A DNA stretch of 64,000 nt, taken from the NCBI RefSeq assembly GCF_021184025.1, contig NZ_CP036537.1:2666001-2730000 (forward strand), read 5' to 3'. Position 1 is the first letter of the stretch, and every line of letters begins with the position of its first letter. Below the pieces are notes generated by a model. The model saw nothing but the letters and a program-made list of their open reading frames with translations. It was not told the DNA's origin and did not search any database. The stretch comes from Rhodopseudomonas boonkerdii. GTDB taxonomy: Bacteria > Pseudomonadota > Alphaproteobacteria > Rhizobiales > Xanthobacteraceae. This document shows, one piece after another, positions 1-64,000 of this stretch. Position numbers and translations under genes: made by a program.

Positions 1-206
1 AGCGCGATCGGCGCGATGATCAGCACCAGCACGGGGATGGCCAGACCCGTGAAGCCGAGAAAGGTCAGAATGGTCTGACCCTGACTCGTCATCAGGTCGA
101 TGCCACGCAGTGCCTGGGTGATCCAGATCACGCCGGTCAGGCTGACCAGCACGATGGCGAAGGATGCCAGCACTATCTTGAAGATATATCTGTCGATCGA
201 ACCCAT
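1..206 (-). CDS. lptF: LptF, LPS-export ABC transporter permease (N-terminal part, cut by window edge)
   Basis: Only the first 68 residues are inside the window. They begin MGSIDRYIFKIVLASF and contain two hydrophobic helices separated by a short polar stretch (TSQGQT). This is the usual start of the YjgP/YjgQ permeases that pull lipopolysaccharide out of the inner membrane together with LptB and LptG. The reading frame stays open to base 1. The gene is divergent from pepA-holC, an arrangement commonly seen in alphaproteobacteria (often lptF-lptG-lptD), which supports LptF over LptG. The start is the first ATG after the intergenic region. Confidence 0.8.
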   Translation of the reverse strand, partial: MGSIDRYIFKIVLASFAIVLVSLTGVIWITQALRGIDLMTSQGQTILTFLGFTGLAIPVLVLIIAPIA

Positions 207-803
207 CGGTCCCCGTAACGGCCCGGAAACATGCTGCATGCCCATCCCCGACGGGGGATCCCCGAGGGCGACGCAGCGGCTCCGGACCCGATCGTCCTAC
301 TTACCATCCCTTTGATCGGTCAACAAAATGGCCGGGCGATGGCTAGGTGAGGAAGTGGTTAATTTCGATAACGATGTGGCCCTCGGGACACTGAAAGCAA
401 GCCAGGACGGGTATTTCCGCATGCCAGCGTGATGGCTGGCAGCGTTCCGGCCACGCATGTCGCGGGCGGCGGACACATTCGCACATGGAATCAGCCGAAG
501 CGGAGTGGGGCTGGGGAGCGTGCGTGGCCTGCATGGTTCGAGACGCCCGCTTTGCGGGCTCCTCACCATGAGGGACTTCTATCGCGCTATACTCTATCCC
601 TCATCCTGAAGAGCCGCGTAGCGGCGTCTCGAAGGATGGCCACAGGCTATTTTCGGCAATCATATGCGCTTTGCCCATGCTGCCGACCCGCCGCTTTTGA
701 CCGTATGGCTTGACGACCCCGGCTGTGGAGACAACAACATCCGTTCCCTCGCATCGCCCCTGCGGTTCGATGCGCCTCATGTGATATTCTGGAGGTCTTG
801 CCC
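207..803. other. Gene-free divergent region between lptF and pepA
   Basis: About 600 bases without a convincing gene. The short open frames here have no family resemblance and overlap each other on both strands. The region must hold the lptF promoter (leftward) and the pepA promoter (rightward). I cannot place a clear -35/-10 pair for either. Its right half carries a dispersed inverted repeat, listed separately. Confidence 0.6.
532..643. repeat. Dispersed inverted repeat, CTCATGGTGAGG family, copy 1
   Basis: The element reads from ATGGTTCGAGACGCCCGC, through CTCCTCACCATGAGGG and CCTCATCCTGAAGAG, to GCGTCTCGAAGGATGGCC. The outer arms (GGTTCGAGACGC and GCGTCTCGAAGG) are partly complementary. 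The same words recur twice more, next to ribE and next to thiL. It looks like a REP-like intergenic repeat with no coding content. Confidence 0.7.
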
Positions 804-2306
804 ATGTCCGACACCGTCAAGGTCGGCTTCGTCCCGTTGTCCCAGGCTGTCCGCGGCACCCTCGTGGTGTTCAGCGACGATGCACTCAAGTTGGGAAAGG
901 CAACGACCAAGGTGCTGGGCGCCGCTGCAACGCTGGTGAAGCGTGCCGCCGCTACCGGAAAGTTCAAGGGCAAGAATGGATCGACTCTCGACATCCTCGC
1001 GCCGGAAGGCGTGAAGGCGGACCGTCTGCTGGTGATCGGCACCGGCAAGGCGGATGAGATCAAGGAAACCGATCTGCTGAAATTCGGCGGCGTGCTGGCC
1101 GGCAAGCTCGGTGCATCCGCCGCGACGATCACCGTGATCGCGGAATTGCCATCCGCCGAAATGACGGCCAAGCAGGCCGCTTCGGTGGCCTCGGGCGTGT
1201 TGCTGCGTGCCTACAAATTCGATCGTTACAAGACCAGGAAGAAAGACGGTGAGGAAAAAGCCGGCACTGTCAACGTATCGCTCGCTGTGAGCGACGTGGC
1301 TAGTGCGAAGAAGGCTTTCGTGTCCGACAACGCCGTCGTGAAGGGCGTAGTGGTTGCGCGTGATCTCGTCAACGAGCCGCCGAATGTGCTTTTCCCGGTG
1401 GAGTTTGCACGCCGCGCCGGTGAGCTGAAGAAGCTCGGCGTTGCTATCGAGGTGCTCGACGTCAAGGCGATGCAGAAGCTTGGCATGGGCGCGCTGCTCG
1501 GCGTTGCGCAGGGCTCGGTCAATCCGGCACGGATCGTGGTGATGCGCTGGAATGGCGGCAAGAAGGGCGATGCGCCTGTCGCCTTCATCGGCAAGGGTGT
1601 CACTTTCGACACCGGCGGCATCTCCATCAAGCCGGCCGGCAGCATGGAGGAGATGAAGGGTGACATGGGCGGTGCGGCCTGCGTGGTTGGCCTGATGCAT
1701 GCGCTCGCCGGCCGCAAGGCCAAGGCGAATGTCATCGGCGCCATCGGCCTCGTCGAGAACATGCCGGACGGCAATGCGCAGCGTCCGGGCGACATTGTCA
1801 CTTCGATGTCCGGCCAGACCATTGAGATCATCAACACCGATGCCGAAGGCCGCCTCGTGCTGGCCGATGTGCTTTGGTATGTCGCCAAGAAGTACAAGCC
1901 GAGATTCATGATCGATCTGGCAACGCTTACCGGCGCCATCATGGTGGCGCTCGGCACCGATCATGCAGGCCTGTTCTCCAACAATGATGAGCTGGCTCTG
2001 CGTCTCGCTACGGTGGGGCAGGCGACCGGCGAGCGTGTCTGGCGCATGCCGCTCAGCCCCGACTATGACAAGCTGATCGACTCGCAATTCGCCGACATGA
2101 AGAACACCGGCGGCCGCAATGGCGGCTCGATCACGGCGGCGCAATTCCTGCAGCGCTTTGTCGATAATGTGCCATGGGCGCATCTCGACATCGCCGGCAC
2201 CGCCATGGGGGCGCCGAAGACCGAAATCAATCAGAGCTGGGGCTCCGGATACGGCGTGCGCTTGCTCGACCGGCTGGTGGCCGACTACTACGAGGGCAAG
2301 AAGTAA
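804..2306 (+). CDS. pepA: Leucyl aminopeptidase (PepA, M17)
   Basis: A 500-residue cytosolic M17 aminopeptidase that removes N-terminal residues from peptides using two metal ions. The family signature NTDAEGRL lies near residue 344. Other metal and active-site segments are visible: [15 protein letters not shown] and [10 protein letters not shown]. The length is normal for PepA. I chose the ATG at base 804 because GGAGG ends 8 bases before it; a TTG six bases upstream sits too close to that ribosome-binding site. holC follows 6 bases downstream, so the two are probably cotranscribed, as in many proteobacteria. Some PepA proteins also bind DNA (XerCD recombination, carAB control), but nothing here shows that. 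Confidence 0.95.
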
Positions 2307-2312
2307 CCCGAT

Positions 2313-2765
2313 ATGACCGAGGTTCTGTTCTACCACCTGCAGAACATGGCACTGGAACACGTGCTGCCGCCGCTGCTCGAGAAATCCCTCGAGCGCGGCT
2401 GGCGCTGCGTGGTGCAGTCCACTTCGGAAGAACGGGCGGATGCGCTCGATGCGCATCTGTGGACCTATCGCGACGACTCGTTCCTGCCGCATGCCACCTG
2501 GCGTGCGGCTGATGCGGCGGAACAGCCGATCCTGCTGGTGCTGGAAGAGAGCAATCCGAACGGTGCACAGGTCCGGTTCCTCGTTGACAATGCAGGCCTT
2601 CCGGCCGAAACGGCGGGCTATGAGCGCATGGTCCTCGTTTTCAATGGCGATGACGACGAGGCGCTCGCCGCGGCCCGCAGCGCCTGGACAGAATGCAAGG
2701 CGCGGGGACTGACCGCGACCTATTGGCAGGCCGATGAGCGCGGCCGCTGGCAGAAGCGGAACTAG
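2313..2765 (+). CDS. holC: DNA polymerase III subunit chi
   Basis: A 150-residue HolC protein. In the replisome, chi with psi links the clamp loader to single-stranded DNA-binding protein. Visible family features are the start MTEVLFYHL, the CVVQSTSEERADALDAHLW block, the FLPHA segment, and the late VLVFNGDDDEAL and ARSAWTECKARG motifs. It lies 6 bases after pepA, which is its common partner. A palindromic extragenic repeat begins directly after its stop. Confidence 0.93.
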   Translation: MTEVLFYHLQNMALEHVLPPLLEKSLERGWRCVVQSTSEERADALDAHLWTYRDDSFLPHATWRAADAAEQPILLVLEESNPNGAQVRFLVDNAGLPAETAGYERMVLVFNGDDDEALAAARSAWTECKARGLTATYWQADERGRWQKRN

Positions 2766-2810
2766 GCATGATCCCGAAAAGTGGGGACCGGTTTTCGGAT
2801 CAGATCATGC
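2766..2810. repeat. 45-bp palindromic extragenic repeat (GCATGATC...GATCATGC)
   Basis: A near-perfect inverted repeat immediately after holC. Outer arms are GCATGATC and GATCATGC. Inner arms are CCGAAAA and TTTTCGG around a GTGGGGACCG centre. I recognise this as a type of element often met between genes in Bradyrhizobium-like genomes; its copy number cannot be judged from one window. It could fold in RNA and protect the pepA-holC transcript end, but there is no T-run for a classical terminator. Confidence 0.75.
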
Positions 2811-2957
2811 GTCAACAGAAAATGGCGATTAACCGTATTTGATGCTAATTGCGCCTTTCTGGGACGGGCGCGACCGGGTGTCACGGTCGCGCCGCAAACG
2901 AGTGATGAGACGGGCGCTTCGTCGCCGGGTGGGATAGCGTTGATCGTGCACAGCAAA

Positions 2958-3488
2958 ATGCTTCATCGAACGGGGTTGGCCGTCATTCTCCTTGCACCGC
3001 TGCTGGGCGGCTGTTCGGGCATGAGCGCGGGCGACATGTTCAAGTCCGACCTGCTGTCCAAGGACGCCGACTGGTTTTCCCGGTCGGGCCGCACCATCAT
3101 CAAGAACGTCTCGATCGAAACCCCGCCGCTGACGCCGGATACGCCGGTTTCTCCCAACGATCTGATCAGCGCCGATGGCGCATGCCCCGGCATGCCGCCG
3201 CGCGATGCCAGCGCACTCGCCGATGGCGCCGCCGCCGTGGCGCCGGCGACGGGTGTCGTGGCGCTCGGCCATACCGAATGCGACGTCGCCCGCGGCGCCG
3301 GTGCGCCGGACAGTGTTAATATCGGCGGCAATGCCCGCGGCGACCGTGTCACCACGCTGACCTATTTGCGCGGCCCCCGTGCCGGCATCTACACGTTCAC
3401 GGCCGGCCGCCTGACCATGGTCGAGGGAACTCCGCAGGCCGAGCAACCGAAGCCGGTGCGCGGGGCGAAAAAGAAGCGGGCGGGCTGA
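2958..3488 (+). CDS. Small lipoprotein of unknown function
   Basis: A 176-residue predicted lipoprotein. It starts MLHRTGLAVILLAPLLGGC, a short signal peptide ending in a good lipobox (LLGGC), so the mature protein should be lipid-anchored in the cell envelope. The rest is rich in Pro, Ala and Gly and ends in a basic tail (GAKKKRAG). The middle (GHTECDVARGAGAPDSVNIG, then LTYLRGPRAGIYTF) resembles small outer-membrane-assembly-type lipoproteins, but I cannot name a family. The frame is open further upstream to base 2781, but the signal peptide fixes the ATG at 2958. Confidence 0.75.
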   Translation: MLHRTGLAVILLAPLLGGCSGMSAGDMFKSDLLSKDADWFSRSGRTIIKNVSIETPPLTPDTPVSPNDLISADGACPGMPPRDASALADGAAAVAPATGVVALGHTECDVARGAGAPDSVNIGGNARGDRVTTLTYLRGPRAGIYTFTAGRLTMVEGTPQAEQPKPVRGAKKKRAG

Positions 3489-3500
3489 CGCAAGCCCGCC
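3479..3500. terminator. Stem-loop between convergent genes
   Basis: An 8-bp stem (GGCGGGCT/AGCCCGCC) with a 6-base loop. It overlaps the stop codon of the lipoprotein gene and separates it from the convergent ABC-F gene. There is no T-run, so intrinsic termination is uncertain. Confidence 0.35.
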
Positions 3501-3539
3501 GCAATTGCGCCGCGCTGCGGCCGCACCGCATTCGGCGAA

Positions 3540-5402
3540 TTACCCGCTATTGACGTCTTCCAGAAGCGCGCTGGCGGTCAGCCACTGCTCCTCCGCGCGG
3601 GCCAATGCATCGGCCGCTGCGGCACGGGCTTTGGTGAGTTGTGCGGCCTGCTTGGGATCGCGCGTGAAAATATCCGGCAGCGCGAGCGCGGTATCGATCT
3701 TCTCGATGATCCCCGCAATGCGCTCCATCTCGGCCTCGGCTTCGGCGACCTGCTGTTTTGGCGAGACGCGTTTTTCTTTCGTGCGTGCCGGCTTGTCATC
3801 GGTCGCCGCACGTTCGCGCGTTGATGGGCGCGGATCGCGGGTCTGCATCACCAGCTTGCGGTAGTCTTCGAGGTCGCCGTCGAAACTGGTGACGGTCTTG
3901 TTGGCGACGACCCATAATTGATCTGCGCATGCCTCGATCAGATAGCGGTCATGCGAGACCATGATCACGGCGCCGGGGAATTCGTTGATGGCTTCGGCCA
4001 GCGCCGCGCGGCTGTCGATGTCGAGATGGTTGGTCGGCTCGTCCAGGATGATCATGTTGGGACCGTAGAAGGTCGCGAGCCCGAGCAGCAGTCGTGCTTT
4101 CTCGCCGCCGGACAAACTCTTCACGATCGTATCGGCTGCCTTGCCGGAAAAGCCGATATTGCCGGCGCGGGCGCGGACTTTCGATTCCGGCGCCTCGGGC
4201 ATCAGCTTGCGGATGTGATCGTAGACCGACTGATCCATCATCAGTTCGTCGACCTGATGCTGGGCGAAATAGGCGACGGACAGTTTGTCCGCGCGGGTCA
4301 CCGCGCCTGAGAAAGGCTGCAGTCTGTTCGCGATCAGCTTCACCAGTGTCGATTTGCCGTTGCCGTTGGAGCCGAGCAAAGCAATGCGGTCCTCGGTATC
4401 GACACGCAGCGTGACTTTGCTCAGCACTGGTTTGCCCGGCTCATAACCGACCGCGACATTGTCGAGGGCGAGGATCGGCGGCGACAGCATCTTCTCGGGT
4501 GCGGGGAAGTGGATCTCTCGCACCTCGTCGCTGACGATGGCGGAGACCGGCTTCATCCGCTCCAGCATTTTGACGCGCGACTGCGCCTGGCGGGCTTTTG
4601 ACGCCTTGGCCTTGAAGCGATCGACGAAGTCCTGCAGGCGTTTGCGCTCGGCCTGTTGGCGCTCGAAGTTCTTGGCCTGCAGCGCCTCGCGATTGGCGCG
4701 GAATTCCTCGTAATTCGAATAGGTGCCGCGATAATGCACCAGCTTGCCGCGATCGAGATGAAGGATCTCGTTCACGGAGACGTCGAGCAGATCGCGGTCA
4801 TGGCTGATGACGATGACCGTACGAGGATAGTTCGCAAGATGATCCTCGAGCCACAACGTGCCCTCGAGGTCGAGATAGTTGGTGGGCTCGTCGAGCAGCA
4901 GCAGGTCGGGGGCAGCGAACAGTGTCGCGGCAAGTGCCACGCGCATGCGCCAGCCACCGGAGAATTCGGAACAGGAGCGTAGTTGATCCTCGGCCGAAAA
5001 GCCGAGGCCGCTCAGAATGGCTGCGGCGCGGGCCGGTGCCGAATGGGCGTCGATATCGACGAGACGGATCTGGATGTCGGCGATGCGGTCCGGATCGGTG
5101 GCGGTCTCGGCCTCGGCCAGCAGGGCGTGGCGCTCGACATCGGCCTTGAGGACGACGGTGATCAGGCTTTCCGGACCGTCCGGCGCCTCCTGAGCGAGAC
5201 TGCCGATCCGCCAGCGCGGCGGGATAGCTATGCTGCCGCCTTCGAGGGACAGGTCGCCGCGGATCGCGTGGAACAGGGTCGATTTGCCAACGCCATTACG
5301 GCCAATGAAGCCGACCCGTGCACCAGGGGCGATCTGCACCGTGCTGTTGTCGATCAGGAGCCGGCCGGCGATGCGGATGGAAATGTCATTGATGGAAAGC
5401 AT
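3540..5402 (-). CDS. ABC-F family ATPase, YheS type
   Basis: A 620-residue soluble protein with two ABC cassettes and no membrane segments. The first Walker A is GRNGVGKST (residues 34-42), with signature FSGGW and Walker B LLLLDEPTNYLD. The second Walker A is GSNGNGKST, with signature LSGGEKARLLLG and DEPTNHLD. A linker rich in Lys/Arg (FKAKASKARQAQSRVKMLE) joins them, and a charged coiled-coil C-terminal arm follows. ABC-F proteins bind the ribosomal E site and relieve stalled translation. The order and wording match E. coli YheS better than EttA or Uup. It appears to be a single gene, convergent with the lipoprotein gene. Confidence 0.9.
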   Translation of the reverse strand: MLSINDISIRIAGRLLIDNSTVQIAPGARVGFIGRNGVGKSTLFHAIRGDLSLEGGSIAIPPRWRIGSLAQEAPDGPESLITVVLKADVERHALLAEAETATDPDRIADIQIRLVDIDAHSAPARAAAILSGLGFSAEDQLRSCSEFSGGWRMRVALAATLFAAPDLLLLDEPTNYLDLEGTLWLEDHLANYPRTVIVISHDRDLLDVSVNEILHLDRGKLVHYRGTYSNYEEFRANREALQAKNFERQQAERKRLQDFVDRFKAKASKARQAQSRVKMLERMKPVSAIVSDEVREIHFPAPEKMLSPPILALDNVAVGYEPGKPVLSKVTLRVDTEDRIALLGSNGNGKSTLVKLIANRLQPFSGAVTRADKLSVAYFAQHQVDELMMDQSVYDHIRKLMPEAPESKVRARAGNIGFSGKAADTIVKSLSGGEKARLLLGLATFYGPNMIILDEPTNHLDIDSRAALAEAINEFPGAVIMVSHDRYLIEACADQLWVVANKTVTSFDGDLEDYRKLVMQTRDPRPSTRERAATDDKPARTKEKRVSPKQQVAEAEAEMERIAGIIEKIDTALALPDIFTRDPKQAAQLTKARAAAADALARAEEQWLTASALLEDVNSG

Positions 5403-5449
5403 GCGGCGTTGTCACCGTTGCAACGCGCAAAGGCAACCCGGATTTGCGG

Positions 5450-5626
5450 TCAGGCGCTGTCGCCGTCACGCTGCCGCAACTCGCTCAGCAGCATCTGCAG
5501 ACGAGAGGGCAGCGGCTCGTCGGTTCCCATGTCCTGGCGCAAACGTTCTCCGATGGCGTGGCAGATCACCGCAGAGGTGCTGCGGTCCATCTCGTCGTCG
5601 CCGTTATTGGAGAAAGGTGAGGTCAT
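5450..5626 (-). CDS. 58-residue NepR-like small protein
   Basis: A short acidic protein (MTSPFSNNGDDEMDRS...). Its C-terminal half, IGERLRQDMGTDEPLPSRLQ followed by MLLSELRQRD, matches the layout of the anti-sigma factor NepR: IG..LR, a short gap, EP.P.R, then LL..L. In alphaproteobacteria NepR holds the general-stress sigma factor EcfG until phosphorylated PhyR removes it. No ecfG or phyR is nearby, so this is inferred to be an orphan paralogue or a small protein of similar fold. The ATG at 5626 is the best start; the frame extends 14 codons upstream without a better signal. It lies just upstream of the ABC-F gene on the same strand and may be cotranscribed with it. Confidence 0.55.
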   Translation of the reverse strand: MTSPFSNNGDDEMDRSTSAVICHAIGERLRQDMGTDEPLPSRLQMLLSELRQRDGDSA

Positions 5627-5751
5627 GGTGATCCGGAAACCCTCGCTGCGGTACTGACAGCAAGGCAAGTCGTAAGGGTAACAAATGTTTCCCGTTTTCC
5701 GGATTTCAGCGCGTCTGTCTCAAAAAAGGGTGAAATATCCACAGCAGCGTC

Positions 5752-5781
5752 GCAAAAACGCCCGGCCGTCAAGGCCGGGCG
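5752..5781 (-). terminator. Rho-independent terminator after the glycine-rich protein gene
   Basis: Read leftward: a 9-bp GC stem (CGCCCGGCC/GGCCGGGCG) with a 5-base loop, followed closely by TTTTTG. It sits 18 bases past the stop of the gene it serves. Confidence 0.8.
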
Positions 5782-5798
5782 CGCGCTGTACCAAAGGT

Positions 5799-6092
5799 TC
5801 AATAACAGCGATTGACCAGCCGCCAGCGTGGCCCCCACGGGGTAGGGACCACCCGCCGGACCCAGCAGCCGCCACCGCCATAATACCCGTAGTAATAGGG
5901 GCCGCCGACGAAGCGCGGGCCACCATAGAAGCGAGGTCCGCCCCAGCCGCCATGCCAACCCCAGCCTCCGCCATGCCAGCCACCACCATGCCATCCGCCG
6001 TGTCCGCCCCATGCTGAGGCGGAGGTAGGCGCCAGAGCTGCGGCGCCCAGGGCTGTCGCAGCGACCAAAGTCAGTGCAATTTTGCGGAACAT
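5799..6092 (-). CDS. Secreted Gly/Trp/Tyr-rich small protein
   Basis: 97 residues. The start MFRKIALTLVAATALGAAAL begins a clear signal peptide ending ASA. The mature part is low-complexity: repeats of WHGGGW and GGPRF/GGPYY, then a conserved-looking tail with two cysteines (GGGGCWVRRVVPTPWGPRWR, NRCY). Such proteins are common in Bradyrhizobium relatives and are often labelled glycine-rich or sulfur-globule-like; no function is established. GGAG lies 6 bases before the chosen ATG; two upstream in-frame ATGs are less well placed. A strong terminator follows. A similar-style His/Tyr-rich secreted protein occurs at 60.4 kb. Confidence 0.75.
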   Translation of the reverse strand: MFRKIALTLVAATALGAAALAPTSASAWGGHGGWHGGGWHGGGWGWHGGWGGPRFYGGPRFVGGPYYYGYYGGGGCWVRRVVPTPWGPRWRLVNRCY

Positions 6093-6358
6093 CGTCATCT
6101 CCATCGATCTGGCACGTCCTTGGCCGGTGGATCGCCGCCGGAAGCGGTGGAGCGTGCTATGGCGATCAGGCTAGGCCCGGCAAACTGAATGCAGACCCGC
6201 CGGCCCCTTCAGAAATGGTTCATCTGGATGATATTTCGGACAGTTCCCCCAGAGCTGCTCCGGCGACCGGCCTCCGATACGGACGGATCGCTTGCGGGGT
6301 GGGGAGCGCACCGATATAAGCCGCCATCTTTCCAACCGCCGTTATTCAAGGATGAACC

Positions 6359-6781
6359 ATGGCCATCGAGCGTACCTTTTCGATTCTGAAGCCCGACGCG
6401 ACCGAGCGTAATCTGACCGGTGCGATCAATGCGCTGATCGAGAAGGCCGGTCTGCGTATCGTCGCGCAGAAGCGCATCCGCATGACCCGCGAACAGGCCG
6501 GCACCTTCTATGCCGTCCACAAGGAGCGTCCGTTCTTCGGCGAACTCGTCGATTTCATGACCTCGGGTCCGGTCGTCGTGCAGGTGCTGGAAGGCGAGGG
6601 CGCAATCCTGAAGTATCGCGACGTCATGGGCGCCACCGATCCGTCGAAGGCCGCCGAAGGCACCATCCGCAAGGCCCACGCCAAGTCGATCGGCGAGAAT
6701 TCGGTGCATGGTTCGGACGCCGCCGAGACCGCGGCGATCGAAATCGCGCAGTTCTTTTCGGGCAACGAGATTGTCGGCTAA
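6359..6781 (+). CDS. ndk: Nucleoside diphosphate kinase
   Basis: A 140-residue NDK that balances nucleoside triphosphate pools by moving the gamma-phosphate from ATP to NDPs through a phosphohistidine. The active-site histidine is H117 in NSVHGSD. The start ([13 protein letters not shown]) and the DRPFF-like segment ([13 protein letters not shown]) are typical, and the length is exactly that of the family. AAGGATGAACC precedes the ATG. A perfect hairpin terminator follows, so it is probably transcribed alone. Confidence 0.97.
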
Positions 6782-6802
6782 GCTTCTGCTGATTTGATAT
6801 CT

Positions 6803-6830
6803 GCCGGCGCGCGGGGGCGCGCCGGCATTT
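6803..6830 (+). terminator. Hairpin terminator after ndk
   Basis: A perfect 10-bp GC stem (GCCGGCGCGC/GCGCGCCGGC) with a GGGG loop, followed by ATTTC. The T-run is short but the stem is very strong, and it stands between ndk and the next gene. Confidence 0.7.
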
Positions 6831-6860
6831 CGAAAAACGAGTAACAGAGAGGGGCGCGCT

Positions 6861-7694
6861 GTGGACTGGGTGCTGCAAGTTTTCGATCCGGCAACGATCA
6901 AGTCGGTCTTTGTTCAGTTTCAAGTCGAGATGCAGCAGCCAGCATTCTGGGTTGCCGTCGGCAAGATCATCTGGATCAACGTGTTGCTGTCGGGCGACAA
7001 CGCACTCGTGATCGCGCTCGCCTGCCGCGGCCTCGAACCGAAGCAGCGCATGTGGGGCATGATCCTCGGCGCCGCAGCCGCCGTCATTCTCCGTATCATC
7101 TTCACCGGCATCGTGGCCTCGTTGATGGCGCTGCCCTATCTCAAGCTGGTGGGCGGCCTCGCGCTGATCGTCATCGCCGCCAAGCTGCTGGTGCCCGAAC
7201 AGGAAGAAGAGGACGGCGTGAAGGCCGCCTCGAATTTGTGGGCGGCCGTGCAGATCGTGGTGATCGCCGACATCGTCATGAGCCTCGACAACGTCATCGC
7301 CGTGGCGGCTGCCGCCAATGGCAGCGTGCCGCTTTTGATCCTTGGCCTTGCGGTCAGCGTACCGCTGATCGTCGCCGGCGCGGCGCTGATCATGGCGCTG
7401 CTGACCCGCCTGCCGGTGCTGGTCTGGCTCGGCGCTGCACTGCTTGGATGGGTCGCGGGCGAGGTGATCGCCACTGATCCTGCGATCCTGCCGCTGCTCC
7501 ACAGCTTCTTCGGTGGTGCGCTCGGCTCTAGCCTGGACGGCGTCTTTGCCTCGCTCGGCAGCGGCATTCGCTTCACCGGCGACGGTACGGGCGGCGAGAT
7601 CGTGTGCGGTCTGCTCGGCATCGTCGTGGTGCTGGCGGTCGGTGCCCTGTGGCGCCGCCGCAGCATGGCCGCCCATGCGGAGCAGGCGGCATAA
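6861..7694 (+). CDS. TerC/YjbE-family integral membrane protein
   Basis: 277 residues with about seven hydrophobic helices. The TerC family hallmark acidic motifs sit in membrane segments: NVLLSGDNALVIALA and DIVMSLDNVIAVAAAA. Family members are linked to metal ion (Mn, tellurite) handling and to export-associated metal loading of proteins. A polar insertion (EQEEEDGVKAASN) separates the two halves. The C-terminal third, with a Gly-rich loop (SGIRFTGDGTGGE) and a last helix, is longer than the core domain. Start is GTG with GAGAGGGG upstream. No yybP-type manganese riboswitch is seen in the 80-base leader. Confidence 0.85.
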   Translation: MDWVLQVFDPATIKSVFVQFQVEMQQPAFWVAVGKIIWINVLLSGDNALVIALACRGLEPKQRMWGMILGAAAAVILRIIFTGIVASLMALPYLKLVGGLALIVIAAKLLVPEQEEEDGVKAASNLWAAVQIVVIADIVMSLDNVIAVAAAANGSVPLLILGLAVSVPLIVAGAALIMALLTRLPVLVWLGAALLGWVAGEVIATDPAILPLLHSFFGGALGSSLDGVFASLGSGIRFTGDGTGGEIVCGLLGIVVVLAVGALWRRRSMAAHAEQAA

Positions 7695-7720
7695 GCTGGC
7701 TGTCCTGGAAAGAAAACTTG

Positions 7721-7750
7721 AACGGGCGCTTCGGCGCCCGTTTTGTTTTG
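7721..7750 (+). terminator. Rho-independent terminator after terC-like gene
   Basis: A 9-bp stem (AACGGGCGC/GCGCCCGTT) capped by a TTCG tetraloop and followed by TTGTTTTG. It lies 27 bases past the stop and may also slow transcription from the convergent panE-like gene. Confidence 0.9.
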
Positions 7751-7756
7751 TAGGAT

Positions 7757-8683
7757 TCAGCTCAGCATCTTCCGTTCCCGCGCCTTCACGATGCCGACCA
7801 CCGTGTCATTTACCGGCGTGGGCACGCCAAGCGGCTCTCCGAGCCGAGGGATCGCGCCATTGATGGCGTCGATCTCGCAGCGGCGGCCAGCTTCGTAATC
7901 CAGCAACATCGATGGCTTGGCATGCGGGATCTTGCCACCAAGCTTTCGCACGTGCTCAACGGGATCGCCGACGTCAAGCGTGATGCCAGATGCGCGCGCC
8001 ACGGCAATCGCTTCCTCGGCACAGCCGCGCGCGACCTTCCATGCGTCGGCGTCGTCGATGATCTCGCCGATGGTCAACCCTGTGGTGCAGGAGGTGCCGG
8101 AGAAGGCGACATTCATGATCAGCTTCTCCCATACCATCTGTTTGATGTCGTTGAAGAGCGCGACCTTGAAGCCGGCGGATTCCCAGATCTTCGCCGATGC
8201 CTGCAGCAATTGCTTGGGCAGGCCTGCATAGGAGCCGAAACGGATCATCTCCATGCCGTTGTGATGGACGTGGCCGGGGCCGCGCATCGAGGCGCCGAAG
8301 CCGCCGACCACGCCGACGGCGATGCGATCCGCACCAAGAACGGGTGCCGCGACCTCCGGTGAGCCGAGACCATTCTGAATCGTCTGCACGACGGTCTCCG
8401 GGCCGAGCAGCGATGCGGAGCTTCTGGCTGCAGCCTCCACGTCGAAAGCTTTGGTGGCGATGATGACGAGATCACAGGGGCCGATGCCGTCGGTCGAGGT
8501 CGCGCCATGAATAGCCACGGTGCGATCCCCGCTGATGCCTTCGCAGCGCAACCCCTTGGTGTTCATGGCTTCGGCATGATCGGGCCATGCGGTAATCGCA
8601 TGCACCTCATGGCCGGCATCGACCATCAAGGCGGCATAGACAGACCCGATCGCGCCGCAGCCGACGATTGCGACTTTCGCCAT
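7757..8683 (-). CDS. panE: 2-dehydropantoate 2-reductase family protein (PanE/ApbA)
   Basis: 308 residues. The N-terminal Rossmann motif is VAIVGCGAIGSVYAALM. The catalytic-domain Lys segment is VWEKLIMNVAFSGTSCTTG (the family has NPL/W..L..N..N), and the substrate end KPSMLLDYEAGRRCEIDAIN is characteristic. The enzyme reduces ketopantoate to pantoate with NADPH in pantothenate/CoA synthesis; genomes often hold several paralogues, so this copy may act on another 2-keto acid. The start is the ATG preceded by GGGAG. It stands alone, convergent with the TerC gene. Confidence 0.82.
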   Translation of the reverse strand: MAKVAIVGCGAIGSVYAALMVDAGHEVHAITAWPDHAEAMNTKGLRCEGISGDRTVAIHGATSTDGIGPCDLVIIATKAFDVEAAARSSASLLGPETVVQTIQNGLGSPEVAAPVLGADRIAVGVVGGFGASMRGPGHVHHNGMEMIRFGSYAGLPKQLLQASAKIWESAGFKVALFNDIKQMVWEKLIMNVAFSGTSCTTGLTIGEIIDDADAWKVARGCAEEAIAVARASGITLDVGDPVEHVRKLGGKIPHAKPSMLLDYEAGRRCEIDAINGAIPRLGEPLGVPTPVNDTVVGIVKARERKMLS

Positions 8684-8737
8684 TCGTTCACTCCCTGTCA
8701 TTCGGCGCGTTTCGATCGCGCGCTTCGGTGTGACAGG

Positions 8738-9343
8738 TTACTTCGTCAGTACGTCGTCGACCAATGCAATTGGAGATGCCGGTTGTCCGCTCAGCAAGGT
8801 CGCGTGCACCACATAGCGGAGCGGTCCCGGGGTGACAGAATCGAGTGGCCAGCAGGTCGTCAGCGCCAATCCCGTTTCGTTGGCATGTGCATCGATATCC
8901 GAGGCATCGAAAGGCACGACGGCGGTGCCGGTGACCCGATAGCGAAACGACTGTCCGTCGCGCCGCGTCACGTCGATGACGTCGCCGATGACGACATCGC
9001 CGAGAAAGCGGAAATGCGTGTCGCGATGAGCGGAATAGACAGCGATACCGCGCTCGCCTGCTTCAGACGTATTCTCCACGTGACCAGGGCCGAAAGCGAG
9101 CGCCTGTCCGCTGCTGCCGTGCAGCGCAATGGCGCTCACTTGCAGCCGCTTTATCTCGATCCGCGCGACCGGCCATGTATCGGCCCACGACCAGGGCTTC
9201 ACCGGTTGCCCGCTGGCGAGCGAATTGGTGAAAGCGCGTTCGAGCAGGATTTGAGCCAGCATCGCCTTGGCATGCATATAGATGCCTTGGCCAAACAGGA
9301 GAGCACCTATCAGCGCGAGCGCGGCAGCGGTGACGCGGAGCAT
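8738..9343 (-). CDS. Class GN (proteobacterial) sortase
   Basis: A 201-residue membrane-anchored sortase with an N-terminal helix (residues 5-20). Catalytic residues are visible: H106 in YSAHRDTH, C164 in LTTCWPLD and R176 in PLRYVVHA. The family motif is usually written TLVTC; here it is ALTTC. Class GN sortases of Gram-negative bacteria cleave a sorting signal in one dedicated substrate. That substrate lies 98 bases upstream on the same strand, so the pair is likely one operon. AAGGA precedes the ATG. Confidence 0.9.
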   Translation of the reverse strand: MLRVTAAALALIGALLFGQGIYMHAKAMLAQILLERAFTNSLASGQPVKPWSWADTWPVARIEIKRLQVSAIALHGSSGQALAFGPGHVENTSEAGERGIAVYSAHRDTHFRFLGDVVIGDVIDVTRRDGQSFRYRVTGTAVVPFDASDIDAHANETGLALTTCWPLDSVTPGPLRYVVHATLLSGQPASPIALVDDVLTK

Positions 9344-9441
9344 GAGATGTCCTTCATGAGACCTAGCGATGAAGGACGCGCGGAGCTGGGGAGTGACGAT
9401 CCGCGCGCCAGGAGAAGTGTGTTCACTCCATCAGCCGTCCG

Positions 9442-11709
9442 TCAGCGGGGAAGCATCCGACGGCGACCAAACAGGAGCAGCAGCAGGCTGAGTGACAGCA
9501 GCACGAGACCGAGTATCATCTTCAGCTCCGCGTCGGTCGCCGTCTGGGGTAGTTGCACGGTGGCAGGCTGTGCGATCGGTGCGGGCTGCGGAGATTTTGC
9601 CGCTGCGGCTTGAAACCGGACGTCTCCGGTTTCTGCGCGACGCTCGGCTGGCGGCTTCGACAGCGGTCGCCGCTCACCAAACACTTTGGCGAAATCCCAA
9701 CCCGCAGGCAGGTTCACCGGCAGCTCTGCAAGCTTGAGCGGCTCGCCGGCAAGGCGGCTTGGCGTCTTGTCGACGGCTACCAGACTCGTCAGGCGCGTTA
9801 CCAGCTGATGTTCGAGCGCGAGCGACAGGATGACGCTGTCGGCATCCGCCGGCTTGATCCTGTTCAGCGTGCGCGCCACTTCGGCATCGTCGATCATGCG
9901 GCGTGCCCATAGTTTGGAGAGTCCCTTGCCTTCGGCCGCGCGATCGAGCGGCAGCGTCACGGTCCAGGGTTGATCGCCGATGCGGCCCTTGATGGTGATG
10001 CTGCCTGCAAGTTGGTCCAGACGCGCAGCCAGCACCAGCGGTTCGCCGCGATAGAGGTCGGGCAGGGCCGCCGGAGTGAGGTCGGCTTTGGCCTCCGAGA
10101 ATGTCGCGGACAGGCCGGTGACGACCGGGCTTTCAAGTTTGGCAAACAGATCGCGCATCCGCTCCTCGACCTGCACGGCCGAGCCGATGTGGGTGAATGT
10201 GCCGCGGCCGAGTTCGGCGGCGCGGGTCATCAGGAAGGTGTTCGGTGCCGAGCCGATGCCGACCATGAAGACGCGCGAGCGTCCGCGCAGCGCCGTGATG
10301 GTGTCGAACAGCTGCTGCTCATTACCGATGGCGCCGTCGGTCAGGAACACGACCTGGCGCAGCGCAGCACGATCGCCGTCCGTATCGTCATTGAGGGCAG
10401 CGCGCATCGCAGGCACCATCTCGGTGCCGCCTTCGGCTTTCAGGTTGCTCACGAACGACGTTGCGCTGCCGATATGCGCGCTGTCTGCTGGTACCGAGGC
10501 CGGAAACAGCATGCTCATCGTGTGATCGAAGCGGATGACATTGAAGCGATCGTTCGGCTGCAGCCGTCCGAGTGCATAAGTGAGGCTGGCTTTGGCCTGG
10601 ACGATCGAGGTGCCGCCCATGGAGCCGGAATTGTCGATCACAAAGATGACCTCGCGCGGCATCGGCTTTTGCCCGGCCTGCGCAGCGGGCGGCGTGACAT
10701 AGGCGAGCAGATAGTCGGACTTGCCGACATGCTCGCGGAACAGGCCGACCGATGGCGCCGTTTCGGCGGCCGGCTTCCAGCTTAGCTCGAAATCGCGGTC
10801 GGCAGGAACGGGGCCGTCGGCCAGCGTGACGATCCGCGTGCTGTTGTCGGGGCTATGAATGTTGACGCGGTGATGATGGCTCGTGACTTCGCCGAGAGGA
10901 AAGCCGGCCTGCAGGCGCACGGTGATCGTCGTCGGATTGACCGGCGCGTTCTGCGCGGGATCGAGCACGGGCTGGGCGATCCGGTCGCGATCCGGCACGG
11001 GATCGGACGAAGCCGTGCCCCAGCCGCCGCCATCGGCACTGATGTCGACGGTCTGCACGATCGGCGCCGGATTGTAGCGGGGACCAACGACCATGGGGAT
11101 GCGGAGTGAGAAATCGTTGCCGTTCTGGCGCACTGGCTCCTGATATTCGATCTGTACTAGTACCGTTTCACCCGGCCCGATATGGGCGACGGTATTGGTG
11201 AAGATGTTCGGCCGTTGCTGTTCGGTGAGCGCGGCCTTCTGGCTGGCCTGCCTGGCCTGCTCGTAGATCGCGCGGGCCTGCTGACGCTCCTTGATGTCAC
11301 CGACTACGACATGATCGCCGATCACCAGTTTGAGCGTATCCACCGCGCTGCCTTGCGGCAGCGGATACATATAGGTTGCTTCGACCCAGTCCTCGGTCGG
11401 GTTGCGAAAGATCTGGGTGATGCGGGCACGCATGGTCGGTCCCGATACGGTGAGATCGACATCGATACCGAGGCGCGTGGCTTCGGTGGTGCCGTTCTCC
11501 GTATTGATCAGCAGCGCACCGGAACGGGGCATGTCGGGCGAGGTTGCCGACCAGGCCGGGCCGAGATCGAACAGCAGCAGTCCGATGCCCAGCAAGAACG
11601 CTGCAACGCCGCCGAGCGCGAACAGCAGGACCTGCTCGAGCAGATCGGGTAGCCCGGTGACGCTGTGGAGATCGTCGTCGTCAGGTTGATGGTGGTCGAT
11701 GGTCGTCAT
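9442..11709 (-). CDS. Sortase target protein with VIT and von Willebrand A domains
   Basis: 755 residues, matching the family called marine proteobacterial sortase target protein. In order: a short cytosolic N-terminus and one membrane helix (about 25-45), a VIT domain (about 65-200; ARITQIFRNPTEDWVEATYM), a vWA domain whose MIDAS motif is IDNSGSMGG, and a beta-rich C-terminal domain. At the end, LPQTA near residue 720 is followed by a 17-residue hydrophobic run and RRR: a sortase sorting signal. The product should be displayed on the outside of the inner membrane and cut by the neighbouring sortase. The ATG at 11709 has GGGAG 8 bases before it; the frame runs on upstream but without a start signal. 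Confidence 0.9.
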   Translation of the reverse strand: MTTIDHHQPDDDDLHSVTGLPDLLEQVLLFALGGVAAFLLGIGLLLFDLGPAWSATSPDMPRSGALLINTENGTTEATRLGIDVDLTVSGPTMRARITQIFRNPTEDWVEATYMYPLPQGSAVDTLKLVIGDHVVVGDIKERQQARAIYEQARQASQKAALTEQQRPNIFTNTVAHIGPGETVLVQIEYQEPVRQNGNDFSLRIPMVVGPRYNPAPIVQTVDISADGGGWGTASSDPVPDRDRIAQPVLDPAQNAPVNPTTITVRLQAGFPLGEVTSHHHRVNIHSPDNSTRIVTLADGPVPADRDFELSWKPAAETAPSVGLFREHVGKSDYLLAYVTPPAAQAGQKPMPREVIFVIDNSGSMGGTSIVQAKASLTYALGRLQPNDRFNVIRFDHTMSMLFPASVPADSAHIGSATSFVSNLKAEGGTEMVPAMRAALNDDTDGDRAALRQVVFLTDGAIGNEQQLFDTITALRGRSRVFMVGIGSAPNTFLMTRAAELGRGTFTHIGSAVQVEERMRDLFAKLESPVVTGLSATFSEAKADLTPAALPDLYRGEPLVLAARLDQLAGSITIKGRIGDQPWTVTLPLDRAAEGKGLSKLWARRMIDDAEVARTLNRIKPADADSVILSLALEHQLVTRLTSLVAVDKTPSRLAGEPLKLAELPVNLPAGWDFAKVFGERRPLSKPPAERRAETGDVRFQAAAAKSPQPAPIAQPATVQLPQTATDAELKMILGLVLLSLSLLLLLFGRRRMLPR

Positions 11710-11890
11710 GAGAGGCGCTCCCGAAGGCTTTGCGATGGGGGAAGTCTTGCGGAACGCAGGCCCGGCGGACGAGCGTGATGATCGGCAATGATTGGCCGTG
11801 AACCGCCGGAGAGCATGTTCGAGCACGGCGCGTTTGTGCGGTTTTGTGCCGGGTTGTCCGTCTGCTATTGTGCGGGATGCACTGACAGGG

Positions 11891-12664
11891 ATGACGATGC
11901 AGACGCCTGACAAGCAGCTTTCCGACGAGCAGAGCCGGGAAATTGCCACCATCATTCGCGAGGAAATCGCCCGCCGCCGCATCTCGCGGCAGACGCTGGC
12001 CGAACAGGCCAAGCTGAGCATCTCGACGCTGGAGAAGGCGCTCGGAGGTCGGCGACCTTTCACTCTGGCGACGACCGTACGGCTCGAGGAAGCTCTCGGC
12101 GTGTCGTTGCGCAGGGGAGGCGATGTGCCCGCCGCGCCATCGGTCAATGGTCACGGCGATGTCGCGCCCGATCATCTCGGTGCTTATTCACGGCGCTCCA
12201 TGAGCTGGATCGCCGGCGCTTACGTCACGCTGCGGCCGTCATTCGGTGAGGCTGGCGCGATCTACGCCTATCGCACCGAGATCGCGTGGGATGCGATGGG
12301 GTCATGCTACGAATTTCGCGAAGCCGAGCGGCAGGATGCGGCCTATACGCAATTCGGCGAGGTGTCGGTGCCGAACCAGTCGGGCCATATCTATTTCGTC
12401 ACCAACCGGAACGGCCAGTTTCGCCTGATCACGGTGTCGCGGCCGACCATCGCCGGTGAGATGTACGGCATCATCAATACGCTGCTTGCCGGTCGCGGCT
12501 CTTTGCTGACGCCCATCGCGGCGCCCATTGCCTATGTGCCGATTGGGGGAAGCGTTGAGCCGAGCTACGGGCGTATCTCCGCCGGCGCGGCGAATTACGA
12601 TCGGTATCGCGCGCATCTGCAGAAGATCATGGATGAGCCGTTTGCGGTCTTCCTGCCGGGCTAG
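11891..12664 (+). CDS. HTH (XRE-type) regulator with a large unknown C-terminal domain
   Basis: About 257 residues. Residues 15-75 form a Cro/C1-type helix-turn-helix (REEIARRRISRQTLAEQAKL, then STLEKALGGRRPFTLATTVR). The C-terminal 160 residues (WIAGAYVTLRPSF, TEIAWDAMGSCYEF, GHIYFVTNRNGQFRLITV) look like a conserved ligand-binding or sensing domain, but I cannot name it. It is divergent from the sortase pair across 180 bases, so it may control that pair; this is inference from position. Two close ATGs (11891, 11897) are possible starts. Confidence 0.75.
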   Translation: MTMQTPDKQLSDEQSREIATIIREEIARRRISRQTLAEQAKLSISTLEKALGGRRPFTLATTVRLEEALGVSLRRGGDVPAAPSVNGHGDVAPDHLGAYSRRSMSWIAGAYVTLRPSFGEAGAIYAYRTEIAWDAMGSCYEFREAERQDAAYTQFGEVSVPNQSGHIYFVTNRNGQFRLITVSRPTIAGEMYGIINTLLAGRGSLLTPIAAPIAYVPIGGSVEPSYGRISAGAANYDRYRAHLQKIMDEPFAVFLPG

Positions 12665-12687
12665 CGTAGTTTAGGTTTGCTGGAATC

Positions 12688-12746
12688 GTGTCCCGGACGC
12701 GATGCGGTACGAAGCAACGCTAGGCGTTGCATCGCGCCCGGCACAC
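12688..12746. repeat. Dispersed repeat, TGTCCCGGACGC family, short copy
   Basis: Outer arms CGTGTCCCGGACGCGATGC and GCATCGCGCCCGGCACAC form an imperfect inverted repeat between two genes. The same TGTCCCGGA(C/T)GC and GCGTCCGGGACA words recur at 34.2, 55.9 and 62.9 kb. Confidence 0.7.
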
Positions 12747-12778
12747 CTTTCGCCAAGACGGCTGGCGCCGCGCTGCAA

Positions 12779-13180
12779 TCAGGACTTCTTCTTTTTCTTC
12801 GCGTTTGGCGCTGCGGCTTTCTTGCCTTTGGCGGCTTTCTTAGCCGGCTTGGATGCCTTGGCAACGGCAGGCTTCTCGGATGCGGCCTTGGCAGATTCGG
12901 CAACCGCTCTCGCGGTGAACGCCTCGGTTGCCATCCGCATGGAGCGGGCAAAACTGTCGGCGGCGTTGTCGGCCGACATCTGCAGGCGGCGTGCGGCGGC
13001 AGTGCCTTGCTCCATCACGTCCCTGGCGGCTTGCTTGTAGCGCTCCCTGGTGCCCGCATCCTTGGCCTTGGCGGCGAGTCCCGCGAAATGATCGCGGCGT
13101 GCCTTGATGGCGGCGAGGATCGTCTTGTTCTGCTGCTTTGCGGTCTGCCGGATGACCACATCGATATCGGCGCCCGCCAT
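12779..13180 (-). CDS. Coiled-coil protein with histone-like Lys/Ala tail
   Basis: 133 residues. Residues 1-90 are helical and heptad-like (VVIRQTAKQQNKTILAAIKA, ARDVMEQGTAAARRLQMSAD), somewhat like phasins. The last 40 residues are a Lys/Ala/Pro tail (KASKPAKKAAKGKKAAAPNA, then KKKKKS) like the tails of histone H1-like or PhaF-type proteins that touch DNA. I do not recognise a family with certainty. The ATG at 13180 has AAGGA upstream; the frame continues 43 codons further with no good start. It could bind nucleic acid or polyhydroxyalkanoate granules; both are inference. Confidence 0.65.
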   Translation of the reverse strand: MAGADIDVVIRQTAKQQNKTILAAIKARRDHFAGLAAKAKDAGTRERYKQAARDVMEQGTAAARRLQMSADNAADSFARSMRMATEAFTARAVAESAKAASEKPAVAKASKPAKKAAKGKKAAAPNAKKKKKS

Positions 13181-13307
13181 GCTCACGTCCTTGTCGTCTG
13201 GGAAAATGCGATTGAAACTATGCCGTTGCTGCCATGGCTTTGCAAATATCGGGTTAAGGAATGACGCTTCTGCCTTCCCGAGCATTTTCGCGATATAGCT
13301 GCGGGCC

Positions 13308-13907
13308 ATGAAGCAAGATCACGAAACGGCAGATGCCAGACCGATCCGGCGCGGGCGCCCGCGCTCCACGCAGACGCAGGAGGCCATCCTCGGCTGTGCC
13401 TACCGCCTGATGGCTGAGGAGGGGCTGGCCGCGACCACCATCGATGCCGTTGCACGTGCGTCCGGCGTCTCGAAGATGACGATCTACAAATGGTGGCCGT
13501 CGCGCGAAGTGCTGTTCATCGATGCCTTTCTGCATGAGGCAGAATCCATGCTGCCGTTTCCCGAAGGGGACGATGCGGTGATACGGATCGGCCGTCATGC
13601 CTCCGCTTATGCGGCAGCGCTGAATGGCGCGTTCGGCAAAGTGCAGCTCGCCGTGATCGCGGAATGCATCGCGCGAACCGGATCGGCGCACCTTTTCGCC
13701 GACCGATATCTTGCCGCGCGTCGCGAGGTGGCGGTGAAGATCATCAAGGCCGGCCAGAAGGATGGCAGTGTCACCGCGGGCGAGCCGGCGGGGGATCTCT
13801 ATGATCGCATTTATGGCACGCTGTTCTATCAGGACACGTTCGGCTTCCGCGCCGTGACCGCCGATAGCGCGCGCAAGCTGGTGAAAGCGGTGCTGACCGG
13901 CGCGTGA
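13308..13907 (+). CDS. TetR/AcrR family transcriptional regulator
   Basis: 199 residues. After a basic leader (IRRGRPRSTQTQ) comes a TetR DNA-binding domain at about residues 22-70 (AILGCAYRLMAEEGLAATTI, ARASGVSKMTIYKWWPSREV). The C-terminal two thirds are the helical ligand and dimer domain, with a TetR_C segment (GDLYDRIYGTLFYQDTFGFR). It runs convergent with the desaturase gene, whose stop is 3 bases away, so it may regulate that operon or something else. The ligand is unknown. Confidence 0.88.
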   Translation: MKQDHETADARPIRRGRPRSTQTQEAILGCAYRLMAEEGLAATTIDAVARASGVSKMTIYKWWPSREVLFIDAFLHEAESMLPFPEGDDAVIRIGRHASAYAAALNGAFGKVQLAVIAECIARTGSAHLFADRYLAARREVAVKIIKAGQKDGSVTAGEPAGDLYDRIYGTLFYQDTFGFRAVTADSARKLVKAVLTGA

Positions 13908-13909
13908 CC

Positions 13910-14857
13910 TTACCCGTGGTTCTGCCGGGCGCGACGAAACCAGGCAAAGGTTTCGCGGTGGACACGGCGATAGCCACGGCCGCGATGAACGATGCGGTCG
14001 TCTACGATGGCATTCAGCTTTGGCAGCGCATGGAATGGCACTGACGGATAGGCGTGGTGCTCGACATGGAACGGCATGTTCCAGCTGAACCACTTCATCA
14101 GTGCGCCGGTATATGTGGTGCGGGTGTTCTCGTAGGCACTGCGGGTATGTTCGCAGCCGGTATGCTCGGCATAGAGATAGGGCCGGAGGAATAACTGGCC
14201 GACGAACAGCGGCAGCAGCCAGCACCAGAACAGGACGGTGGTTTGCAGGGCGATCGACATTGCCAACAGCAGGAGATAAGCGAGCGCATAGATGCGTGCT
14301 TCGCGCACTACGAGACCGCTCTTGGTGTCGGGGATCCATGGGGCCACGGCCTCTCCCGTGATCGTCCGCCGTAGCAACAGGCGAATGCGATTGATGAGCT
14401 GAACGATACCGGTATAGGCGATCGCGAGTCTGGTATCGGAGCTCGGGATCGTCGCCGTCACCAGTTCCGGGTCGCGGTCAGGGTCCTGCGTGAAGCGGTG
14501 ATGATCCCAATGAAACAGGGCGTAGTGCTCATAGGGATGCACGATCAGCAGTGCCGACAGATGGCCGAGGATTTCGTTGGCGATGCGGCTGGTAAACACC
14601 GTTTTGTGCGCAGCTTCGTGCACCGGCATGAACAGAAATGCCACCAGATATCCTTGCAGCGCGATCAGCGGCAGAGCGGACAATACGCCGTAACGCGTGA
14701 CCGCGAGCCAAATCGCAGAGCCAACGATCAGGATGGCTCCAAAATGACTGAGCGTACGGACCGTGCCGGGCAGGTTGGCGCGAACCGACAGGTCCTTGAG
14801 CTGTGCGGGCGTCAGCGCGCGAGCAGGTCTGTCGTGATGGGTGTCGATGCTGCTCAT
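13910..14857 (-). CDS. Membrane fatty-acid desaturase family protein
   Basis: 315 residues with four or so hydrophobic helices. It carries the three histidine boxes that hold the di-iron centre of membrane desaturases and hydroxylases: HEAAH (80-84), HWDHH (116-120) and HVEHH (264-268). An additional EHTGCEH segment precedes the third box. Substrate cannot be told from sequence; fatty acyl chains or carotenoid/hopanoid-like lipids are possible. Its ATG overlaps the stop of the upstream MetX-like gene (ATGA), so the two are translationally coupled. Three bases separate its end from the convergent TetR gene. Confidence 0.85.
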   Translation of the reverse strand: MSSIDTHHDRPARALTPAQLKDLSVRANLPGTVRTLSHFGAILIVGSAIWLAVTRYGVLSALPLIALQGYLVAFLFMPVHEAAHKTVFTSRIANEILGHLSALLIVHPYEHYALFHWDHHRFTQDPDRDPELVTATIPSSDTRLAIAYTGIVQLINRIRLLLRRTITGEAVAPWIPDTKSGLVVREARIYALAYLLLLAMSIALQTTVLFWCWLLPLFVGQLFLRPYLYAEHTGCEHTRSAYENTRTTYTGALMKWFSWNMPFHVEHHAYPSVPFHALPKLNAIVDDRIVHRGRGYRRVHRETFAWFRRARQNHG

Positions 14858-15870
14858 GAGTTCAGGAAAGCCTTGATCCTGGCATTCAGGAACGCCTTGT
14901 CGGCAGGATTCTTGATCGGATTGCCTGCACGATGGCCATGCAGGGACGGGATCGGGGAGAGTTCGGCCGTGCGGGCATTGACCAGCAGTGGCAGCTCGGC
15001 CTCGTTGTCGCCGACCTGGAAATAATCGTCCGTTGCGCCGGGCATCAGCAGGACCGGGGCCTTGATCGCGGCCATGGCTTTCGCAAAGTCGCCGCCGAAC
15101 TCGGCGCATTTGCTGATGTCGCCATTCTGCCAGGTCCACAACTGCGCCAGGATATTGTTGGCGTCGCGATGCGCGAAGGCGACGTCCCAGGAACGGCTGA
15201 GATAGTCTTCCAGCGAGGTGAATCCGATCTCGCGCCACAGTTCGTCGCGATAGAAGCCGTGGGACATCGCCCAGCCCGCATAGACACGGCCCATGGCGCG
15301 CAGACCCCTGGCCGGACGGGTGACGAAACGGCCATCGACGAAGGCCGGATCGGCCGTCAGGGCGGCGCGGACGCTTTCCAGAAACACGGCGTTGAACGGC
15401 GAGCAACGCGCGCTGCCGCAGACCACGGCAGCGCGCCCGACCATGTCCGGATAGCGCGCAGCCCAGTGATAAGCCTGCATGCCACCCATCGACCAGCCAT
15501 AAACCATGGCGAGGCGGGAAATGCCGAAATGCTCGGTCACGAGACGATGCTGAACCGCGTTGGCATCGTGATAGCTGATCTCGGGATAATCGTTGCCCGG
15601 TGTGTTCGACGGCGAAGACGACAGGCCGTTGCCGAACAGGTTCGGAATGATGATGAAATAGCGATCGGGATCGAGCGCGGCGCCGGACTCAATCAACCAC
15701 TCGATGTCGGTGTGCTGTGCTGCAAAGGAGGTCGGATAAAGAATGGCGTTGGATCTGTCGTTGTTCAGCCGGCCATAGGTCTTGTAGGCGAGCTTCAATC
15801 CAAAGGCTGTGCCGGATTGCAGTGTGACGGTGCCGGCGTCGAAGACGTCATAGTCGTGTGATGCGCTCAT
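14854..15870 (-). CDS. MetX-like alpha/beta-hydrolase (homoserine acetyltransferase family)
   Basis: 338 residues. The nucleophile elbow is GWSMGG (Ser127), and a later Asp (MPGATDDYF) and His (LHGHRAGNP) complete the triad. The N-terminal block (GLKLAYKTYGRLNNDRSNAI) is typical of homoserine O-acetyltransferase-related proteins. True MetX proteins usually have more lid sequence, and this one sits with a desaturase rather than methionine genes, so a different acyl-transfer or hydrolysis role is likely. It is first in the two-gene operon. A 15-bp palindrome lies 64 bases before the ATG. Confidence 0.78.
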   Translation of the reverse strand: MSASHDYDVFDAGTVTLQSGTAFGLKLAYKTYGRLNNDRSNAILYPTSFAAQHTDIEWLIESGAALDPDRYFIIIPNLFGNGLSSSPSNTPGNDYPEISYHDANAVQHRLVTEHFGISRLAMVYGWSMGGMQAYHWAARYPDMVGRAAVVCGSARCSPFNAVFLESVRAALTADPAFVDGRFVTRPARGLRAMGRVYAGWAMSHGFYRDELWREIGFTSLEDYLSRSWDVAFAHRDANNILAQLWTWQNGDISKCAEFGGDFAKAMAAIKAPVLLMPGATDDYFQVGDNEAELPLLVNARTAELSPIPSLHGHRAGNPIKNPADKAFLNARIKAFLNS

Positions 15871-15933
15871 GCGATGAAAATCCGCGCCGATGTCCCGCGC
15901 TTGCGCGTCCGGCAATTGAGGTTCGTCATTAAG

Positions 15934-15948
15934 TGTACTATAAGTACA
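15934..15948. promoter_or_regulatory. 15-bp palindrome upstream of the MetX-like/desaturase operon
   Basis: TGTACT-ATA-AGTACA is a perfect inverted repeat with 6-bp arms in an AT-rich stretch. It lies 64 bases upstream of the operon start. This is the expected size and place for a dimeric repressor operator. Which protein binds is unknown; the neighbouring TetR protein is a candidate only. Confidence 0.45.
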
Positions 15949-16068
15949 ATAAATTGAAGGTGACAATCCCAAACTGGAGAGTGGGCGCTGCAATTGTGGG
16001 CAGCGATGTGCCCGTTCTTTGCGCCGATCATCGGACGGATGTTCAAGGCGCCGTCAAATGCGTAATGT

Positions 16069-16083
16069 ACTGCAAGATGCAGT
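16069..16083. promoter_or_regulatory. 15-bp palindrome upstream of the chloroperoxidase-like gene
   Basis: ACTGCA-AGA-TGCAGT is a perfect inverted repeat with 6-bp arms, 77 bases before the start of the rightward hydrolase gene. It has the same size and spacing as the palindrome on the other side of this divergent region but different arms, so it may be a second operator. Confidence 0.35.
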
Positions 16084-16160
16084 GACGAGGCGCTCGCCGT
16101 AATTCGGTCCTGAGGCAGAGTATTGTCTCTCGCAGTTTCCCACTGGCCAAGGAGCCTCAG

Positions 16161-16985
16161 ATGCCGACGATCACCACCAAGGACGGGACGGAAATCTTCT
16201 ACAAGGACTGGGGCTCCGGGCAGCCGATCGTCTTTCATCACGGCTGGCCGTTGAGCGCAGATGACTGGGATGCCCAGATGATGTTCTTTCTGAACAACGG
16301 CTACCGGGTCGTCGCTCATGACCGCCGCGGTCACGGACGTTCGACCCAGACTGCCACCGGCAATGAGATGGACACCTATGCAGCCGATGTGATCGAACTC
16401 GCCGAAGCGCTGGATCTGAAAGACGCCGTGCATATCGGCCACTCCACCGGCGGCGGCGAGGTGGCGCGTTATGTGGCACGCGCGACGAAGGGCCGGGTGG
16501 CGAAGGCGGTGCTCATCGGAGCGGTGCCGCCGATCATGGTGAAGACCGCGAACAATCCGGGCGGCCTGCCGATCGAGGTGTTCGACGGCTTCCGCTCTGC
16601 GCTGGTGGCCAACCGCGCGCAGTTCTTCGTCGATGTCCCAGCTGGGCCATTTTATGGTTTCAATCGCGCCGGCTCGAAGGTCTCGCAGGGAGTGATCGAC
16701 AACTGGTGGCGTCAAGGCATGATGGGGGGCGCCAAGGCGCATTACGATTGCATCAAGGCATTTTCCGAGACCGACTTCACCGAGGACCTGAAGACGATCG
16801 ATGTGCCCGTGCTTGTCATGCATGGCGATGACGACCAGATCGTGCCGATCGCGGATTCGGCCGAGCTGTCGATCAAGCTCCTCAAGCACGGCACGCTGAA
16901 AGTCTATCCGGGCTTCCCGCACGGCATGTGCACGACCCATGCGGATGTCATCAATCCTGATCTGCTCGCCTTCGTGCGGAGTTGA
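16161..16985 (+). CDS. Alpha/beta hydrolase, non-heme chloroperoxidase type
   Basis: 274 residues. The start [17 protein letters not shown], the oxyanion segment HHGWPLS, the nucleophile GHSTGGGE (Ser95), the acid MHGDDD and the histidine FPHGM are the classic set of bacterial cofactor-free haloperoxidases/esterases. These enzymes hydrolyse esters and can form peracids in vitro; the natural substrate is unknown. A clear AAGGAG lies 8 bases before the ATG. It is single, divergent from the MetX-like operon and convergent with the caspase-like gene. Confidence 0.9.
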
Positions 16986-17004
16986 TCCGGAGCAGTTGTG
17001 AGGA

Positions 17005-17033
17005 TGGCGCTCGGCGGTGAAGGCCGAGCGCCA
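17005..17033. terminator. Bidirectional stem-loop between convergent genes
   Basis: A perfect 11-bp stem (TGGCGCTCGGC/GCCGAGCGCCA) with a 7-base loop between the hydrolase and caspase-like genes. It lacks a T-run but sits exactly where both transcripts should end. Confidence 0.5.
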
Positions 17034-17092
17034 CTGTCAGAATGCGGGCGTCAAACCGCTGACGTCCGGGGTGCGGATGTTCCGCGGAGCGA

Positions 17093-19552
17093 TCACTTGC
17101 ATTGCTGTCCAGGCGCCGGATGGCACGGCTTGCTCGGCGGCGGCGCCGCGCGTGTCACGGGAGCGGGCCGCGGCGGAGCGGCCATCATCGGTCGTGCTGC
17201 TGCTACGGGACGTGCCGGTGGCGCTGAAGCCATCGGGCGCGCGGGTGGCGGCATCGGGCGCGCAGGCGGCGGCGCTGGACGGGCGACCGCTTGACGCTGA
17301 ACCGGGCGTGCGACCGGCGGCGCATTCGTGTGTGCCGATGCAGTCGATGCAGCCGGGCGCTGCTGCGGCGGAGAAACAGGCCGCGCATTGACGCTTGCCG
17401 CAGGACGACGGCTGGTGTCATTGCGCGGGGGCTGCGGAGCGCCAGGCGCCGAGGATGCGTGTGAGGGCGTTTGTTGCACCACGGGGTGTTCCGGCGCAGT
17501 GGGTTTGTTGCCAGTCAAGGCGGGTTTTGTCGGTGTCTGCTGCGTGGCGGTGGAGCGATCGCCGGCCGTGGGGTGCGTTCCCTGAGCATTCGACGACGCC
17601 TTCTGCCCCGGTTGTGGTGGTGCCGCAGCGTTACTGGCGGGGGGCTGCGGAGCGGAATGTCCCGGAGGCTGGGCGTGATCGGTGCCCGGTGGCTTGTTAT
17701 TTGCGGGCAGCGGTTGCCCGCCGGGAGCGCCGGGCAACGCCGTTCCGAGGGGCTTCGGAGCATTGGGTGTGTTGGCGGTCTGGCCGGCCGGCAGCTGGCC
17801 GCCTTGCGTCGTTGCTGCTGCCGGATTTGCATTGGGGCGGGTCGGCGGCTGCAGTGGCTGCGTCGGCTGAGTCAGATTTGCTTTTCGTGCCGCCGATGAC
17901 GGCAGCGTCGGCGCGAGCAGTGCAGCGCCAGCCGCGGCTCCCGCGACGGCGTGGGAGACTGAGGGCGACGGTCCCGTCGTTGTCGGCGGCGCGCTTGGCG
18001 CACCTGGGGCGTTGGGGGCCGCATTGGCAGGCGGTGCTCCCGCGCCGGCCGCCACAGGTGATGGCGCCAGCGCCTGCGCCGGGGTCACGGTTTGCGGTGC
18101 GCCGCCCGGACTGGTGATCGTCACCATCTTGGTGTTGTTGTTGATAACCACCGTGTTGTGGATGTTGTTATAGATGATGTTCGGCGGCGGCGGCGCCACA
18201 TAGGGCGGCGGGCTGTAATAGACCGGCAACGGCACATAGTCGGGGACCGGCAGCACGAATGCGGCGAACACCGGTGGCGGCGGCGCGAGCACGACGAAAT
18301 CGGGCGGTGGCGGCGGCAACAGGATCACAGGTGGAGGCGGTGGGGGCGCGAAAGCGTAAACGGGATCGTCGAAGACGAGGACCGGCCTCCGGAAATAGAC
18401 CTCTTCCTCGACCGGCGGCGGTGCGATGTCGTAGCTGATGGCCGTGAAGGTCGGCGGCGGATCGAAGGCAGCCGCGAGCACCGCGAGACGGCGCCGGGCG
18501 TCGGCGACATGGGGACCACCGGGATAACGCCGCAGATAGGACCAATAGGCGGGCGGCGTATCGACATTGCGGGTCCGCCGCCAGGTCAGGGCCTCGCGGC
18601 GCGCGGCGACGATGGCCCGGACACGCTTGGCCATCACATCGTTCGGATAGGCATCCAGGAAATCGAGATAGCCTTGCATGGTGTCGCGTTCGAGCGCGAC
18701 GACATAGGCATCCTGGGCACCGAGATCGCGGATCGGCCGGGTTCGGATCGAGGCTACCCGATCGTTGGATGGCGGTGGCGCGGGTGCATCGGCGGCGCGA
18801 TCGAAGAACACGATCGGCGCTTCCACTTTCGATGCGTGCCACGGGATCTCGCCGCCCTTGGTGGCTTCATTGACGCGCAAGCGCGTTCGCTCGAACACGT
18901 CGCCAAGGGAGAGCCCGCCGGTGCGGATCATTTCGGCCAGGGCTTGCGCATAGGCGCCATACGGGCCTTGCTCCGCCGGAGCCACGGTGCCGGGTGCAGC
19001 ATTGAAGGCGATCAGCATATTCTTGTCGGGCTCGACCAGCGCCAGCCCGCTGGCCAATGCTTCGCCGGACTTCGCGAACGGGCTCGCGCGCGCTGCATCC
19101 AGGACGACAATGCCGGCTTTGACCTTCACTGCGGATAGCGGCCGGATGTAATCGGACAAGCGCAGCGCCTCGAGCGGCAGGTCGGTGTCGTGCGCGAGCT
19201 TGGCATCGACTGGGACAAAGTAGTTCTCGCCCTCGAGCTGAACACCGTGTCCGCCGAGATAAACGAAGGCGACCGTATCCGGCCCGGAGGCGTTCACTTT
19301 GTCGAGAAATTCACGAAAGGTGCGGCGTAACGTGTCTTGATCGAGATCGCGCGCGCCGGTGACGTCGAAGCCCGCCGCCTGCAAGGTCTGAGCGATCAGG
19401 CCTGCATCATTGGCGGTCGTCGGCAATGCACCCGATGGATAGGCGGCGTTGCCAATCACGAGGGCGACGCGTTTCTCGACCGGCTGTGCATGGGTCGGCG
19501 AGAGTGTCGCCGCTGCGATGAATGTGAGCGCGAGGAAGGCAAGAGCACGCAT
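17093..19552 (-). CDS. Secreted caspase-fold protein lacking the catalytic cysteine, with a Pro-rich tail
   Basis: 819 residues. A signal peptide (MRALAFLALTFIAAATLSP, cut near THA) is followed by a caspase/p20-like domain (about 26-255: RVALVIGNAAYPSGALPTTA, YLGGHGVQ, VPVDAKL). The catalytic His102 (GGHG) is kept. The catalytic Cys is not: the usual DACR is DAAR, with Ala154 encoded by GCG. Residues 255-400 are helical and SEL1/TPR-like. After about 400 the chain is Pro/Ala-rich with PPPPP runs and an asparagine patch (NIIYNNIHNTVVINNN), ending in two cysteines (KPCHPAPGQQCK). Probably a periplasmic pseudo-caspase with a binding role; this is inference. Confidence 0.85.
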   Translation of the reverse strand: MRALAFLALTFIAAATLSPTHAQPVEKRVALVIGNAAYPSGALPTTANDAGLIAQTLQAAGFDVTGARDLDQDTLRRTFREFLDKVNASGPDTVAFVYLGGHGVQLEGENYFVPVDAKLAHDTDLPLEALRLSDYIRPLSAVKVKAGIVVLDAARASPFAKSGEALASGLALVEPDKNMLIAFNAAPGTVAPAEQGPYGAYAQALAEMIRTGGLSLGDVFERTRLRVNEATKGGEIPWHASKVEAPIVFFDRAADAPAPPPSNDRVASIRTRPIRDLGAQDAYVVALERDTMQGYLDFLDAYPNDVMAKRVRAIVAARREALTWRRTRNVDTPPAYWSYLRRYPGGPHVADARRRLAVLAAAFDPPPTFTAISYDIAPPPVEEEVYFRRPVLVFDDPVYAFAPPPPPPVILLPPPPPDFVVLAPPPPVFAAFVLPVPDYVPLPVYYSPPPYVAPPPPNIIYNNIHNTVVINNNTKMVTITSPGGAPQTVTPAQALAPSPVAAGAGAPPANAAPNAPGAPSAPPTTTGPSPSVSHAVAGAAAGAALLAPTLPSSAARKANLTQPTQPLQPPTRPNANPAAATTQGGQLPAGQTANTPNAPKPLGTALPGAPGGQPLPANNKPPGTDHAQPPGHSAPQPPASNAAAPPQPGQKASSNAQGTHPTAGDRSTATQQTPTKPALTGNKPTAPEHPVVQQTPSHASSAPGAPQPPRNDTSRRPAASVNARPVSPPQQRPAASTASAHTNAPPVARPVQRQAVARPAPPPARPMPPPARPMASAPPARPVAAARPMMAAPPRPAPVTRAAPPPSKPCHPAPGQQCK

Positions 19553-19761
19553 GATGGCTGCACCAATTCTTGCTGGATGTATTCGCAGTCCAATCGATCT
19601 GTGCTGAATAATCGCTGAACGATTACGTCAGAAATACAGCAGCGGCGGTTTTCACCCTGGTCGCCGGGCCCGGGATCAGGCCGCAATCGACCGATCGCCA
19701 GAGTTTGACGTGAAGAGACGCCGCGGATCGTATCCGGTCGATATGATTGCTGGGAGCCCGC

Positions 19762-20412
19762 TCAGATTACCAGCGGTGCGATCAGGCTGTCTTCTGCATC
19801 GACGCCGGCGCTGCTCGTCGTGACATCGCCCTTGATATCGATCCCGCCCGTTGCCAGCAGCCGCAGAGCTTGCGGATAGATCTGGTGCTCGACGCCGAGC
19901 ACACGCGCCGCAAGTGTTTCGGCAGTATCGTCACTGGCAACAGGCACGGCGCCCTGCATCACAATGGGGCCGGCATCGGTTTCCGGAATCACGAAATGCA
20001 CTGTCGCGCCGGAAATCTTCACGCCGGCGCGCAAAGCCTGGCCGTGTGGATCAAGCCCAGGGAAGGACGGCAGCAACGACGGATGGATGTTGAGCATCCG
20101 GCCATACCAGTGCTGGACGAATTCTGCAGTGAACAGCCGCATGAAGCCGGCAAGGCAGATCAGTTCGATGCCATGTTCCTCGAGCGCGGCACTCAGCAGT
20201 TTTTCGAATCCAGCGCGGTCCTTGCCGAATGGTTTGCTCTCGATCACCAGGGTCTTGATGCCGTTCGCCTGCGCATTGGCGAGGCCTGGTGCGTCGGCGC
20301 GGTTCGAGATCACGAGCGCGATTGTGGCCGGAAAACCACCGGCCGAGGCGGCCTCGATGAGTGCGGACATATTCGAGCCGCGGCCCGAAATCAGAATGGC
20401 GACGCGGCGCAT
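19762..20412 (-). CDS. purN: Phosphoribosylglycinamide formyltransferase
   Basis: 216 residues. It transfers a formyl group from 10-formyl-tetrahydrofolate to GAR in purine synthesis. Active-site words are visible: ISGRGSNM at the phosphate site, NIHPSLLPSFPG, GATVHFV (His) and ETDAGPI (Asp). The ATG at 20412 gives the usual MRRVAILISGRG start. A GTG at 20424 overlaps the purM stop (GTGA) and is an alternative giving four more residues. purM lies directly upstream, the standard purMN operon. Confidence 0.95.
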   Translation of the reverse strand: MRRVAILISGRGSNMSALIEAASAGGFPATIALVISNRADAPGLANAQANGIKTLVIESKPFGKDRAGFEKLLSAALEEHGIELICLAGFMRLFTAEFVQHWYGRMLNIHPSLLPSFPGLDPHGQALRAGVKISGATVHFVIPETDAGPIVMQGAVPVASDDTAETLAARVLGVEHQIYPQALRLLATGGIDIKGDVTTSSAGVDAEDSLIAPLVI

Positions 20413-20420
20413 CGTGTGTC

Positions 20421-21494
20421 TCACAGTTTCAGGTCGAGGTGCCCGTCATATACGACGCGTTCGTCGCCCCTGGCTTCGATCACGTCGCCGAGCAGCGCAA
20501 CGGTCTCGCCACTCTCGCGCAGGATATCCATCACCTGCTGCACAGCCTCGCGCTTGACGATGGCGATCATGCCGATGCCGCAATTGAAGGTGCGCAGGAG
20601 CTCTAGCTCGGCGATGTCGCCTTCCGCAGCGAGCCACTTGAAGACAGGCAGCACGTTGAGGGCAGGCAGATCGATGCGGACGCCAAGGTCCTTTGGCAGC
20701 ACGCGCGGAATGTTGTCGGTAAAACCGCCGCCGGTGATGTGGGCGAGTCCCTTCACGGCACCGGTCTTCCGGATCGCGCGCAGGCAGGATTTGACATAGA
20801 GCCGGGTCGGCGTCAGCAGCGCGCCGCCGAGCGTCATCACCGGCGAGAACGGCGCCTTATCGGCATAGGAAAGGCCGGTGCGCTCGACGATCTTGCGAAC
20901 CAGCGAGAAGCCGTTGGAATGCACGCCCGAGGAGGCCATGCCAATGACGGCATCGCCGGCGGAAATGTCCTTGGTCGGCAGCAGGGTGCCGCGCTCGGCG
21001 GCGCCGACCGAGAATCCGGCCAGGTCGTAATCGCCGTCCCTGTAGAGGCCCGGCATTTCCGCGGTTTCGCCGCCGATCAGAGCGCAACCGGATTCGCTGC
21101 AGCCTTTGGCGATACCGGCAACGATCGAGGCGGTGGCTTCGGGATCGAGCTTACCGCAGGCGAAGTAGTCGAGGAAGAACAGCGGTTCGGCGCCCTGGAC
21201 CACGAGGTCGTTGACCGACATGGCGACGAGGTCGATGCCGATACCGTCATGGACACCAGCCTCGATGGCGATCTTCACCTTGGTGCCGACGCCGTCGGTG
21301 GCCGCCACCAGCACCGGATCCTTGAAGCCGGCCGCTTTCAGGTCGAACAGCCCGCCAAACCCGCCGATTTCGGCGTCGGCGCCGGGGCGGGCGGTGGCAC
21401 GCACCAACGGCTTGATGAGGTCGACCAGCCGGTTGCCTGCATCGATATCGACGCCTGCATCCGCGTAAGTGAGGCCTTTTTTCTGGTCGGTCAT
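20421..21494 (-). CDS. purM: Phosphoribosylformylglycinamidine cyclo-ligase
   Basis: 357 residues. The AIR synthetase closes the imidazole ring of purines using ATP. Typical features are the N-terminal [22 protein letters not shown], the ATP-binding [27 protein letters not shown], and [16 protein letters not shown]. It is the first gene of purMN. The start is ATG, with the phosphatidyltransferase gene divergent 167 bases away. Confidence 0.97.
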
Positions 21495-21661
21495 GCCCGG
21501 TATCCTGGCGAAGTGCGAAATTGTGAATTTTCCGCTGGTTACGTCGTAATTTGGCCCCGCGCAATGGCTCGTAAACGCTATCCCGGCTACTATCTAGGCG
21601 TTATGCCGGTCAGGGCCGCGGTGCTCGGATTCTGGCACGGGCCGGAGCCGGAACAAGCCAG

Positions 21662-22216
21662 TTGAGTATCCCCAATATCATTACCTTGGGCCGCATTCTG
21701 CTGGTTCCCATCGTCGTCTGGGCGATCGCATCCGGCCAGATGGAGGTGGCATTTGCCGTCTTCGTGATCGCGGGCGTCAGCGATGCCGTGGACGGTTTTC
21801 TTGCCAAGCGCTTCAACATGGCCAGCGAACTCGGGGCTTTGCTCGATCCGCTGGCTGACAAGGCCCTTCTGGTCTCGATCTACGTCTCCCTGGGGATATG
21901 GGGGGCAGTGCCGCGCTGGCTGGTGATTCTGGTGGTGTCGCGGGATATCATGATCGTGGGCGCGGTGATCGTCTCCTGGCTGTTCGGCAAGCCGATTCCG
22001 ATGAAGCCGCTGATGGTCTCGAAACTCAATACGGTAGCTCAGGTGGCGTTCGCCGCGCTGGTCCTTGCGGCGCTCGGATTTGGTTTCAATTCGTCACCTT
22101 ACAATTTGATTTTAATGGGTTTTGTTACCGTCCTGTCGCTCGCCTCCGTCGGCCTTTACCTGGTCGAGTGGGTACGGCACATGAGCACGATCGAGGCGGG
22201 CGAGCGCCCTGAGTGA
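21662..22216 (+). CDS. CDP-alcohol phosphatidyltransferase (PgsA-like)
   Basis: 184 residues with about five membrane helices. The family motif DG..A-R-G-D-D is present as DAVDGFLAKRFNMASELGAL, then LDPLADK. The start PNIITLGRILLVPIVV is typical of PgsA-like enzymes, which join CDP-diacylglycerol to glycerol phosphate. A second pgsA elsewhere is likely in such genomes, so the exact product is uncertain. The start is TTG at 21662. hdaA follows 29 bases downstream, so cotranscription is likely. Confidence 0.85.
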   Translation: MSIPNIITLGRILLVPIVVWAIASGQMEVAFAVFVIAGVSDAVDGFLAKRFNMASELGALLDPLADKALLVSIYVSLGIWGAVPRWLVILVVSRDIMIVGAVIVSWLFGKPIPMKPLMVSKLNTVAQVAFAALVLAALGFGFNSSPYNLILMGFVTVLSLASVGLYLVEWVRHMSTIEAGERPE

Positions 22217-22245
22217 CTGCCGGCTCGCCGGCCTGGAGTATTTGC

Positions 22246-22923
22246 GTGTCTGTCCGCGTTCAACCTCGTCAACTGGCATTTGCGCTGCCCCATGCGGAAA
22301 GCCTGTCGCGCGACGATTTTCTTGAGGGGTCGGCCAATGCCGAAGCGCTCGGGCTGATCGATAGCTGGCCGGACTGGCCGAACCGGGTCATGCTGCTGGC
22401 TGGGCCGGAAGGTTCCGGCAAAAGCCATCTCGCCTCGATCTGGGCCGAACAGGCTGGAGCGCGTTCGACCATGGCGCATGCCCTGACGGCCGCCACCGTG
22501 CCCGGCGCGCTGGCGACCGGTGCGCTGGTGGTGGAAGACCTGACCCCGGACCATTTCGATGAACGGGCGCTGTTCCATCTGCTCAATCTTGCGCGCGAAG
22601 ATGGTGCTTATGTGCTGATCACGACCCGGATTGTTCCGGTGGCGATGGAGATCGGGCTGCGCGATCTGCGTTCGCGCTTGCGCGCCGTGCCGGTGGTGCA
22701 GCTCAATGCGCCCGATGATCTCCTGTTTCGCGCGCTGATCGTTAAATTCTGCGCCGATCGCCAGATGAGCATCGACGAGACCGTCGTCAGTTACATCTCA
22801 AGCCGGATCGAGCGATCTTTTGCTGCCGCGCGCCGGACTGTCGAGCTGCTCGACAGCGAGGCGCTGCGGCTTCGGCGTCCCGTCACCCGGGCGCTTGCTG
22901 CCGAACTATTGCGCGAATCGTGA
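22246..22923 (+). CDS. hdaA: DnaA-related regulatory ATPase HdaA
   Basis: 225 residues. It is a short AAA+ protein resembling DnaA domain III: PRQLAFALPHAES, Walker A GPEGSGKS (53-60), degenerate Walker B VVEDL, and sensor segments (LLITTR-like VLITTRIVP, then DLRSRLRAV). No DNA-binding domain IV. Hda/HdaA works with the beta clamp to make DnaA hydrolyse ATP after initiation. The GTG at 22246 has GGAG 7 bases upstream and gives the usual N-terminus; an upstream GTG at 22213 is less likely. The order phosphatidyltransferase-hdaA-ppk-ppx supports the name. Confidence 0.85.
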   Translation: MSVRVQPRQLAFALPHAESLSRDDFLEGSANAEALGLIDSWPDWPNRVMLLAGPEGSGKSHLASIWAEQAGARSTMAHALTAATVPGALATGALVVEDLTPDHFDERALFHLLNLAREDGAYVLITTRIVPVAMEIGLRDLRSRLRAVPVVQLNAPDDLLFRALIVKFCADRQMSIDETVVSYISSRIERSFAAARRTVELLDSEALRLRRPVTRALAAELLRES

Positions 22924-22996
22924 GTTTCATATCGGCTATGCGGCTTCGCACCGCAGCGCATATCATGCCTTGACGGCGGCCTGTGTCAGTTTCTGA

Positions 22997-23014
22997 ATGT
23001 CATCGAACTGTCAT
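22997..23014 (+). promoter_or_regulatory. PHO box upstream of ppk
   Basis: Two direct 7-mers, ATGTCAT and CTGTCAT, are separated by exactly four bases (CGAA). This is the layout of the PhoB binding site (CTGTCAT-N4-CTGTCAT), with 13 of 14 repeat positions matching. It ends 56 bases before the ppk start, a normal activator distance. It predicts that ppk, and perhaps ppx behind it, is induced by phosphate starvation. Confidence 0.7.
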
Positions 23015-23070
23015 TTAACTAACACATTGTCCGCTGCGTTTAGCTGATACCGCCACATTGCTCGAACTGG

Positions 23071-25284
23071 ATGGATTGCGACCTGATGGACTCCGCGGAA
23101 GAGATTGCCATTGAAGAGAAAAAGGGCGAGTCAAAGCCTGTCGAAGCCATCGCATCAGGACCGGAACGTTTCATCAATCGCGAGCTCTCCTGGCTGCACT
23201 TCAATCGTCGCGTGCTGGAGGAATCCGTCAATCCAGGCCATCCCGCGCTGGAACGCGTCCGCTTCCTGTCGATCTCGGCAAATAATCTCGATGAATTCTT
23301 CATGGTGCGCGTCGCGGGGCTGAAGGCCCAGGTGCGCGAGGGGATCACCGAGCGCAGCCCGGACGGGCTGACACCGGCGGAGCAGCTGGTGCTGATCAAC
23401 CATTCGGTATCCAAGCTTGCCAACGATCAGCAGGCCATCTGGCGCGAGCAGCGCAGCATGCTTGCCGATGCCAGTATCGTCCTGCTCGATGGAAAGGACG
23501 TCACCAGGGCCGAGCGCAGCTGGATTGAGGATCACTTTCTCCACAACATCTTCCCGCTGCTGACCCCATTGGCGATCGATCCCGCGCATCCGTTTCCGTT
23601 CATTCCGAACCTCGGCTTCACCATCGCGCTGCATTTGACGCGTGTGGCCGATGGCAAGACGATGAACGCGCTGATCCGCATGCCCGGCAAGATCGACCGT
23701 TTCATCCGTCTGCCCAATCCGGGTAAGGAGGGTGAGGTTCGCTTGATCACCCTGGAACAGGCGACGAGCCTGTTCATCGGGCGTCTTTTCCCCGGCTATG
23801 TCGTTCAAGGGCAGGGCGCATTCCGCATCATTCGCGACAGCGAGCTGGAAGTCGAAGAAGAGGCCGAAGATCTCGTTCGCCTGTTCGAATCGGCGCTCAA
23901 GCGTCGCCGTCGAGGCTCGGTCATCCGGCTTGAGATCGAAGCGGCTATGCCGGTGGAATTGCGCGCCTCGGTGCAGCGTGCCCTGGCAACCTCCGATGAC
24001 GAAATTCTTCTGGTCGATGGTATTCTGGCCATGAACGAGGTTTCGCAGCTCACACGTCTCGATCGCCCGGATCTGGAATTTGTTCCCTATGTGCCGCGCC
24101 ATCCCGAGCGTGTGCGCGATCACGGCGGCGATATCTTCGCGGCGATCCGGCAGAAGGATCTCGTCGTCCATCACCCCTATGAGTCCTTTGACGTCGTCGT
24201 CCAGTTCCTGCAGCAGGCGGCGCGCGATCCCGACGTCGTCGCCATCAAGCAGACACTGTACCGCACCTCCAACAATTCGCCGATCGTTCGCACGCTGGTC
24301 GAGGCGGCCGAAGCCGGCAAGTCGGTGACTGCCCTGGTTGAGCTGCGTGCGCGTTTCGACGAAGAGGCAAATATCCGCTGGGCTCGCGACCTCGAACGGG
24401 CCGGCGTGCAGGTGGTCTATGGTTTCCTCGAACTCAAGACGCACGCGAAACTGTCGCTCGTGGTGCGTCGTGAGGGCGGGGCGCTGACGACTTATGTTCA
24501 TACCGGTACCGGCAACTATCATCCGGTTACAGCGCGCATCTACACCGATCTGTCCTTCTTCACGTCGGACCCGATCATCGGTCGCGACGTCGCGCGCGTC
24601 TTCAACTACATCACCGGTTATGCGGAGCCGAGCGACATCGAGAAGATGGCGGTGTCGCCGCTCACATTGCGCAAGCAGATGATCGGTCACATCAAAGCCG
24701 AGGCGGAATTCGCACGTGCCGGCAAGCCCGGCGCGATCTGGCTGAAGATGAATGCGCTGGTCGATCCGGGTATCATTGATGCGCTCTACGAGGCCTCGAA
24801 AGCCGGCGTTTCGATCGAACTCGTCGTGCGCGGTATCTGCTGCCTGCGCCCTGGCGTGCCCGGACTATCGGAGAACATCCGGGTCAAATCGATCATCGGC
24901 CGTTTCCTTGAACATTGCCGCATCTATTGTTTCGGTATGGGCCATGGCCTGCCGAGTCCGAAGGCAGCCGTTTATATCTCGTCCGCTGACATGATGCCGC
25001 GCAATCTTGATCGCCGCGTCGAGGTGCTGTGCCCGCTGCAGAATCCGACCGTGCATACGCAGGTTCTCGAACAGATCATGGTGGCCAATCTCAAGGATAC
25101 CGAACAGAGTTGGCAATTGTTGCCGGATGGATCGTCAACGCGTATGAAGGCAACGAAGGGTGAGGAACCCTTCAATGTGCACAACTACTTCATGACGAAT
25201 CCGAGTTTGTCCGGCCGTGGAAAGTCGCTTGAGAAATCATCGCCGCGGCGGCTTACACGCCGTTCCGAACGGCACCAGTCGTAA
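23071..25284 (+). CDS. ppk: Polyphosphate kinase 1
   Basis: 737 residues, normal for Ppk1. It polymerises the gamma-phosphate of ATP into polyphosphate. Visible are the N-terminal domain ([38 protein letters not shown]), the middle domain (DILLHHPYESF-like [20 protein letters not shown]), the first phospholipase-D-like histidine in [17 protein letters not shown], and the second in [11 protein letters not shown]. The frame opens at ATG 23071; a second ATG five codons later is possible. ppx follows 12 bases downstream. A PHO box precedes it. Confidence 0.95.
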
Positions 25285-25296
25285 GGAAACGCTGAC

Positions 25297-26802
25297 GTGG
25301 TAGCGCGCACGCGCCAACGCGCCTCCAGCGTTGCGGTCATCGATATCGGCTCGAACTCGGTTCGTCTCGTCGTCTATGAATCCCTGGCTCGCAGCCTCGT
25401 CACTATCTTCAACGAGAAGGCGCTGTGCGGTCTCGGCCGCGAGGTGCAGAGCACCGGACTGCTTGCCAGAGATGCCGTCGACAAGGCATTGATGGCGCTG
25501 CGTCGCTTTCGCGCGTTGTGCAGGATCATGAAAGTCGGACGCGTCTACGCCATCGCGACGGCGGCAGCGCGCGATGCTAGCAATGGCCCTGAGTTCATCG
25601 CCGCGGCGGAGAAGATCTGCGGCTGCGAAATCCAGATCATCTCGGGTCCACGTGAAGCAAAACTTTCCGCGCTCGGTGTGATTTCCGGCGTGCACAAGCC
25701 GAACGGCCTCGTCGGCGATATGGGTGGCGGTTCGCTCGAACTCATCGATGTACGCGGCAATTCATTGCGGCAGGGCATCACGCTGCCGCTGGGCGGTCTT
25801 GCTTTGCAGGATGCTTCGAAGAATTCGCCGAAGCGCGCCGAACGCATCGTCACCAAGGCCTTGGCCGATCTCGAGCAACTGACGGCCTGTGCCGGCCGCA
25901 ATTTCTATGCGGTGGGAGGCACATGGCGCGCGCTCGCGCGGCTTCACATCCTGCAGAGTGGCTATCCGCTCAAGGTGATGCACGGCTACACGATCCCAGC
26001 TGCCGATGCGCTTAGCTTCGTGCGCCGCGTACGTCGTTTTGCGGCGGCCAATGTGCTCGCCGATATCGAGACCATCACCGAGGCGCGGCAACCGCTCCTG
26101 GTCTATGCCGCGCTACTGCTCGAGCATATCATTCGTATCGGCAAACCGAAGGCGATCGTGTTCTCGACCTATGGCGTGCGCGAGGGCCTGTTTTACGAGA
26201 TGCTGTCGCCGGCGCAACGTGCGGAGGACGGTTTGCTCGGCGCGGCCGAGGTCATGAACAGGCTTTATTCTCGCTCGGCGCGCCATGCGCTGGAGCTGAG
26301 CGACTGGAGCGATCGTTTCGTTCGTATCGCCAAGCTGCCGGAGACGGACGACGATCGGCGGCTTCGCCGGGCCGCCTGTCTACTCTCGGATATCGGCTGG
26401 CGCGTGCATCCCGATCACCGCGGCGAGCAGACGCTGCATCTCATCACCAACGGCAATTTCGGCTCGATCGACCATCACGGCCGTGCTTTCCTCGCACTGT
26501 CCGTCTATTACCGCTATGCCGGCTTCAGTGCCGAGAACGAGCCGCCGGAAATCGTGCGCGCGTTGGTGACGCCGGCTCAGGTGGAGCGCGCCCGCGTGCT
26601 TGGAGCGCTGTTTCGCGTGGCGCATCTGATTTCTGCAGCGCAGCCGGGCGTTCTGCCAGCTGCACATTTCACCGTACAGGACCGCAAGATGATGCTCGTC
26701 TTCGAGCATCGTCTTGTCGATCTGGTTGCCGACCGCGTCGGCAGCCGCTTCAAACAGCTCGCGCGACTGGTGGGCAAGTCCGGATCGATCGTACGGCGAT
26801 AA
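25297..26802 (+). CDS. ppx: Exopolyphosphatase / pppGpp phosphatase family
   Basis: 501 residues of the actin-like Ppx/GppA family. The first phosphate-binding motif is VIDIGSNSVRLVVYE and the second GDMGGGSLELIDV. The C-terminal HD-like helical half (LLSDIGWRVHPDH, ITNGNFGSIDHHGRAFLALS) is complete. It removes terminal phosphates from polyphosphate, or the 5' phosphate of pppGpp. It starts with GTG, with AAGGA upstream, 12 bases after ppk, so the pair forms a polyphosphate operon. Confidence 0.93.
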   Translation: MVARTRQRASSVAVIDIGSNSVRLVVYESLARSLVTIFNEKALCGLGREVQSTGLLARDAVDKALMALRRFRALCRIMKVGRVYAIATAAARDASNGPEFIAAAEKICGCEIQIISGPREAKLSALGVISGVHKPNGLVGDMGGGSLELIDVRGNSLRQGITLPLGGLALQDASKNSPKRAERIVTKALADLEQLTACAGRNFYAVGGTWRALARLHILQSGYPLKVMHGYTIPAADALSFVRRVRRFAAANVLADIETITEARQPLLVYAALLLEHIIRIGKPKAIVFSTYGVREGLFYEMLSPAQRAEDGLLGAAEVMNRLYSRSARHALELSDWSDRFVRIAKLPETDDDRRLRRAACLLSDIGWRVHPDHRGEQTLHLITNGNFGSIDHHGRAFLALSVYYRYAGFSAENEPPEIVRALVTPAQVERARVLGALFRVAHLISAAQPGVLPAAHFTVQDRKMMLVFEHRLVDLVADRVGSRFKQLARLVGKSGSIVRR

Positions 26803-27008
26803 GCCTTCAGATAGTGAGCAGTTTTGCACGCTTTGACGAGGCGGCTTCGCGCTCGGCTCGTCAGGTAGCAGTTTCCGTGACAGGTTTTGATAGTAAGGCC
26901 GACTGCACCGCGGCGTGACTCCGGGTTGCCGTCCGTATAAGATTCGCGAGTGCGGCCGTTTTGGTCCACGCGGCAAGTGCATGCGATTTTCGGACCAGGA
27001 GAGTCGAA

Positions 27009-27302
27009 ATGTCAGCCCTTCTCATGAACCTCATTGTTCAACTCATAGGCGGAGCGATCGGCGGCAACGTGGCCGGTCGTACATCGACGTCCCTCGATCT
27101 TGGCGCTATTGGCAATACGATCGCGGGCGCAATAGGCGGTGGCGTTGGCGGTCAGATTCTCGGAATGCTGATTCCGATGCTTTCAAATGCATCGGCGACT
27201 ACCGATATCGGCTCGTTGATCGGTCAACTTGCCGGCGGCGGTGTCGCAGGCGGCGTGTTGACGGCCATCATCGGAGCAATCAGGAACAAATCGACAGCCT
27301 AA
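27009..27302 (+). CDS. Glycine-zipper small membrane protein
   Basis: 97 residues, almost entirely hydrophobic, with Gly-x3-Gly patterns (GGAIGGNVAG, GNTIAGAIGGGVGGQILG, LAGGGVAGGVLTAIIGAI). This is typical of small proteins that insert into or pack across membranes. No signal peptide cleavage site is clear. AGGAG lies 7 bases before the ATG. It follows ppx on the same strand after 206 bases, so it probably has its own promoter. No function is known to me. Confidence 0.7.
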   Translation: MSALLMNLIVQLIGGAIGGNVAGRTSTSLDLGAIGNTIAGAIGGGVGGQILGMLIPMLSNASATTDIGSLIGQLAGGGVAGGVLTAIIGAIRNKSTA

Positions 27303-27471
27303 CCCGATCCGCGTTGCGTTTGGTCGGCGAGCACGGGAGGCAACGCGGTGCGCAAGCGAAGGGTAGGCTTGCCGCCCATGCCGCCCTTCGAGGCTTTGCT
27401 GAGCAGTCTGCGATGTTGCAAAAGCTGGCCGGAGAACATTGCGCCGCGTGGGCGACGGGGTCTGAAATGCG

Positions 27472-28620
27472 CTAGCCGCGATTGACCCCGATCACGCGGC
27501 CTTTCTCCATCGCCAGTGCGAGACGGCCATGTTTGAGCGCAAGCGCCGCCTCGCCGAACAATTCGCGGCGCCAGCCATGCAGGGCGCCGACATCGGCATT
27601 GTCATCGCCGGCAATCTGTTCGAGATCGTCCACGGTCGCAATCACCTTGCTGGCAACGGCGTGACGTTCGGACGTCATGCGCAGAAGCACTTTCAGCAGC
27701 TCAACGGTGGCGGCGCCGTTACCGTTGCCACGCGGCTTTTCCAGCTTCGGTAACGTATGGGGATCGCGGCCGATGCCGCGCTGCACGGCGGCGATGATGT
27801 CGCTGCCCCATTTCGAGCGTTCGAAACCTTTCGGCAACGAGCGGAGATTGGCGAGCTTCTCCAGCGTGGTTGGCGCATGGGTGGCGATATCGCCGACGGC
27901 GTCGTCCTTGAGCACACGCGAGCGCGGCACGTCGCGGCTCTGTGCTTCCTGCTCGCGCCAGGCGGCGACTTCCATCAGCACCGCAAGTTCTTTCGGCTTC
28001 CGCACACGCGTCTTCAGGCGCTCCCAGGCCCGCTCGGGGTGGAAGTCATAAGTCTTCGGCGAAGTGAGGATTTTCATTTCCTCGCTCACCCAGTCGCTGC
28101 GCTTGCGTTTCTTCAGATCGGCGTCGAGCTTGGCGAACACGTCGCGCAGATGCGTCACGTCAGATACTGCGTAGTGCAATTGCTCGTCGGTCAGCGGGCG
28201 GCGCGACCAGTCGGTGAAACGATGGGTCTTGTCGGGGCGGTGGCCGGTGACGCGCTCGACGAGCTGGTCGTAGGCGATGCTGTCGCCATAGCCGAGCACC
28301 ATGGCCGCGACCTGCGTGTCGAAGATCGGATGCGGCACCACGCCACTGCGGTGGACCATGATCTCGATATCCTGCCGCGCCGCATGGAAGACCTTCAGCA
28401 CCGCTTCGTTGTTCATCAGCGCGAAGAACGGCGCGAGATCGATGCCTTCGGCGAGAGTGTCAACGACCACGGCATCGTCGGCGCTGGCCATCTGCACGAC
28501 GCAGAGAAGGGGATAGTAGGTGGTCTCGCGAAGGAATTCCGTATCGACGGTGATGACGGGATGCTGGGCGAGGCGCTCACAGGCTGCAGCGAGTTGGTCG
28601 GTGGTGGTGATCAGTTCCAT
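27472..28620 (-). CDS. rnd: Ribonuclease D
   Basis: 382 residues. A DEDD 3'-5' exonuclease: motif I VDTEFLRE, motif [13 protein letters not shown], motif [16 protein letters not shown]. Then come one or two HRDC-type helical domains ([29 protein letters not shown]). RNase D trims the 3' ends of tRNA and other small RNAs. The ATG at 28620 gives the usual [17 protein letters not shown]; the frame continues 13 codons upstream. selO lies upstream on the same strand with a 100-base gap. Confidence 0.93.
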
Positions 28621-28720
28621 GGACGGTCCATAACGCGTATCCCATGGCGTTCGTCCCAAAACGCTGGTGTGTCAAGGGAATCCAGCAGATCCGGGGTCTG
28701 CCGGAGTATAAATATGGTTA

Positions 28721-30196
28721 TTAGGTACCGCAAAATGTGCGTAACACACGCTCATCCGGCGCCGGCGGACTGCCATATTCCGCCATCTGGGGTTGATCTT
28801 CATAAGGTTTTGCCAGCACGGAGACGAGTTCCTCGAACGGAGCGAAGTCGTTGGCAAGGGCCGCCTGAATGGCCGCCTCGATCCGATGATTGCGGGGGAT
28901 GAAGGCCGGATTGACGGCATTCATGGCCTTGGCGCGGGTAGCGCCGTCCTGGGATTCCCGGCTGAGTCGCTGTCGCCATTGCACTGCCCAGCCGTCGAAG
29001 GCGGCGGGATCGGTAAACTCCGCGCGCACGTCGCCATCGTCTTCCGGATCTACGGCAGCAGTGCCAAGACGGCGGAAGGTGTTGGTGAAGTCCGCCTGGT
29101 TGGCGGTCATGAGTGCCAGCAGGTCCTGCACCAGCGCGTCGTCATCGGGCTGTGCGGTGAACAGGCCGATCTTTTTGCGAAGGCCACTCTGATAGGCATC
29201 GTTGAAAATATCCGTGAACGCGCCGAGCGAATTCTGCGCGATGTCGATCGCGGCTTTCTCGTCGCTGTCGATCAGCGGCAGCAGCGTCTCGGCAAAGCGG
29301 GTCAGATTCCACAGCGCGATCCGCGGCTGGTTGGCATAGGCATAGCGGCCCATCTCGTCGATCGAGCTATAGACTGTCGCCGGATTGTACTCGTCCATGA
29401 AAGCGCATGGGCCGTAATCGATGGTCTCGCCCGCGATCGAGCAATTGTCAGTGTTCATCACGCCATGGATGAAGCCGACATGCAGCCAACGGGCGACGAG
29501 CTCCGCCTGACGCGTGATCACCGCATCGAGCAATGCGCGATAGGGATGCTCGGCCTTTGCGAGGTCGGGATAGTGCCGGTTGATGACATGATCGGCGAGG
29601 TGTTTCAGCGCGTCGATATCCTGGCGCGCTGCGAAGAACTGGAATGTGCCGACGCGGATATGGCTCGATGCCACACGCGTCAGAACCGCGCCGGGCAGCA
29701 TGGTCTCGCGCTGCACTTGCTCGCCTGACGTGACTGCCGCGAGCGAGCGCGTGGTCGGAATGCCGAGCGCATACATCGCCTCGCTGACGATATATTCGCG
29801 CAGCACCGGGCCGAGCGCCGCGCGGCCGTCGCCGCGGCGTGAGAACGGCGTCGGACCCGAGCCTTTGAGCTGTACGTCGCGGCGGATGCCGTTCCGGTCG
29901 ATGACTTCGCCGAGCAGAATGGCACGGCCGTCGCCGAGCTGGGCGACGAAATGGCCGAACTGGTGCCCGGCATAGGCCATGGCGATGGGATCGGCGCCAT
30001 CGGGCACGCGCTTGCCCGCGAGAACTTCCACGCCTTCGGCGCTGGCGAGCCAGTCGGGGTCGAGACCGAGCTGCTCGGCAAGGACCGTGTTGAGCTTAAT
30101 CAGCCGCGGTGCCTGCACCGGCGTCGGCGCAACCCGGGCGAAGAAATGGGCGGGCAGCGCTGTGTAGCTGTTGTCGAAGGGAAAGTGGACTTTCAT
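28721..30196 (-). CDS. selO: Protein adenylyltransferase SelO (YdiU)
   Basis: 491 residues of the pseudokinase-fold SelO family, which attaches AMP to Ser/Thr/Tyr of target proteins and is linked to redox stress. Family landmarks are [61 protein letters not shown] and [12 protein letters not shown]. The C-terminus ends TFCGT; the cysteine is at the place taken by selenocysteine or CSC-type motifs in other members. GAGG precedes the ATG. Confidence 0.93.
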
Positions 30197-30249
30197 GGCC
30201 TCAAGATAGGCCAGAGTGAGGGATTGGCAACCGCGCCATTTGCGTCGGT

Positions 30250-30277
30250 GTCGTCACCCGCTTTCGCGGGTGACGAC
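30250..30277. repeat. 12-bp-stem palindrome between selO and the chemoreceptor gene
   Basis: GTCGTCACCCGC/GCGGGTGACGAC around TTTC is a perfect hairpin 10 bases past the end of the leftward chemoreceptor gene. It lacks a T-run. It resembles short extragenic palindromes seen elsewhere in this window and may end or protect the transcript. Confidence 0.55.
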
Positions 30278-30286
30278 AAATCGGTG

Positions 30287-31969
30287 CTACGCCACGCGAA
30301 CCGTGTCGAGGAATTTGTCGACTTCGCCCTTCAGGCGATTGCTCTCCAGCGACAGTGACTGCGCTGCAGCAAGAACTTGCGTGGAAGCTGAGCCGGTTTC
30401 GCTGGCGCCGCGATTGACCTCAGTAACCTCGTTGGCGACCTGGCCGCTGAGATGTGCGGACTGCTGGACATTGCGCGCGATCTCCTGTGTCGCGGCGCCT
30501 TGCTCTTCGACAGCCGCGGCGATGGCCGACGAAACCTCCGAGATCAGCGTGATGGTCGCGCCGATCTCCTTGATGGTCTCGACGGTTTCCGAACTGGCGG
30601 CCTGCATGCCCGCGATCTGTGTCGAGATCTCGTCGGTGGCCTTTGCCGTCTGCGAGGCGAGGGCCTTCACTTCGGCCGCGACCACGGCAAAGCCACGTCC
30701 GGCTTCACCAGCACGCGCCGCTTCGATGGTTGCGTTGAGCGCCAGCAGGTTGGTCTGTTCGGCCACCGCAGTGATCAGTTTCACCACATCGTCGATACGT
30801 GCAGTGGCTTCGGTCAATTTGCCGATGCTGAGATTGGTTTTTTCGGCCTGCTGCACGGCTGTCGCCGCGATGCGGTTGGACTCCTGCACCTGGCGGCCGA
30901 TCTCGTTGACCGACGAGGTGATTTCCTCGGTGGCGGCAGCCACCGACTGAACGTTCTCCGACACGGTACGCGAAGCTGATGCGGCCGAGCCGGACAGGGT
31001 CATGGTCACATCCGACGTTCGGGTCAACGTTGTGGCGGAAGCTTCCAGTTCGGTAGAGGCCGAGGATAACGAGTGCACGAGTTCTCCGATCATCGCCTCG
31101 AAATGCCGGGTTGCATTGTTGATCGTTTCGGAGCGGGCCGCCTTGGCCCTTGCTTCCCCAATCGCCGCCTCATCCGCGGAGCGCTTGGCGATCAGCGCAT
31201 TCTTGAAGATTTGCAGCGCGCTGGCGATGCGGCCGATTTCCGTGCTCTCGCCCTGATGCGGAATGCCGACATCGAGGTCTCCATCGGTGAGCTTTCCCAT
31301 CGGATTGAGGATCGACGAGATGCCGCCCGCGATGTCGCGCATCAGATAGGCGGCAGCACCGATGCCGGCGATCACGGCTGCTGCGAGAATGCCGATCATC
31401 AGCCAGATCGACTTAGCGTAGGTGGCGTCGGCATGCCCACTGGCGGCGCTCGCCCCCGTATCGTTCAAGTCGGTGAGCCTGGCGAGCGTCGCATCCATGG
31501 CGCGACCGACCGAAACGACCTTCTTGGCATTGACATCCTTGGCGGCGGCCACGTCGCCCTTGTTCACCAGCGCCTGTACGTCGCTCGCCCCGGCGATGAA
31601 ATCCTTCCATTCCTTGTCGAGCTGTTGGGCGAGCTCGCGTTCTGCCGGCGACGACACCAGAGGAAGGTAATTTTTGTAAGCCTTGTCGAAGTCGGCTTTG
31701 CGGGCGGCGAGGTTCTTGTCGATATCCGGGCGATCGGCGGGGTCGGTGACGATCAAATGGTCGCGTAAGACGGCGCGGAAACGGGCCGACTGGATGCGCA
31801 TTTCGCCGATCCAGCGAATGCTGGGCAGCCAATTGTCCTTGATGTCGTGGGTCGCGGCGTTCATGGCGCCCATCTGGACGAAGGAGAGACCGCCGATACC
31901 CGCCATCGCAGCGAACAGGAAGGCGACAATGACGAAGAGCTTGGTGCTGATGGAATATTTGGCGAGCAC
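30287..31969 (-). CDS. Methyl-accepting chemotaxis protein
   Basis: About 560 residues. There is an N-terminal membrane helix ([20 protein letters not shown]), a periplasmic four-helix-bundle sensor (about 40-185), a second helix ([20 protein letters not shown]), HAMP (about 210-265) and a long signalling coiled coil. The hairpin tip reads [32 protein letters not shown] (written in two parts), which contacts CheA/CheW. The ligand is unknown. Two GTG starts are possible; I prefer 31969 because GGGGA lies 8 bases upstream, while the one at 32014 has no ribosome-binding site. Confidence 0.88.
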
Positions 31970-32418
31970 GGACGATTTCCCCGGCGTTGGCCGCGCACCT
32001 CGGCTGGCCGTCACGGCAATGGAGGAAACGCAGCAGACAATGAATGCAGCAAGTTCCAGCTGAAGAGCCTGCCTTCAAAACGGGCAGGTTTCATGCGGCA
32101 GAGACTGAGGGCAGCCGGTCAACGTTCGGTAAACTTTTATGCAAGCTTGCGATAAGTTGTTGAAGTTGGTGCGGAAATACCGCAGCCAACATTTGTTCGA
32201 CACACAGGTCGATGCTTGGGCGTGTCGTTGAATTTTTATGCATCCTAGGGATGTCGGATACCCAATGTGCCTGCCACATGTCGGGCTTCCGCATTGGTTC
32301 GCTCTCGTCCGGTCGCCGCCATTCGGTTGCCGCGCATGGTACGGTCGGGTAAACCCTGCGCTTCGCGCAAAGGCGCGACAGCCGATTCTGACCTTATTAC
32401 GCACTTTCCAGGACAATC
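31970..32418. other. Gene-free divergent region between the chemoreceptor gene and aspS
   Basis: About 400 bases with no believable gene. It is more AT-rich than its surroundings in the middle (near ACTTTTATGCAAGCTTGCG and GAATTTTTATGCATCC), as promoter regions are. A short inverted repeat CCTGCC/GGCAGG followed by TTT occurs near its left end. The aspS and chemoreceptor promoters must lie here; I cannot place them exactly. Confidence 0.5.
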
Positions 32419-34191
32419 ATGCATCGCTACCGGTCTCACACCTGCGGCGCGCTCCGCGACAGCCATATCGATCAGACCGTGCGCCTGTCCGGCTGGTGCC
32501 ATCGTATCCGCGACCATGGCGGCGTGCTGTTCATCGACCTGCGCGATCATTACGGTTTGACCCAGTGCGTCGCCGATCCGGATTCGCCCGCCTTCAAGAC
32601 CGCCGAGACGCTGCGCTCGGAATGGGTCGTGCGCATCGACGGCAAGGTCCGTCGCCGTCCGGAAGGAACCGACAATCCGGAACTGCCGACCGGCGCCGTC
32701 GAAATCTATATCAGTGACATCGAAGTGCTCGGCCCCGCTGCTGAACTGCCGTTGCCGGTGTTCGGCGATCAGGACTATCCGGAAGACATCCGCCTGAAAT
32801 ACAGGTTCTTGGATCTGCGTCGCGAGAAGCTGCATCAGAACATCATGACGCGCGGCGCTATCATCGACAGCATGCGCCGCCGCATGAAGGAGGGGGGCTT
32901 CTTCGAATTCCAGACGCCGATCCTGACGGCCTCGTCGCCGGAAGGCGCGCGCGACTTCCTGGTGCCCAGCCGCATCCATCCCGGCAAGTTCTACGCGCTG
33001 CCGCAGGCGCCGCAGCAGTACAAGCAGCTCTTGATGATGTCGGGCTTCGACCGCTACTTCCAGATCGCGCCATGCTTCCGCGACGAGGACCCGCGCGCCG
33101 ATCGTCTCCCGGGTGAATTCTACCAGCTCGATCTCGAAATGAGCTTCATCGAGCAGGAGGACGTGTTTGCCGCGATGGAGCCGGTCATCACCGGCATCTT
33201 CGAGGAATTCGCCAATGGCAAGCCGGTCAGCAAGAACTGGCCGCGCATTCCCTATGCCGAAGCGATCCGGAAGTATGGCAGCGACAAGCCGGACCTGCGC
33301 AATCCGCTGGAGATGCAGGATGTCTCCGAGCACTTCCGCGGTTCAGGCTTCAAGGTCTTTGCGCGGATGCTCGAGGATCCGAAGAACCAGGTCTGGGCCA
33401 TTCCAGGCCCGACCGGCGGCAGCCGTGCATTCTGCGACCGGATGAATTCCTGGGCGCAGGGCGAAGGTCAGCCGGGCCTCGGCTACATCATGTGGCGCGA
33501 GAACAATGAAGGCGCTGGTCCGCTCGCGAACAATATCGGCGCGGAGCGCACTGAAGCAATCCGCGCGGCACTCGGCATGAAGGCCGGCGATGCCGCCTTC
33601 TTCGTCGCTGGTGATCCCGAGAAGTTCTACAAGTTCGCCGGTCTCGCTCGTAACAAAGTGGCCGACGATCTGAACCTCGCCGACAAGGAGCAGTTCAAGC
33701 TCGCCTGGATCGTCGACTTCCCGATGTACGAGTACAACGAGGACGACAAGAAGGTCGACTTCTCGCACAACCCGTTCTCGATGCCGCAGGGGGGGCTCGA
33801 TGCGTTGCTCAATCAGGATCCGCTGACGATCAAGGCGTTCCAGTACGACATCGCCTGCAACGGCTACGAGATCGCTTCGGGCGGCATTCGTAACCACAAG
33901 CCGGAAGCCATGGTGAAGGCGTTCGAGATCGCCGGTTACGGCGAGGAGACGGTGATCGAGCGCTTCGGCGGCATGTATCGCGCCTTCCAGTACGGGGCCC
34001 CGCCGCATGGCGGCATGGCCGCCGGTGTCGACCGCATCGTGATGCTGCTGTGCGGCACCAACAATCTGCGCGAAATCTCGCTGTTTCCCATGAACCAGCG
34101 TGCGGAAGACCTGCTGATGGGCGCACCGTCGGAAGCGTCGCCCAAGCAACTGCGTGAAGCGCACATCCGGCTGAACCTGCCGGAGAAGTGA
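32419..34191 (+). CDS. aspS: Aspartyl-tRNA synthetase
   Basis: 590 residues, the size of bacterial-type AspRS. In order: OB-fold anticodon-binding domain ([22 protein letters not shown]), class II motif 1 region, motif 2 ([20 protein letters not shown]), GAD insertion (about 290-420) and motif 3 ([16 protein letters not shown]). It charges tRNA-Asp; many organisms of this group use a non-discriminating form that also mischarges tRNA-Asn for later amidation, which cannot be decided from this window. It is followed by a dispersed repeat. Confidence 0.96.
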
Positions 34192-34201
34192 TCTTTGATA
34201 T

Positions 34202-34326
34202 GTGTCCCGGATGCGCTGCAGCGTTTTTTACGCTGCTGCGCAGAGCCGGGACCGTATCAAGCGCCGGAGTTCGTAACGATCCCGGCTCTGCGAAGCGGCA
34301 CTACGTGCCGCATCGCGTCCGGGACA
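34202..34326. repeat. Dispersed repeat, TGTCCCGGACGC family, long copy
   Basis: Starts GTGTCCCGGATGCGCTGCAG and ends GCATCGCGTCCGGGACA, forming long imperfect outer arms. Inside are GCTCTGCGAAGCGGCACTAC and its partner CTGCGCAGAGCCGGGACCG. The copy at 62.9 kb has the same internal order. It lies between the aspS stop and the end of the convergent AsmA-like gene. Confidence 0.75.
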
Positions 34327-34335
34327 AGAGCGGCA

Positions 34336-36315
34336 CTATCTGTTCTGGGTATCGATCTCGAACAGCGAGAACGCCGTGACCGGATCGTTCTTCATCAAGT
34401 CCATAAATTCCATCACGGGCAGTTTCGCGCGGGGTGTGATTTTCACGGAGAGCGTGCCGTGTGGCCGTTCGATAAAAGCTGCGGCGGCGTCGGCGAGGCG
34501 GCTTGCGGCCGGATTGCTATTGCCGGCCGCACGCCCCTTCGTTCTGATCTCGTTCGCGAGGGCGGACCGCGCCTCTTCCGTCGAGACATTCTGTTTGCGG
34601 GCATATTGAGCGATTGAAAGATCGACGGCGCCAAGGTCGCGCGCGACGATTTCCACAGGGCCATATTCCATCTGCAGAGCCGCAACCATGGCCTGCTGCG
34701 GATTGGTGGTGAACAGATTGCGCGGGACGTTGTTGAGCGAGGTTTGTGCGTTGACGGCGAAGAGCTTGCCGATCTCGAACACGCCAGGCGTCAGCGTGAG
34801 CTTCTTCTCGCCCTCATTCCAGGCGAGGCCGATATCGATCGCTGCGGTGGCTTCATCGATGCCGGCATCGCGCAGCAGCGTGAATGGCTCGCCGTCCTTC
34901 TCCTCCAGCGGCCCCGTCATATTCAGCTTGAGATTGATCTTGCTCGGGATCGGTCCGACGAACTGACCCCAGCTCAGGCCGGCTTCGTGCAGCGTAATCA
35001 GCTTGCCGCTGCTCTTGTGCGGCACCACCATGTCCTTGAGCTCGATACCGTCAAGCGCTTTCAGCAGGCCGACGACGCTGTCGGCGGAAGGCGTCATGCC
35101 GGGCACGGTCATTTGCGATGTCTGCCGCATCAGGCCGGGGAAATCGAAGCCCTTGAGCGCGAAACGTCCGATTTTGAACGGGCCTTCCGTCGATTGGCCG
35201 TCCAGCCCCTCGACGGCGAATTCGCCGATCTTGCCGCGATCGAGATTGAAGCGCAGGGCCGCGAGCTTGATCGGACCATCAGGTGCCTGGACGGATAGGC
35301 CGAGTATCTCGGTATTGTCGATCTGGACACCTTCATAGACGGAAGCGACCGTGTTGATCACGGCGCGCGCCTTGGCGGGATCGACAGGCGTACCTGCTGC
35401 AGGGAGTACGGCAAGCAGCTCCTGCATCTTGAACTTGGACGGCTGGACCTTCATGTCGCCCATGCGGATGCCATCGATGCGGAAGGAGGGGCCGTTGTCC
35501 GATGTCAGCGTATAGGCGCCGGTGCTGATCTGTCCCTGAATGCGATAGAACTTCTCATCGCTCGCATGGGCGGGATCAAGCACCGTTGCCACCGCAGCGG
35601 CATCGAAGTCCTTTGCGGTGATGTCGGCGATTTCACCCGTCATCCGCACTTGTTTGTCGGCTTGTGCAACGGTCATCGCCACATTGACGCGGCCGGCATG
35701 GGATGTGGCGATCTTGCCATCCTTGATGTCGCGGATTGCCAGGTCTGAATAGACATAGTCCGTGCCGTTCGGCAGCGCTTTGCCGGTCGCTTTCACCGTG
35801 ACGGTGGGCGCCGTCATCGCACGTGCCGAGATGGCGGCGAATTGCGTCAGTCCGGCCCGGTACATGTCGAGCGGCGAGGCCAATCCGGCCTGTGCCGGCA
35901 AGCGCGTTGGGCCGGAATAATCGTCAATCTCGAAGCGGGGCGCGTTGACGGCGACGTCAAGACCCCCCGACGGCGCGATCGTGCCGCTGGCATCGATATC
36001 GGTGAGGACGATGTGATCAGCCGTGAAGGTGGTCGTGCTGCCGGATCCGACACCCGAAGCGCTAAAGCGGCCGACCTTGATGGCGGCCCGTTGCGGTGTC
36101 GTAAACTCCACGGCGATATCGGAGAGTGTGACCTGGCGCGTCCACAGGCTGAAGGCGAGGTCGCCATGCTTGGCCTGCGCGCCGGCGGCACGAATCTGCG
36201 CGAAGTTCGCTTCGATCTCGTTGGCAATCCGGTGCTTGATATAGGCTTCCGTGCTGAAATAGCCGCCAACAGCAGCAACAGCGGCCGCACCGAGGCCGAT
36301 GACGATTTTGGACAT
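34336..36315 (-). CDS. Large envelope protein with AsmA-like repeats
   Basis: 659 residues. The N-terminus has one hydrophobic helix (IVIGLGAAAVAAVGGYFS) and then a long beta-rich region made of imperfect repeats (LAFSLWTRQVTLSDIAVEF, YSDLAIRDIKDGKIATSHA, GPFKIGRFALKGFDFPGLMR, PFTLLRDAGIDEATAAIDIG). This resembles AsmA/DUF945-type proteins, anchored in the inner membrane with a periplasmic body that may act in lipid traffic. I cannot name the exact family. It is convergent with aspS and divergent from maeB. Confidence 0.7.
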   Translation of the reverse strand: MSKIVIGLGAAAVAAVGGYFSTEAYIKHRIANEIEANFAQIRAAGAQAKHGDLAFSLWTRQVTLSDIAVEFTTPQRAAIKVGRFSASGVGSGSTTTFTADHIVLTDIDASGTIAPSGGLDVAVNAPRFEIDDYSGPTRLPAQAGLASPLDMYRAGLTQFAAISARAMTAPTVTVKATGKALPNGTDYVYSDLAIRDIKDGKIATSHAGRVNVAMTVAQADKQVRMTGEIADITAKDFDAAAVATVLDPAHASDEKFYRIQGQISTGAYTLTSDNGPSFRIDGIRMGDMKVQPSKFKMQELLAVLPAAGTPVDPAKARAVINTVASVYEGVQIDNTEILGLSVQAPDGPIKLAALRFNLDRGKIGEFAVEGLDGQSTEGPFKIGRFALKGFDFPGLMRQTSQMTVPGMTPSADSVVGLLKALDGIELKDMVVPHKSSGKLITLHEAGLSWGQFVGPIPSKINLKLNMTGPLEEKDGEPFTLLRDAGIDEATAAIDIGLAWNEGEKKLTLTPGVFEIGKLFAVNAQTSLNNVPRNLFTTNPQQAMVAALQMEYGPVEIVARDLGAVDLSIAQYARKQNVSTEEARSALANEIRTKGRAAGNSNPAASRLADAAAAFIERPHGTLSVKITPRAKLPVMEFMDLMKNDPVTAFSLFEIDTQNR

Positions 36316-36649
36316 TGAGGAAAAACTCCGTTAGCGGGCTATGCGACGCTGAAGGGCCTGGCTTCGTCAAGGATCGAGTGCAGCGCGGGAGAGCTGTTGG
36401 ATACATTTGCGTGTTGCGGCATCAAAGTACCCGTGTTCGACAAAAACAGGCAAGGCAGTCTTTCCTATGACGCTTCATCGGATACCTGGGTTCGAGATCG
36501 AAAGCGTGAATTTTTCTGCAGGCGAGGGACCACTGACATGCGTCTGGAAGCGGTTGCGCCAATGCCGTCCGGCGGGATAGACATCGCGCTGAATCCGCCG
36601 AACAACCCATTCATCCAGTCCTTCCTGTTTGGCCCCGACCGGAGCGCTT
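36316..36649. other. Divergent promoter region before maeB
   Basis: 334 bases without a convincing gene. A 107-codon frame crossing it overlaps the first 70 bases of maeB in another frame and shows no family resemblance. No inverted repeat or clear promoter pair stands out. Confidence 0.5.
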
Positions 36650-38959
36650 ATGTCATCTCCTTCCTCCGAAGAATTGTCGCGCGCGGCGCTCGCTTATCAT
36701 CGCCAGCCCAAACCGGGTAAGCTCGAGATCCAGGCGACCAAGCCGCTCGCCAATCAGCGCGACCTCGCGCTCGCTTATTCGCCCGGCGTCGCCGCGCCGT
36801 GTCTCGCCATCGCCGCCGATCCCAATGAAGCGGCATCGCTGACCTCCCGGGCCAATCTCGTCGCTGTGGTGTCGAACGGCACTGCCGTTCTCGGTCTCGG
36901 CAATATCGGCCCGCTGGCCTCGAAGCCTGTCATGGAAGGCAAGGCTGTCCTGTTCAAGAAATTCGCCGGCATCGACGTGTTCGATATCGAAATCGCGGCC
37001 GACACCATCGAGCGCGTGGTCGAGACGGTTTCGGCATTGGAGCCGACCTTCGGCGGCATCAATCTCGAAGACATCAAGGGACCGGAGTGCTTCGAGATCG
37101 AGGCGCAGCTCAAGGAGCGCATGAAGATCCCGGTCTTCCATGACGACCAGCATGGCACCGCCATCATCGTCGGCGCCGCCATCAAGAATGCTCTGCTGCT
37201 CAACGGCAAGAAGATCGAAGACGTCAAGATCGTGTGCTCTGGCGCCGGCGCCGCCGCGATCGCCTGTCTCAATCTGCTTGTCTCGATGGGGGCGCAGAAG
37301 AAGAACATCTGGGTCTCCGACATCGACGGCGTGGTGCATGAAGGGCGCAACACCCTGATGGATCGCTGGAAGGCGGTCTACGCACAGAAGACCGACGCCC
37401 GCACGCTCGGTGACATCATCGGTGGCGCCGATATCTTCCTCGGCGTGTCTGCGCCCGGCGTGCTGAAGCCGGAGATGGTCAAGGCAATGGCCGACAAGCC
37501 GCTGGTGCTGGCGCTGGCCAATCCGGTCCCGGAAATCATGCCCGACGAGGCACGCAAGGCGCGGCCGGACGCGATGATCTGCACGGGGCGCTCGGACTTC
37601 CCGAACCAGGTCAACAACGTTCTCTGCTTCCCCTTCATCTTCCGCGGCGCGCTGGATTGCGGCGCCACCGCCATCAACGAGGCGATGAAGATCGCCGCCG
37701 TCGACGCCATTGCGCAGCTCGCGCAGGATCCGCCATCGGATGCCGTGACCGCCGGTTTTGAAACCGAAACGCAGGGCTTCGGTCCGGGCTCGCTGATCCC
37801 GTCGCCCTTCGATCCGCGCCTGATCCTGCGCATCGCGCCGGCCGTTGCCAAGGCTGCGATGGAGTCGGGCGTCGCGTCGCGTCCGATCGCCAATTTCGAG
37901 GAGTATGCTGCAGGCCTCGAACGCTTCGCATTCCGTTCTGGCCTCGTGATGAAGCCGGTGTTCGCCAAGGCGAAGACGCAACCCGTCCGCGTCATCTATG
38001 CCGAAGGCGAGGACGAGCGCGTGCTGCGCGCCGTGCAGGTCGTGCTGGAAGAAAAGCTGGCGCGTCCGATCCTCGTCGGTCGTCCGTCCGTGGTGGACGC
38101 ACGCATCAAGCGGTTCGGTCTGTCGATCAAGGCCGGTCAGGATTTCGACCTCATCAATCCCGAGGACGATCCGCGCTATCGCTCTTACGTTCAATCCTAT
38201 ATCGACGTCGCCGGTCGTCGCGGCGTGACGCCCGATGTGGCGCGCACGGTCGTTCGCACCAATGCGACCGTCATTGCTGCGCTCGCTGTGATCCGCGGTG
38301 AAGCCGATGCGATGATTTGCGGTATCGAAGGCCGCTATATGAGCCATCTGCGCCATGTGCGCGAGATCATCGGATTCCTGCCGGGCGTCAGCGATTTCGC
38401 AGCGCTCTCTCTCATGATCAGCAGCAAGGGCGCGCATTTTATCGCCGACACGCAGGTGCGCCCCAATCCGAGCGCCGAAGAACTCGCCGAAATTGCTGCG
38501 CTTGCGGCCAACCACGTGCAGCGCTTCGCCATGAAGCCGAAGATCGCCTTCGTCTCGCATTCGGATTTCGGCAGCTACGACACGGACTCCTCGCGCAAGA
38601 TGCGCCGGGCCGCGACGTTGCTCCGCGAAAGGCATCCGGAGATTGAGTCCGATGGTGAAATGCAGGGCGACACCGCACTCTCTGAAGCTGCGCGCAAAAT
38701 GGTACTGCCGCATTCGAAGCTCGAAGGCGCCGCGAATGTCCTGATCATGCCGACGCTTGATACGGCCAATGTCGCCTATCAGATGATCAAGACACTCGGC
38801 GATGCGCTGCCGGTCGGTCCGATCCTGATCGGTCCGGCGCGTCCGGCGCATATCCTGACGCAGGGCGTGACGGCGCGCGGCATTCTCAACATGACTGCTG
38901 TGGCCGCTGTCGAAGCGCAGGAACGGGCAGGGCGCTCGCAGGCCAATCTGTTCGGCTGA
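36650..38959 (+). CDS. maeB: NADP-dependent malic enzyme with phosphotransacetylase-like domain
   Basis: 769 residues. The first half is malic enzyme ([43 protein letters not shown](P)-binding [25 protein letters not shown]). The second half, from about residue 450 ([20 protein letters not shown]), is a Pta-like domain that in other MaeB proteins is regulatory (acetyl-CoA). The enzyme makes pyruvate, CO2 and NADPH from malate. I chose the ATG with GGAGCG just before it over an upstream TTG. A perfect hairpin terminator follows. Confidence 0.94.
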
Positions 38960-38989
38960 GCCGGCGAACCATCATTGCGTTGCTGACCA

Positions 38990-39030
38990 CAAATGGATGA
39001 CTTCGCGAGAAGTCATCCATTTGCGTTTGA
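38990..39030 (+). terminator. Hairpin terminator after maeB
   Basis: A perfect 15-bp stem (CAAATGGATGACTTC/GAAGTCATCCATTTG) with a GCGA tetraloop, followed by CGTTTG. One of the strongest stems in the window. The T-run is short. Confidence 0.75.
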
Positions 39031-39034
39031 AAAA

Positions 39035-39060
39035 GCGACAAACTTGATCATACTTGTCGC
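39035..39060. promoter_or_regulatory. Inverted repeat upstream of doxX-like gene
   Basis: GCGACAA and TTGTCGC flank a 12-base AT-rich centre containing TGATCA, 40 bases before the DoxX start. The position suits an operator or a promoter-proximal hairpin. No regulator is obvious nearby. Confidence 0.35.
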
Positions 39061-39099
39061 GTTTCGATCCGCAGTCGTTGCAGTTCGTGAGGCTTTCAC

Positions 39100-39552
39100 A
39101 TGCCGGCGTTTATTACTTTCGGGCGTATCCTGTTTGCGGTGATCTTCATCGCGTCGGGAGCGAGCAAGTTTCTCGATCTCGGCGTGGCGGCAGATGCGAT
39201 CTCGAACAAGGTTCTGCCCACGCTTCCTGCAGCCGTGTTGCCTTATACCGCGCAGCTCGAACAATTGGCGGGGATGGAACTGAAGCAGATCATGGCGATT
39301 GCCACAGCGGCGCTGGAACTGATCGGCGGCATCGCCATCGCACTGAATTTCGGTGCGCGCTTCTTCGCCCTCGTGATGGTGCTGTTCGTGATGGCTGCGA
39401 CGTTCTACTTCCACGACTTCTGGAATCTCGCAGGTGCCGATGCCAAGGCGCAGATGATCCACGCGCTGAAGAACCTGTCGTTGATCGGCGGGCTGTTCAT
39501 GATCGCCGGCATCGGCAAAGGGCCGCGACTGGATGCTTATGGCGAAGGGTGA
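39100..39552 (+). CDS. DoxX family membrane protein
   Basis: 150 residues with four helices. It begins MPAFITFGRILFAVIFIASG ASKF, with LELIGGIAIALNFGARFFAL in the third helix and KNLSLIGGLFMIAGIGKGPR at the end, all typical of DoxX/YphA-like proteins. Some members act in quinone-linked thiosulfate oxidation or membrane redox complexes, but most have no assigned role. GAGG precedes the ATG. A dispersed repeat follows the stop. Confidence 0.85.
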   Translation: MPAFITFGRILFAVIFIASGASKFLDLGVAADAISNKVLPTLPAAVLPYTAQLEQLAGMELKQIMAIATAALELIGGIAIALNFGARFFALVMVLFVMAATFYFHDFWNLAGADAKAQMIHALKNLSLIGGLFMIAGIGKGPRLDAYGEG

Positions 39553-39558
39553 TCGAAT

Positions 39559-39676
39559 GTAGGGCGAATGAGCGCAGCGTAATCCGCCGTTCTTCGTCCC
39601 ACGCAATCGGCAGGCGGATTACGCGGAGTTTATCATCGGGCGCGCTTCGCGCGAGCCGTTGGCTCATCCGCCCTAC
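39559..39676. repeat. Dispersed repeat, GTAGGGCGGATGAGCG family, copy 1
   Basis: Starts GTAGGGCGAATGAGCGCAGC and ends GGCTCATCCGCCCTAC, with inner words AATCCGCCGTTC and GGCGGATTACG pairing. Its last bases (CTAC) contain the stop codon of the leftward DHFR-like gene. Confidence 0.8.
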
Positions 39677-40227
39677 GAACGCCGCCATGCTGTGACGGTG
39701 ACTTCATGCTCTGCGTCCAGTATGCGCGTCTCCGCAGCCTTCAGTCCATGGCTTGCCAGCACATCGTGCGGCGATTGCGCGGGGACATTCGGAAAGCAGC
39801 CTTGTCCGTTCGGCACGATGACATCAGGTGCTTCTGACAGCCAGAACGTGTCGAAGCGATCCATGAACATGTCGAAGACGGTCGGGCCGCCGATGATCGC
39901 GATGGTGCCGCGCGAAATGTCGGCCCGCGCACAGGCCTGCTCGAATGTCGCGCCGGCGGGATTCCACAAGGTCGCCTTGGCGTTGGCCGGATCGCGCGCG
40001 ACGCCGTCGATCTGCCGTGTCAGCACGATGCGTTTGCGCTGCGGCGAGTTCGGCTGGTCCTCAAAGGAATTGCGGCCGTGCACGATCAGGCTGGTCCGAT
40101 CGAGGGCTTCATTGAAGAAGTGCTGGTCGCCGGGAAATTTCAGGCTGTCCGGCATCACGCCGCTGGCGTCGGCGAGCATGCCGTTGCCTGAAACGATCAC
40201 ATAACCTTCGAAACGCAACGCTGACAT
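39673..40227 (-). CDS. Dihydrofolate-reductase-fold family protein
   Basis: 184 residues. The DHFR/RibD-C fold is suggested by EGYVIVSGNGMLADASGVMP at the N-terminus, the SLIVHGRNSFED segment, the KRIVLTRQ strand and the nucleotide-binding IIGGPTVFDMFMDRFDTFWL. It is not a canonical FolA (no WxxPxD). A role as an NADPH-linked reductase is inferred. Its stop codon is formed by the edge of the neighbouring dispersed repeat. The deacetylase gene lies 14 bases upstream on the same strand, so the two may be cotranscribed. Confidence 0.75.
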   Translation of the reverse strand: MSALRFEGYVIVSGNGMLADASGVMPDSLKFPGDQHFFNEALDRTSLIVHGRNSFEDQPNSPQRKRIVLTRQIDGVARDPANAKATLWNPAGATFEQACARADISRGTIAIIGGPTVFDMFMDRFDTFWLSEAPDVIVPNGQGCFPNVPAQSPHDVLASHGLKAAETRILDAEHEVTVTAWRRS

Positions 40228-40241
40228 CTGCACTTGCTAGC

Positions 40242-41153
40242 TTATTCCGGGACCGTCGTCACCACACTGCTGAGCGGACGCGTGCTCACCGTCGGCAGCT
40301 TGGCATCCTTGGCGAGCGCTTCGTCATAGGATGCAATCGTCTGCACCGGCGCTTTCGCGCGCATCAGCACGACCTTGTAGCCGCCTGCTTTCAGCCGGCG
40401 CAGCAGTTCCGGCAGCGCTTCGGCGGTGGGCTTCTGGAAGTCGTGCATCAGGATGATGCCCTTGCCGAGCCTGTCGAGCTTGGTCATTACATTGGTGATG
40501 ACCTGCTCGGATTTGCGGGTCTTGAAATCGAAACTGTCGATGTCGCAGGAGAAGATCGCCATGTTGCGCTCGCCGAGATAGGTGACGATTTCGGGCGGGT
40601 GCTGCAGGGCCGGCGCGCGGAAGAAGGGGGCGGGGGCGGCGCCCAGCGCCCATTTGACGGCGCTGAACCCCTTTTCGATCTCGTCCTTGCGCTGCTGCTC
40701 GGTGAGCTTCTTGCTGGTCAGCGCGATATGCGCCCAGGTGTGGCCGCCGATGGTGTGGCCGGCAGCGGCGACCTGCTTCAGAATCTCGGGATGATAAGTG
40801 GCGTGCTTGCCGATCGGGAAGAAGACGGCGCGGACGCATTGGTCGGCCAAAGCCTTCAGCACTGCCGGCGTCGTGGTGGGCCACGGGCCGTCGTCGAAGG
40901 TGAGGACCACTTCCTTGTCGCGCAGGAAGTCGAGCTGCTTGAAATGCTCGAAGCCGAAACCGGGGCCGCCGGTGGTGTCGATCTCCACTACGCGGCTGAC
41001 GCCGAGCGCGTCGGGATTGGCGCAAGCAGGCTTCGCCGCGGTGTTCGGAGCGGGCGCCGGTGCCGGAGCTGCAGCTTTCGGCGCCTGGGCCAGTGCCTGC
41101 ATCGCCCAGAGCGACATCGCGCTCGCCAAAATCACACCTGCCGCCTTGCGCAT
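40242..41153 (-). CDS. Secreted polysaccharide deacetylase (NodB fold)
   Basis: 303 residues. A signal peptide (MRKAAGVILASAMSLWAM, cut near ALA) and an Ala/Pro linker precede a carbohydrate esterase 4 domain. Its motifs are complete: LTFDDGPWPTT, GGHTWAHIAL (the metal-binding HxxxH), FFRAPAL and ILMHDFQKPT. It should remove acetyl groups from peptidoglycan or an exported polysaccharide. The ATG at 41153 fits the signal peptide; the frame continues 25 codons upstream. A TTGACA about 115 bases upstream could be its own -35 box, though no good -10 follows. A possible SOS promoter lies about 580 bases upstream. Confidence 0.9.
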   Translation of the reverse strand: MRKAAGVILASAMSLWAMQALAQAPKAAAPAPAPAPNTAAKPACANPDALGVSRVVEIDTTGGPGFGFEHFKQLDFLRDKEVVLTFDDGPWPTTTPAVLKALADQCVRAVFFPIGKHATYHPEILKQVAAAGHTIGGHTWAHIALTSKKLTEQQRKDEIEKGFSAVKWALGAAPAPFFRAPALQHPPEIVTYLGERNMAIFSCDIDSFDFKTRKSEQVITNVMTKLDRLGKGIILMHDFQKPTAEALPELLRRLKAGGYKVVLMRAKAPVQTIASYDEALAKDAKLPTVSTRPLSSVVTTVPE

Positions 41154-41321
41154 GACGTCCCCCGTGCAACGTTCCGGCCGAGAATAGGCTGGCGACAAGT
41201 CTAGCGTGATTTTCTGCGTTGGGGTCATGGGACGAGCCTTTTCCCCAGCGTGTTGGAATGGATGTGAATGTCAAACAGCCACGTCCTTCCCGAGATCATG
41301 AGGCCTCATTCTCGCGGCGCT

Positions 41322-41737
41322 TGCGCGTCCGAGGTGTGAGCAGGTCTCCCCTCGAAGACATGAGGGGAGGCGGCACGCCGCAAGGCGCGTGGGGGTGGGA
41401 CTGACGCGATCGGTTCGCACTGGATCGCCAGTGCTGGCCGGCCGCGCAACGCCTGACGGCGTGCCACCGCGGGACTTTTGGCTGGAGGACCGCTCTGTCG
41501 CACACCGGCACGTCCCTTACTCCTTGCCGCAGCAAGTTTCCGAGCCGCTGATCCCGACGGATTTCTCCGCCGTTCGCCTGTGCCGTCGCAGCCGACCTAT
41601 CGGCTCCCCCTCGTAATGGGGAGGGACGGTGACCCCCGGCCTCCCGAGTCCTGCTTGCGAGGCAGGCCGCGGGCTCCGCATCCTGTCCCGCTCAAAGAAC
41701 GCCTCATGAGAGCGCCCCCCGCGAACAAGACGGCTGG
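41322..41737 (-). ncRNA. Candidate structured transcript read leftward from the LexA-box promoter
   Basis: Hairpins seen directly: an 8-bp stem CTCCCCTC/GAGGGGAG (41346-41353 with 41362-41369); a 9-bp distant pairing GGCACGCCG/CGGCGTGCC (41372-41380 with 41457-41465) enclosing CACTGG/CCAGTG (41418-41423 with 41428-41433); CTCCCC/GGGGAG (41604-41609 with 41618-41623); and CCTGC/GCAGG (41650-41654 with 41662-41666). Nested stems suggest a folded RNA. A 54-codon leftward frame (MRSPRPASQAG...) exists but looks non-protein-like. The 3' end is not defined by a T-run. It may instead be a dispersed repeat or a long leader of the deacetylase gene. Confidence 0.35.
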
Positions 41738-41782
41738 GATATAGGGCAATGAGAGGAATATTGTCAAGAACAAAGTGAGAAC
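41738..41782 (-). promoter_or_regulatory. LexA (SOS) box overlapping a strong leftward sigma70-type promoter
   Basis: On the plus strand GAAC (41768-41771), seven bases, GAAC (41779-41782): the exact direct repeat bound by alphaproteobacterial LexA. Read leftward it is GTTC-N7-GTTC, and the second GTTC touches a perfect TTGACA. Seventeen bases on is CTATAT (or TATATC with an 18-base spacer). Repressor site and -35 box adjoin, the arrangement expected for an SOS-repressed promoter. Transcription would start near 41731 and go left. Confidence 0.6.
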
Positions 41783-41796
41783 ATTTTATCGCGACC

Positions 41797-41902
41797 GTAG
41801 GATGGGTAGAGCGGAGCGAAACCCATCAATCCCGTCGATGCCTCACGCTCCGCCGATGGGTTTCGCTCCAGCGCTGCCGCGCCTTCGCTCTACCCATCCT
41901 AC
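41797..41902. repeat. Dispersed inverted repeat, GTAGGATGGGTAGAGC type
   Basis: Outer arms GTAGGATGGGTAGAGCG and CGCTCTACCCATCCTAC are a near-perfect inverted repeat of about 17 bases. Inner arms GAGCGAAACCCATC and GATGGGTTTCGCTC also pair. It is a self-contained palindromic element between the SOS promoter and glyA, related in style to the GTAGGGCGGATG family. Confidence 0.8.
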
Positions 41903-42084
41903 GCGCCCGCGCAGCGATCTTGTTTTGCGATCGCCGCATGTTTGCCGGGCCGGCTAAATCTGGTCTCGCCCCGGCAAATCCTTGGACGAGGCGGCCAGAT
42001 ATGGTATCCCGACGCAGTTCCTGCCCACCACCCGAGACCGCTCGCGCTCCGCCATTCTGGCCGCGGCGGTGGAGATATGCCCTG

Positions 42085-43374
42085 ATGACCAGTTCGGCCC
42101 GTAACGCCTCGTTCTTCACCGCCTCGCTCACGCAGGCCGATCCGGAAATCGCAGCCGCGATCAAGGGGGAACTTGGCCGCCAGCGCCATGAGATCGAGCT
42201 GATCGCCTCGGAAAACATCGTCAGCCGCGCCGTGCTGGAGGCGCAGGGCTCGGTGATGACCAACAAATATGCCGAGGGCTATCCGGGCGCGCGCTACTAT
42301 GGCGGCTGCGAATTCGTCGATGTCGCCGAGAATCTCGCCATCGAGCGCGCCAAGCAGCTGTTCGGCGCCCAGTTCGCGAACGTCCAGCCGAATTCCGGCA
42401 GCCAGATGAACCAGGCCGTGTTCCTGGCGCTGCTGCAGCCGGGCGATACCTTCATGGGCCTCGACCTCGCGGCCGGCGGCCATCTGACGCACGGTTCGCC
42501 CGTCAACATGTCCGGCAAGTGGTTCAAGCCGGCGCATTACACCGTGCGCCAGGACGACCAGATCCTCGACATGGATGCCATCGCCAAACAGGCGGAAGAG
42601 GTGAAGCCGAAGCTGATCATCGCCGGCGGCTCCGCCTATTCGCGCGCCTGGGACTTCAAGCGTTTTCGCGAGATCGCCGACAGCGTCGGTGCCTATCTGC
42701 TCGTCGACATGGCCCACTTCGCCGGTCTCGTCGCCGGCGGCGTGCATGAATCGCCGGTGCCGCATGCGCATGTCACCACCACGACCACGCACAAGTCGCT
42801 GCGCGGCCCGCGCGGCGGCCTGATTCTCACCAATGACGAAGCGCTGCACAAGAAGCTGAACTCGGCGATCTTCCCGGGTCTGCAGGGCGGCCCCTTGATG
42901 CATGTGATCGCGGCCAAGGCGGTGGCCTTTAAGGAAGCGCTGCAGCCGGAGTTCAAGACCTACGCGGCCAACGTCGTCGCCAATGCCAAGGCGCTGGCCG
43001 AGACGCTGAAGTCGCAGGGTTTTGACATTGTTTCGGGCGGCACCGACAACCATCTGATGCTGGTGGACCTGCGGCCGAAGGGCCTCAAGGGCAATGTATC
43101 GGAGAAGGCGCTGGTTCGCGCTGGCCTGACCTGCAACAAGAACGGCGTGCCGTTCGATCCGGAAAAGCCGTGGGTCACCTCGGGCATCCGTCTCGGCACC
43201 CCCGCTGCGACCACCCGTGGCTTCGGCACCGAAGAGTTCAAGCAGGCCGGCGAGTTCATAGCCGAGGTGCTGAGCGCCGTGGCGCAGTCCGGCGACGGCA
43301 GTGCGCCGCTGGTCGAAGCGGCTGTTAAGGAAAAGGTGAAGGCGCTGACGGATCGTTTCCCGATCTATCAGTAA
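42085..43374 (+). CDS. glyA: Serine hydroxymethyltransferase
   Basis: 429 residues. The PLP enzyme converts serine and tetrahydrofolate to glycine and methylene-tetrahydrofolate, the main one-carbon source. Family signatures include [36 protein letters not shown], and the PLP lysine K237 in [14 protein letters not shown]. The chosen ATG has GGAG 10 bases upstream and gives the normal N-terminus; the frame stays open for 55 codons before it. It heads the run to nrdR and the riboflavin genes. Confidence 0.96.
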
Positions 43375-43392
43375 GGAAAGTCGTTTATTGCC

Positions 43393-43495
43393 GTCATTGC
43401 GAGCCCTGACGAATTGCGGAGCAATTCGTTTGGGCGAAGCAATCCAGAAGGTCAAGAAAACTGGATTGCTTCGTCGCTTCGCTCCTCGCAATGAC
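43393..43495. repeat. Dispersed inverted repeat, GTCATTGCGAG type
   Basis: Starts GTCATTGCGAGCCCTGACGA and ends GCTCCTCGCAATGAC. Inner arms GCGAAGCAATCCAG and CTGGATTGCTTCGTCG pair well. It fills the glyA-nrdR gap almost entirely and leaves only about 14 bases before the nrdR start, so it would be part of any glyA-nrdR transcript. Confidence 0.8.
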
Positions 43496-43509
43496 GAGAG
43501 GATAGGTTC

Positions 43510-44007
43510 ATGCGCTGCCCGAACTGCAACAGCCTCGATACGCAGGTGAAGGACTCGCGGCCCACCGAAGACTCGTCGGTCATCCGCAGGCGGCGCGTGT
43601 GCATCGCCTGCAATTTCCGCTTCACCACCTTCGAGCGCGTGCAGCTGCGTGAGCTCACGGTGATCAAGCGCAACGGACGCCGGGTGCCGTTCGATCGCGA
43701 CAAGCTGGTGCGCTCGCTGCAGATTTCGTTGCGCAAGCGTCCTGTCGATCCGGAAAAGGTCGAGACCATGGTGTCGGCCATCGTGCGCGAGCTGGAGAGC
43801 GGCGGCGAGGCGGAGATTTCGTCCGAGGCGATCGGCGAGATCGTGATGGAGCATCTGCGCGTTCTCGACGACGTCGCCTATGTCCGCTTTGCCTCGGTGT
43901 ATCGCGATTTTCGCGAGGCGAAGGATTTCCAGGCGTTGCTCGGTGAGCTCCACACCGATGACGCAGTTCTTGATGAAAATGGACAGCCCACGGCCGCAGG
44001 AAAATGA
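43510..44007 (+). CDS. nrdR: Transcriptional repressor NrdR
   Basis: 165 residues. An N-terminal zinc ribbon (MRCPNCNS and CIACNFRF supply four cysteines) is followed by an ATP-cone ([39 protein letters not shown]). NrdR senses ATP/dATP and represses ribonucleotide reductase genes at NrdR boxes. Its stop overlaps the ribD start (ATGA), so ribD translation is coupled to it. The short distance to glyA suggests cotranscription through the repeat. Confidence 0.96.
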
Positions 44008-45164
44008 TCTTCCGTATCCTGGAAGACCAGCATCGCGAAAAACTCGCCGCCGCCAAGGCCGAGGATCTCCGCTACATGCAGCTTGCGCTGACGCTGGGCC
44101 GCCGCGGGCAGGGGCGGACATGGCCGAACCCCGCTGTCGGTGCCGTCGTCGTGAAGGACGGCGTGATTCTCGGCCGCGGCTGGACGCAGCCGGGCGGCCG
44201 GCCGCATGCGGAGCCGGTGGCGCTGGCGCAGGCCGGTGAAGTCGCACGCGGGGCGACGCTTTATGTCACGCTGGAGCCATGCTCGCATTTTGGCAAATCG
44301 CCGCCTTGTGCGGATGCCATCGCCGCTGCCGGCATCGCGCGCGTCGTCGCGGCGGTCGAGGATCCCAATCCCGAAGTTGCCGGGCAGGGCCACGCACGGC
44401 TGCGTGCGGCGGGGATCAAGGTCGATGTCGGCCTCTGCGCCGAGGAAGCGGCGCGCGATCACGCCGGGCACTTCCGCCGCATCCGTGACAAGCGCCCGCA
44501 TGTGGTGCTGAAGCTCGCGGTTTCGCCGGACGGGAAAATCGCGGCCGCCGGGCACAAGCCCGTCGCCGTGACGGGCGAGCGGGTTCGCTCGCGCGTGCAT
44601 CTGTTGCGCGCGCAATGCGACGCGATCCTTGTCGGCATCGGCACCGTCATCGCCGACGATCCGGAACTGACATGCCGCCTGCCGGGCATGATGAAACGCT
44701 CGCCGGTGCGTGTGGTGCTCGATCGTGCGCTGCGCATCTCAGGCAACAGCAAGCTGGTTCATTCCGCCCGCACGGTACCGCTCTGGGTGATGACGTCGGA
44801 TATCGCCGAGGCGCCGGCCGCGATGGCGCTCGGCGCCGCAGGTGCGCAGGTGCTGCGTGTGCCGGCGGTGACATCGCCGTTGCCGGGGCTGGATTTATCG
44901 GCGGTGCTGCATAGCTTGGCCGGGAAGGGCATCACCCGGCTGCTGGTGGAGGGCGGCGCGAAGATCGCGTCGTCTTTCGTGAGCGCCGGCCTCGTCGATG
45001 AAATCTGGCTGTTTCAAGGGCCGAACGAGATCGGCGAAGGCGGTGTCAACGCGCTGGACGCATTGCCGCTGAGCGCGATCACCGGGTCGCCGGGGTTCAA
45101 GGTGCGTGCTAGCGAGACGATCGAGAACGATACGCTCACGATTTATGAGCGCGCCACGGTTTAG
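44004..45164 (+). CDS. ribD: Bifunctional riboflavin deaminase/reductase RibD
   Basis: 386 residues. The N-terminal deaminase has zinc ligands in [11 protein letters not shown] and [17 protein letters not shown]. The C-terminal reductase (from about 165: [17 protein letters not shown]) has a nucleotide site near [16 protein letters not shown]. It carries out the second and third steps of riboflavin synthesis from GTP. Its ATG overlaps the nrdR stop by 4 bases. The long N-terminal leader ([20 protein letters not shown]) is about 25 residues longer than usual; a start at [11 protein letters not shown] is possible. Confidence 0.93.
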
Positions 45165-45170
45165 CTGTGC

Positions 45171-45285
45171 CCCTCATGGTGAGGAGGCGCTTCTTCAGCG
45201 CCGTCTCGAACCATGAGATGGCTGGGCGCGGCGCTTGCCGCCATCCTTCGAGACGCGACCAAGTGGTCGCTCCTCAGGATGAGGG
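45171..45285. repeat. Dispersed inverted repeat, CTCATGGTGAGG family, copy 2
   Basis: CCCTCATGGTGAGGAGGCGC, CGTCTCGAACCATGAGATGG, CATCCTTCGAGACGCG and CTCCTCAGGATGAGGG occur in that order between ribD and ribE. The words pair as two adjacent hairpins. It begins 6 bases after the ribD stop and ends about 30 bases before ribE. Confidence 0.8.
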
Positions 45286-45316
45286 CAGGGTGATTTGAGG
45301 TAAGAAAGAGACATTC

Positions 45317-45928
45317 ATGTTTACCGGCATTGTCACCGATATCGGCGAGATCGAAAGCCTGAGGCCAGTGGCGCAGGGCCAGCTGCACCGGCTGCGCATT
45401 CTCTGCGACTACGACCAGACCACCATCGCCGATGGCGCCTCGATCGCTCATAACGGCGTCTGTCTCACGGTGGTTTCCTCGGGCGTCGCGAACGGCAAGA
45501 CCTGGTTCGATGTCGATGCCGCGGCGGAGACGCTGGCGCTGACCACGGCCAAACACTGGCAGGTCGGAACCAGGCTCAATCTGGAACGCGCGCTGAAGAT
45601 CGGCGACGAACTCGGCGGCCATATCGTCGCCGGCCACGTCGACGGTATCGCCACCATCGTGTCGCGCGAGAATCTGCCCGATATGGCGCGGATCACCTTC
45701 CGCACCACGCGGGAACTGGCGAAATTCATCGCCACCAAGGGCTCGGTCACACTGGATGGCGTGTCGCTGACGGTGAACACGGTGTCGGACGTGGAGTTCG
45801 CCGTGCTGATCATTCCGCACACGCTGAGCGTCACCACGCTGGGCGAGAGCTGGCAGGCGGGTACCGAGGTCAATATTGAAGTAGACCTGATGGCCCGCTA
45901 TGCGGCGCGGCTGGCGGAGATGGCGTGA
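45317..45928 (+). CDS. ribE: Riboflavin synthase alpha subunit
   Basis: 203 residues made of two similar lumazine-binding barrels. The first begins MFTGIVTDIGEIESL and contains SIAHNGVCLTVVS; the second begins LGGHIVAGHVDGIATIV and contains GSVTLDGVSLTVNTV. The enzyme dismutates two lumazines into riboflavin. Family length is about 200. AAGAAAGAGA lies before the ATG. It lies between two dispersed repeats in the riboflavin run. Confidence 0.95.
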   Translation: MFTGIVTDIGEIESLRPVAQGQLHRLRILCDYDQTTIADGASIAHNGVCLTVVSSGVANGKTWFDVDAAAETLALTTAKHWQVGTRLNLERALKIGDELGGHIVAGHVDGIATIVSRENLPDMARITFRTTRELAKFIATKGSVTLDGVSLTVNTVSDVEFAVLIIPHTLSVTTLGESWQAGTEVNIEVDLMARYAARLAEMA

Positions 45929-45930
45929 CC

Positions 45931-46018
45931 GTAGGGCGGATGAGCGTAGCGTCATCCGCCGGCCGAGCTCAAAGCGGAAACTCCGCGGCGGATTACGGCT
46001 TCGCCTCATCCGCCCTAC
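45931..46018. repeat. Dispersed repeat, GTAGGGCGGATGAGCG family, copy 2
   Basis: Outer arms GTAGGGCGGATGAGCG and CGCCTCATCCGCCCTAC, inner arms GTCATCCGCCGG and GGCGGATTACGG. It starts 2 bases after the ribE stop and precedes ribH by about 80 bases. Confidence 0.85.
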
Positions 46019-46100
46019 GGCTATAAGTGCTTGGAATCCCAACTTATGCGGCCTAAAAGGCTGCCCGAATGTAAGTCACTACTGACTGGAACGAGACCCG

Positions 46101-46592
46101 ATGGCCGACCCGCGACGTGCCCCCCTGAAGGACCAGACCGACATCACCGGCGCCCATGCGCTGATCGTCGAGGCCCGGTTTTACGACGATATCCAGGACG
46201 CCATGCTGGAGGCCGCTATTGCCGAGCTGAAAGCAGCCGGCGTCTCCCATGACGTTCTTACCGTGCCGGGCGCGCTGGAAATCCCCGCCGCCATCGCCAT
46301 TGCGGTGGATGCTGCCGAAAAGAACGGCAAGCCGTATGACTGCGCAGTGGCGCTGGGCTGCGTGGTGCGCGGCGATACCATCCATTTCGAGATCGTTTCC
46401 ATCGAGTCCTCGCGCGCGCTGATGGACTATGCGGTGCGCCAGCAGTTCCCGCTCGGCAACGGCATCATCACCGTCAACACCGAGGAACAGGCCTGGGCCC
46501 GCGCGAAAGCCTCCGAACTGAACAAGGGCGGCGATGCCGCGCGTGCCGCTCTGGCGATGCTGCGCATCAAGCGCCGTATGGCGAAGGCGTAA
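46101..46592 (+). CDS. ribH: 6,7-dimethyl-8-ribityllumazine synthase
   Basis: 163 residues. It condenses the RibD product with dihydroxybutanone phosphate. Visible: [12 protein letters not shown] at the start, [32 protein letters not shown] (with the catalytic His) and [19 protein letters not shown]. The 5' leader has no FMN riboswitch that I can recognise. nusB begins 6 bases downstream. Confidence 0.96.
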
Positions 46593-46598
46593 GCGACG

Positions 46599-47090
46599 AT
46601 GGCGGAGTTCAGGAAGCCGGAGCCCAAAGGCGACCGCAAGGCCAACCGGCGCGGCGCGGCTCGGCTCGCAGCCGTGCAGGCGCTGTACCAGATGGATGTT
46701 GGCGGCACCGGCATCAATGAAGTGCTGGCTGAGTTCGAGAGCTTCTGGATCGGCAGCGAGGTCGAGGGCGAGCAGTATCTGCCGGCCGAGGGCGCGTTCT
46801 TCCGCGACGTCGTGTCCGGCGTGCTGCGCGACCAGAAGCAGCTCGATCCCCTGATCGACGACGTGCTGTCGCGTGGCTGGCCGCTGGCCCGCGTCGAGGC
46901 GATTCTTCGCGCGGTCATGCGGGCCGGGGCCTATGAGCTGCAGCATCGCAAGGACATTCCGGGCCGCGTCATCGTGTCGGAATATGTCGATGTGGCGCAT
47001 GCGTTCGTGGAGCGCGACGAGACCGGCATGGTGAATGCGGTGTTGGACCAGATCGGGCGGCAGTATCGGCCGGATGAGTTCGCGCGCTGA
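46599..47090 (+). CDS. nusB: Transcription antitermination protein NusB
   Basis: 163 residues, all helical. The RNA- and NusE-binding protein of rRNA antitermination. Signatures: RRGAARLAAVQALYQMDVGG near the start, DPLIDDVLSRGWPLARVEAI and ILRAVMRAGAYELQH, VIVSEYVDVAHAFVE, and GMVNAVLDQIGRQYR at the end. It sits 6 bases after ribH, the widespread ribH-nusB pairing. Confidence 0.95.
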   Translation: MAEFRKPEPKGDRKANRRGAARLAAVQALYQMDVGGTGINEVLAEFESFWIGSEVEGEQYLPAEGAFFRDVVSGVLRDQKQLDPLIDDVLSRGWPLARVEAILRAVMRAGAYELQHRKDIPGRVIVSEYVDVAHAFVERDETGMVNAVLDQIGRQYRPDEFAR

Positions 47091-47103
47091 CATAACGCCG
47101 TCC

Positions 47104-47235
47104 CCCTCATGGTGAGGAGGCGCGTAGCGCCGTCTCGAACCATGAGATGGCCGGGCTCTGAGCGTGCGGCCATCCCTTGCGAATGGCTATGCCATTCGCT
47201 GGGAGACGCCGCTGCGCGGCTCCTCAGGATGAGGG
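47104..47235. repeat. Dispersed inverted repeat, CTCATGGTGAGG family, copy 3
   Basis: Same order of words as the copy before ribE: CCTCATGGTGAGGAGGCGCG, CGTCTCGAACCATGAGATGG, and CGGCTCCTCAGGATGAGGG at the end, with a slightly longer centre. It fills most of the nusB-thiL gap. Confidence 0.8.
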
Positions 47236-47269
47236 ACGGAGTGTTGGGCTCCAGTCAGAGAGGGCTATC

Positions 47270-48232
47270 GTGACATCTAACGAAGACTCCCTGATCGCGC
47301 GCCACTTCGCTCCGCTGGCCACCGCCCCGGGCGCCTTCGGCCTGCGCGATGATGCGGCGGTGCTGAAGGCGGATGGCGAGGATATCGTCGTCAATACGGA
47401 CGCCATCGTGGAAGGCGTGCACTTCCTGCCCGACGATCCTCCCGACACCATCGCCCGCAAGGCGCTGCGCACCAATCTCTCCGACCTCGCTGCCAAGGGC
47501 GCCGTGCCGGCCGGCTTCGTGCTGACACTGGCGCTGAAGGCGCCGGACGAGGCGTGGCTCGCGGAATTCGCGCGCGGGTTCGGTGAGGACATCGACGCCT
47601 TTGGCTGCCCGCTGCTCGGCGGCGACACGGTGTCCACGCCGGGGCCGCTGACGGTCTCCGTCACGGCCTTCGGCCGGATACCGGAAGGGCGGATCGTTCG
47701 CCGCGCGGGCGCGGAGGTGGGCGACCGGATCGTGGTCACGGGTACGATCGGCGATGCCGCCCTGGGGCTCGCCGTGCTGCAAGGGCGGCTGGCATCGTCG
47801 AACGAGGAGCCGCTGATCAACCGCTATCGCGTGCCGCAGCCGCGAACCGGGCTGGCGCGTGCGGTGCGGGATCACGCGACGGCGTCGATGGACGTGTCGG
47901 ACGGGCTGGCGGGCGATCTCGGCAAATTGTGCGGGGTGTCGGGTGTCTCGGCGGTGATCGAGGCGGCGCGCGTGCCATTGTCGGCGCCGGCACGCGCGCT
48001 GCTGGACGCCGGCATGATCGGTCTCGAAACGCTGGTGGCGGGCGGCGACGACTATGAAATTCTCTGCACCATGCCCGAGGCGCGCGTAGCGTCCTTTATG
48101 GCGCAGGCGGAAGAGGCGGGTGTGGCTGCGGCGGTGATTGGCGGGATTGTCGCCGGCGATGCGCCGCCGCGCTTTGTCGATGCGGCGGGTGAGGCGATCG
48201 AATTGAAGCGACGCTCCTATAGCCACTTTTGA
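47270..48232 (+). CDS. thiL: Thiamine-monophosphate kinase
   Basis: 320 residues. It phosphorylates thiamine monophosphate to the active cofactor. Family signatures are LRDDAAVL, the Asp-rich VVNTDAIVEGVHF, KALRTNLSDLAAKGAVPAGF, LLGGDTVSTPGPL and DVSDGLAGDLGKL. The GTG start has AGAGAGGG just upstream; the frame is open 31 codons further back. Linked to nusB across a repeat, as in many alphaproteobacteria. Confidence 0.94.
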   Translation: MTSNEDSLIARHFAPLATAPGAFGLRDDAAVLKADGEDIVVNTDAIVEGVHFLPDDPPDTIARKALRTNLSDLAAKGAVPAGFVLTLALKAPDEAWLAEFARGFGEDIDAFGCPLLGGDTVSTPGPLTVSVTAFGRIPEGRIVRRAGAEVGDRIVVTGTIGDAALGLAVLQGRLASSNEEPLINRYRVPQPRTGLARAVRDHATASMDVSDGLAGDLGKLCGVSGVSAVIEAARVPLSAPARALLDAGMIGLETLVAGGDDYEILCTMPEARVASFMAQAEEAGVAAAVIGGIVAGDAPPRFVDAAGEAIELKRRSYSHF

Positions 48233-48254
48233 CGTGCGATAGATGCAGCGAACT

Positions 48255-48287
48255 AACCTCTCCCCGCATCTTGCGCGGGGAGAGGTT
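48255..48287. repeat. 13-bp-stem palindrome between thiL and hppA
   Basis: AACCTCTCCCCGC/GCGGGGAGAGGTT is a perfect stem with a 7-base loop, 23 bases past the thiL stop. There is no T-run, so it could be an extragenic palindrome or a Rho-assisted end for thiL. Confidence 0.6.
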
Positions 48288-48476
48288 ATCGAGCGTCACG
48301 CCGGCCACTACATCCCTTCCAAATTAGCAGCGTTCTTTCATCGGCCGCCGTTGCACGCCGATACCGATTTTGCCATGCTCGCGATACGAGAGGCCGTCCT
48401 CACGTACTCAGGACAGGCCTCCGATCATATGCGCCATCAAACAAGGCGCCGGGCAGGAAGGACTGAGGCAGATTCC

Positions 48477-50597
48477 ATGACAGCATTGTGGGTGATCGTG
48501 CTCTGCGGGGCACTGTCGATCGTTTACGCGATCTGGGCGACGGGTTCGGTGTTGAAGGCGGATGCCGGAAATGCGCGAATGCAGGAAATCGCAAGTGCCG
48601 TGCGCGAAGGTGCACAGGCCTATTTGCGGCGGCAATATCTCACCATCGGTATCGTCGGCGTCGTGATCTTCGCGCTGCTGGCATATTTTCTGGGCATGCT
48701 CGTCGCCATCGGCTTCGCGGTCGGCGCGATCCTCTCCGGTGCGGCCGGCTTTATCGGCATGAACGTGTCGGTGCGCGCCAATGTCCGCACAGCCCAGGCG
48801 GCGACCAGTTCGCTGGCCGGCGGCCTCGAACTCGCCTTCAAGGCGGGGGCGATCACCGGCCTGCTGGTGGCCGGCCTCGCCCTGCTCGGGGTGACGCTGT
48901 ACTTCATGGTTCTCACCCATGGCATGGGTCTTGCCGCCAACAGCCGCACCGTCATCGACGCGCTGGTGGCGCTCGGCTTCGGCGCCTCGCTGATCTCGAT
49001 CTTCGCCCGTCTCGGCGGCGGCATCTTCACCAAGGGCGCCGATGTCGGCGGCGATCTCGTCGGCAAGGTGGAAGCCGGCATTCCCGAGGACGATCCGCGC
49101 AACCCGGCGACCATCGCGGACAACGTGGGCGACAACGTCGGCGACTGCGCCGGCATGGCGGCGGACCTGTTCGAGACCTATGCGGTGACGGCCGTCGCCA
49201 CCATGGTGCTGGCGGCGATCTTCTTCGCCTCGTCGCCGCTCCTCGTGAACATGATGACGCTGCCGCTGGCTATCGGCGGCATCTGCATCATCACCTCCAT
49301 CGCCGGCACCTTCTTCGTCAAGCTCGGCGCCAGCCAGTCGATCATGGGGGCGCTGTACAAGGGTCTGATCGCCACCGGCGTGCTGTCGCTCGTGGGGCTT
49401 GCGCTCGCCATCGGCTGGCTGACCGGCTTCGGCCCGCTCGAGGGCGCGAAGTATACGGGCTTCGCATTGTTCGAATGCGGCGTGGTCGGCCTCGTCGTCA
49501 CCGGCCTGATCATCTGGATCACCGAATACTACACCGGCACCGACTATCGCCCGGTGAAGTCCATCGCGCAGTCGTCGGTGACCGGTCACGGCACCAATGT
49601 GATCCAGGGGCTCGCGATCTCGATGGAGGCGACGGCCCTGCCGGCCATCGTGATCATCGCCGGCATCCTGATCACCTACAGCCTTGCGGGCCTGTTCGGC
49701 ATCGCCATTGCCACCACCACCATGCTGGCGCTGGCGGGCATGATCGTGGCGCTCGATGCCTTCGGTCCCGTCACCGACAATGCCGGCGGCATTGCGGAAA
49801 TGGCAGGCCTGCCGAAGGAGGTGCGCAAATCCACCGACGCGCTGGACGCAGTCGGCAACACCACCAAAGCGGTTACCAAGGGCTATGCGATCGGCTCCGC
49901 CGGTCTCGGCGCGCTGGTGCTGTTCGCGGCCTATAACGAGGACCTGAAGTTCTTCATCGCGAATTCCGCGAAGAACCCGTACTTCCAGGGCGTCACGCCG
50001 GACTTCTCGCTGAACAATCCTTATGTGGTGGTCGGCCTCTTGTTCGGCGGCCTGTTGCCCTATCTGTTCGGCGCGATGGGCATGACGGCGGTGGGCCGCG
50101 CGGCCGGCGCCATCGTCGAGGAAGTGCGGCGCCAGTTCCGCGAAAAGCCCGGCATCATGCAGGGCACCGACAAGCCCGATTACGGCAAGGCGGTGGACCT
50201 GCTGACCAAGGCAGCGATCAAGGAAATGATCATTCCCTCGCTGTTGCCGGTGTTGTCGCCGATCGTCGTCTACTTCCTGATCTATGTGATCGCGGGCGGC
50301 GGCGCCGCCGGCAAGTCGGCGGCGTTCTCCGCGGTCGGCGCGATGCTGCTTGGCGTCATCGTCACCGGTCTCTTTGTGGCGATCTCGATGACCTCGGGCG
50401 GTGGCGCCTGGGATAACGCCAAGAAGTATATCGAGGACGGCCATTTCGGCGGCAAGGGCTCGGATGCGCATAAGGCAGCCGTGACCGGCGACACCGTCGG
50501 CGATCCCTACAAGGATACGGCGGGCCCCGCGGTGAATCCGATGATCAAGATCACCAACATCGTGGCACTGCTGTTGCTGGCGATTTTGGCGCATTGA
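48477..50597 (+). CDS. hppA: Membrane-bound proton-translocating pyrophosphatase (K+-independent type)
   Basis: 706 residues, about 16 membrane helices. It couples pyrophosphate hydrolysis to proton pumping. The substrate site [38 protein letters not shown] (written in two parts) is complete, and the C-terminal [19 protein letters not shown] is present. In [10 protein letters not shown] the residue after TT is Lys464; family knowledge assigns Lys here to K+-independent pumps (Ala in K+-dependent ones). The ATG gives the usual N-terminal helix. A 245-base leader separates it from thiL, so it probably has its own promoter. Confidence 0.96.
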
Positions 50598-50603
50598 TCG
50601 CGC

Positions 50604-50686
50604 GTAGGGCAATGAGCGGAGCGTCATCCGCCGTTCTTCGCCGCATGCCTCGGCCGGCGGATGACGCCTTCGGCTCATCCGCCCTA
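50604..50686. repeat. Dispersed repeat, GTAGGGCGGATGAGCG family, copy 3
   Basis: GTAGGGCAATGAGCGGAGCG, GTCATCCGCCGTTC, GGCGGATGACGCC and GGCTCATCCGCCCTAG in order, starting 7 bases after the hppA stop. It forms a long interrupted hairpin. Confidence 0.85.
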
Positions 50687-50720
50687 GGCAGGGCGACTGG
50701 ACGAGCGTTACGACGAATGC

Positions 50721-50755
50721 AAAAATCCCGCGGTGAAAGCCGCGGGATTTTCTTT
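50721..50755. terminator. Bidirectional Rho-independent terminator after hppA
   Basis: A perfect 12-bp stem (AAAATCCCGCGG/CCGCGGGATTTT) with a 6-base loop and TTTT inside and after the stem (ATTTTCTTT). It ends the hppA transcript beyond the repeat. Confidence 0.9.
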
Positions 50756-50776
50756 GCCAGCTGAAAGGCGATTGTG

Positions 50777-51202
50777 ATGCATGAGATGCCTCGTCGCGCG
50801 TTTGCGATTGCCGCATTGGGTCTCGTTGCAGGTGCAGCGCCGGTTCGCGCAGCCGATCAATGCGCGATCAGCGCTGCCAAAATCGACGCTGCCGGCAGTT
50901 ATGTCGCCGCCGTCACCGCTGCCGTGAGAACCGAGTTCAGCTGCGAAGGCGCTTATCGCGTCCTCGAACTCTGCCAGCTCGGATCGTCGGGCGACAATGC
51001 GCTGTCCGACATCGTGATCGCGAAATGCGAGCCGCGTTTCCTGCCGAAGGCGTCGCCAGCCATCAGGGCTGCCTATGGGAAGGCTCGGGCGAAATGCAGT
51101 AAAATCGCCGCAAAGGATGGCACCATGTACCAGGGGCAGGCGGCGGTCTGCGTCGCCCGCGCCGGCCGCGATTTTGCGCGGAAATACGGGACGAAGAGCT
51201 AG
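50777..51202 (+). CDS. Secreted cysteine-containing protein of unknown function
   Basis: 141 residues. The signal peptide MHEMPRRAFAIAALGLVAGA ends near VRA-AD. The mature part has cysteines in DQCAIS, EFSCEG, LELCQLG, AKCEPRF, ARAKCSKI and QAAVCVARAG, probably forming three disulfides in the periplasm. No family is recognised. The terminator of hppA precedes it, so it has its own promoter. The ATG at 50777 is preferred over an adjacent GTG. Confidence 0.65.
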   Translation: MHEMPRRAFAIAALGLVAGAAPVRAADQCAISAAKIDAAGSYVAAVTAAVRTEFSCEGAYRVLELCQLGSSGDNALSDIVIAKCEPRFLPKASPAIRAAYGKARAKCSKIAAKDGTMYQGQAAVCVARAGRDFARKYGTKS

Positions 51203-51230
51203 AAGATACGGCGCGGCAGGAGCGGCATCG

Positions 51231-51764
51231 ATGGCTGATGGCGATCGTTTCTCTTTCGCGATCGACCTCACGCCGGAGGACTATCAGCAATATTTCTCGC
51301 TGCTGGCGCAGCGCCAGCACGGCGAGACGTCGACGACCTGGCCTTACGTCGTTGCGATCCTGTCGATATTTCCGGTCGCCATCTTTCTCGGGCAGTATAC
51401 GCCGGCCACCAAGCTGGGTATCGGCATGAGCTGCGGCGTTGCATTCGCGCTTGGCCTCATCGTGATGATGCGCGTGGTGCGTCTTGAATACGCGATGACG
51501 ATGCGCCATCTCGGCGCCAGAGGCCCGAAGGAGTGGAAGCGGCTTTCTATCACCATCGATGCAGGTGGCGTCACGGCGGCGGGCGATGATATCTCCATTC
51601 GCGGCAATTGGCGCGCGATCCGGGACGTCACCGTGGAGCAGGGTGGGGTCATCATCTGGATGGGTGCGCTGCAGGCAGTGCATATTCCCGCGCGTGCCTT
51701 TGCTTCCATCGCCGAACGCGATGCGGTGGTCACTTATCTCTCCGCGCGGCTTGGACCCGCATGA
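51231..51764 (+). CDS. Membrane protein with YcxB-like C-terminal domain
   Basis: 177 residues. The soluble start MADGDRFSFAIDLTPEDYQQ is followed by two hydrophobic helices (WPYVVAILSIFPVAIFLG; IGMSCGVAFALGLIVMMRVV) and a C-terminal beta domain (KRLSITIDAGGVTAAGDDIS; WRAIRDVTVEQGGVIIWMG; VHIPARAFASIAERDAVVTY). This layout is that of YcxB-like proteins; function is unknown. GGAG precedes the ATG. Possibly in an operon with nat, 21 bases downstream. Confidence 0.7.
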   Translation: MADGDRFSFAIDLTPEDYQQYFSLLAQRQHGETSTTWPYVVAILSIFPVAIFLGQYTPATKLGIGMSCGVAFALGLIVMMRVVRLEYAMTMRHLGARGPKEWKRLSITIDAGGVTAAGDDISIRGNWRAIRDVTVEQGGVIIWMGALQAVHIPARAFASIAERDAVVTYLSARLGPA

Positions 51765-51785
51765 CGGAACAATCAGGATCGGCGC

Positions 51786-52610
51786 ATGACGGATGTCTTC
51801 AAACTCGACCGCTATCTCGCACGCATCGGCTATGACGGGCCGCTGCAGCCCGATCTCGAAACGCTGACGGCGATTCATACTGCTCATGTCGGCGCGATTC
51901 CGTTCGAAGGCCTCAATCCGCTGCTGCGACGTCCTGTTGTCCTCGATCTCGCCTCGTTGCAGGAGAAGCTCGTCGTGCAGCGACGCGGGGGCTATTGCTA
52001 CGAGCAGAATGCCATCCTGCGCGCTGCGTTGCAGGCTATCGGTTTCAAGGTCACCGGGCTCGGTGGACGCGTGCGCTGGAATGCGCCGCCGGACAGTCCG
52101 CTCGGTCCGAAAACCCATATGTTGCTCAGGGTCGACCTGCCGGAGGGGCCTTATCTCGCCGATGTCGGTTTCGGCGCCTGCATGCTCGATGCGCCGCTGC
52201 GACTCGCGGTGGATGTCGAGCAGGCCACCGCGATGGGCACCTACAGAATCACGGAAGCCGATGGACGGTTGTGGCTTGCGGCGAAACGCGCCGGCGGCTG
52301 GCGCACCATGTATGCGTTCGATCTCATTCCGCAGCTCCAGTCCGATTACGAACTCGGCAACTGGTACACCTCGACCAATCCAGCGGTGCCGTTTCCGACC
52401 ACGCTGGTGATGGAACGGGTCAAGGATGGACGACGCTACAAGCTGGTCAATCGCCACCTGATCGTCGAGGCGCGCGATGGCGAGCAGGTCTCGACGCGCA
52501 TGCTGGAGAGTGCGGGGGAGTTACGTCAGGTGCTGGACGAGACGTTTAATGTGGTGTCGCCGGTGCCGGTCGAGGAGCTGTATGCGATCATCAGCCGCGT
52601 CGTACCGTAG
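51786..52610 (+). CDS. nat: Arylamine N-acetyltransferase
   Basis: 274 residues. The catalytic triad is visible: Cys71 in RGGYCYEQN, His111 in KTHMLL and Asp126 in LADVGFGA. The enzyme moves acetyl from acetyl-CoA to arylamines and hydrazines, a detoxification and sometimes biosynthetic role. AHVGAIPFEGLNPLL is the usual N-terminal family segment. Its TAG stop codon is made by the first bases of a dispersed repeat (CCGTAGGGC). Confidence 0.93.
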   Translation: MTDVFKLDRYLARIGYDGPLQPDLETLTAIHTAHVGAIPFEGLNPLLRRPVVLDLASLQEKLVVQRRGGYCYEQNAILRAALQAIGFKVTGLGGRVRWNAPPDSPLGPKTHMLLRVDLPEGPYLADVGFGACMLDAPLRLAVDVEQATAMGTYRITEADGRLWLAAKRAGGWRTMYAFDLIPQLQSDYELGNWYTSTNPAVPFPTTLVMERVKDGRRYKLVNRHLIVEARDGEQVSTRMLESAGELRQVLDETFNVVSPVPVEELYAIISRVVP

Positions 52611-52652
52611 GGCTGTTGCGGCGGATGACGCCTTCGGTTAATCCGCCCTGCG
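52607..52652. repeat. Dispersed repeat, GTAGGGCGGATGAGCG family, truncated copy
   Basis: GTAGGGC begins inside the nat stop codon, then GGCGGATGACGCC and TTAATCCGCCCT follow. The centre is lost, leaving a 46-base half-size copy. Confidence 0.6.
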
Positions 52653-52676
52653 ATCGATCATCACTGCGAGAGAGCC

Positions 52677-52832
52677 ATGTCCCTGTCTTCCGCTAAGAAC
52701 TATGCATTGCGTGCTGCCAAATCGCAGGACCAGAAGGAAGCCACCGAATTGCTCTCGAAGGCGATCATGGAATTGACGCTGGCGATCGAGGCGCAGGAAG
52801 CGAAGATCAAGAAGATCGCCAAGAGCGGATGA
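52677..52832 (+). CDS. 51-residue helical protein of unknown function
   Basis: Begins MSLSSAKNYALRAAKSQDQK and continues as one amphipathic helix with heptad spacing (LLSKAIMELTLAIEAQEAKI, KKIAKSG). Codon use is like the surrounding genes and GAGAGAG lies before the ATG. The charged, alanine-rich pattern suggests a short coiled coil that dimerises. Family unknown. It lies alone between two small repeats. Confidence 0.6.
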   Translation: MSLSSAKNYALRAAKSQDQKEATELLSKAIMELTLAIEAQEAKIKKIAKSG

Positions 52833-52838
52833 TGAATC

Positions 52839-52886
52839 GCGTCATTCCGAATGCGCGTGCGGAAGGCGCGCGTCCCGGAATGACGC
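52839..52886. repeat. Extragenic palindrome, GCGTCATTCCG type
   Basis: 11-bp arms GCGTCATTCCG/CGGAATGACGC flank a 26-base centre that itself contains GCGCG repeats. It lies between the ends of two convergent genes and may end both transcripts or be a dispersed repeat. Confidence 0.6.
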
Positions 52887-52898
52887 ATGAGTTGCGCG

Positions 52899-53906
52899 TC
52901 ACTTCACCTCCATCTGCAGGCCTTCCTTGTCGATGATCCCCTTGAACTTCAATGCCTCGGCCTCCACGAAGGCCTGATACTGCGCCGGCGTGCCGTAATC
53001 GGGCACGGCGCCCATGGCGGCAATGCTTTTCTTGGCGGCGTCGGTGGAGAGCAGAACCTTGATCTGCTCGTTGAGTGCCGTCACTGCCTCGGTCGGTGTG
53101 CTCTTCGGGTAGAACGCGCCGAACCAGGTCGAGACATCGAAATTCTTGAGCTCGGGCACGCCGGTCTCGCGCATCGATGGCACATTCGGGCACTGCGCAT
53201 TGCGTTCCGGCGTCGTTACCGCGAGTGCGTTGAGCTTGCCGTCGAGCACTTGCGGCAGCGAGGGATAGAGATTGTCGCACAGGATCTGTACGTCACCGGC
53301 GAGCGCAGCCTGCAGGGCGGGGCCGGCGCCGCGGAACGGCACGTGCTGCATCTTCAGGCCGGTGAGCTGCAGCCACCATGCACCGGTGAGATGCGGACTC
53401 TGACCGACGCCCGATGACGCGTAGTTCAGCTTGTCCGGATTGGCCTTGATATAGGCGATCAGCTCGGGGATCGTCTTGATCGGCACGCTCGGATGCGCGC
53501 ACATGATGTTCGGCAGCTTGATCATGTTGGAGACCGGCTGCAACTGATCCATCTTGTAGGACAGGTTCCTGAAGATGCTGTAGGCGATGGCGTTCGGGCC
53601 GGGATTGCCCACCAGTATGGTATGGCCGTCGCCTTTGAGACGCGCGACTTCGGCGACGCCGATGGTGCCGCCGCCGCCGGAACGGTTTTCCACCACGACA
53701 GATTGGCCCCAGACCGGCTGCAGATGGGCGGCGAGCATGCGGCCCATCACATCCGTCGAGCCTCCGGCGGCCGCGGGCACGATGATGCGGACGGTTTCGG
53801 TTGGCTTCCATGCGCCGGAGCCGAAGCTCGCGCGCGGCAGGATCGCAGCGGTCGACAGCGCGGCGGCGCCGGTGAGAACGCAGCGACGGGTAACCAGTTT
53901 GGTCAT
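52899..53906 (-). CDS. Bug-family periplasmic solute-binding protein (TctC type)
   Basis: 335 residues. The N-terminus MTKLVTRRCVLTGAAALSTA has a twin-arginine-like motif (TRRCVLTG), so Tat export is possible. The mature protein has the Bug motifs VRIIVPAAAGGSTDVMGRML, VVENRSGGGGTIG, and the pocket segment NYASSGVGQSPHLTGAWW. Such proteins bind dicarboxylates, aromatic acids or amides for TctAB transporters, but no tctAB is nearby, as is common for this huge family. The ligand cannot be inferred. Confidence 0.9.
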   Translation of the reverse strand: MTKLVTRRCVLTGAAALSTAAILPRASFGSGAWKPTETVRIIVPAAAGGSTDVMGRMLAAHLQPVWGQSVVVENRSGGGGTIGVAEVARLKGDGHTILVGNPGPNAIAYSIFRNLSYKMDQLQPVSNMIKLPNIMCAHPSVPIKTIPELIAYIKANPDKLNYASSGVGQSPHLTGAWWLQLTGLKMQHVPFRGAGPALQAALAGDVQILCDNLYPSLPQVLDGKLNALAVTTPERNAQCPNVPSMRETGVPELKNFDVSTWFGAFYPKSTPTEAVTALNEQIKVLLSTDAAKKSIAAMGAVPDYGTPAQYQAFVEAEALKFKGIIDKEGLQMEVK

Positions 53907-54003
53907 GAGCGTTTCCTCTCTTGGCGTTATTGCTTTGTTGATTAGCGAAAAGCGTAGTCAGAGCTGTGATCGCAGACAAGTCGCGTTGGCGTGGCGAACA
54001 AAC

Positions 54004-54037
54004 AAAAAGCCTCGCAACATGGGCTGCGAGGCTTTCG
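54004..54037 (-). terminator. Rho-independent terminator of the bamE transcript
   Basis: An 11-bp stem (AAAGCCTCGCA/TGCGAGGCTTT) with an 8-base loop; read leftward it ends in GGCTTTTTG. It lies downstream of bamE beyond a dispersed repeat. Confidence 0.85.
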
Positions 54038-54043
54038 AATTTC

Positions 54044-54127
54044 GTAGGGCGGATGAGCGAAGCGTAATCCGCCGGCCGACTATGTGTGGTGAAGAACGGC
54101 GGATTACGTTGCGCTCATCCGCCCTAC
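54044..54127. repeat. Dispersed repeat, GTAGGGCGGATGAGCG family, full-length copy
   Basis: The best copy in the window: GTAGGGCGGATGAGCGAAGC and GCGCTCATCCGCCCTAC as outer arms, AATCCGCCGGCC and GGCGGATTACG inside. It sits 10 bases past the bamE stop. Confidence 0.85.
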
Positions 54128-54137
54128 GCGATCGCGA

Positions 54138-54608
54138 CTATCTGAAGCTGACCAATCGGAACAGCGGCGCGAGGTAGCTCATCTCCGAACCGGAGGTCGG
54201 CGTGGTGCGGCTGACGAAGTCGAAGATCTTGCCATCCTGCAAGCCGTAATTGGCGAGGCGGGTCACCTTGCGATCCTTGTCGAAATAGACCGCGATGACG
54301 CGTTGGTCGGTGACCTTCTGCGGCATGAAGGCGACGGCGCGTTCGGCGCGCTGCGAGATGTAGTAGAACACTTCACCGTTCAGGGTGGCGACGGTGGACG
54401 GGGTGCCCATGACGATCAGGACCTGATCCTGGCTGGCGCCGATCGGGATCTGCTCGAGCGCGCCGGTGGGCAGGATGTAGCCCTTCTGGAACTGTTCGGC
54501 GCAGGCGCCGAGGGACAGGCAGACGGCGGCGACGGCCACGACCGAGCGGACCCGGCGCCAGTTCAGGCGCGATCCGCGGAAGGCAGTGCTCAGGCTCGAA
54601 ATGGTCAT
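54138..54608 (-). CDS. bamE: Outer-membrane assembly lipoprotein BamE
   Basis: 156 residues. A long signal sequence ends in a lipobox (LSLGAC), so the protein is a lipoprotein of the BAM complex that inserts outer-membrane proteins. The SmpA/OmlA domain is visible: GYILPTGALEQIPIGASQDQ, VLIVMGTPSTVATLNGEVFY, YISQRAERAVAF and VIAVYFDKDRKVTRLANYGL. No clear ribosome-binding site; an upstream ATG at 54653 is an alternative. Divergent from the cytochrome-chaperone operon. Confidence 0.88.
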   Translation of the reverse strand: MTISSLSTAFRGSRLNWRRVRSVVAVAAVCLSLGACAEQFQKGYILPTGALEQIPIGASQDQVLIVMGTPSTVATLNGEVFYYISQRAERAVAFMPQKVTDQRVIAVYFDKDRKVTRLANYGLQDGKIFDFVSRTTPTSGSEMSYLAPLFRLVSFR

Positions 54609-54731
54609 ATCGGAGGAATCCCCATCCTCTTGGCGCTTCCGGGGCTCTTGCATCCCGGAAGGCGTTGACGTACCGGGCAGAACTGCCGAATGCAACATGC
54701 GCGTGCCCGACCGGCCCGCAAGGAACCCGTC

Positions 54732-55274
54732 ATGATCTGGCCGTTCAGTCGATTCAGGAAACCCCCGGCGCGGTTGCGCGGCACCATTGAAGCGATCTAT
54801 GGCATGATCGTGGCGCAGGCCCGAGAACCGTTATTTTACCGAGATTTAGGTGCGCCCGACACGGTCGACGGACGTTTCGACATGCTGCTGTTGCAGCTCT
54901 GGCTGGTGCTGCGGCGGCTGGAGCCGAGAAGTGAACTGGCACAAGGGCTTTTTGACAGGTTCTGCGACGATATGGACGACAATCTGCGCGAACTCGGCAC
55001 CAGCGACCTCAAGGTGCCGCGCAAGATGCGCGAGTTCGGCGGCGCGTTCTACGGCCGCACCAAGGCCTACGACATCGCGATCGCCGAGGGCACCGAGGCG
55101 CTGGCGGCGGCCTTGTCGAAGAATATCTATAATGGCGGCGGTATCGCGCATGCGCGGCAGCTCGCCGCTTACGTCGAAGCGGCAGACAATCACCTCGCCG
55201 GGCTCGGTCCGGCCACACTGACTTCCGGCGCGTGGCGGTTTCCGTCGCCCGCGGCAACCCTGGTAACGACATGA
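54732..55274 (+). CDS. Ubiquinol-cytochrome c chaperone family protein
   Basis: 180 residues. Related to mitochondrial Cbp3: MIWPFSRFRKPPARLRGTIE, IYGMIVAQAREPLFYRDLGA, DTVDGRFDMLLLQLWLVLRR, DLKVPRKMREFGGAFYGRTK AY (in parts). Family members help assemble the cytochrome bc1 complex. AAGGA precedes the ATG at 54732. Its stop overlaps the next start (ATGA), so the DUF177 gene is translationally coupled. The same neighbours are often found in alphaproteobacteria. Confidence 0.88.
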   Translation: MIWPFSRFRKPPARLRGTIEAIYGMIVAQAREPLFYRDLGAPDTVDGRFDMLLLQLWLVLRRLEPRSELAQGLFDRFCDDMDDNLRELGTSDLKVPRKMREFGGAFYGRTKAYDIAIAEGTEALAAALSKNIYNGGGIAHARQLAAYVEAADNHLAGLGPATLTSGAWRFPSPAATLVTT

Positions 55275-55870
55275 GTAAATCCGATCGCGGCCCAAAGCCT
55301 CCAAAACTCGAGCCGTCGCAGCTTCCGCCGTCGCAACTCCCGCCGCCGCCCTGGAGCGTCCTTGTCCCGGTGGCTGAAATTCCCGATATAGGCCTGTCGC
55401 AGACCATCGCGGCGCGGCCGGATGAGCGCAAGGCAATGGCCGATCTCGGCGGGTTGCCGGATATCGCCGCCGTCAAGGCCGAGCTGAGGCTGCTGCCGGT
55501 GCCCGGCGGGACGGTGCATGTCACCGGCCGGGTGATCGGAAAGGTGACGCAGACCTGCGTGGTGACGCTGGAGCCGGTCGAGAACGAGGTCGACGAGGCC
55601 GTCGATGTGGTGTTCGCGCCTCCGTCGCAGATTCGCGAACTCGCCGAAACCACGGAAGAGGATGACGGCGAGAGCGAGGACGAGCGCCCGGACCCGCCGG
55701 AGCCCATCGAGAACGGCGCCATCGATATCGGGAAGCTGGCCACCGATGCGCTGTTCCTGGGCCTCGATCCCTATCCGCGCAAGCCGGGCGCGGTGTTCCA
55801 GGATCAGGTCGAGGCGCCGAATCCTGACGAGCATCCGTTCGCAGCGCTCAAGGCACTGAAAAAGGATTAG
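55271..55870 (+). CDS. DUF177/YceD-family protein
   Basis: 199 residues. The domain core is VHVTGRVIGKVTQTCVVTLE PVENEV (in parts) and the late IDIGKLATDALFLGLDPYPR KPG segment. YceD-like proteins are linked to 23S rRNA accumulation and normally precede rpmF-plsX; here plsX follows and rpmF is absent, as usual in alphaproteobacteria. The N-terminus is proline-rich (KPPKLEPSQLPPSQLPPPPW) and a central acidic stretch (ETTEEDDGESEDERPD) is probably disordered. The start overlaps the previous stop. Confidence 0.85.
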   Translation: MSKSDRGPKPPKLEPSQLPPSQLPPPPWSVLVPVAEIPDIGLSQTIAARPDERKAMADLGGLPDIAAVKAELRLLPVPGGTVHVTGRVIGKVTQTCVVTLEPVENEVDEAVDVVFAPPSQIRELAETTEEDDGESEDERPDPPEPIENGAIDIGKLATDALFLGLDPYPRKPGAVFQDQVEAPNPDEHPFAALKALKKD

Positions 55871-55876
55871 GGACAA

Positions 55877-55922
55877 TGTCCCAGGTGCGCAGCGGCACTT
55901 CACACCGCATCGCGTCCGGGAC
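55877..55922. repeat. Dispersed repeat, TGTCCCGGACGC family, short copy
   Basis: TGTCCCAGGTGCGCAGCGGC and CCGCATCGCGTCCGGGACA with only a few bases between. About 46 bases, just after the DUF177 stop. Confidence 0.6.
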
Positions 55923-56115
55923 ATATGCTGATTCCCGGTTCCACTCCGCGGCTGGCGGGGGAAAACCGCCCGGTCAAGGTGTTGTGTCAAATGGCGGAAA
56001 CGCTATTGTCGCGCGCCGAAAACGGGTCCATGCCATCATCTTGCTGCCGCCGGTCGCGGTGGTTCGTCGGCGGCCATGTGAATAAAGCCGCACAAGACAG
56101 GTTTCCAGGACGTAC

Positions 56116-57177
56116 ATGGCTAAAAAGGTTCGCATCGCGCTCGACGCCATGGGCGGTGATTTCGGCCCATCGGTGGTCATTCCCGGCGCGGCGATTTCGC
56201 TGACCCGGCATCCCGACAGCGAATTCGTGCTGGTCGGCGACAGCACGCAAATCGAGAAGGAAATGGCTAACCACCCGGCGCTCAAGAAGGTGTCGCGGGT
56301 GATCCATTCCGATGTCGCGGTGTCGATGCACGACAAGCCGAGCCAGGCGCTGCGCCGTGGCCGCAAGGTCTCGTCCATGTGGATGGCGATCGACGCGGTA
56401 AAGCATGGCGAGGCCGATGTCGCGGTCTCGGCCGGCAACACCGGCGCGCTGATGGCGATGGCGCGGTTCTGCCTGCGCACGCTGCCGGGCATCGATCGCC
56501 CCGCCATCGCGGCGGTGTGGCCGACCATGCGCGGCGACAGCATCGTGCTCGATCTCGGCGCCACCATCGGCGGCGATGCGCATCACCTCAAGTCGCTGGC
56601 GATCATGGGCAGCGCCATGGCGCGGGTGATGTTCGATCTCGAGCGCCCGACCGTCGGTCTGCTCAATATCGGCGTCGAGGAAGTGAAGGGCGGCGAGGAG
56701 ATTCGCGAGGCGGCGGAGCTGCTCCGCTCGGCCGACCTGCCGCAGCTGAAATTTATCGGCTTCGTCGAAGGCGACGGCATCGGCAAGGGCGATGCCGATG
56801 TGATCGTTACCGAAGGCTTCTCCGGCAATATCGCGCTCAAGGCGGCAGAGGGCACCGCGCGGCAGCTCGCCGAATATCTGCGCGCCGCCATGAGCCGCAC
56901 CTGGCGTTCGAGGATCGGCTATCTGTTCGCCAAGAACGCCTTCAAGGCGCTGCGCGACAAGATGGATCCGTCAAAATCCAATGGCGGCGTATTTCTCGGC
57001 CTCAACGGCATCGTGGTGAAGAGCCACGGTGGCACCGATGCTGATGGTTTCGCCTATGCGGTCGATGTCGGCTATGACATGGTCCGCTACGACCTGCTCA
57101 ACAAAATCAATCAAACGCTCGACCGGGATCATGGCGCGTCTGCCGCGCCGGCGGCCGCGCAGGAGGCTGTCTCGTGA
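56116..57177 (+). CDS. plsX: Phosphate acyltransferase PlsX
   Basis: 353 residues. It makes acyl-phosphate from acyl-ACP for PlsY, the first step of phospholipid synthesis. Signatures: [59 protein letters not shown] and [20 protein letters not shown]. Its stop overlaps the fabH start (GTGA). A 245-base gap with a repeat precedes it. Confidence 0.96.
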
Positions 57178-58145
57178 TACGTTCAGTCGTGCTCGGCTGC
57201 GGCTCCTATCTGCCGGAGCGTGTTCTTACCAACACTGAACTGGCGACCAAGGTCGATACGTCGGACGAATGGATCGTCCAGCGTACCGGCATCCAGCAGC
57301 GCCATATTGCTGCGGAAGGCGAGTTCACCTCGCATCTTGCGGTCAAGGCGGCGCAGGCGGCGCTGAAGAATGCCGGAATCGATGCGCAGTCCATCGACCT
57401 GATCGTGCTGGCCACCTCGACGCCGGACAACACCTTTCCGGCAACGGCGGTGGCAGTTCAGAACGCGCTCGGCATCACTCATGGCGCGGCATTCGACCTT
57501 CAGGCGGTGTGTTCGGGCTTCATCTTTGCGCTTACCACGGCCGACAGTCTGCTGCGCACCGGCGCCGGCAAGCGCGCGCTGGTGATCGGCGCCGAGACAT
57601 TCTCGCGCATTCTCGACTGGACCGATCGTGGCACCTGCGTGCTGTTCGGCGACGGCGCCGGCGCCGTGGTGCTCGAAGCGCAGGAGCAGGCGGGAACCAC
57701 GGCCGATCGCGGCGTGCTCACCACCCATCTGCGCTCCGATGGCCGGCACAAGGACAAGCTGTTCGTCGATGGCGGCCCATCCTCGACGCAGACGGTCGGC
57801 TATCTGCGCATGGAAGGCCGCGAAGTTTTCAAACATGCCGTCGGCATGATCACCGATGTGATCGTCGATGCCTTTGCGGCGACCGGTGCGAGCGCCGAGA
57901 GCATCGACTGGTTCGTGCCGCATCAGGCGAACAAGCGCATTATCGACGCTTCCGCGCATAAATTGCATATTGCACCGCAGAAGGTCGTGCTCACCGTGGA
58001 TCGCCACGGCAACACCTCGGCGGCATCGATTCCGCTGGCGCTATCTGTTGCGGTCAATGACGGACGCATCAAGAAAGGCGACCTGGTTTTGCTCGAAGCC
58101 ATGGGCGGTGGCTTCACCTGGGGCTCGGCGCTGGTTCGCTGGTGA
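57174..58145 (+). CDS. fabH: Beta-ketoacyl-ACP synthase III
   Basis: 323 residues. It starts fatty-acid synthesis by condensing acetyl-CoA with malonyl-ACP. The catalytic triad is visible: Cys113 in [12 protein letters not shown], His in VPHQANKRI, Asn in [14 protein letters not shown] start overlapping plsX by 4 bases. The plsX-fabH pair is widely conserved; ihfA and a MerR regulator follow. Confidence 0.97.
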
Positions 58146-58210
58146 TGGTTGCAAAACCACAACAGCTCAAATTGTCATGATTTTCCATGCGCTTGCGGCG
58201 CCCTGCGGTG

Positions 58211-58239
58211 TTGACCCGGTGGCGTTAACCTCCTAGTTT
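58211..58239 (+). promoter_or_regulatory. Possible sigma70-type promoter for ihfA
   Basis: TTGACC, 17 bases, TAGTTT lies in the 136-base fabH-ihfA gap, giving a start site near 58246, about 35 bases before the ihfA ATG. Spacing is ideal; the -10 box is only fair. Confidence 0.35.
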
Positions 58240-58281
58240 CCGTGACGAATTTCGGTTCGCCGAGAAGTTTTTGGGGCAGGC

Positions 58282-58617
58282 ATGACGGGCACGGGAAAAA
58301 CAGTCACACGCGTCGATCTGTGCGAGGCGGTCTATCAAAAGGTAGGCTTGTCGCGCACCGAGTCGTCTGCGTTTGTTGAACTTGTTCTGAAAGAGATCAC
58401 GGATTGTCTGGAAAAGGGCGAGACAGTGAAACTGTCGTCGTTCGGCTCCTTCATGGTGCGCAGTAAAGGTGAGCGCATCGGGCGCAATCCGAAGACGGGC
58501 ACGGAAGTGCCGATTTCGCCGCGACGTGTGATGGTGTTCAAGCCGTCTGCAATTCTCAAGCAGCGTATCAACGGCAACACGGCGCCGGCCGGCAACGGCA
58601 AAGACCACGACGATTGA
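58282..58617 (+). CDS. ihfA: Integration host factor subunit alpha
   Basis: 111 residues. A DNA-bending HU/IHF protein: [45 protein letters not shown] (in parts) and the arm [16 protein letters not shown]. The GRNPKTG arm that inserts proline in the minor groove is present. The C-terminal extension ([15 protein letters not shown]) is typical of alphaproteobacterial IhfA. The MerR gene begins 38 bases later. Confidence 0.94.
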
Positions 58618-58655
58618 TGTTATAATCCCGGGGATGAACCACAGGAATCCTGCAC

Positions 58656-59609
58656 TTGGATAAAGCGCCGGATGCGTTTCGGACCATCAGCGAGGTCGCC
58701 GACGACCTCGACATTCCGCAGCATGTGCTGCGGTTCTGGGAAACGCGGTTCACTCAAATCAAGCCCATGAAGCGATCCGGCGGCCGGCGATATTATCGCC
58801 CGGACGACGTCGATCTGCTGCGCGGTATCCGCCGGCTTCTGTACGGTGAGGGCTACACGATCCGCGGCGTACAGCGGATCCTCAAAGAGAACGGCATCAA
58901 GGCGGTGCAGGGACTGGCAGATGAGCAGGCCGCGCCGGGCTTCGCGCCCGTGCGCGCGGGACCGCGGATGTCCTCGGCAGAGCCGATCATGACGCGGCCC
59001 GTTGCCAGGCGTCCGGTGGTCGAGGACGAGCCGGAAGAAGAGGTAGAGGGCGAGCTCGAAGAAGAGTTCGAGGACGAAGAGGCCGAGGACGAGGGCGCAG
59101 CCGGGGACGCCGAAGAGGAAGAAGCCGGCGAGGACGACTCCGAAGAAGGCGACGAGGAAGAAGAAGCCGAGGAAGCGGACGAAGAAGACGGCGAGGACGA
59201 TTCCGACGACGAGGCGTCTGATGACGATGCCGAGGAGGAGGAAGCCGAGCCCGAGTCGGCCGCGACCCGCAAGGCGCCGGACGTTGTCGTTCGCCGCGAA
59301 ACTGACATGCGCCGGCCGGCCGGCCCCGCGCCGGAGGTGCGCACCGACCCTGCCATGCGCACGGCGCCGCGCGTCGAGCCGCGTCTGCAACAAGCCATTG
59401 GCCGCACCGATCCGGCGACCATGAGCCGTGCCAATCCGACGCCTCAGCCGCGCGCAAATCCTGCACCGCAGCCGCGCCTGGCGTCGCAACCATCGCCGCA
59501 GCCCCGTCCGGCGCGTTCGCTCGACCGCGAGCGATTGGAAGCCGTGCTGGAAGAATTGCTCGCCGCCCGCCGCGCCCTGGACGCGGCGATGAAGGAGGGC
59601 GGCAATTAA
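58656..59609 (+). CDS. MerR-type DNA-binding protein with long acidic region
   Basis: 317 residues. Residues 8-78 form a MerR winged helix ([40 protein letters not shown]). Residues about 125-205 are almost only Glu/Asp with a few Ala/Gly; the final 100 are Pro/Arg/Ala-rich ([20 protein letters not shown]) and end in a helix ([20 protein letters not shown]). There is no metal-binding cysteine set, so it is not a metal sensor. The ihfA-merR order is common in alphaproteobacteria. TTG start, AGGA upstream. Confidence 0.82.
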
Positions 59610-59691
59610 GCGGGATCATCCCATGGACATGGGAGCGGGTGAGCGTCTGGCGCTTGCACACCGCCCGGAACGACGTTACAGCATGCCTCGG

Positions 59692-59769
59692 CGGAGCGTA
59701 GCGCAGCCCGGTTAGCGCACTAGTCTGGGAGACTAGGGGTCGGAGGTTCGAATCCTCTCGCTCCGACCA
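59692..59769 (+). tRNA. tRNA-Pro (anticodon GGG)
   Basis: Cloverleaf by eye: acceptor CGGAGCG/CGCTCCG, D arm GCGC/GCGC, anticodon stem CTAGT/ACTAG with loop CTGGGAG (anticodon GGG), five-base variable region, T arm GGAGG/CCTCT with loop TTCGAAT, then A and an encoded CCA. 78 bases. A TTGCAC 33 bases upstream may be its -35 box. No integrase or duplicated 3' end is found beside it. Confidence 0.95.
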
Positions 59770-60055
59770 TTAATTAGCTGAAATAACTGGATAAATGGCG
59801 GAAGGCTGCGAGTTGCTCCGGGCCTTTTGTGGCTCGTCACAATGGCGCTCCGGCATTGGAACCGGATATCGGGCGTCCCGAAAAACAAAAATGACCCGGA
59901 ACCGGAAGGCCCGAGCCATTTTCTGCGCGGGCGTACATCCGGCTCGCGCGAACCTGACCACCACTGTGAGTCGCGATCGTTAATGTGACGTTAGCGCTCG
60001 CATAAGAATGTGCGATGACGCGACCGCGTCAGTTCTGTGAGCGCGGATCGCAGGC

Positions 60056-60226
60056 TCACCCCGTCGGTCCCTCGATCTCCGGATGGTCCTTGTCGGGCAG
60101 CACGCCGCTTCCTGGCGTCTTGTGCTTATCGGTCAGATGCGGCTTGTCATGAGCGCCGGCCGGCGGGATCTTATCATCTCGCCCAGGCTGCTTGACGTTG
60201 TCGCGATTTTTCGATGCGTCGGTCAT
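60056..60226 (-). CDS. 56-residue hydrophilic disordered protein
   Basis: MTDASKNRDNVKQPGRDDKI and PPAGAHDKPHLTDKHKTPGS, then GVLPDKDHPEIEGPTG. Very rich in Lys, Asp, His and Pro, without hydrophobic segments, so probably intrinsically disordered; it recalls small stress-associated hydrophilic proteins. The family is unknown to me. Weak ribosome-binding site. The frame extends upstream with no better start. Confidence 0.5.
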   Translation of the reverse strand: MTDASKNRDNVKQPGRDDKIPPAGAHDKPHLTDKHKTPGSGVLPDKDHPEIEGPTG

Positions 60227-60376
60227 GCCCAGCAAACGCGTGTGTCGATGCGCGGTTCCTGTTCCAGCCGGAACGCGTTGTGGCGCTAAATCGGAAGCCG
60301 GTGCATCGAACTGGAACCATTGTGACGCTCTCGACTTGTCCTGCCACATTTAGAAAAGAGGAAGGGACATATACCC

Positions 60377-60619
60377 ATGATCAAGAAGCTTGCGATGTTG
60401 GCTGCGGCCGGCCTTCTTTATGTCGCGGTGCCGACCGCTCCCGCGTCCGCACAGGGCATCAGCGTGCATGTCGGTGGCGGCCATCACGGCTATCATGGTC
60501 CTCGCGGTTATCATCGTGGCCCCGGCTATCGTCACGGCCGCGCGTATTACGCTCCGCGTCATCATCACCGCCACGGCTATTACGGTGGCCCGCGGAAGAA
60601 GGTCATCGTGGTGCGCTAA
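60377..60619 (+). CDS. Secreted His/Gly/Tyr-rich small protein
   Basis: 80 residues. A signal peptide (MIKKLAMLAAAGLLYVAVPT, cut near ASA) is followed by a repetitive tail of His, Gly, Tyr and Arg (GGGHHGYHGPRGYHRGPGYR, then RHHHRHGYYGGPRKK). It could bind metal or pack in the periplasm; no function known. GGAAGGG lies upstream of the ATG and a Rho-independent terminator follows. Similar in style to the Gly-rich protein near 6 kb. Confidence 0.75.
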   Translation: MIKKLAMLAAAGLLYVAVPTAPASAQGISVHVGGGHHGYHGPRGYHRGPGYRHGRAYYAPRHHHRHGYYGGPRKKVIVVR

Positions 60620-60639
60620 CACAGCACCTGGATCAGAAG

Positions 60640-60668
60640 ACGGCCTCGCGAAAGCGGGGCCGTTTTTG
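60640..60668 (+). terminator. Rho-independent terminator
   Basis: A 10-bp stem (ACGGCCTCGC/GCGGGGCCGT, one G-T pair) with GAAA tetraloop, then TTTTG. Ends the small secreted protein transcript before the convergent glycosyltransferase gene. Confidence 0.9.
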
Positions 60669-60685
60669 TTGGCAGGTCGCCGAGT

Positions 60686-61618
60686 TCAGTGCCCGATCCA
60701 GGGCTCGGACAGATAGCGCAGGAGCTTCGCCTCGCGGCGGCCGCGCGAGACGGTATCGAGGATGAGGCCCGAGAACAGTGAGATCACGGCGACCAGCATG
60801 ATGCCGGTAGCGAGGATCGCGGTCGGGAATCGCGGCACCAAACCTTCCTCGACATAAGTGAGGAAAAGCGGGATCGACAGGATCACCGACATCGCTGCCA
60901 GCGTGATGGCGATGGTGGTGAAGAAGCGCAGAGGCTTTTCCGAGCGATACAGCTTCAGGATGGTGCCGAGAATCCGAAAGCCGTCGCGCCACGTGTTGAG
61001 CTTGCTGTGCGAGCCTGCGGGGCGCGAGAAATAGGGCGTCGGCATCTCCGCAACCGGGATCGACAATTCGAGGGCGTGGACGCTGAGTTCGGTCTCGATT
61101 TCGAAGCCGTCGGAGAGCAACGGGATCGTCTTGACGAAGCGGCGCGAGAACACGCGATAGCCCGACAGAATATCCTCGAATCCGCGCCCGAAAGTGTCGG
61201 CGAGGAAGCGCGTCAGAAGAAAGTTGCCGGTGCGGTGACCGGGGCGATACGCCGCGGCGTCCTGATCGATGCGTTGCGCGACGACCATATCGAGGCGTTC
61301 GTCGATCAGTCTGGCGATCATCGCGGGCGCGCTGGCAGCGTCATAGGTCGCATCGCCATCGACCATCACGTAGATGTCGGCCTCCACGTCGGCGAACATC
61401 CGGCGCACCACGTGGCCCTTGCCCTGATGCCTTTCGCAGCGGACCTGGGCGCCGGCGGCACCGGCAATGGCCGCGGTGTCGTCGGAGGAGTTGTTGTCAT
61501 AGACATAGACTTCGGCCATCGGCAGCGCGGCGCGAAAATCGTGCACGACCTGACCGATGGCCGCGGCTTCGTTGAAGCAGGGCACCAGCACGGCGATGCG
61601 GATGGAAGGTTCCGTCAT
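60686..61618 (-). CDS. Family 2 glycosyltransferase with C-terminal membrane helices
   Basis: 310 residues. A GT-A fold at the N-terminus: VLVPCFNEAAAIGQVVHDF, YVYDNNSSDDT, KGHVVRRMFADVEADIYVMV DGDATYD (in parts). Then two membrane helices (about 235-290). The layout is that of DPM1-like or undecaprenyl-phosphate sugar transferases. It would build lipid-linked sugar for the surface polysaccharide made by the neighbours. Its start overlaps the stop of the polymerase gene (ATGA). Confidence 0.85.
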   Translation of the reverse strand: MTEPSIRIAVLVPCFNEAAAIGQVVHDFRAALPMAEVYVYDNNSSDDTAAIAGAAGAQVRCERHQGKGHVVRRMFADVEADIYVMVDGDATYDAASAPAMIARLIDERLDMVVAQRIDQDAAAYRPGHRTGNFLLTRFLADTFGRGFEDILSGYRVFSRRFVKTIPLLSDGFEIETELSVHALELSIPVAEMPTPYFSRPAGSHSKLNTWRDGFRILGTILKLYRSEKPLRFFTTIAITLAAMSVILSIPLFLTYVEEGLVPRFPTAILATGIMLVAVISLFSGLILDTVSRGRREAKLLRYLSEPWIGH

Positions 61619-62892
61619 CGTGCGGCCCGTCCTTCTGCCTGAGTGATGTCGAATTGCGCCACAAAGCGCGCCGTTGCGGCATGACGCTGGGTCGCGACGA
61701 ACAGGCCCCACATCAGGCCGAGGATCAGCCAGAAATGGCGCCAGTGATCGGTATCGATGATGAAGCCTTCGCCGATGGTGCCGAGATAGGCGGAGAACAC
61801 CGCGAGATAGGGGCGTTGCCAGGGCGTGCGCACGAAGATGTAGCGGAAGCCGATCAAGGCGGTCGTGAAGACCAGCGCGGGATAGAACACGCCGGAAATC
61901 CAGCCGCCGGACATGAAGGCGTTGAGATAGGAGTTATGCGTGTCTTCCGGGAAGAATTTGCTGAATTGCAGCGGGCCGATGCCAAGGGGCAGATCGAGCG
62001 CCATCTGCGCGCCGAGGAGATGACGGCCGAAGCGACCGAACCGGCCTTCGTCATAGCTCTGGTCGAACGAGGCGCGCTGCTGGAACATGTCGCGGATGAA
62101 ATCGAACTGCAGCAGGATCACGAGCGCCAGCGCGACGGCCGCGACGGCCGCGATGGCCATGATGACGATGCGCGAGCGCTGGCGGTTGGTCTGGCTGGTC
62201 AGCATCATCAACAACAGCATGAAGGCTGCGGTGAGGGCGAGCATGCCCCAGGCGGCGCGCGAGAAAGCGAGCAGCAGCGCCAGCGTGATGATGCCGAGCA
62301 GCACGATCGAGCGCAGCGTGCGGCCGAGCCCGTCGCTGACGACGCTTTGCAAGCAGAGCAGCGCCGGCAATACGAGGAACGCGCCGAACACGTTGGGGTC
62401 CTTGAAGGTGCCCGCGGCGCGGCCATAAAGCGTGAATAGTTCGCCGGGTGTCAGGCGCAGATAGCCGGCGATGCCGGCCAACGAGGCGATCACCGCTCCG
62501 GCGATCAGGCCGGAACGCAGATAGTGCAGCCGCGCCGCAGTGTCTTCCGAGACCACGAGGGCGATGAAGAGCGCCGTGACCGCCATGTACCAGGACGTCA
62601 GGATCCAGTAGACGACCGGCTGCTGGTCCAGCAACGATACGGCACAGATCGTATAGCCGAGATTGACCGCGAACAGCAGCAGCGCCAGCGGCATGAACGC
62701 CATACGCATGCGCAGGCCGCTGGCCGTGAACACCACGACCGACGTCAGTGCGAAGATTTCATAAGGGCTCGGCTCGATGAAGACGATGGCGCCGCCCATG
62801 CCCATCAACCACAGCAGCCCATGCTGCAGCGTGGCGACAGCGGGAGCCGTCGGCGCCGCATAGGCGTGATCGCTGGAGGCGTGCAGGGTCAT
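61615..62892 (-). CDS. O-antigen ligase/polymerase-like membrane protein (Wzy family)
   Basis: 425 residues with about 11-12 helices. The Wzy_C-type region has the long periplasmic loop between FSRAAWGMLALTAAFMLLLM and THNSYLNAFMSGGWISGVFY; TFKDPNVFGAFLVLPALL is another family word. It either polymerises or ligates polysaccharide repeat units at the outer face of the inner membrane. Overlaps the GT2 gene by 4 bases. Confidence 0.82.
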   Translation of the reverse strand: MTLHASSDHAYAAPTAPAVATLQHGLLWLMGMGGAIVFIEPSPYEIFALTSVVVFTASGLRMRMAFMPLALLLFAVNLGYTICAVSLLDQQPVVYWILTSWYMAVTALFIALVVSEDTAARLHYLRSGLIAGAVIASLAGIAGYLRLTPGELFTLYGRAAGTFKDPNVFGAFLVLPALLCLQSVVSDGLGRTLRSIVLLGIITLALLLAFSRAAWGMLALTAAFMLLLMMLTSQTNRQRSRIVIMAIAAVAAVALALVILLQFDFIRDMFQQRASFDQSYDEGRFGRFGRHLLGAQMALDLPLGIGPLQFSKFFPEDTHNSYLNAFMSGGWISGVFYPALVFTTALIGFRYIFVRTPWQRPYLAVFSAYLGTIGEGFIIDTDHWRHFWLILGLMWGLFVATQRHAATARFVAQFDITQAEGRAAR

Positions 62893-62939
62893 GCGGCGAT
62901 GTTAGCGGGGGCGGGTTGACGAGAGGTGTAAGAGAACGT

Positions 62940-63061
62940 TGTCCCGGACGCGGTGCGGCGCGGAATGCCGCTCCGCTGAGTCGGGACCGTTACGGGCTCT
63001 GGCGTCTGGAACGGCCCCGGATCTGCGAAGCGATACTGCGTATCGCATCGCGTCCGGGGCA
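62940..63061. repeat. Dispersed repeat, TGTCCCGGACGC family, long copy
   Basis: TGTCCCGGACGCGGTGCGGC at one end and GCATCGCGTCCGGGGCA at the other, with GGGACCGTTACGGGCTCTGG and ATCTGCGAAGCGATACTGCG inside, the same internal order as the copy after aspS. Confidence 0.75.
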
Positions 63062-63070
63062 GGCGCGCCG

Positions 63071-64000
63071 TCAATATGCGTTTTCGTTCTTCGTCAACAG
63101 CGAGATCGGGGTGCGGAACAGAATATAGGCGTCGAACAGAACCGACCAGTTCTCGATGTAATAGAGGTCGAACTCGACGCGCTTCTGGATCTTCTCCTCG
63201 CTGTCGACTTCGCCGCGCCAACCATTGATCTGAGCCCAACCGGTGATCCCGGGTTTGACGCGGTGGCGGGCGAAATAGCCGTCTACGGCTTCATCGAGCA
63301 GCTGGCTCTGCAGCCTCTGCTGGACCGCGTGCGGGCGTGGGCCGACCAGCGAGAGATTGCCCTTGAGCACCACATTGAACAACTGCGGCAACTCGTCGAT
63401 GCTCGATTTCCTGATAAAGCGGCCGACGCGGGTGACACGCTTGTCGCCTTTGGTCACCACGGTCTTGGCCAGCGGGTCGGCCTGATCGTGATAGAGCGAT
63501 CGAAACTTGAAGACGTCGATACGCTCGTTGTTGAAGCCGAAACGCTTCTGCCGGAACAGCACCGGGCCGGGACTGTCGAGCTTGATGGCGAGTGCGATCA
63601 GCGCCATGAGGGGCAGAGCGCAAAGCAGCGCGATGCCGCCGACCACACGGTCGAACAGCCACTTCATGACCAGATCCCAGTCGGTGATCGGTGCCTCGAA
63701 GACGTCGAGGGTCGGCACCTTGCCAAGATAGGAGTATGAGCGGGGACGGAAACGCAGCTTGTTGGTGTGCGCGGACAGGCGGATATCCACCGGCAACACC
63801 CACAGCTTCTTCAGCATTTCGAGAATGCGCATTTCTGCGGAAATCGGCAGCGCGAAAAGCACGAGATCGACGCGGGTGCGGCGCGCGAATTCGATGATGT
63901 CGTCGATCTTGCCGAGCTTCGGTGCTCCGGCGATGATGTCCATCGAGCGCTTGTCGCTGCGGTCGTCGAACACGCCGAGGATCTGGATGTCGGAATCCTC
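63071..64000 (-). CDS. Polyprenyl glycosylphosphotransferase (WcaJ/Wbap type), partial
   Basis: The last 309 residues are in the window; the frame runs off the right edge. The C-terminal bacterial sugar transferase domain is complete: LFDRVVGGIALLCALPLMAL, PVLFRQKRFGFNNERIDVFK FRSL (in parts), SSIDELPQLFNVVLKGNLSL, VGPRP and VKPGITGWAQINGWRG. It moves hexose-1-phosphate onto undecaprenyl phosphate and starts polysaccharide assembly. The N-terminal part (nucleotide-fold CoA-binding-like domain, DDIIEFARRTRVDLVLFALP) is cut. It heads the cluster with the polymerase and GT2. Confidence 0.9.
   Translation of the reverse strand, partial: EDSDIQILGVFDDRSDKRSMDIIAGAPKLGKIDDIIEFARRTRVDLVLFALPISAEMRILEMLKKLWVLPVDIRLSAHTNKLRFRPRSYSYLGKVPTLDVFEAPITDWDLVMKWLFDRVVGGIALLCALPLMALIALAIKLDSPGPVLFRQKRFGFNNERIDVFKFRSLYHDQADPLAKTVVTKGDKRVTRVGRFIRKSSIDELPQLFNVVLKGNLSLVGPRPHAVQQRLQSQLLDEAVDGYFARHRVKPGITGWAQINGWRGEVDSEEKIQKRVEFDLYYIENWSVLFDAYILFRTPISLLTKNENAY

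Follow-up and report, generated by a model that had tools for sequence, protein, structure and literature searches.

The window (the whole stretch of 64,000 nucleotides analysed here) carries a candidate LexA box and an adjoining promoter on its minus strand. The box, GTTCTCACTTTGTTC (positions 41768-41782), has the form GTTC-N7-GTTC, which the consulted part of PMC8565304 gives as the LexA motif of Alphaproteobacteria. Read as ATGTTC-N6-TGTTC, it also fits the Caulobacter LexA consensus, (T/A)TGTTC(N6)TGTTC, as it appears in the consulted part of PMC13384398. The -35 hexamer TTGACA (41762-41767) touches the box directly, and the -10 region is CTATATC (41738-41744), as seen in aligned copies of the sequence. 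CTATAT (41744-41739), 17 bases from the -35, agrees with TATAAT at two of six positions, and the alternative register TATATC (41743-41738), with a spacer of 18 bases, at four of six. Neither register gives a strong -10, and a promoter scan of the window under stricter criteria reports nothing at the box-TTGACA site. The initial annotation had placed the box, TTGACA and CTATAT (41739-41744) at the right coordinates, in minus-strand reading and with the right 17-base spacing.

The nearest gene to the left is a polysaccharide deacetylase (open reading frame 40242-41228), whose start codon is likely at 41153, before a signal peptide. The measured distance from the -10 is ~585 bases, in agreement with the ~580 bases proposed initially. 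Immediately 5′ of the box, a REP-like double inverted repeat (CGTAGGATGGGTAGAGCGGAG...CTACCCATCCTACG) occupies 41788-41911, and its hairpin recurs at the same place in two other copies (L022 and L030) of the element described below.

The repeated element and its box

A 201-base query over the site, which contains the box, has at least 17 matches in the genome of the window (G000) among the matches listed. Among the matches listed, 20 of the 41 genomes searched contain it, all 18 genomes of the genus among them, and the loci analysed come from this list. The stretch that had been described as a gene-free region with a lone promoter is one copy of a dispersed non-coding repeat that includes the box and the promoter, and the idea of a single lone SOS transcript gives way to a repeat family. 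The predicted element covers ~41269-41782 on the minus strand (~500 bases, non-coding), and copies extend from the box to ~41306 or 41269. Four copies in G000 are 96-99% identical to the window copy and most others 71-92%. The copies are situated between different genes. Two internal modules, type A (the window copy) and type B, occur between common ends, and L035 has the common ends and box-TTGACA with a different interior. Nineteen duplicate loci are left out of the copy set, and one comparison of copies leaves out L019, L020, L029, L036, L110 and copies shorter than 560 bases.

A search of G000 with the 3′ end finds 19 places, each within ~600 bases of a known 5′ end, and the element is spread over ~20 places in this genome. 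Neither a transposase open reading frame in the element copies nor a larger autonomous version at the 19 3′-end places is seen. A larger autonomous version with a transposase is rejected, as all 3′ ends lie near known 5′ ends and the type C relatives are also ~500 bases long. These type C elements lie on contig C1 of G000 at 2134450 (L094), 3746351 (L118), 3934197 (L119) and 3899339 (L270); they have other interiors and carry the near-boxes ATTCCTATTTTGTTC or GTTCACGATTTGTGC, and three of the four have the common 3′ end. In L021-L037, L148 and L149, interiors are exchanged between types while ends and promoters are constant, which suggests gene conversion among copies.

Different upstream sequences all end at the box, which therefore marks the shared 5′ border of the element. 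In G000, ten of the 15 copies with a box have 24-155 bases of upstream repeat in common with another copy, in several different sets, indicating that those copies are not independent insertions of the bare element; no common upstream sequence is found for the other five. Besides the set with the REP-like hairpin (the window copy, L022 and L030), such repeats are found upstream of L021/L023, L025/L027/L028, L024 and L035, and some of the repeats resemble Br-REP2. Element and upstream repeats may move or recombine together.

The pattern GAACN7GAAC occurs twice in the window against 1.53 expected (the second match is at 34541-34555), and 157 times in the whole genome against 117 for the reversed pattern, moderately above the control. 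The perfect GTTC-N7-GTTC-TTGACA occurs 15 times in the 5.63 Mb of G000 and its reversed pattern not once, indicating that the contact between box and TTGACA is not due to chance. All 15 sites are element copies. In the 18 genomes of the genus, the strict pattern occurs at 62 sites in six genomes and the reversed pattern at none; the full check as element copies covers the 15 sites of G000. A chance box next to a chance promoter would suit the chance-level frequency of GAACN7GAAC alone in the window, but 62 sites against 0 control sites refute chance as an account of the conserved arrangement, and we give this reading a negligible probability.

With upstream sequences lined up on the RNA body, 67 copies are scorable in the six genus genomes that have the strict box pattern. 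Class L bodies have a perfect box in 52 of 56 cases and a one-mismatch box in the other four, and class N bodies have a box in 0 of 10, in a set that is not fully blind, as two of the 56 (L123 and L144) entered via the box pattern and the query behind most others contained the box. This count leaves out L036, a scorable copy in neither class and without a box, and L234, which has no upstream DNA. Among the 49 distinct class L promoters, mean pairwise identity is 0.96 for the first half-site and 1.00 for the second, 0.65 for the inner seven bases and 0.34 for six flanking bases. In their -35, TTGA is invariant, and C and A are present in 46 and 48 of the 49, respectively. Because the half-sites are nearly invariant while the inner bases vary, the box is, as judged from sequence comparison, under constraint. 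The shared upstream repeats do not affect this argument, since it rests on half-sites versus inner bases. The fuller Caulobacter consensus is fitted by 23 of the 56 class L boxes, including that of the window copy.

The box might instead be a merely inherited repeat end, for example a transposase end or the site of another protein, that reads GTTC-N7-GTTC. It is the common 5′ edge of copies of common descent, some of which have upstream repeats, as this reading would have it. However, the half-sites stay while the inner bases change, also between orthologous copies, the boxless class N elements are repeats too, and the same fixed arrangement is found in Microvirga with a diverged body. We therefore consider an inherited end very unlikely.

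Relatives without the box are common: class N copies have none, the strict pattern is absent from 12 of the 18 genus genomes, and none of the copies read in G164 and G252 carries a box. The family can thus do without SOS control. Two boxless relatives in G010 (L333 and L346) retain what looks like a box in decay or only partly formed; in one example, TTTTTTCCTATTGTTC precedes TTGACA. In a lexA+recA tree of 16 genomes, G011 is grouped with boxless genomes at 100% support, and the position of G000 is unsettled (50%). A single origin of the boxed genomes is rejected on the placement of G011, which does not fit one simple gain.

GTTC-N7-GTTC is present upstream of lexA at 17 of 17 loci and upstream of recA at 17 of 17 loci. 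These boxes read GAAC-N7-GAAC in gene direction, opposite to the element box, and the inner bases of the element box differ from theirs. The reversed orientation counts against a simple analogy with recA and lexA. In G000, GTTC-N7-GTTC is also located between an ImuA-like gene and a radical-SAM repair-type gene (rSAM_link_UDG, TIGR03916, above cut-off), and there it does read towards the radical-SAM gene. It adjoins a second ImuA-like gene as well; both ImuA matches are below cut-off. At L268 (G000, contig C1, 2789847-2789879), two GTTC-N7-GTTC boxes in opposite orientation are 3 bases apart; a DNA polymerase III alpha gene lies ~300 bases away, and an element copy is at a distance of 1.4 kb.

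The predicted RNA

The element is predicted to give a non-coding RNA of ~465 nt (41269-41733, minus strand), with the start placed from the conserved body and the end from the conserved GGCTGTTTGACA. The conserved 5′ domain (41643-41733, minus strand) comprises the helices P1, P2 with the palindrome CTCATGAG, and P3 with a CTCGCAA loop; it is matched by our RNA model R1 at 73.3 bits (G000, contig C1, 2707643-2707733). The 3′ domain has a hairpin CCCCTC...GAGGGG (41348-41367, minus strand), which is read directly and is found in most copies. A further 3′ hairpin, CTCGGACGCGCAAGCGCCGCGAG (41311-41333, minus strand), is common to the element types and is a possible terminator. The 3′ boundary motif GGCTGTTTGACA (41269-41280, minus strand) is found in part of the copies. 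TTGACA occurs at both ends of the predicted transcribed part, as the -35 (41762-41767) and within TTTGACA at the 3′ end (41269-41275), and the TTTGACA end is also found in several Microvirga copies. The paired TTGACA ends might be a trace of recombination or insertion.

R1 is built from 20 copies and has 28 pairs. Over 90 loci it gives 81 matches in 80 loci, and 20 of these matches are sequences from which the model was built; one of the two matches in L019 looks spurious and is retained in the covariation set. Of the 12 Microvirga copies tried, it matches seven, with E values of 0.0012-0.035, and each match lies 53-57 bases downstream of where the box of that copy starts. It has no match in the other five Microvirga copies, the type C elements L094 and L118, L035, or the stray loci L310 and L312. 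In the alignment of 74 distinct sequences, 92.1% of the cells are paired, and 24 of the 28 pairs have changes on both sides. Compensatory cells number 229 against 69 ± 6.6 in shuffled controls (0 of 500 as high), and slid structures score far lower, in an alignment that is fitted to the structure and so favours it. The strong compensatory changes in the 5′ domain, above controls, argue for a structured non-coding RNA.

For the whole predicted RNA, the folding energy is -232.1 kcal/mol (z -2.31), only mildly unusual, since three of 100 shuffles do as well. The stems vary strongly between copies. Rfam covariance models give only sub-threshold matches (E 0.68 or worse) in 41100-42200 of the window. 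In L094, L025, L035, L118 and L119, the only matches are a tRNA in L118 that lies outside the element and a sub-threshold one at that same place. A known Rfam family is rejected, with no plausible match for the window or these five further loci.

The element could encode a small protein rather than an RNA. A frame of ~120 amino acids, read by eye, is open in type B copies, and the longest sense open reading frame is above the shuffled mean in 76% of 80 copies (108 versus 83 amino acids). However, the window copy, of type A, has only shorter separate frames of 54 and 79 amino acids. Indels between copies are mostly of one base, and only 402 of 2559 gaps are a multiple of three (250 copy pairs, gaps counted once per pair). 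Frames and indel lengths tell against this reading, as does the covariation, and we reject a coding function as extremely improbable.

Gain, loss and neighbouring genes

A boxed element is present in the deacetylase gap of G013 and G015, where glyA flanks the gap opposite the deacetylase, and in that of G007, on the contig that carries the deacetylase start (C542). The three boxes each have different inner bases. The initial annotation had named absence of the box from orthologous gaps as evidence against its proposal; the box is kept in all three. The G009 contig breaks off within the element. No element is seen within 1.5 kb beside the deacetylase in the other 13 genomes of the genus, where orthology is by the deacetylase alone, not gene order. 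G005 has one 11-base match to the 3′-end motif beside the deacetylase.

At the junction of a relA-like and a thiolase-like gene (copy L021), boxed elements are present in G000, G009 and G013, with 770-877 bases between the matched gene segments. In G015 and G007, the gene order is the same, the distances are 165 and 127 bases, and the element is absent, suggesting that units are gained or lost whole. On the lexA+recA tree, loss in the G007-G015 pair would make the shorter account. In 13 further genomes, neither the element nor the thiolase-like segment follows the relA-like gene.

In G000, a boxed copy is located just upstream of ruvC (TIGR00228, above cut-off), on the same strand. Such copies, on the ruvC strand in G000 and relatives, are L026, L101, L231 and L220, and the stretch from the element to the ruvC start is kept in G013, G009 and G007 at 82-87%. 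Judging by this arrangement, the ruvC-side copy could double as an SOS promoter for ruvC. The initial annotation noted no DNA-repair gene within reach of the site; its lone-feature view is wrong, as another element copy precedes a DNA-repair gene. A stretch from an element copy to an amidase-like gene is also common to other genomes.

These neighbours raise the reading that the element is a portable SOS promoter, which puts downstream genes under LexA by read-through and whose RNA is a leader. The ruvC copy, with its stretch kept in three genomes, and the fact that some copies, that of the window included, face genes on their own strand would fit it. On the other hand, when 16 loci of G000 are passed through a simple gene caller, 12 have a downstream gene call, seven on the same strand and five opposed. 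This mixed orientation rejects a general role as operon leader, and the compensatory pairing and the 3′ hairpin favour an RNA product. A portable promoter is therefore unlikely, although less so than an inherited end.

A genome_contigs scan for box-TTGACA-NN-ATTCC finds 55 stretches, of which 34 are in four Nitrobacteraceae-type assemblies, one named Tardiphaga, and 19 in six species of Microvirga, a genus of a different family. The remaining two are in an alphaproteobacterium and a Hyphomonadaceae assembly, and the element body is not seen in either. Six of the 19 Microvirga hits are at contig ends and are unreadable onward; the other 13 have the same box and promoter and a diverged relative of the RNA body. 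The RNA domain alone is found in at least five of 297 genomes of the order, in four families, at E 0.001, a lower bound because the strict filters of this search would miss copies like those of Microvirga. G164 has eight matches and G252 at least 13, and the box is absent from the seven copies read in each.

Interpretation and comparison with known systems

On comparative grounds, we think it likely that LexA controls the promoter at this site and that this promoter belongs to one copy of a dispersed, non-coding element that specifies a structured RNA. The initial suggestion of an unrecognised SOS-regulated transcript thereby gains support, in the form of a repeat family, from the conservation of box and -35, the motif at lexA and recA, the orthologous gaps and the structured RNA body, all of which bear on it at the level of sequence. 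By occupying the GTTC-N7-GTTC box immediately upstream of the -35, LexA would keep RNA polymerase off the promoter. Upon DNA damage, RecA would trigger LexA self-cleavage, and ~15 promoters in G000 would fire together to give folded RNAs of ~465 nt.

LexA on the box could instead act as an activator, or the box as a dual site, as it lies upstream of the -35 without overlap. A site immediately upstream of the -35 is well placed for contact with polymerase, the -10 is weak, and LexA of Rhodobacter sphaeroides has dual activity, which counts for this reading. However, the -35 is a perfect TTGACA, and boxless relatives have similar promoters. We hold activation to be improbable, somewhat less so than an inherited end and more so than a portable promoter.

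Returning to a repressed promoter of a structured-RNA element, the scattered copies and their gain and loss point to a unit that is, or once was, mobile, and the conservation of structure suggests that selection acts on the RNA. Most likely, the element is a discrete repeat that is gained and lost, mobile or once mobile, and the RNA is its functional product, with expression timed to damage. A bolder version, which we put forward tentatively as somewhat less probable than its contrary, is that these are undescribed mobile, protein-free RNA elements under LexA in Nitrobacteraceae and Methylobacteriaceae, of which a dozen or more copies would fire on damage. In that case, the RNA would rank among the main products of the SOS response, acting in trans via its conserved loops or serving the spread of the element. 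No published description of the element is found in the literature searched, a scope outside which most subscription papers fall; Br-REP repeats and SOS-controlled ISCR elements come nearest among described systems.

If the reading of a LexA-controlled RNA element holds, the SOS response of Tardiphaga-like bacteria and Microvirga would include many copies of a large folded RNA, which would escape surveys that search behind LexA boxes for coding genes. As a dispersed non-coding unit tied to DNA damage, the element would be open to direct testing, with relatives that have and lack the box within the same genomes as natural controls for each other.

A close comparison is with the alphaproteobacterial LexA SOS promoters in the consulted parts of PMC8565304 and PMC13384398, whose motif is the one found before lexA and recA of these genomes. 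Unlike the LexA boxes of repair genes, the element box would drive a repeated non-coding element, sits on the -35 and is reversed relative to recA and lexA. Br-REP1 and Br-REP2 of Bradyrhizobium japonicum, in the part of PMC5082802 consulted, are likewise dispersed intergenic repeats in the same bacterial family, and a sequence like a Br-REP2 end (CCCCGGAATGA) lies upstream of four element copies (L024, L025, L027 and L028). They are described there as short palindromes, whereas the element is a ~500-base unit with its own promoter and not one palindrome; the main text of that paper, as consulted, contains no word beginning with 'LexA' or 'SOS'. ISCR, SOS-controlled mobile elements in the consulted part of PMC13393415, are likewise dispersed and under LexA, but they encode a transposase, and none is found in the present element. 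LhrC of Listeria, a multicopy sRNA family, likewise has several genomic copies of one RNA, as far as the consulted material on it goes. Compared with LhrC, the RNA predicted here differs in its length of ~465 nt, in its ~20 places in G000 and in its strongly variable stems.
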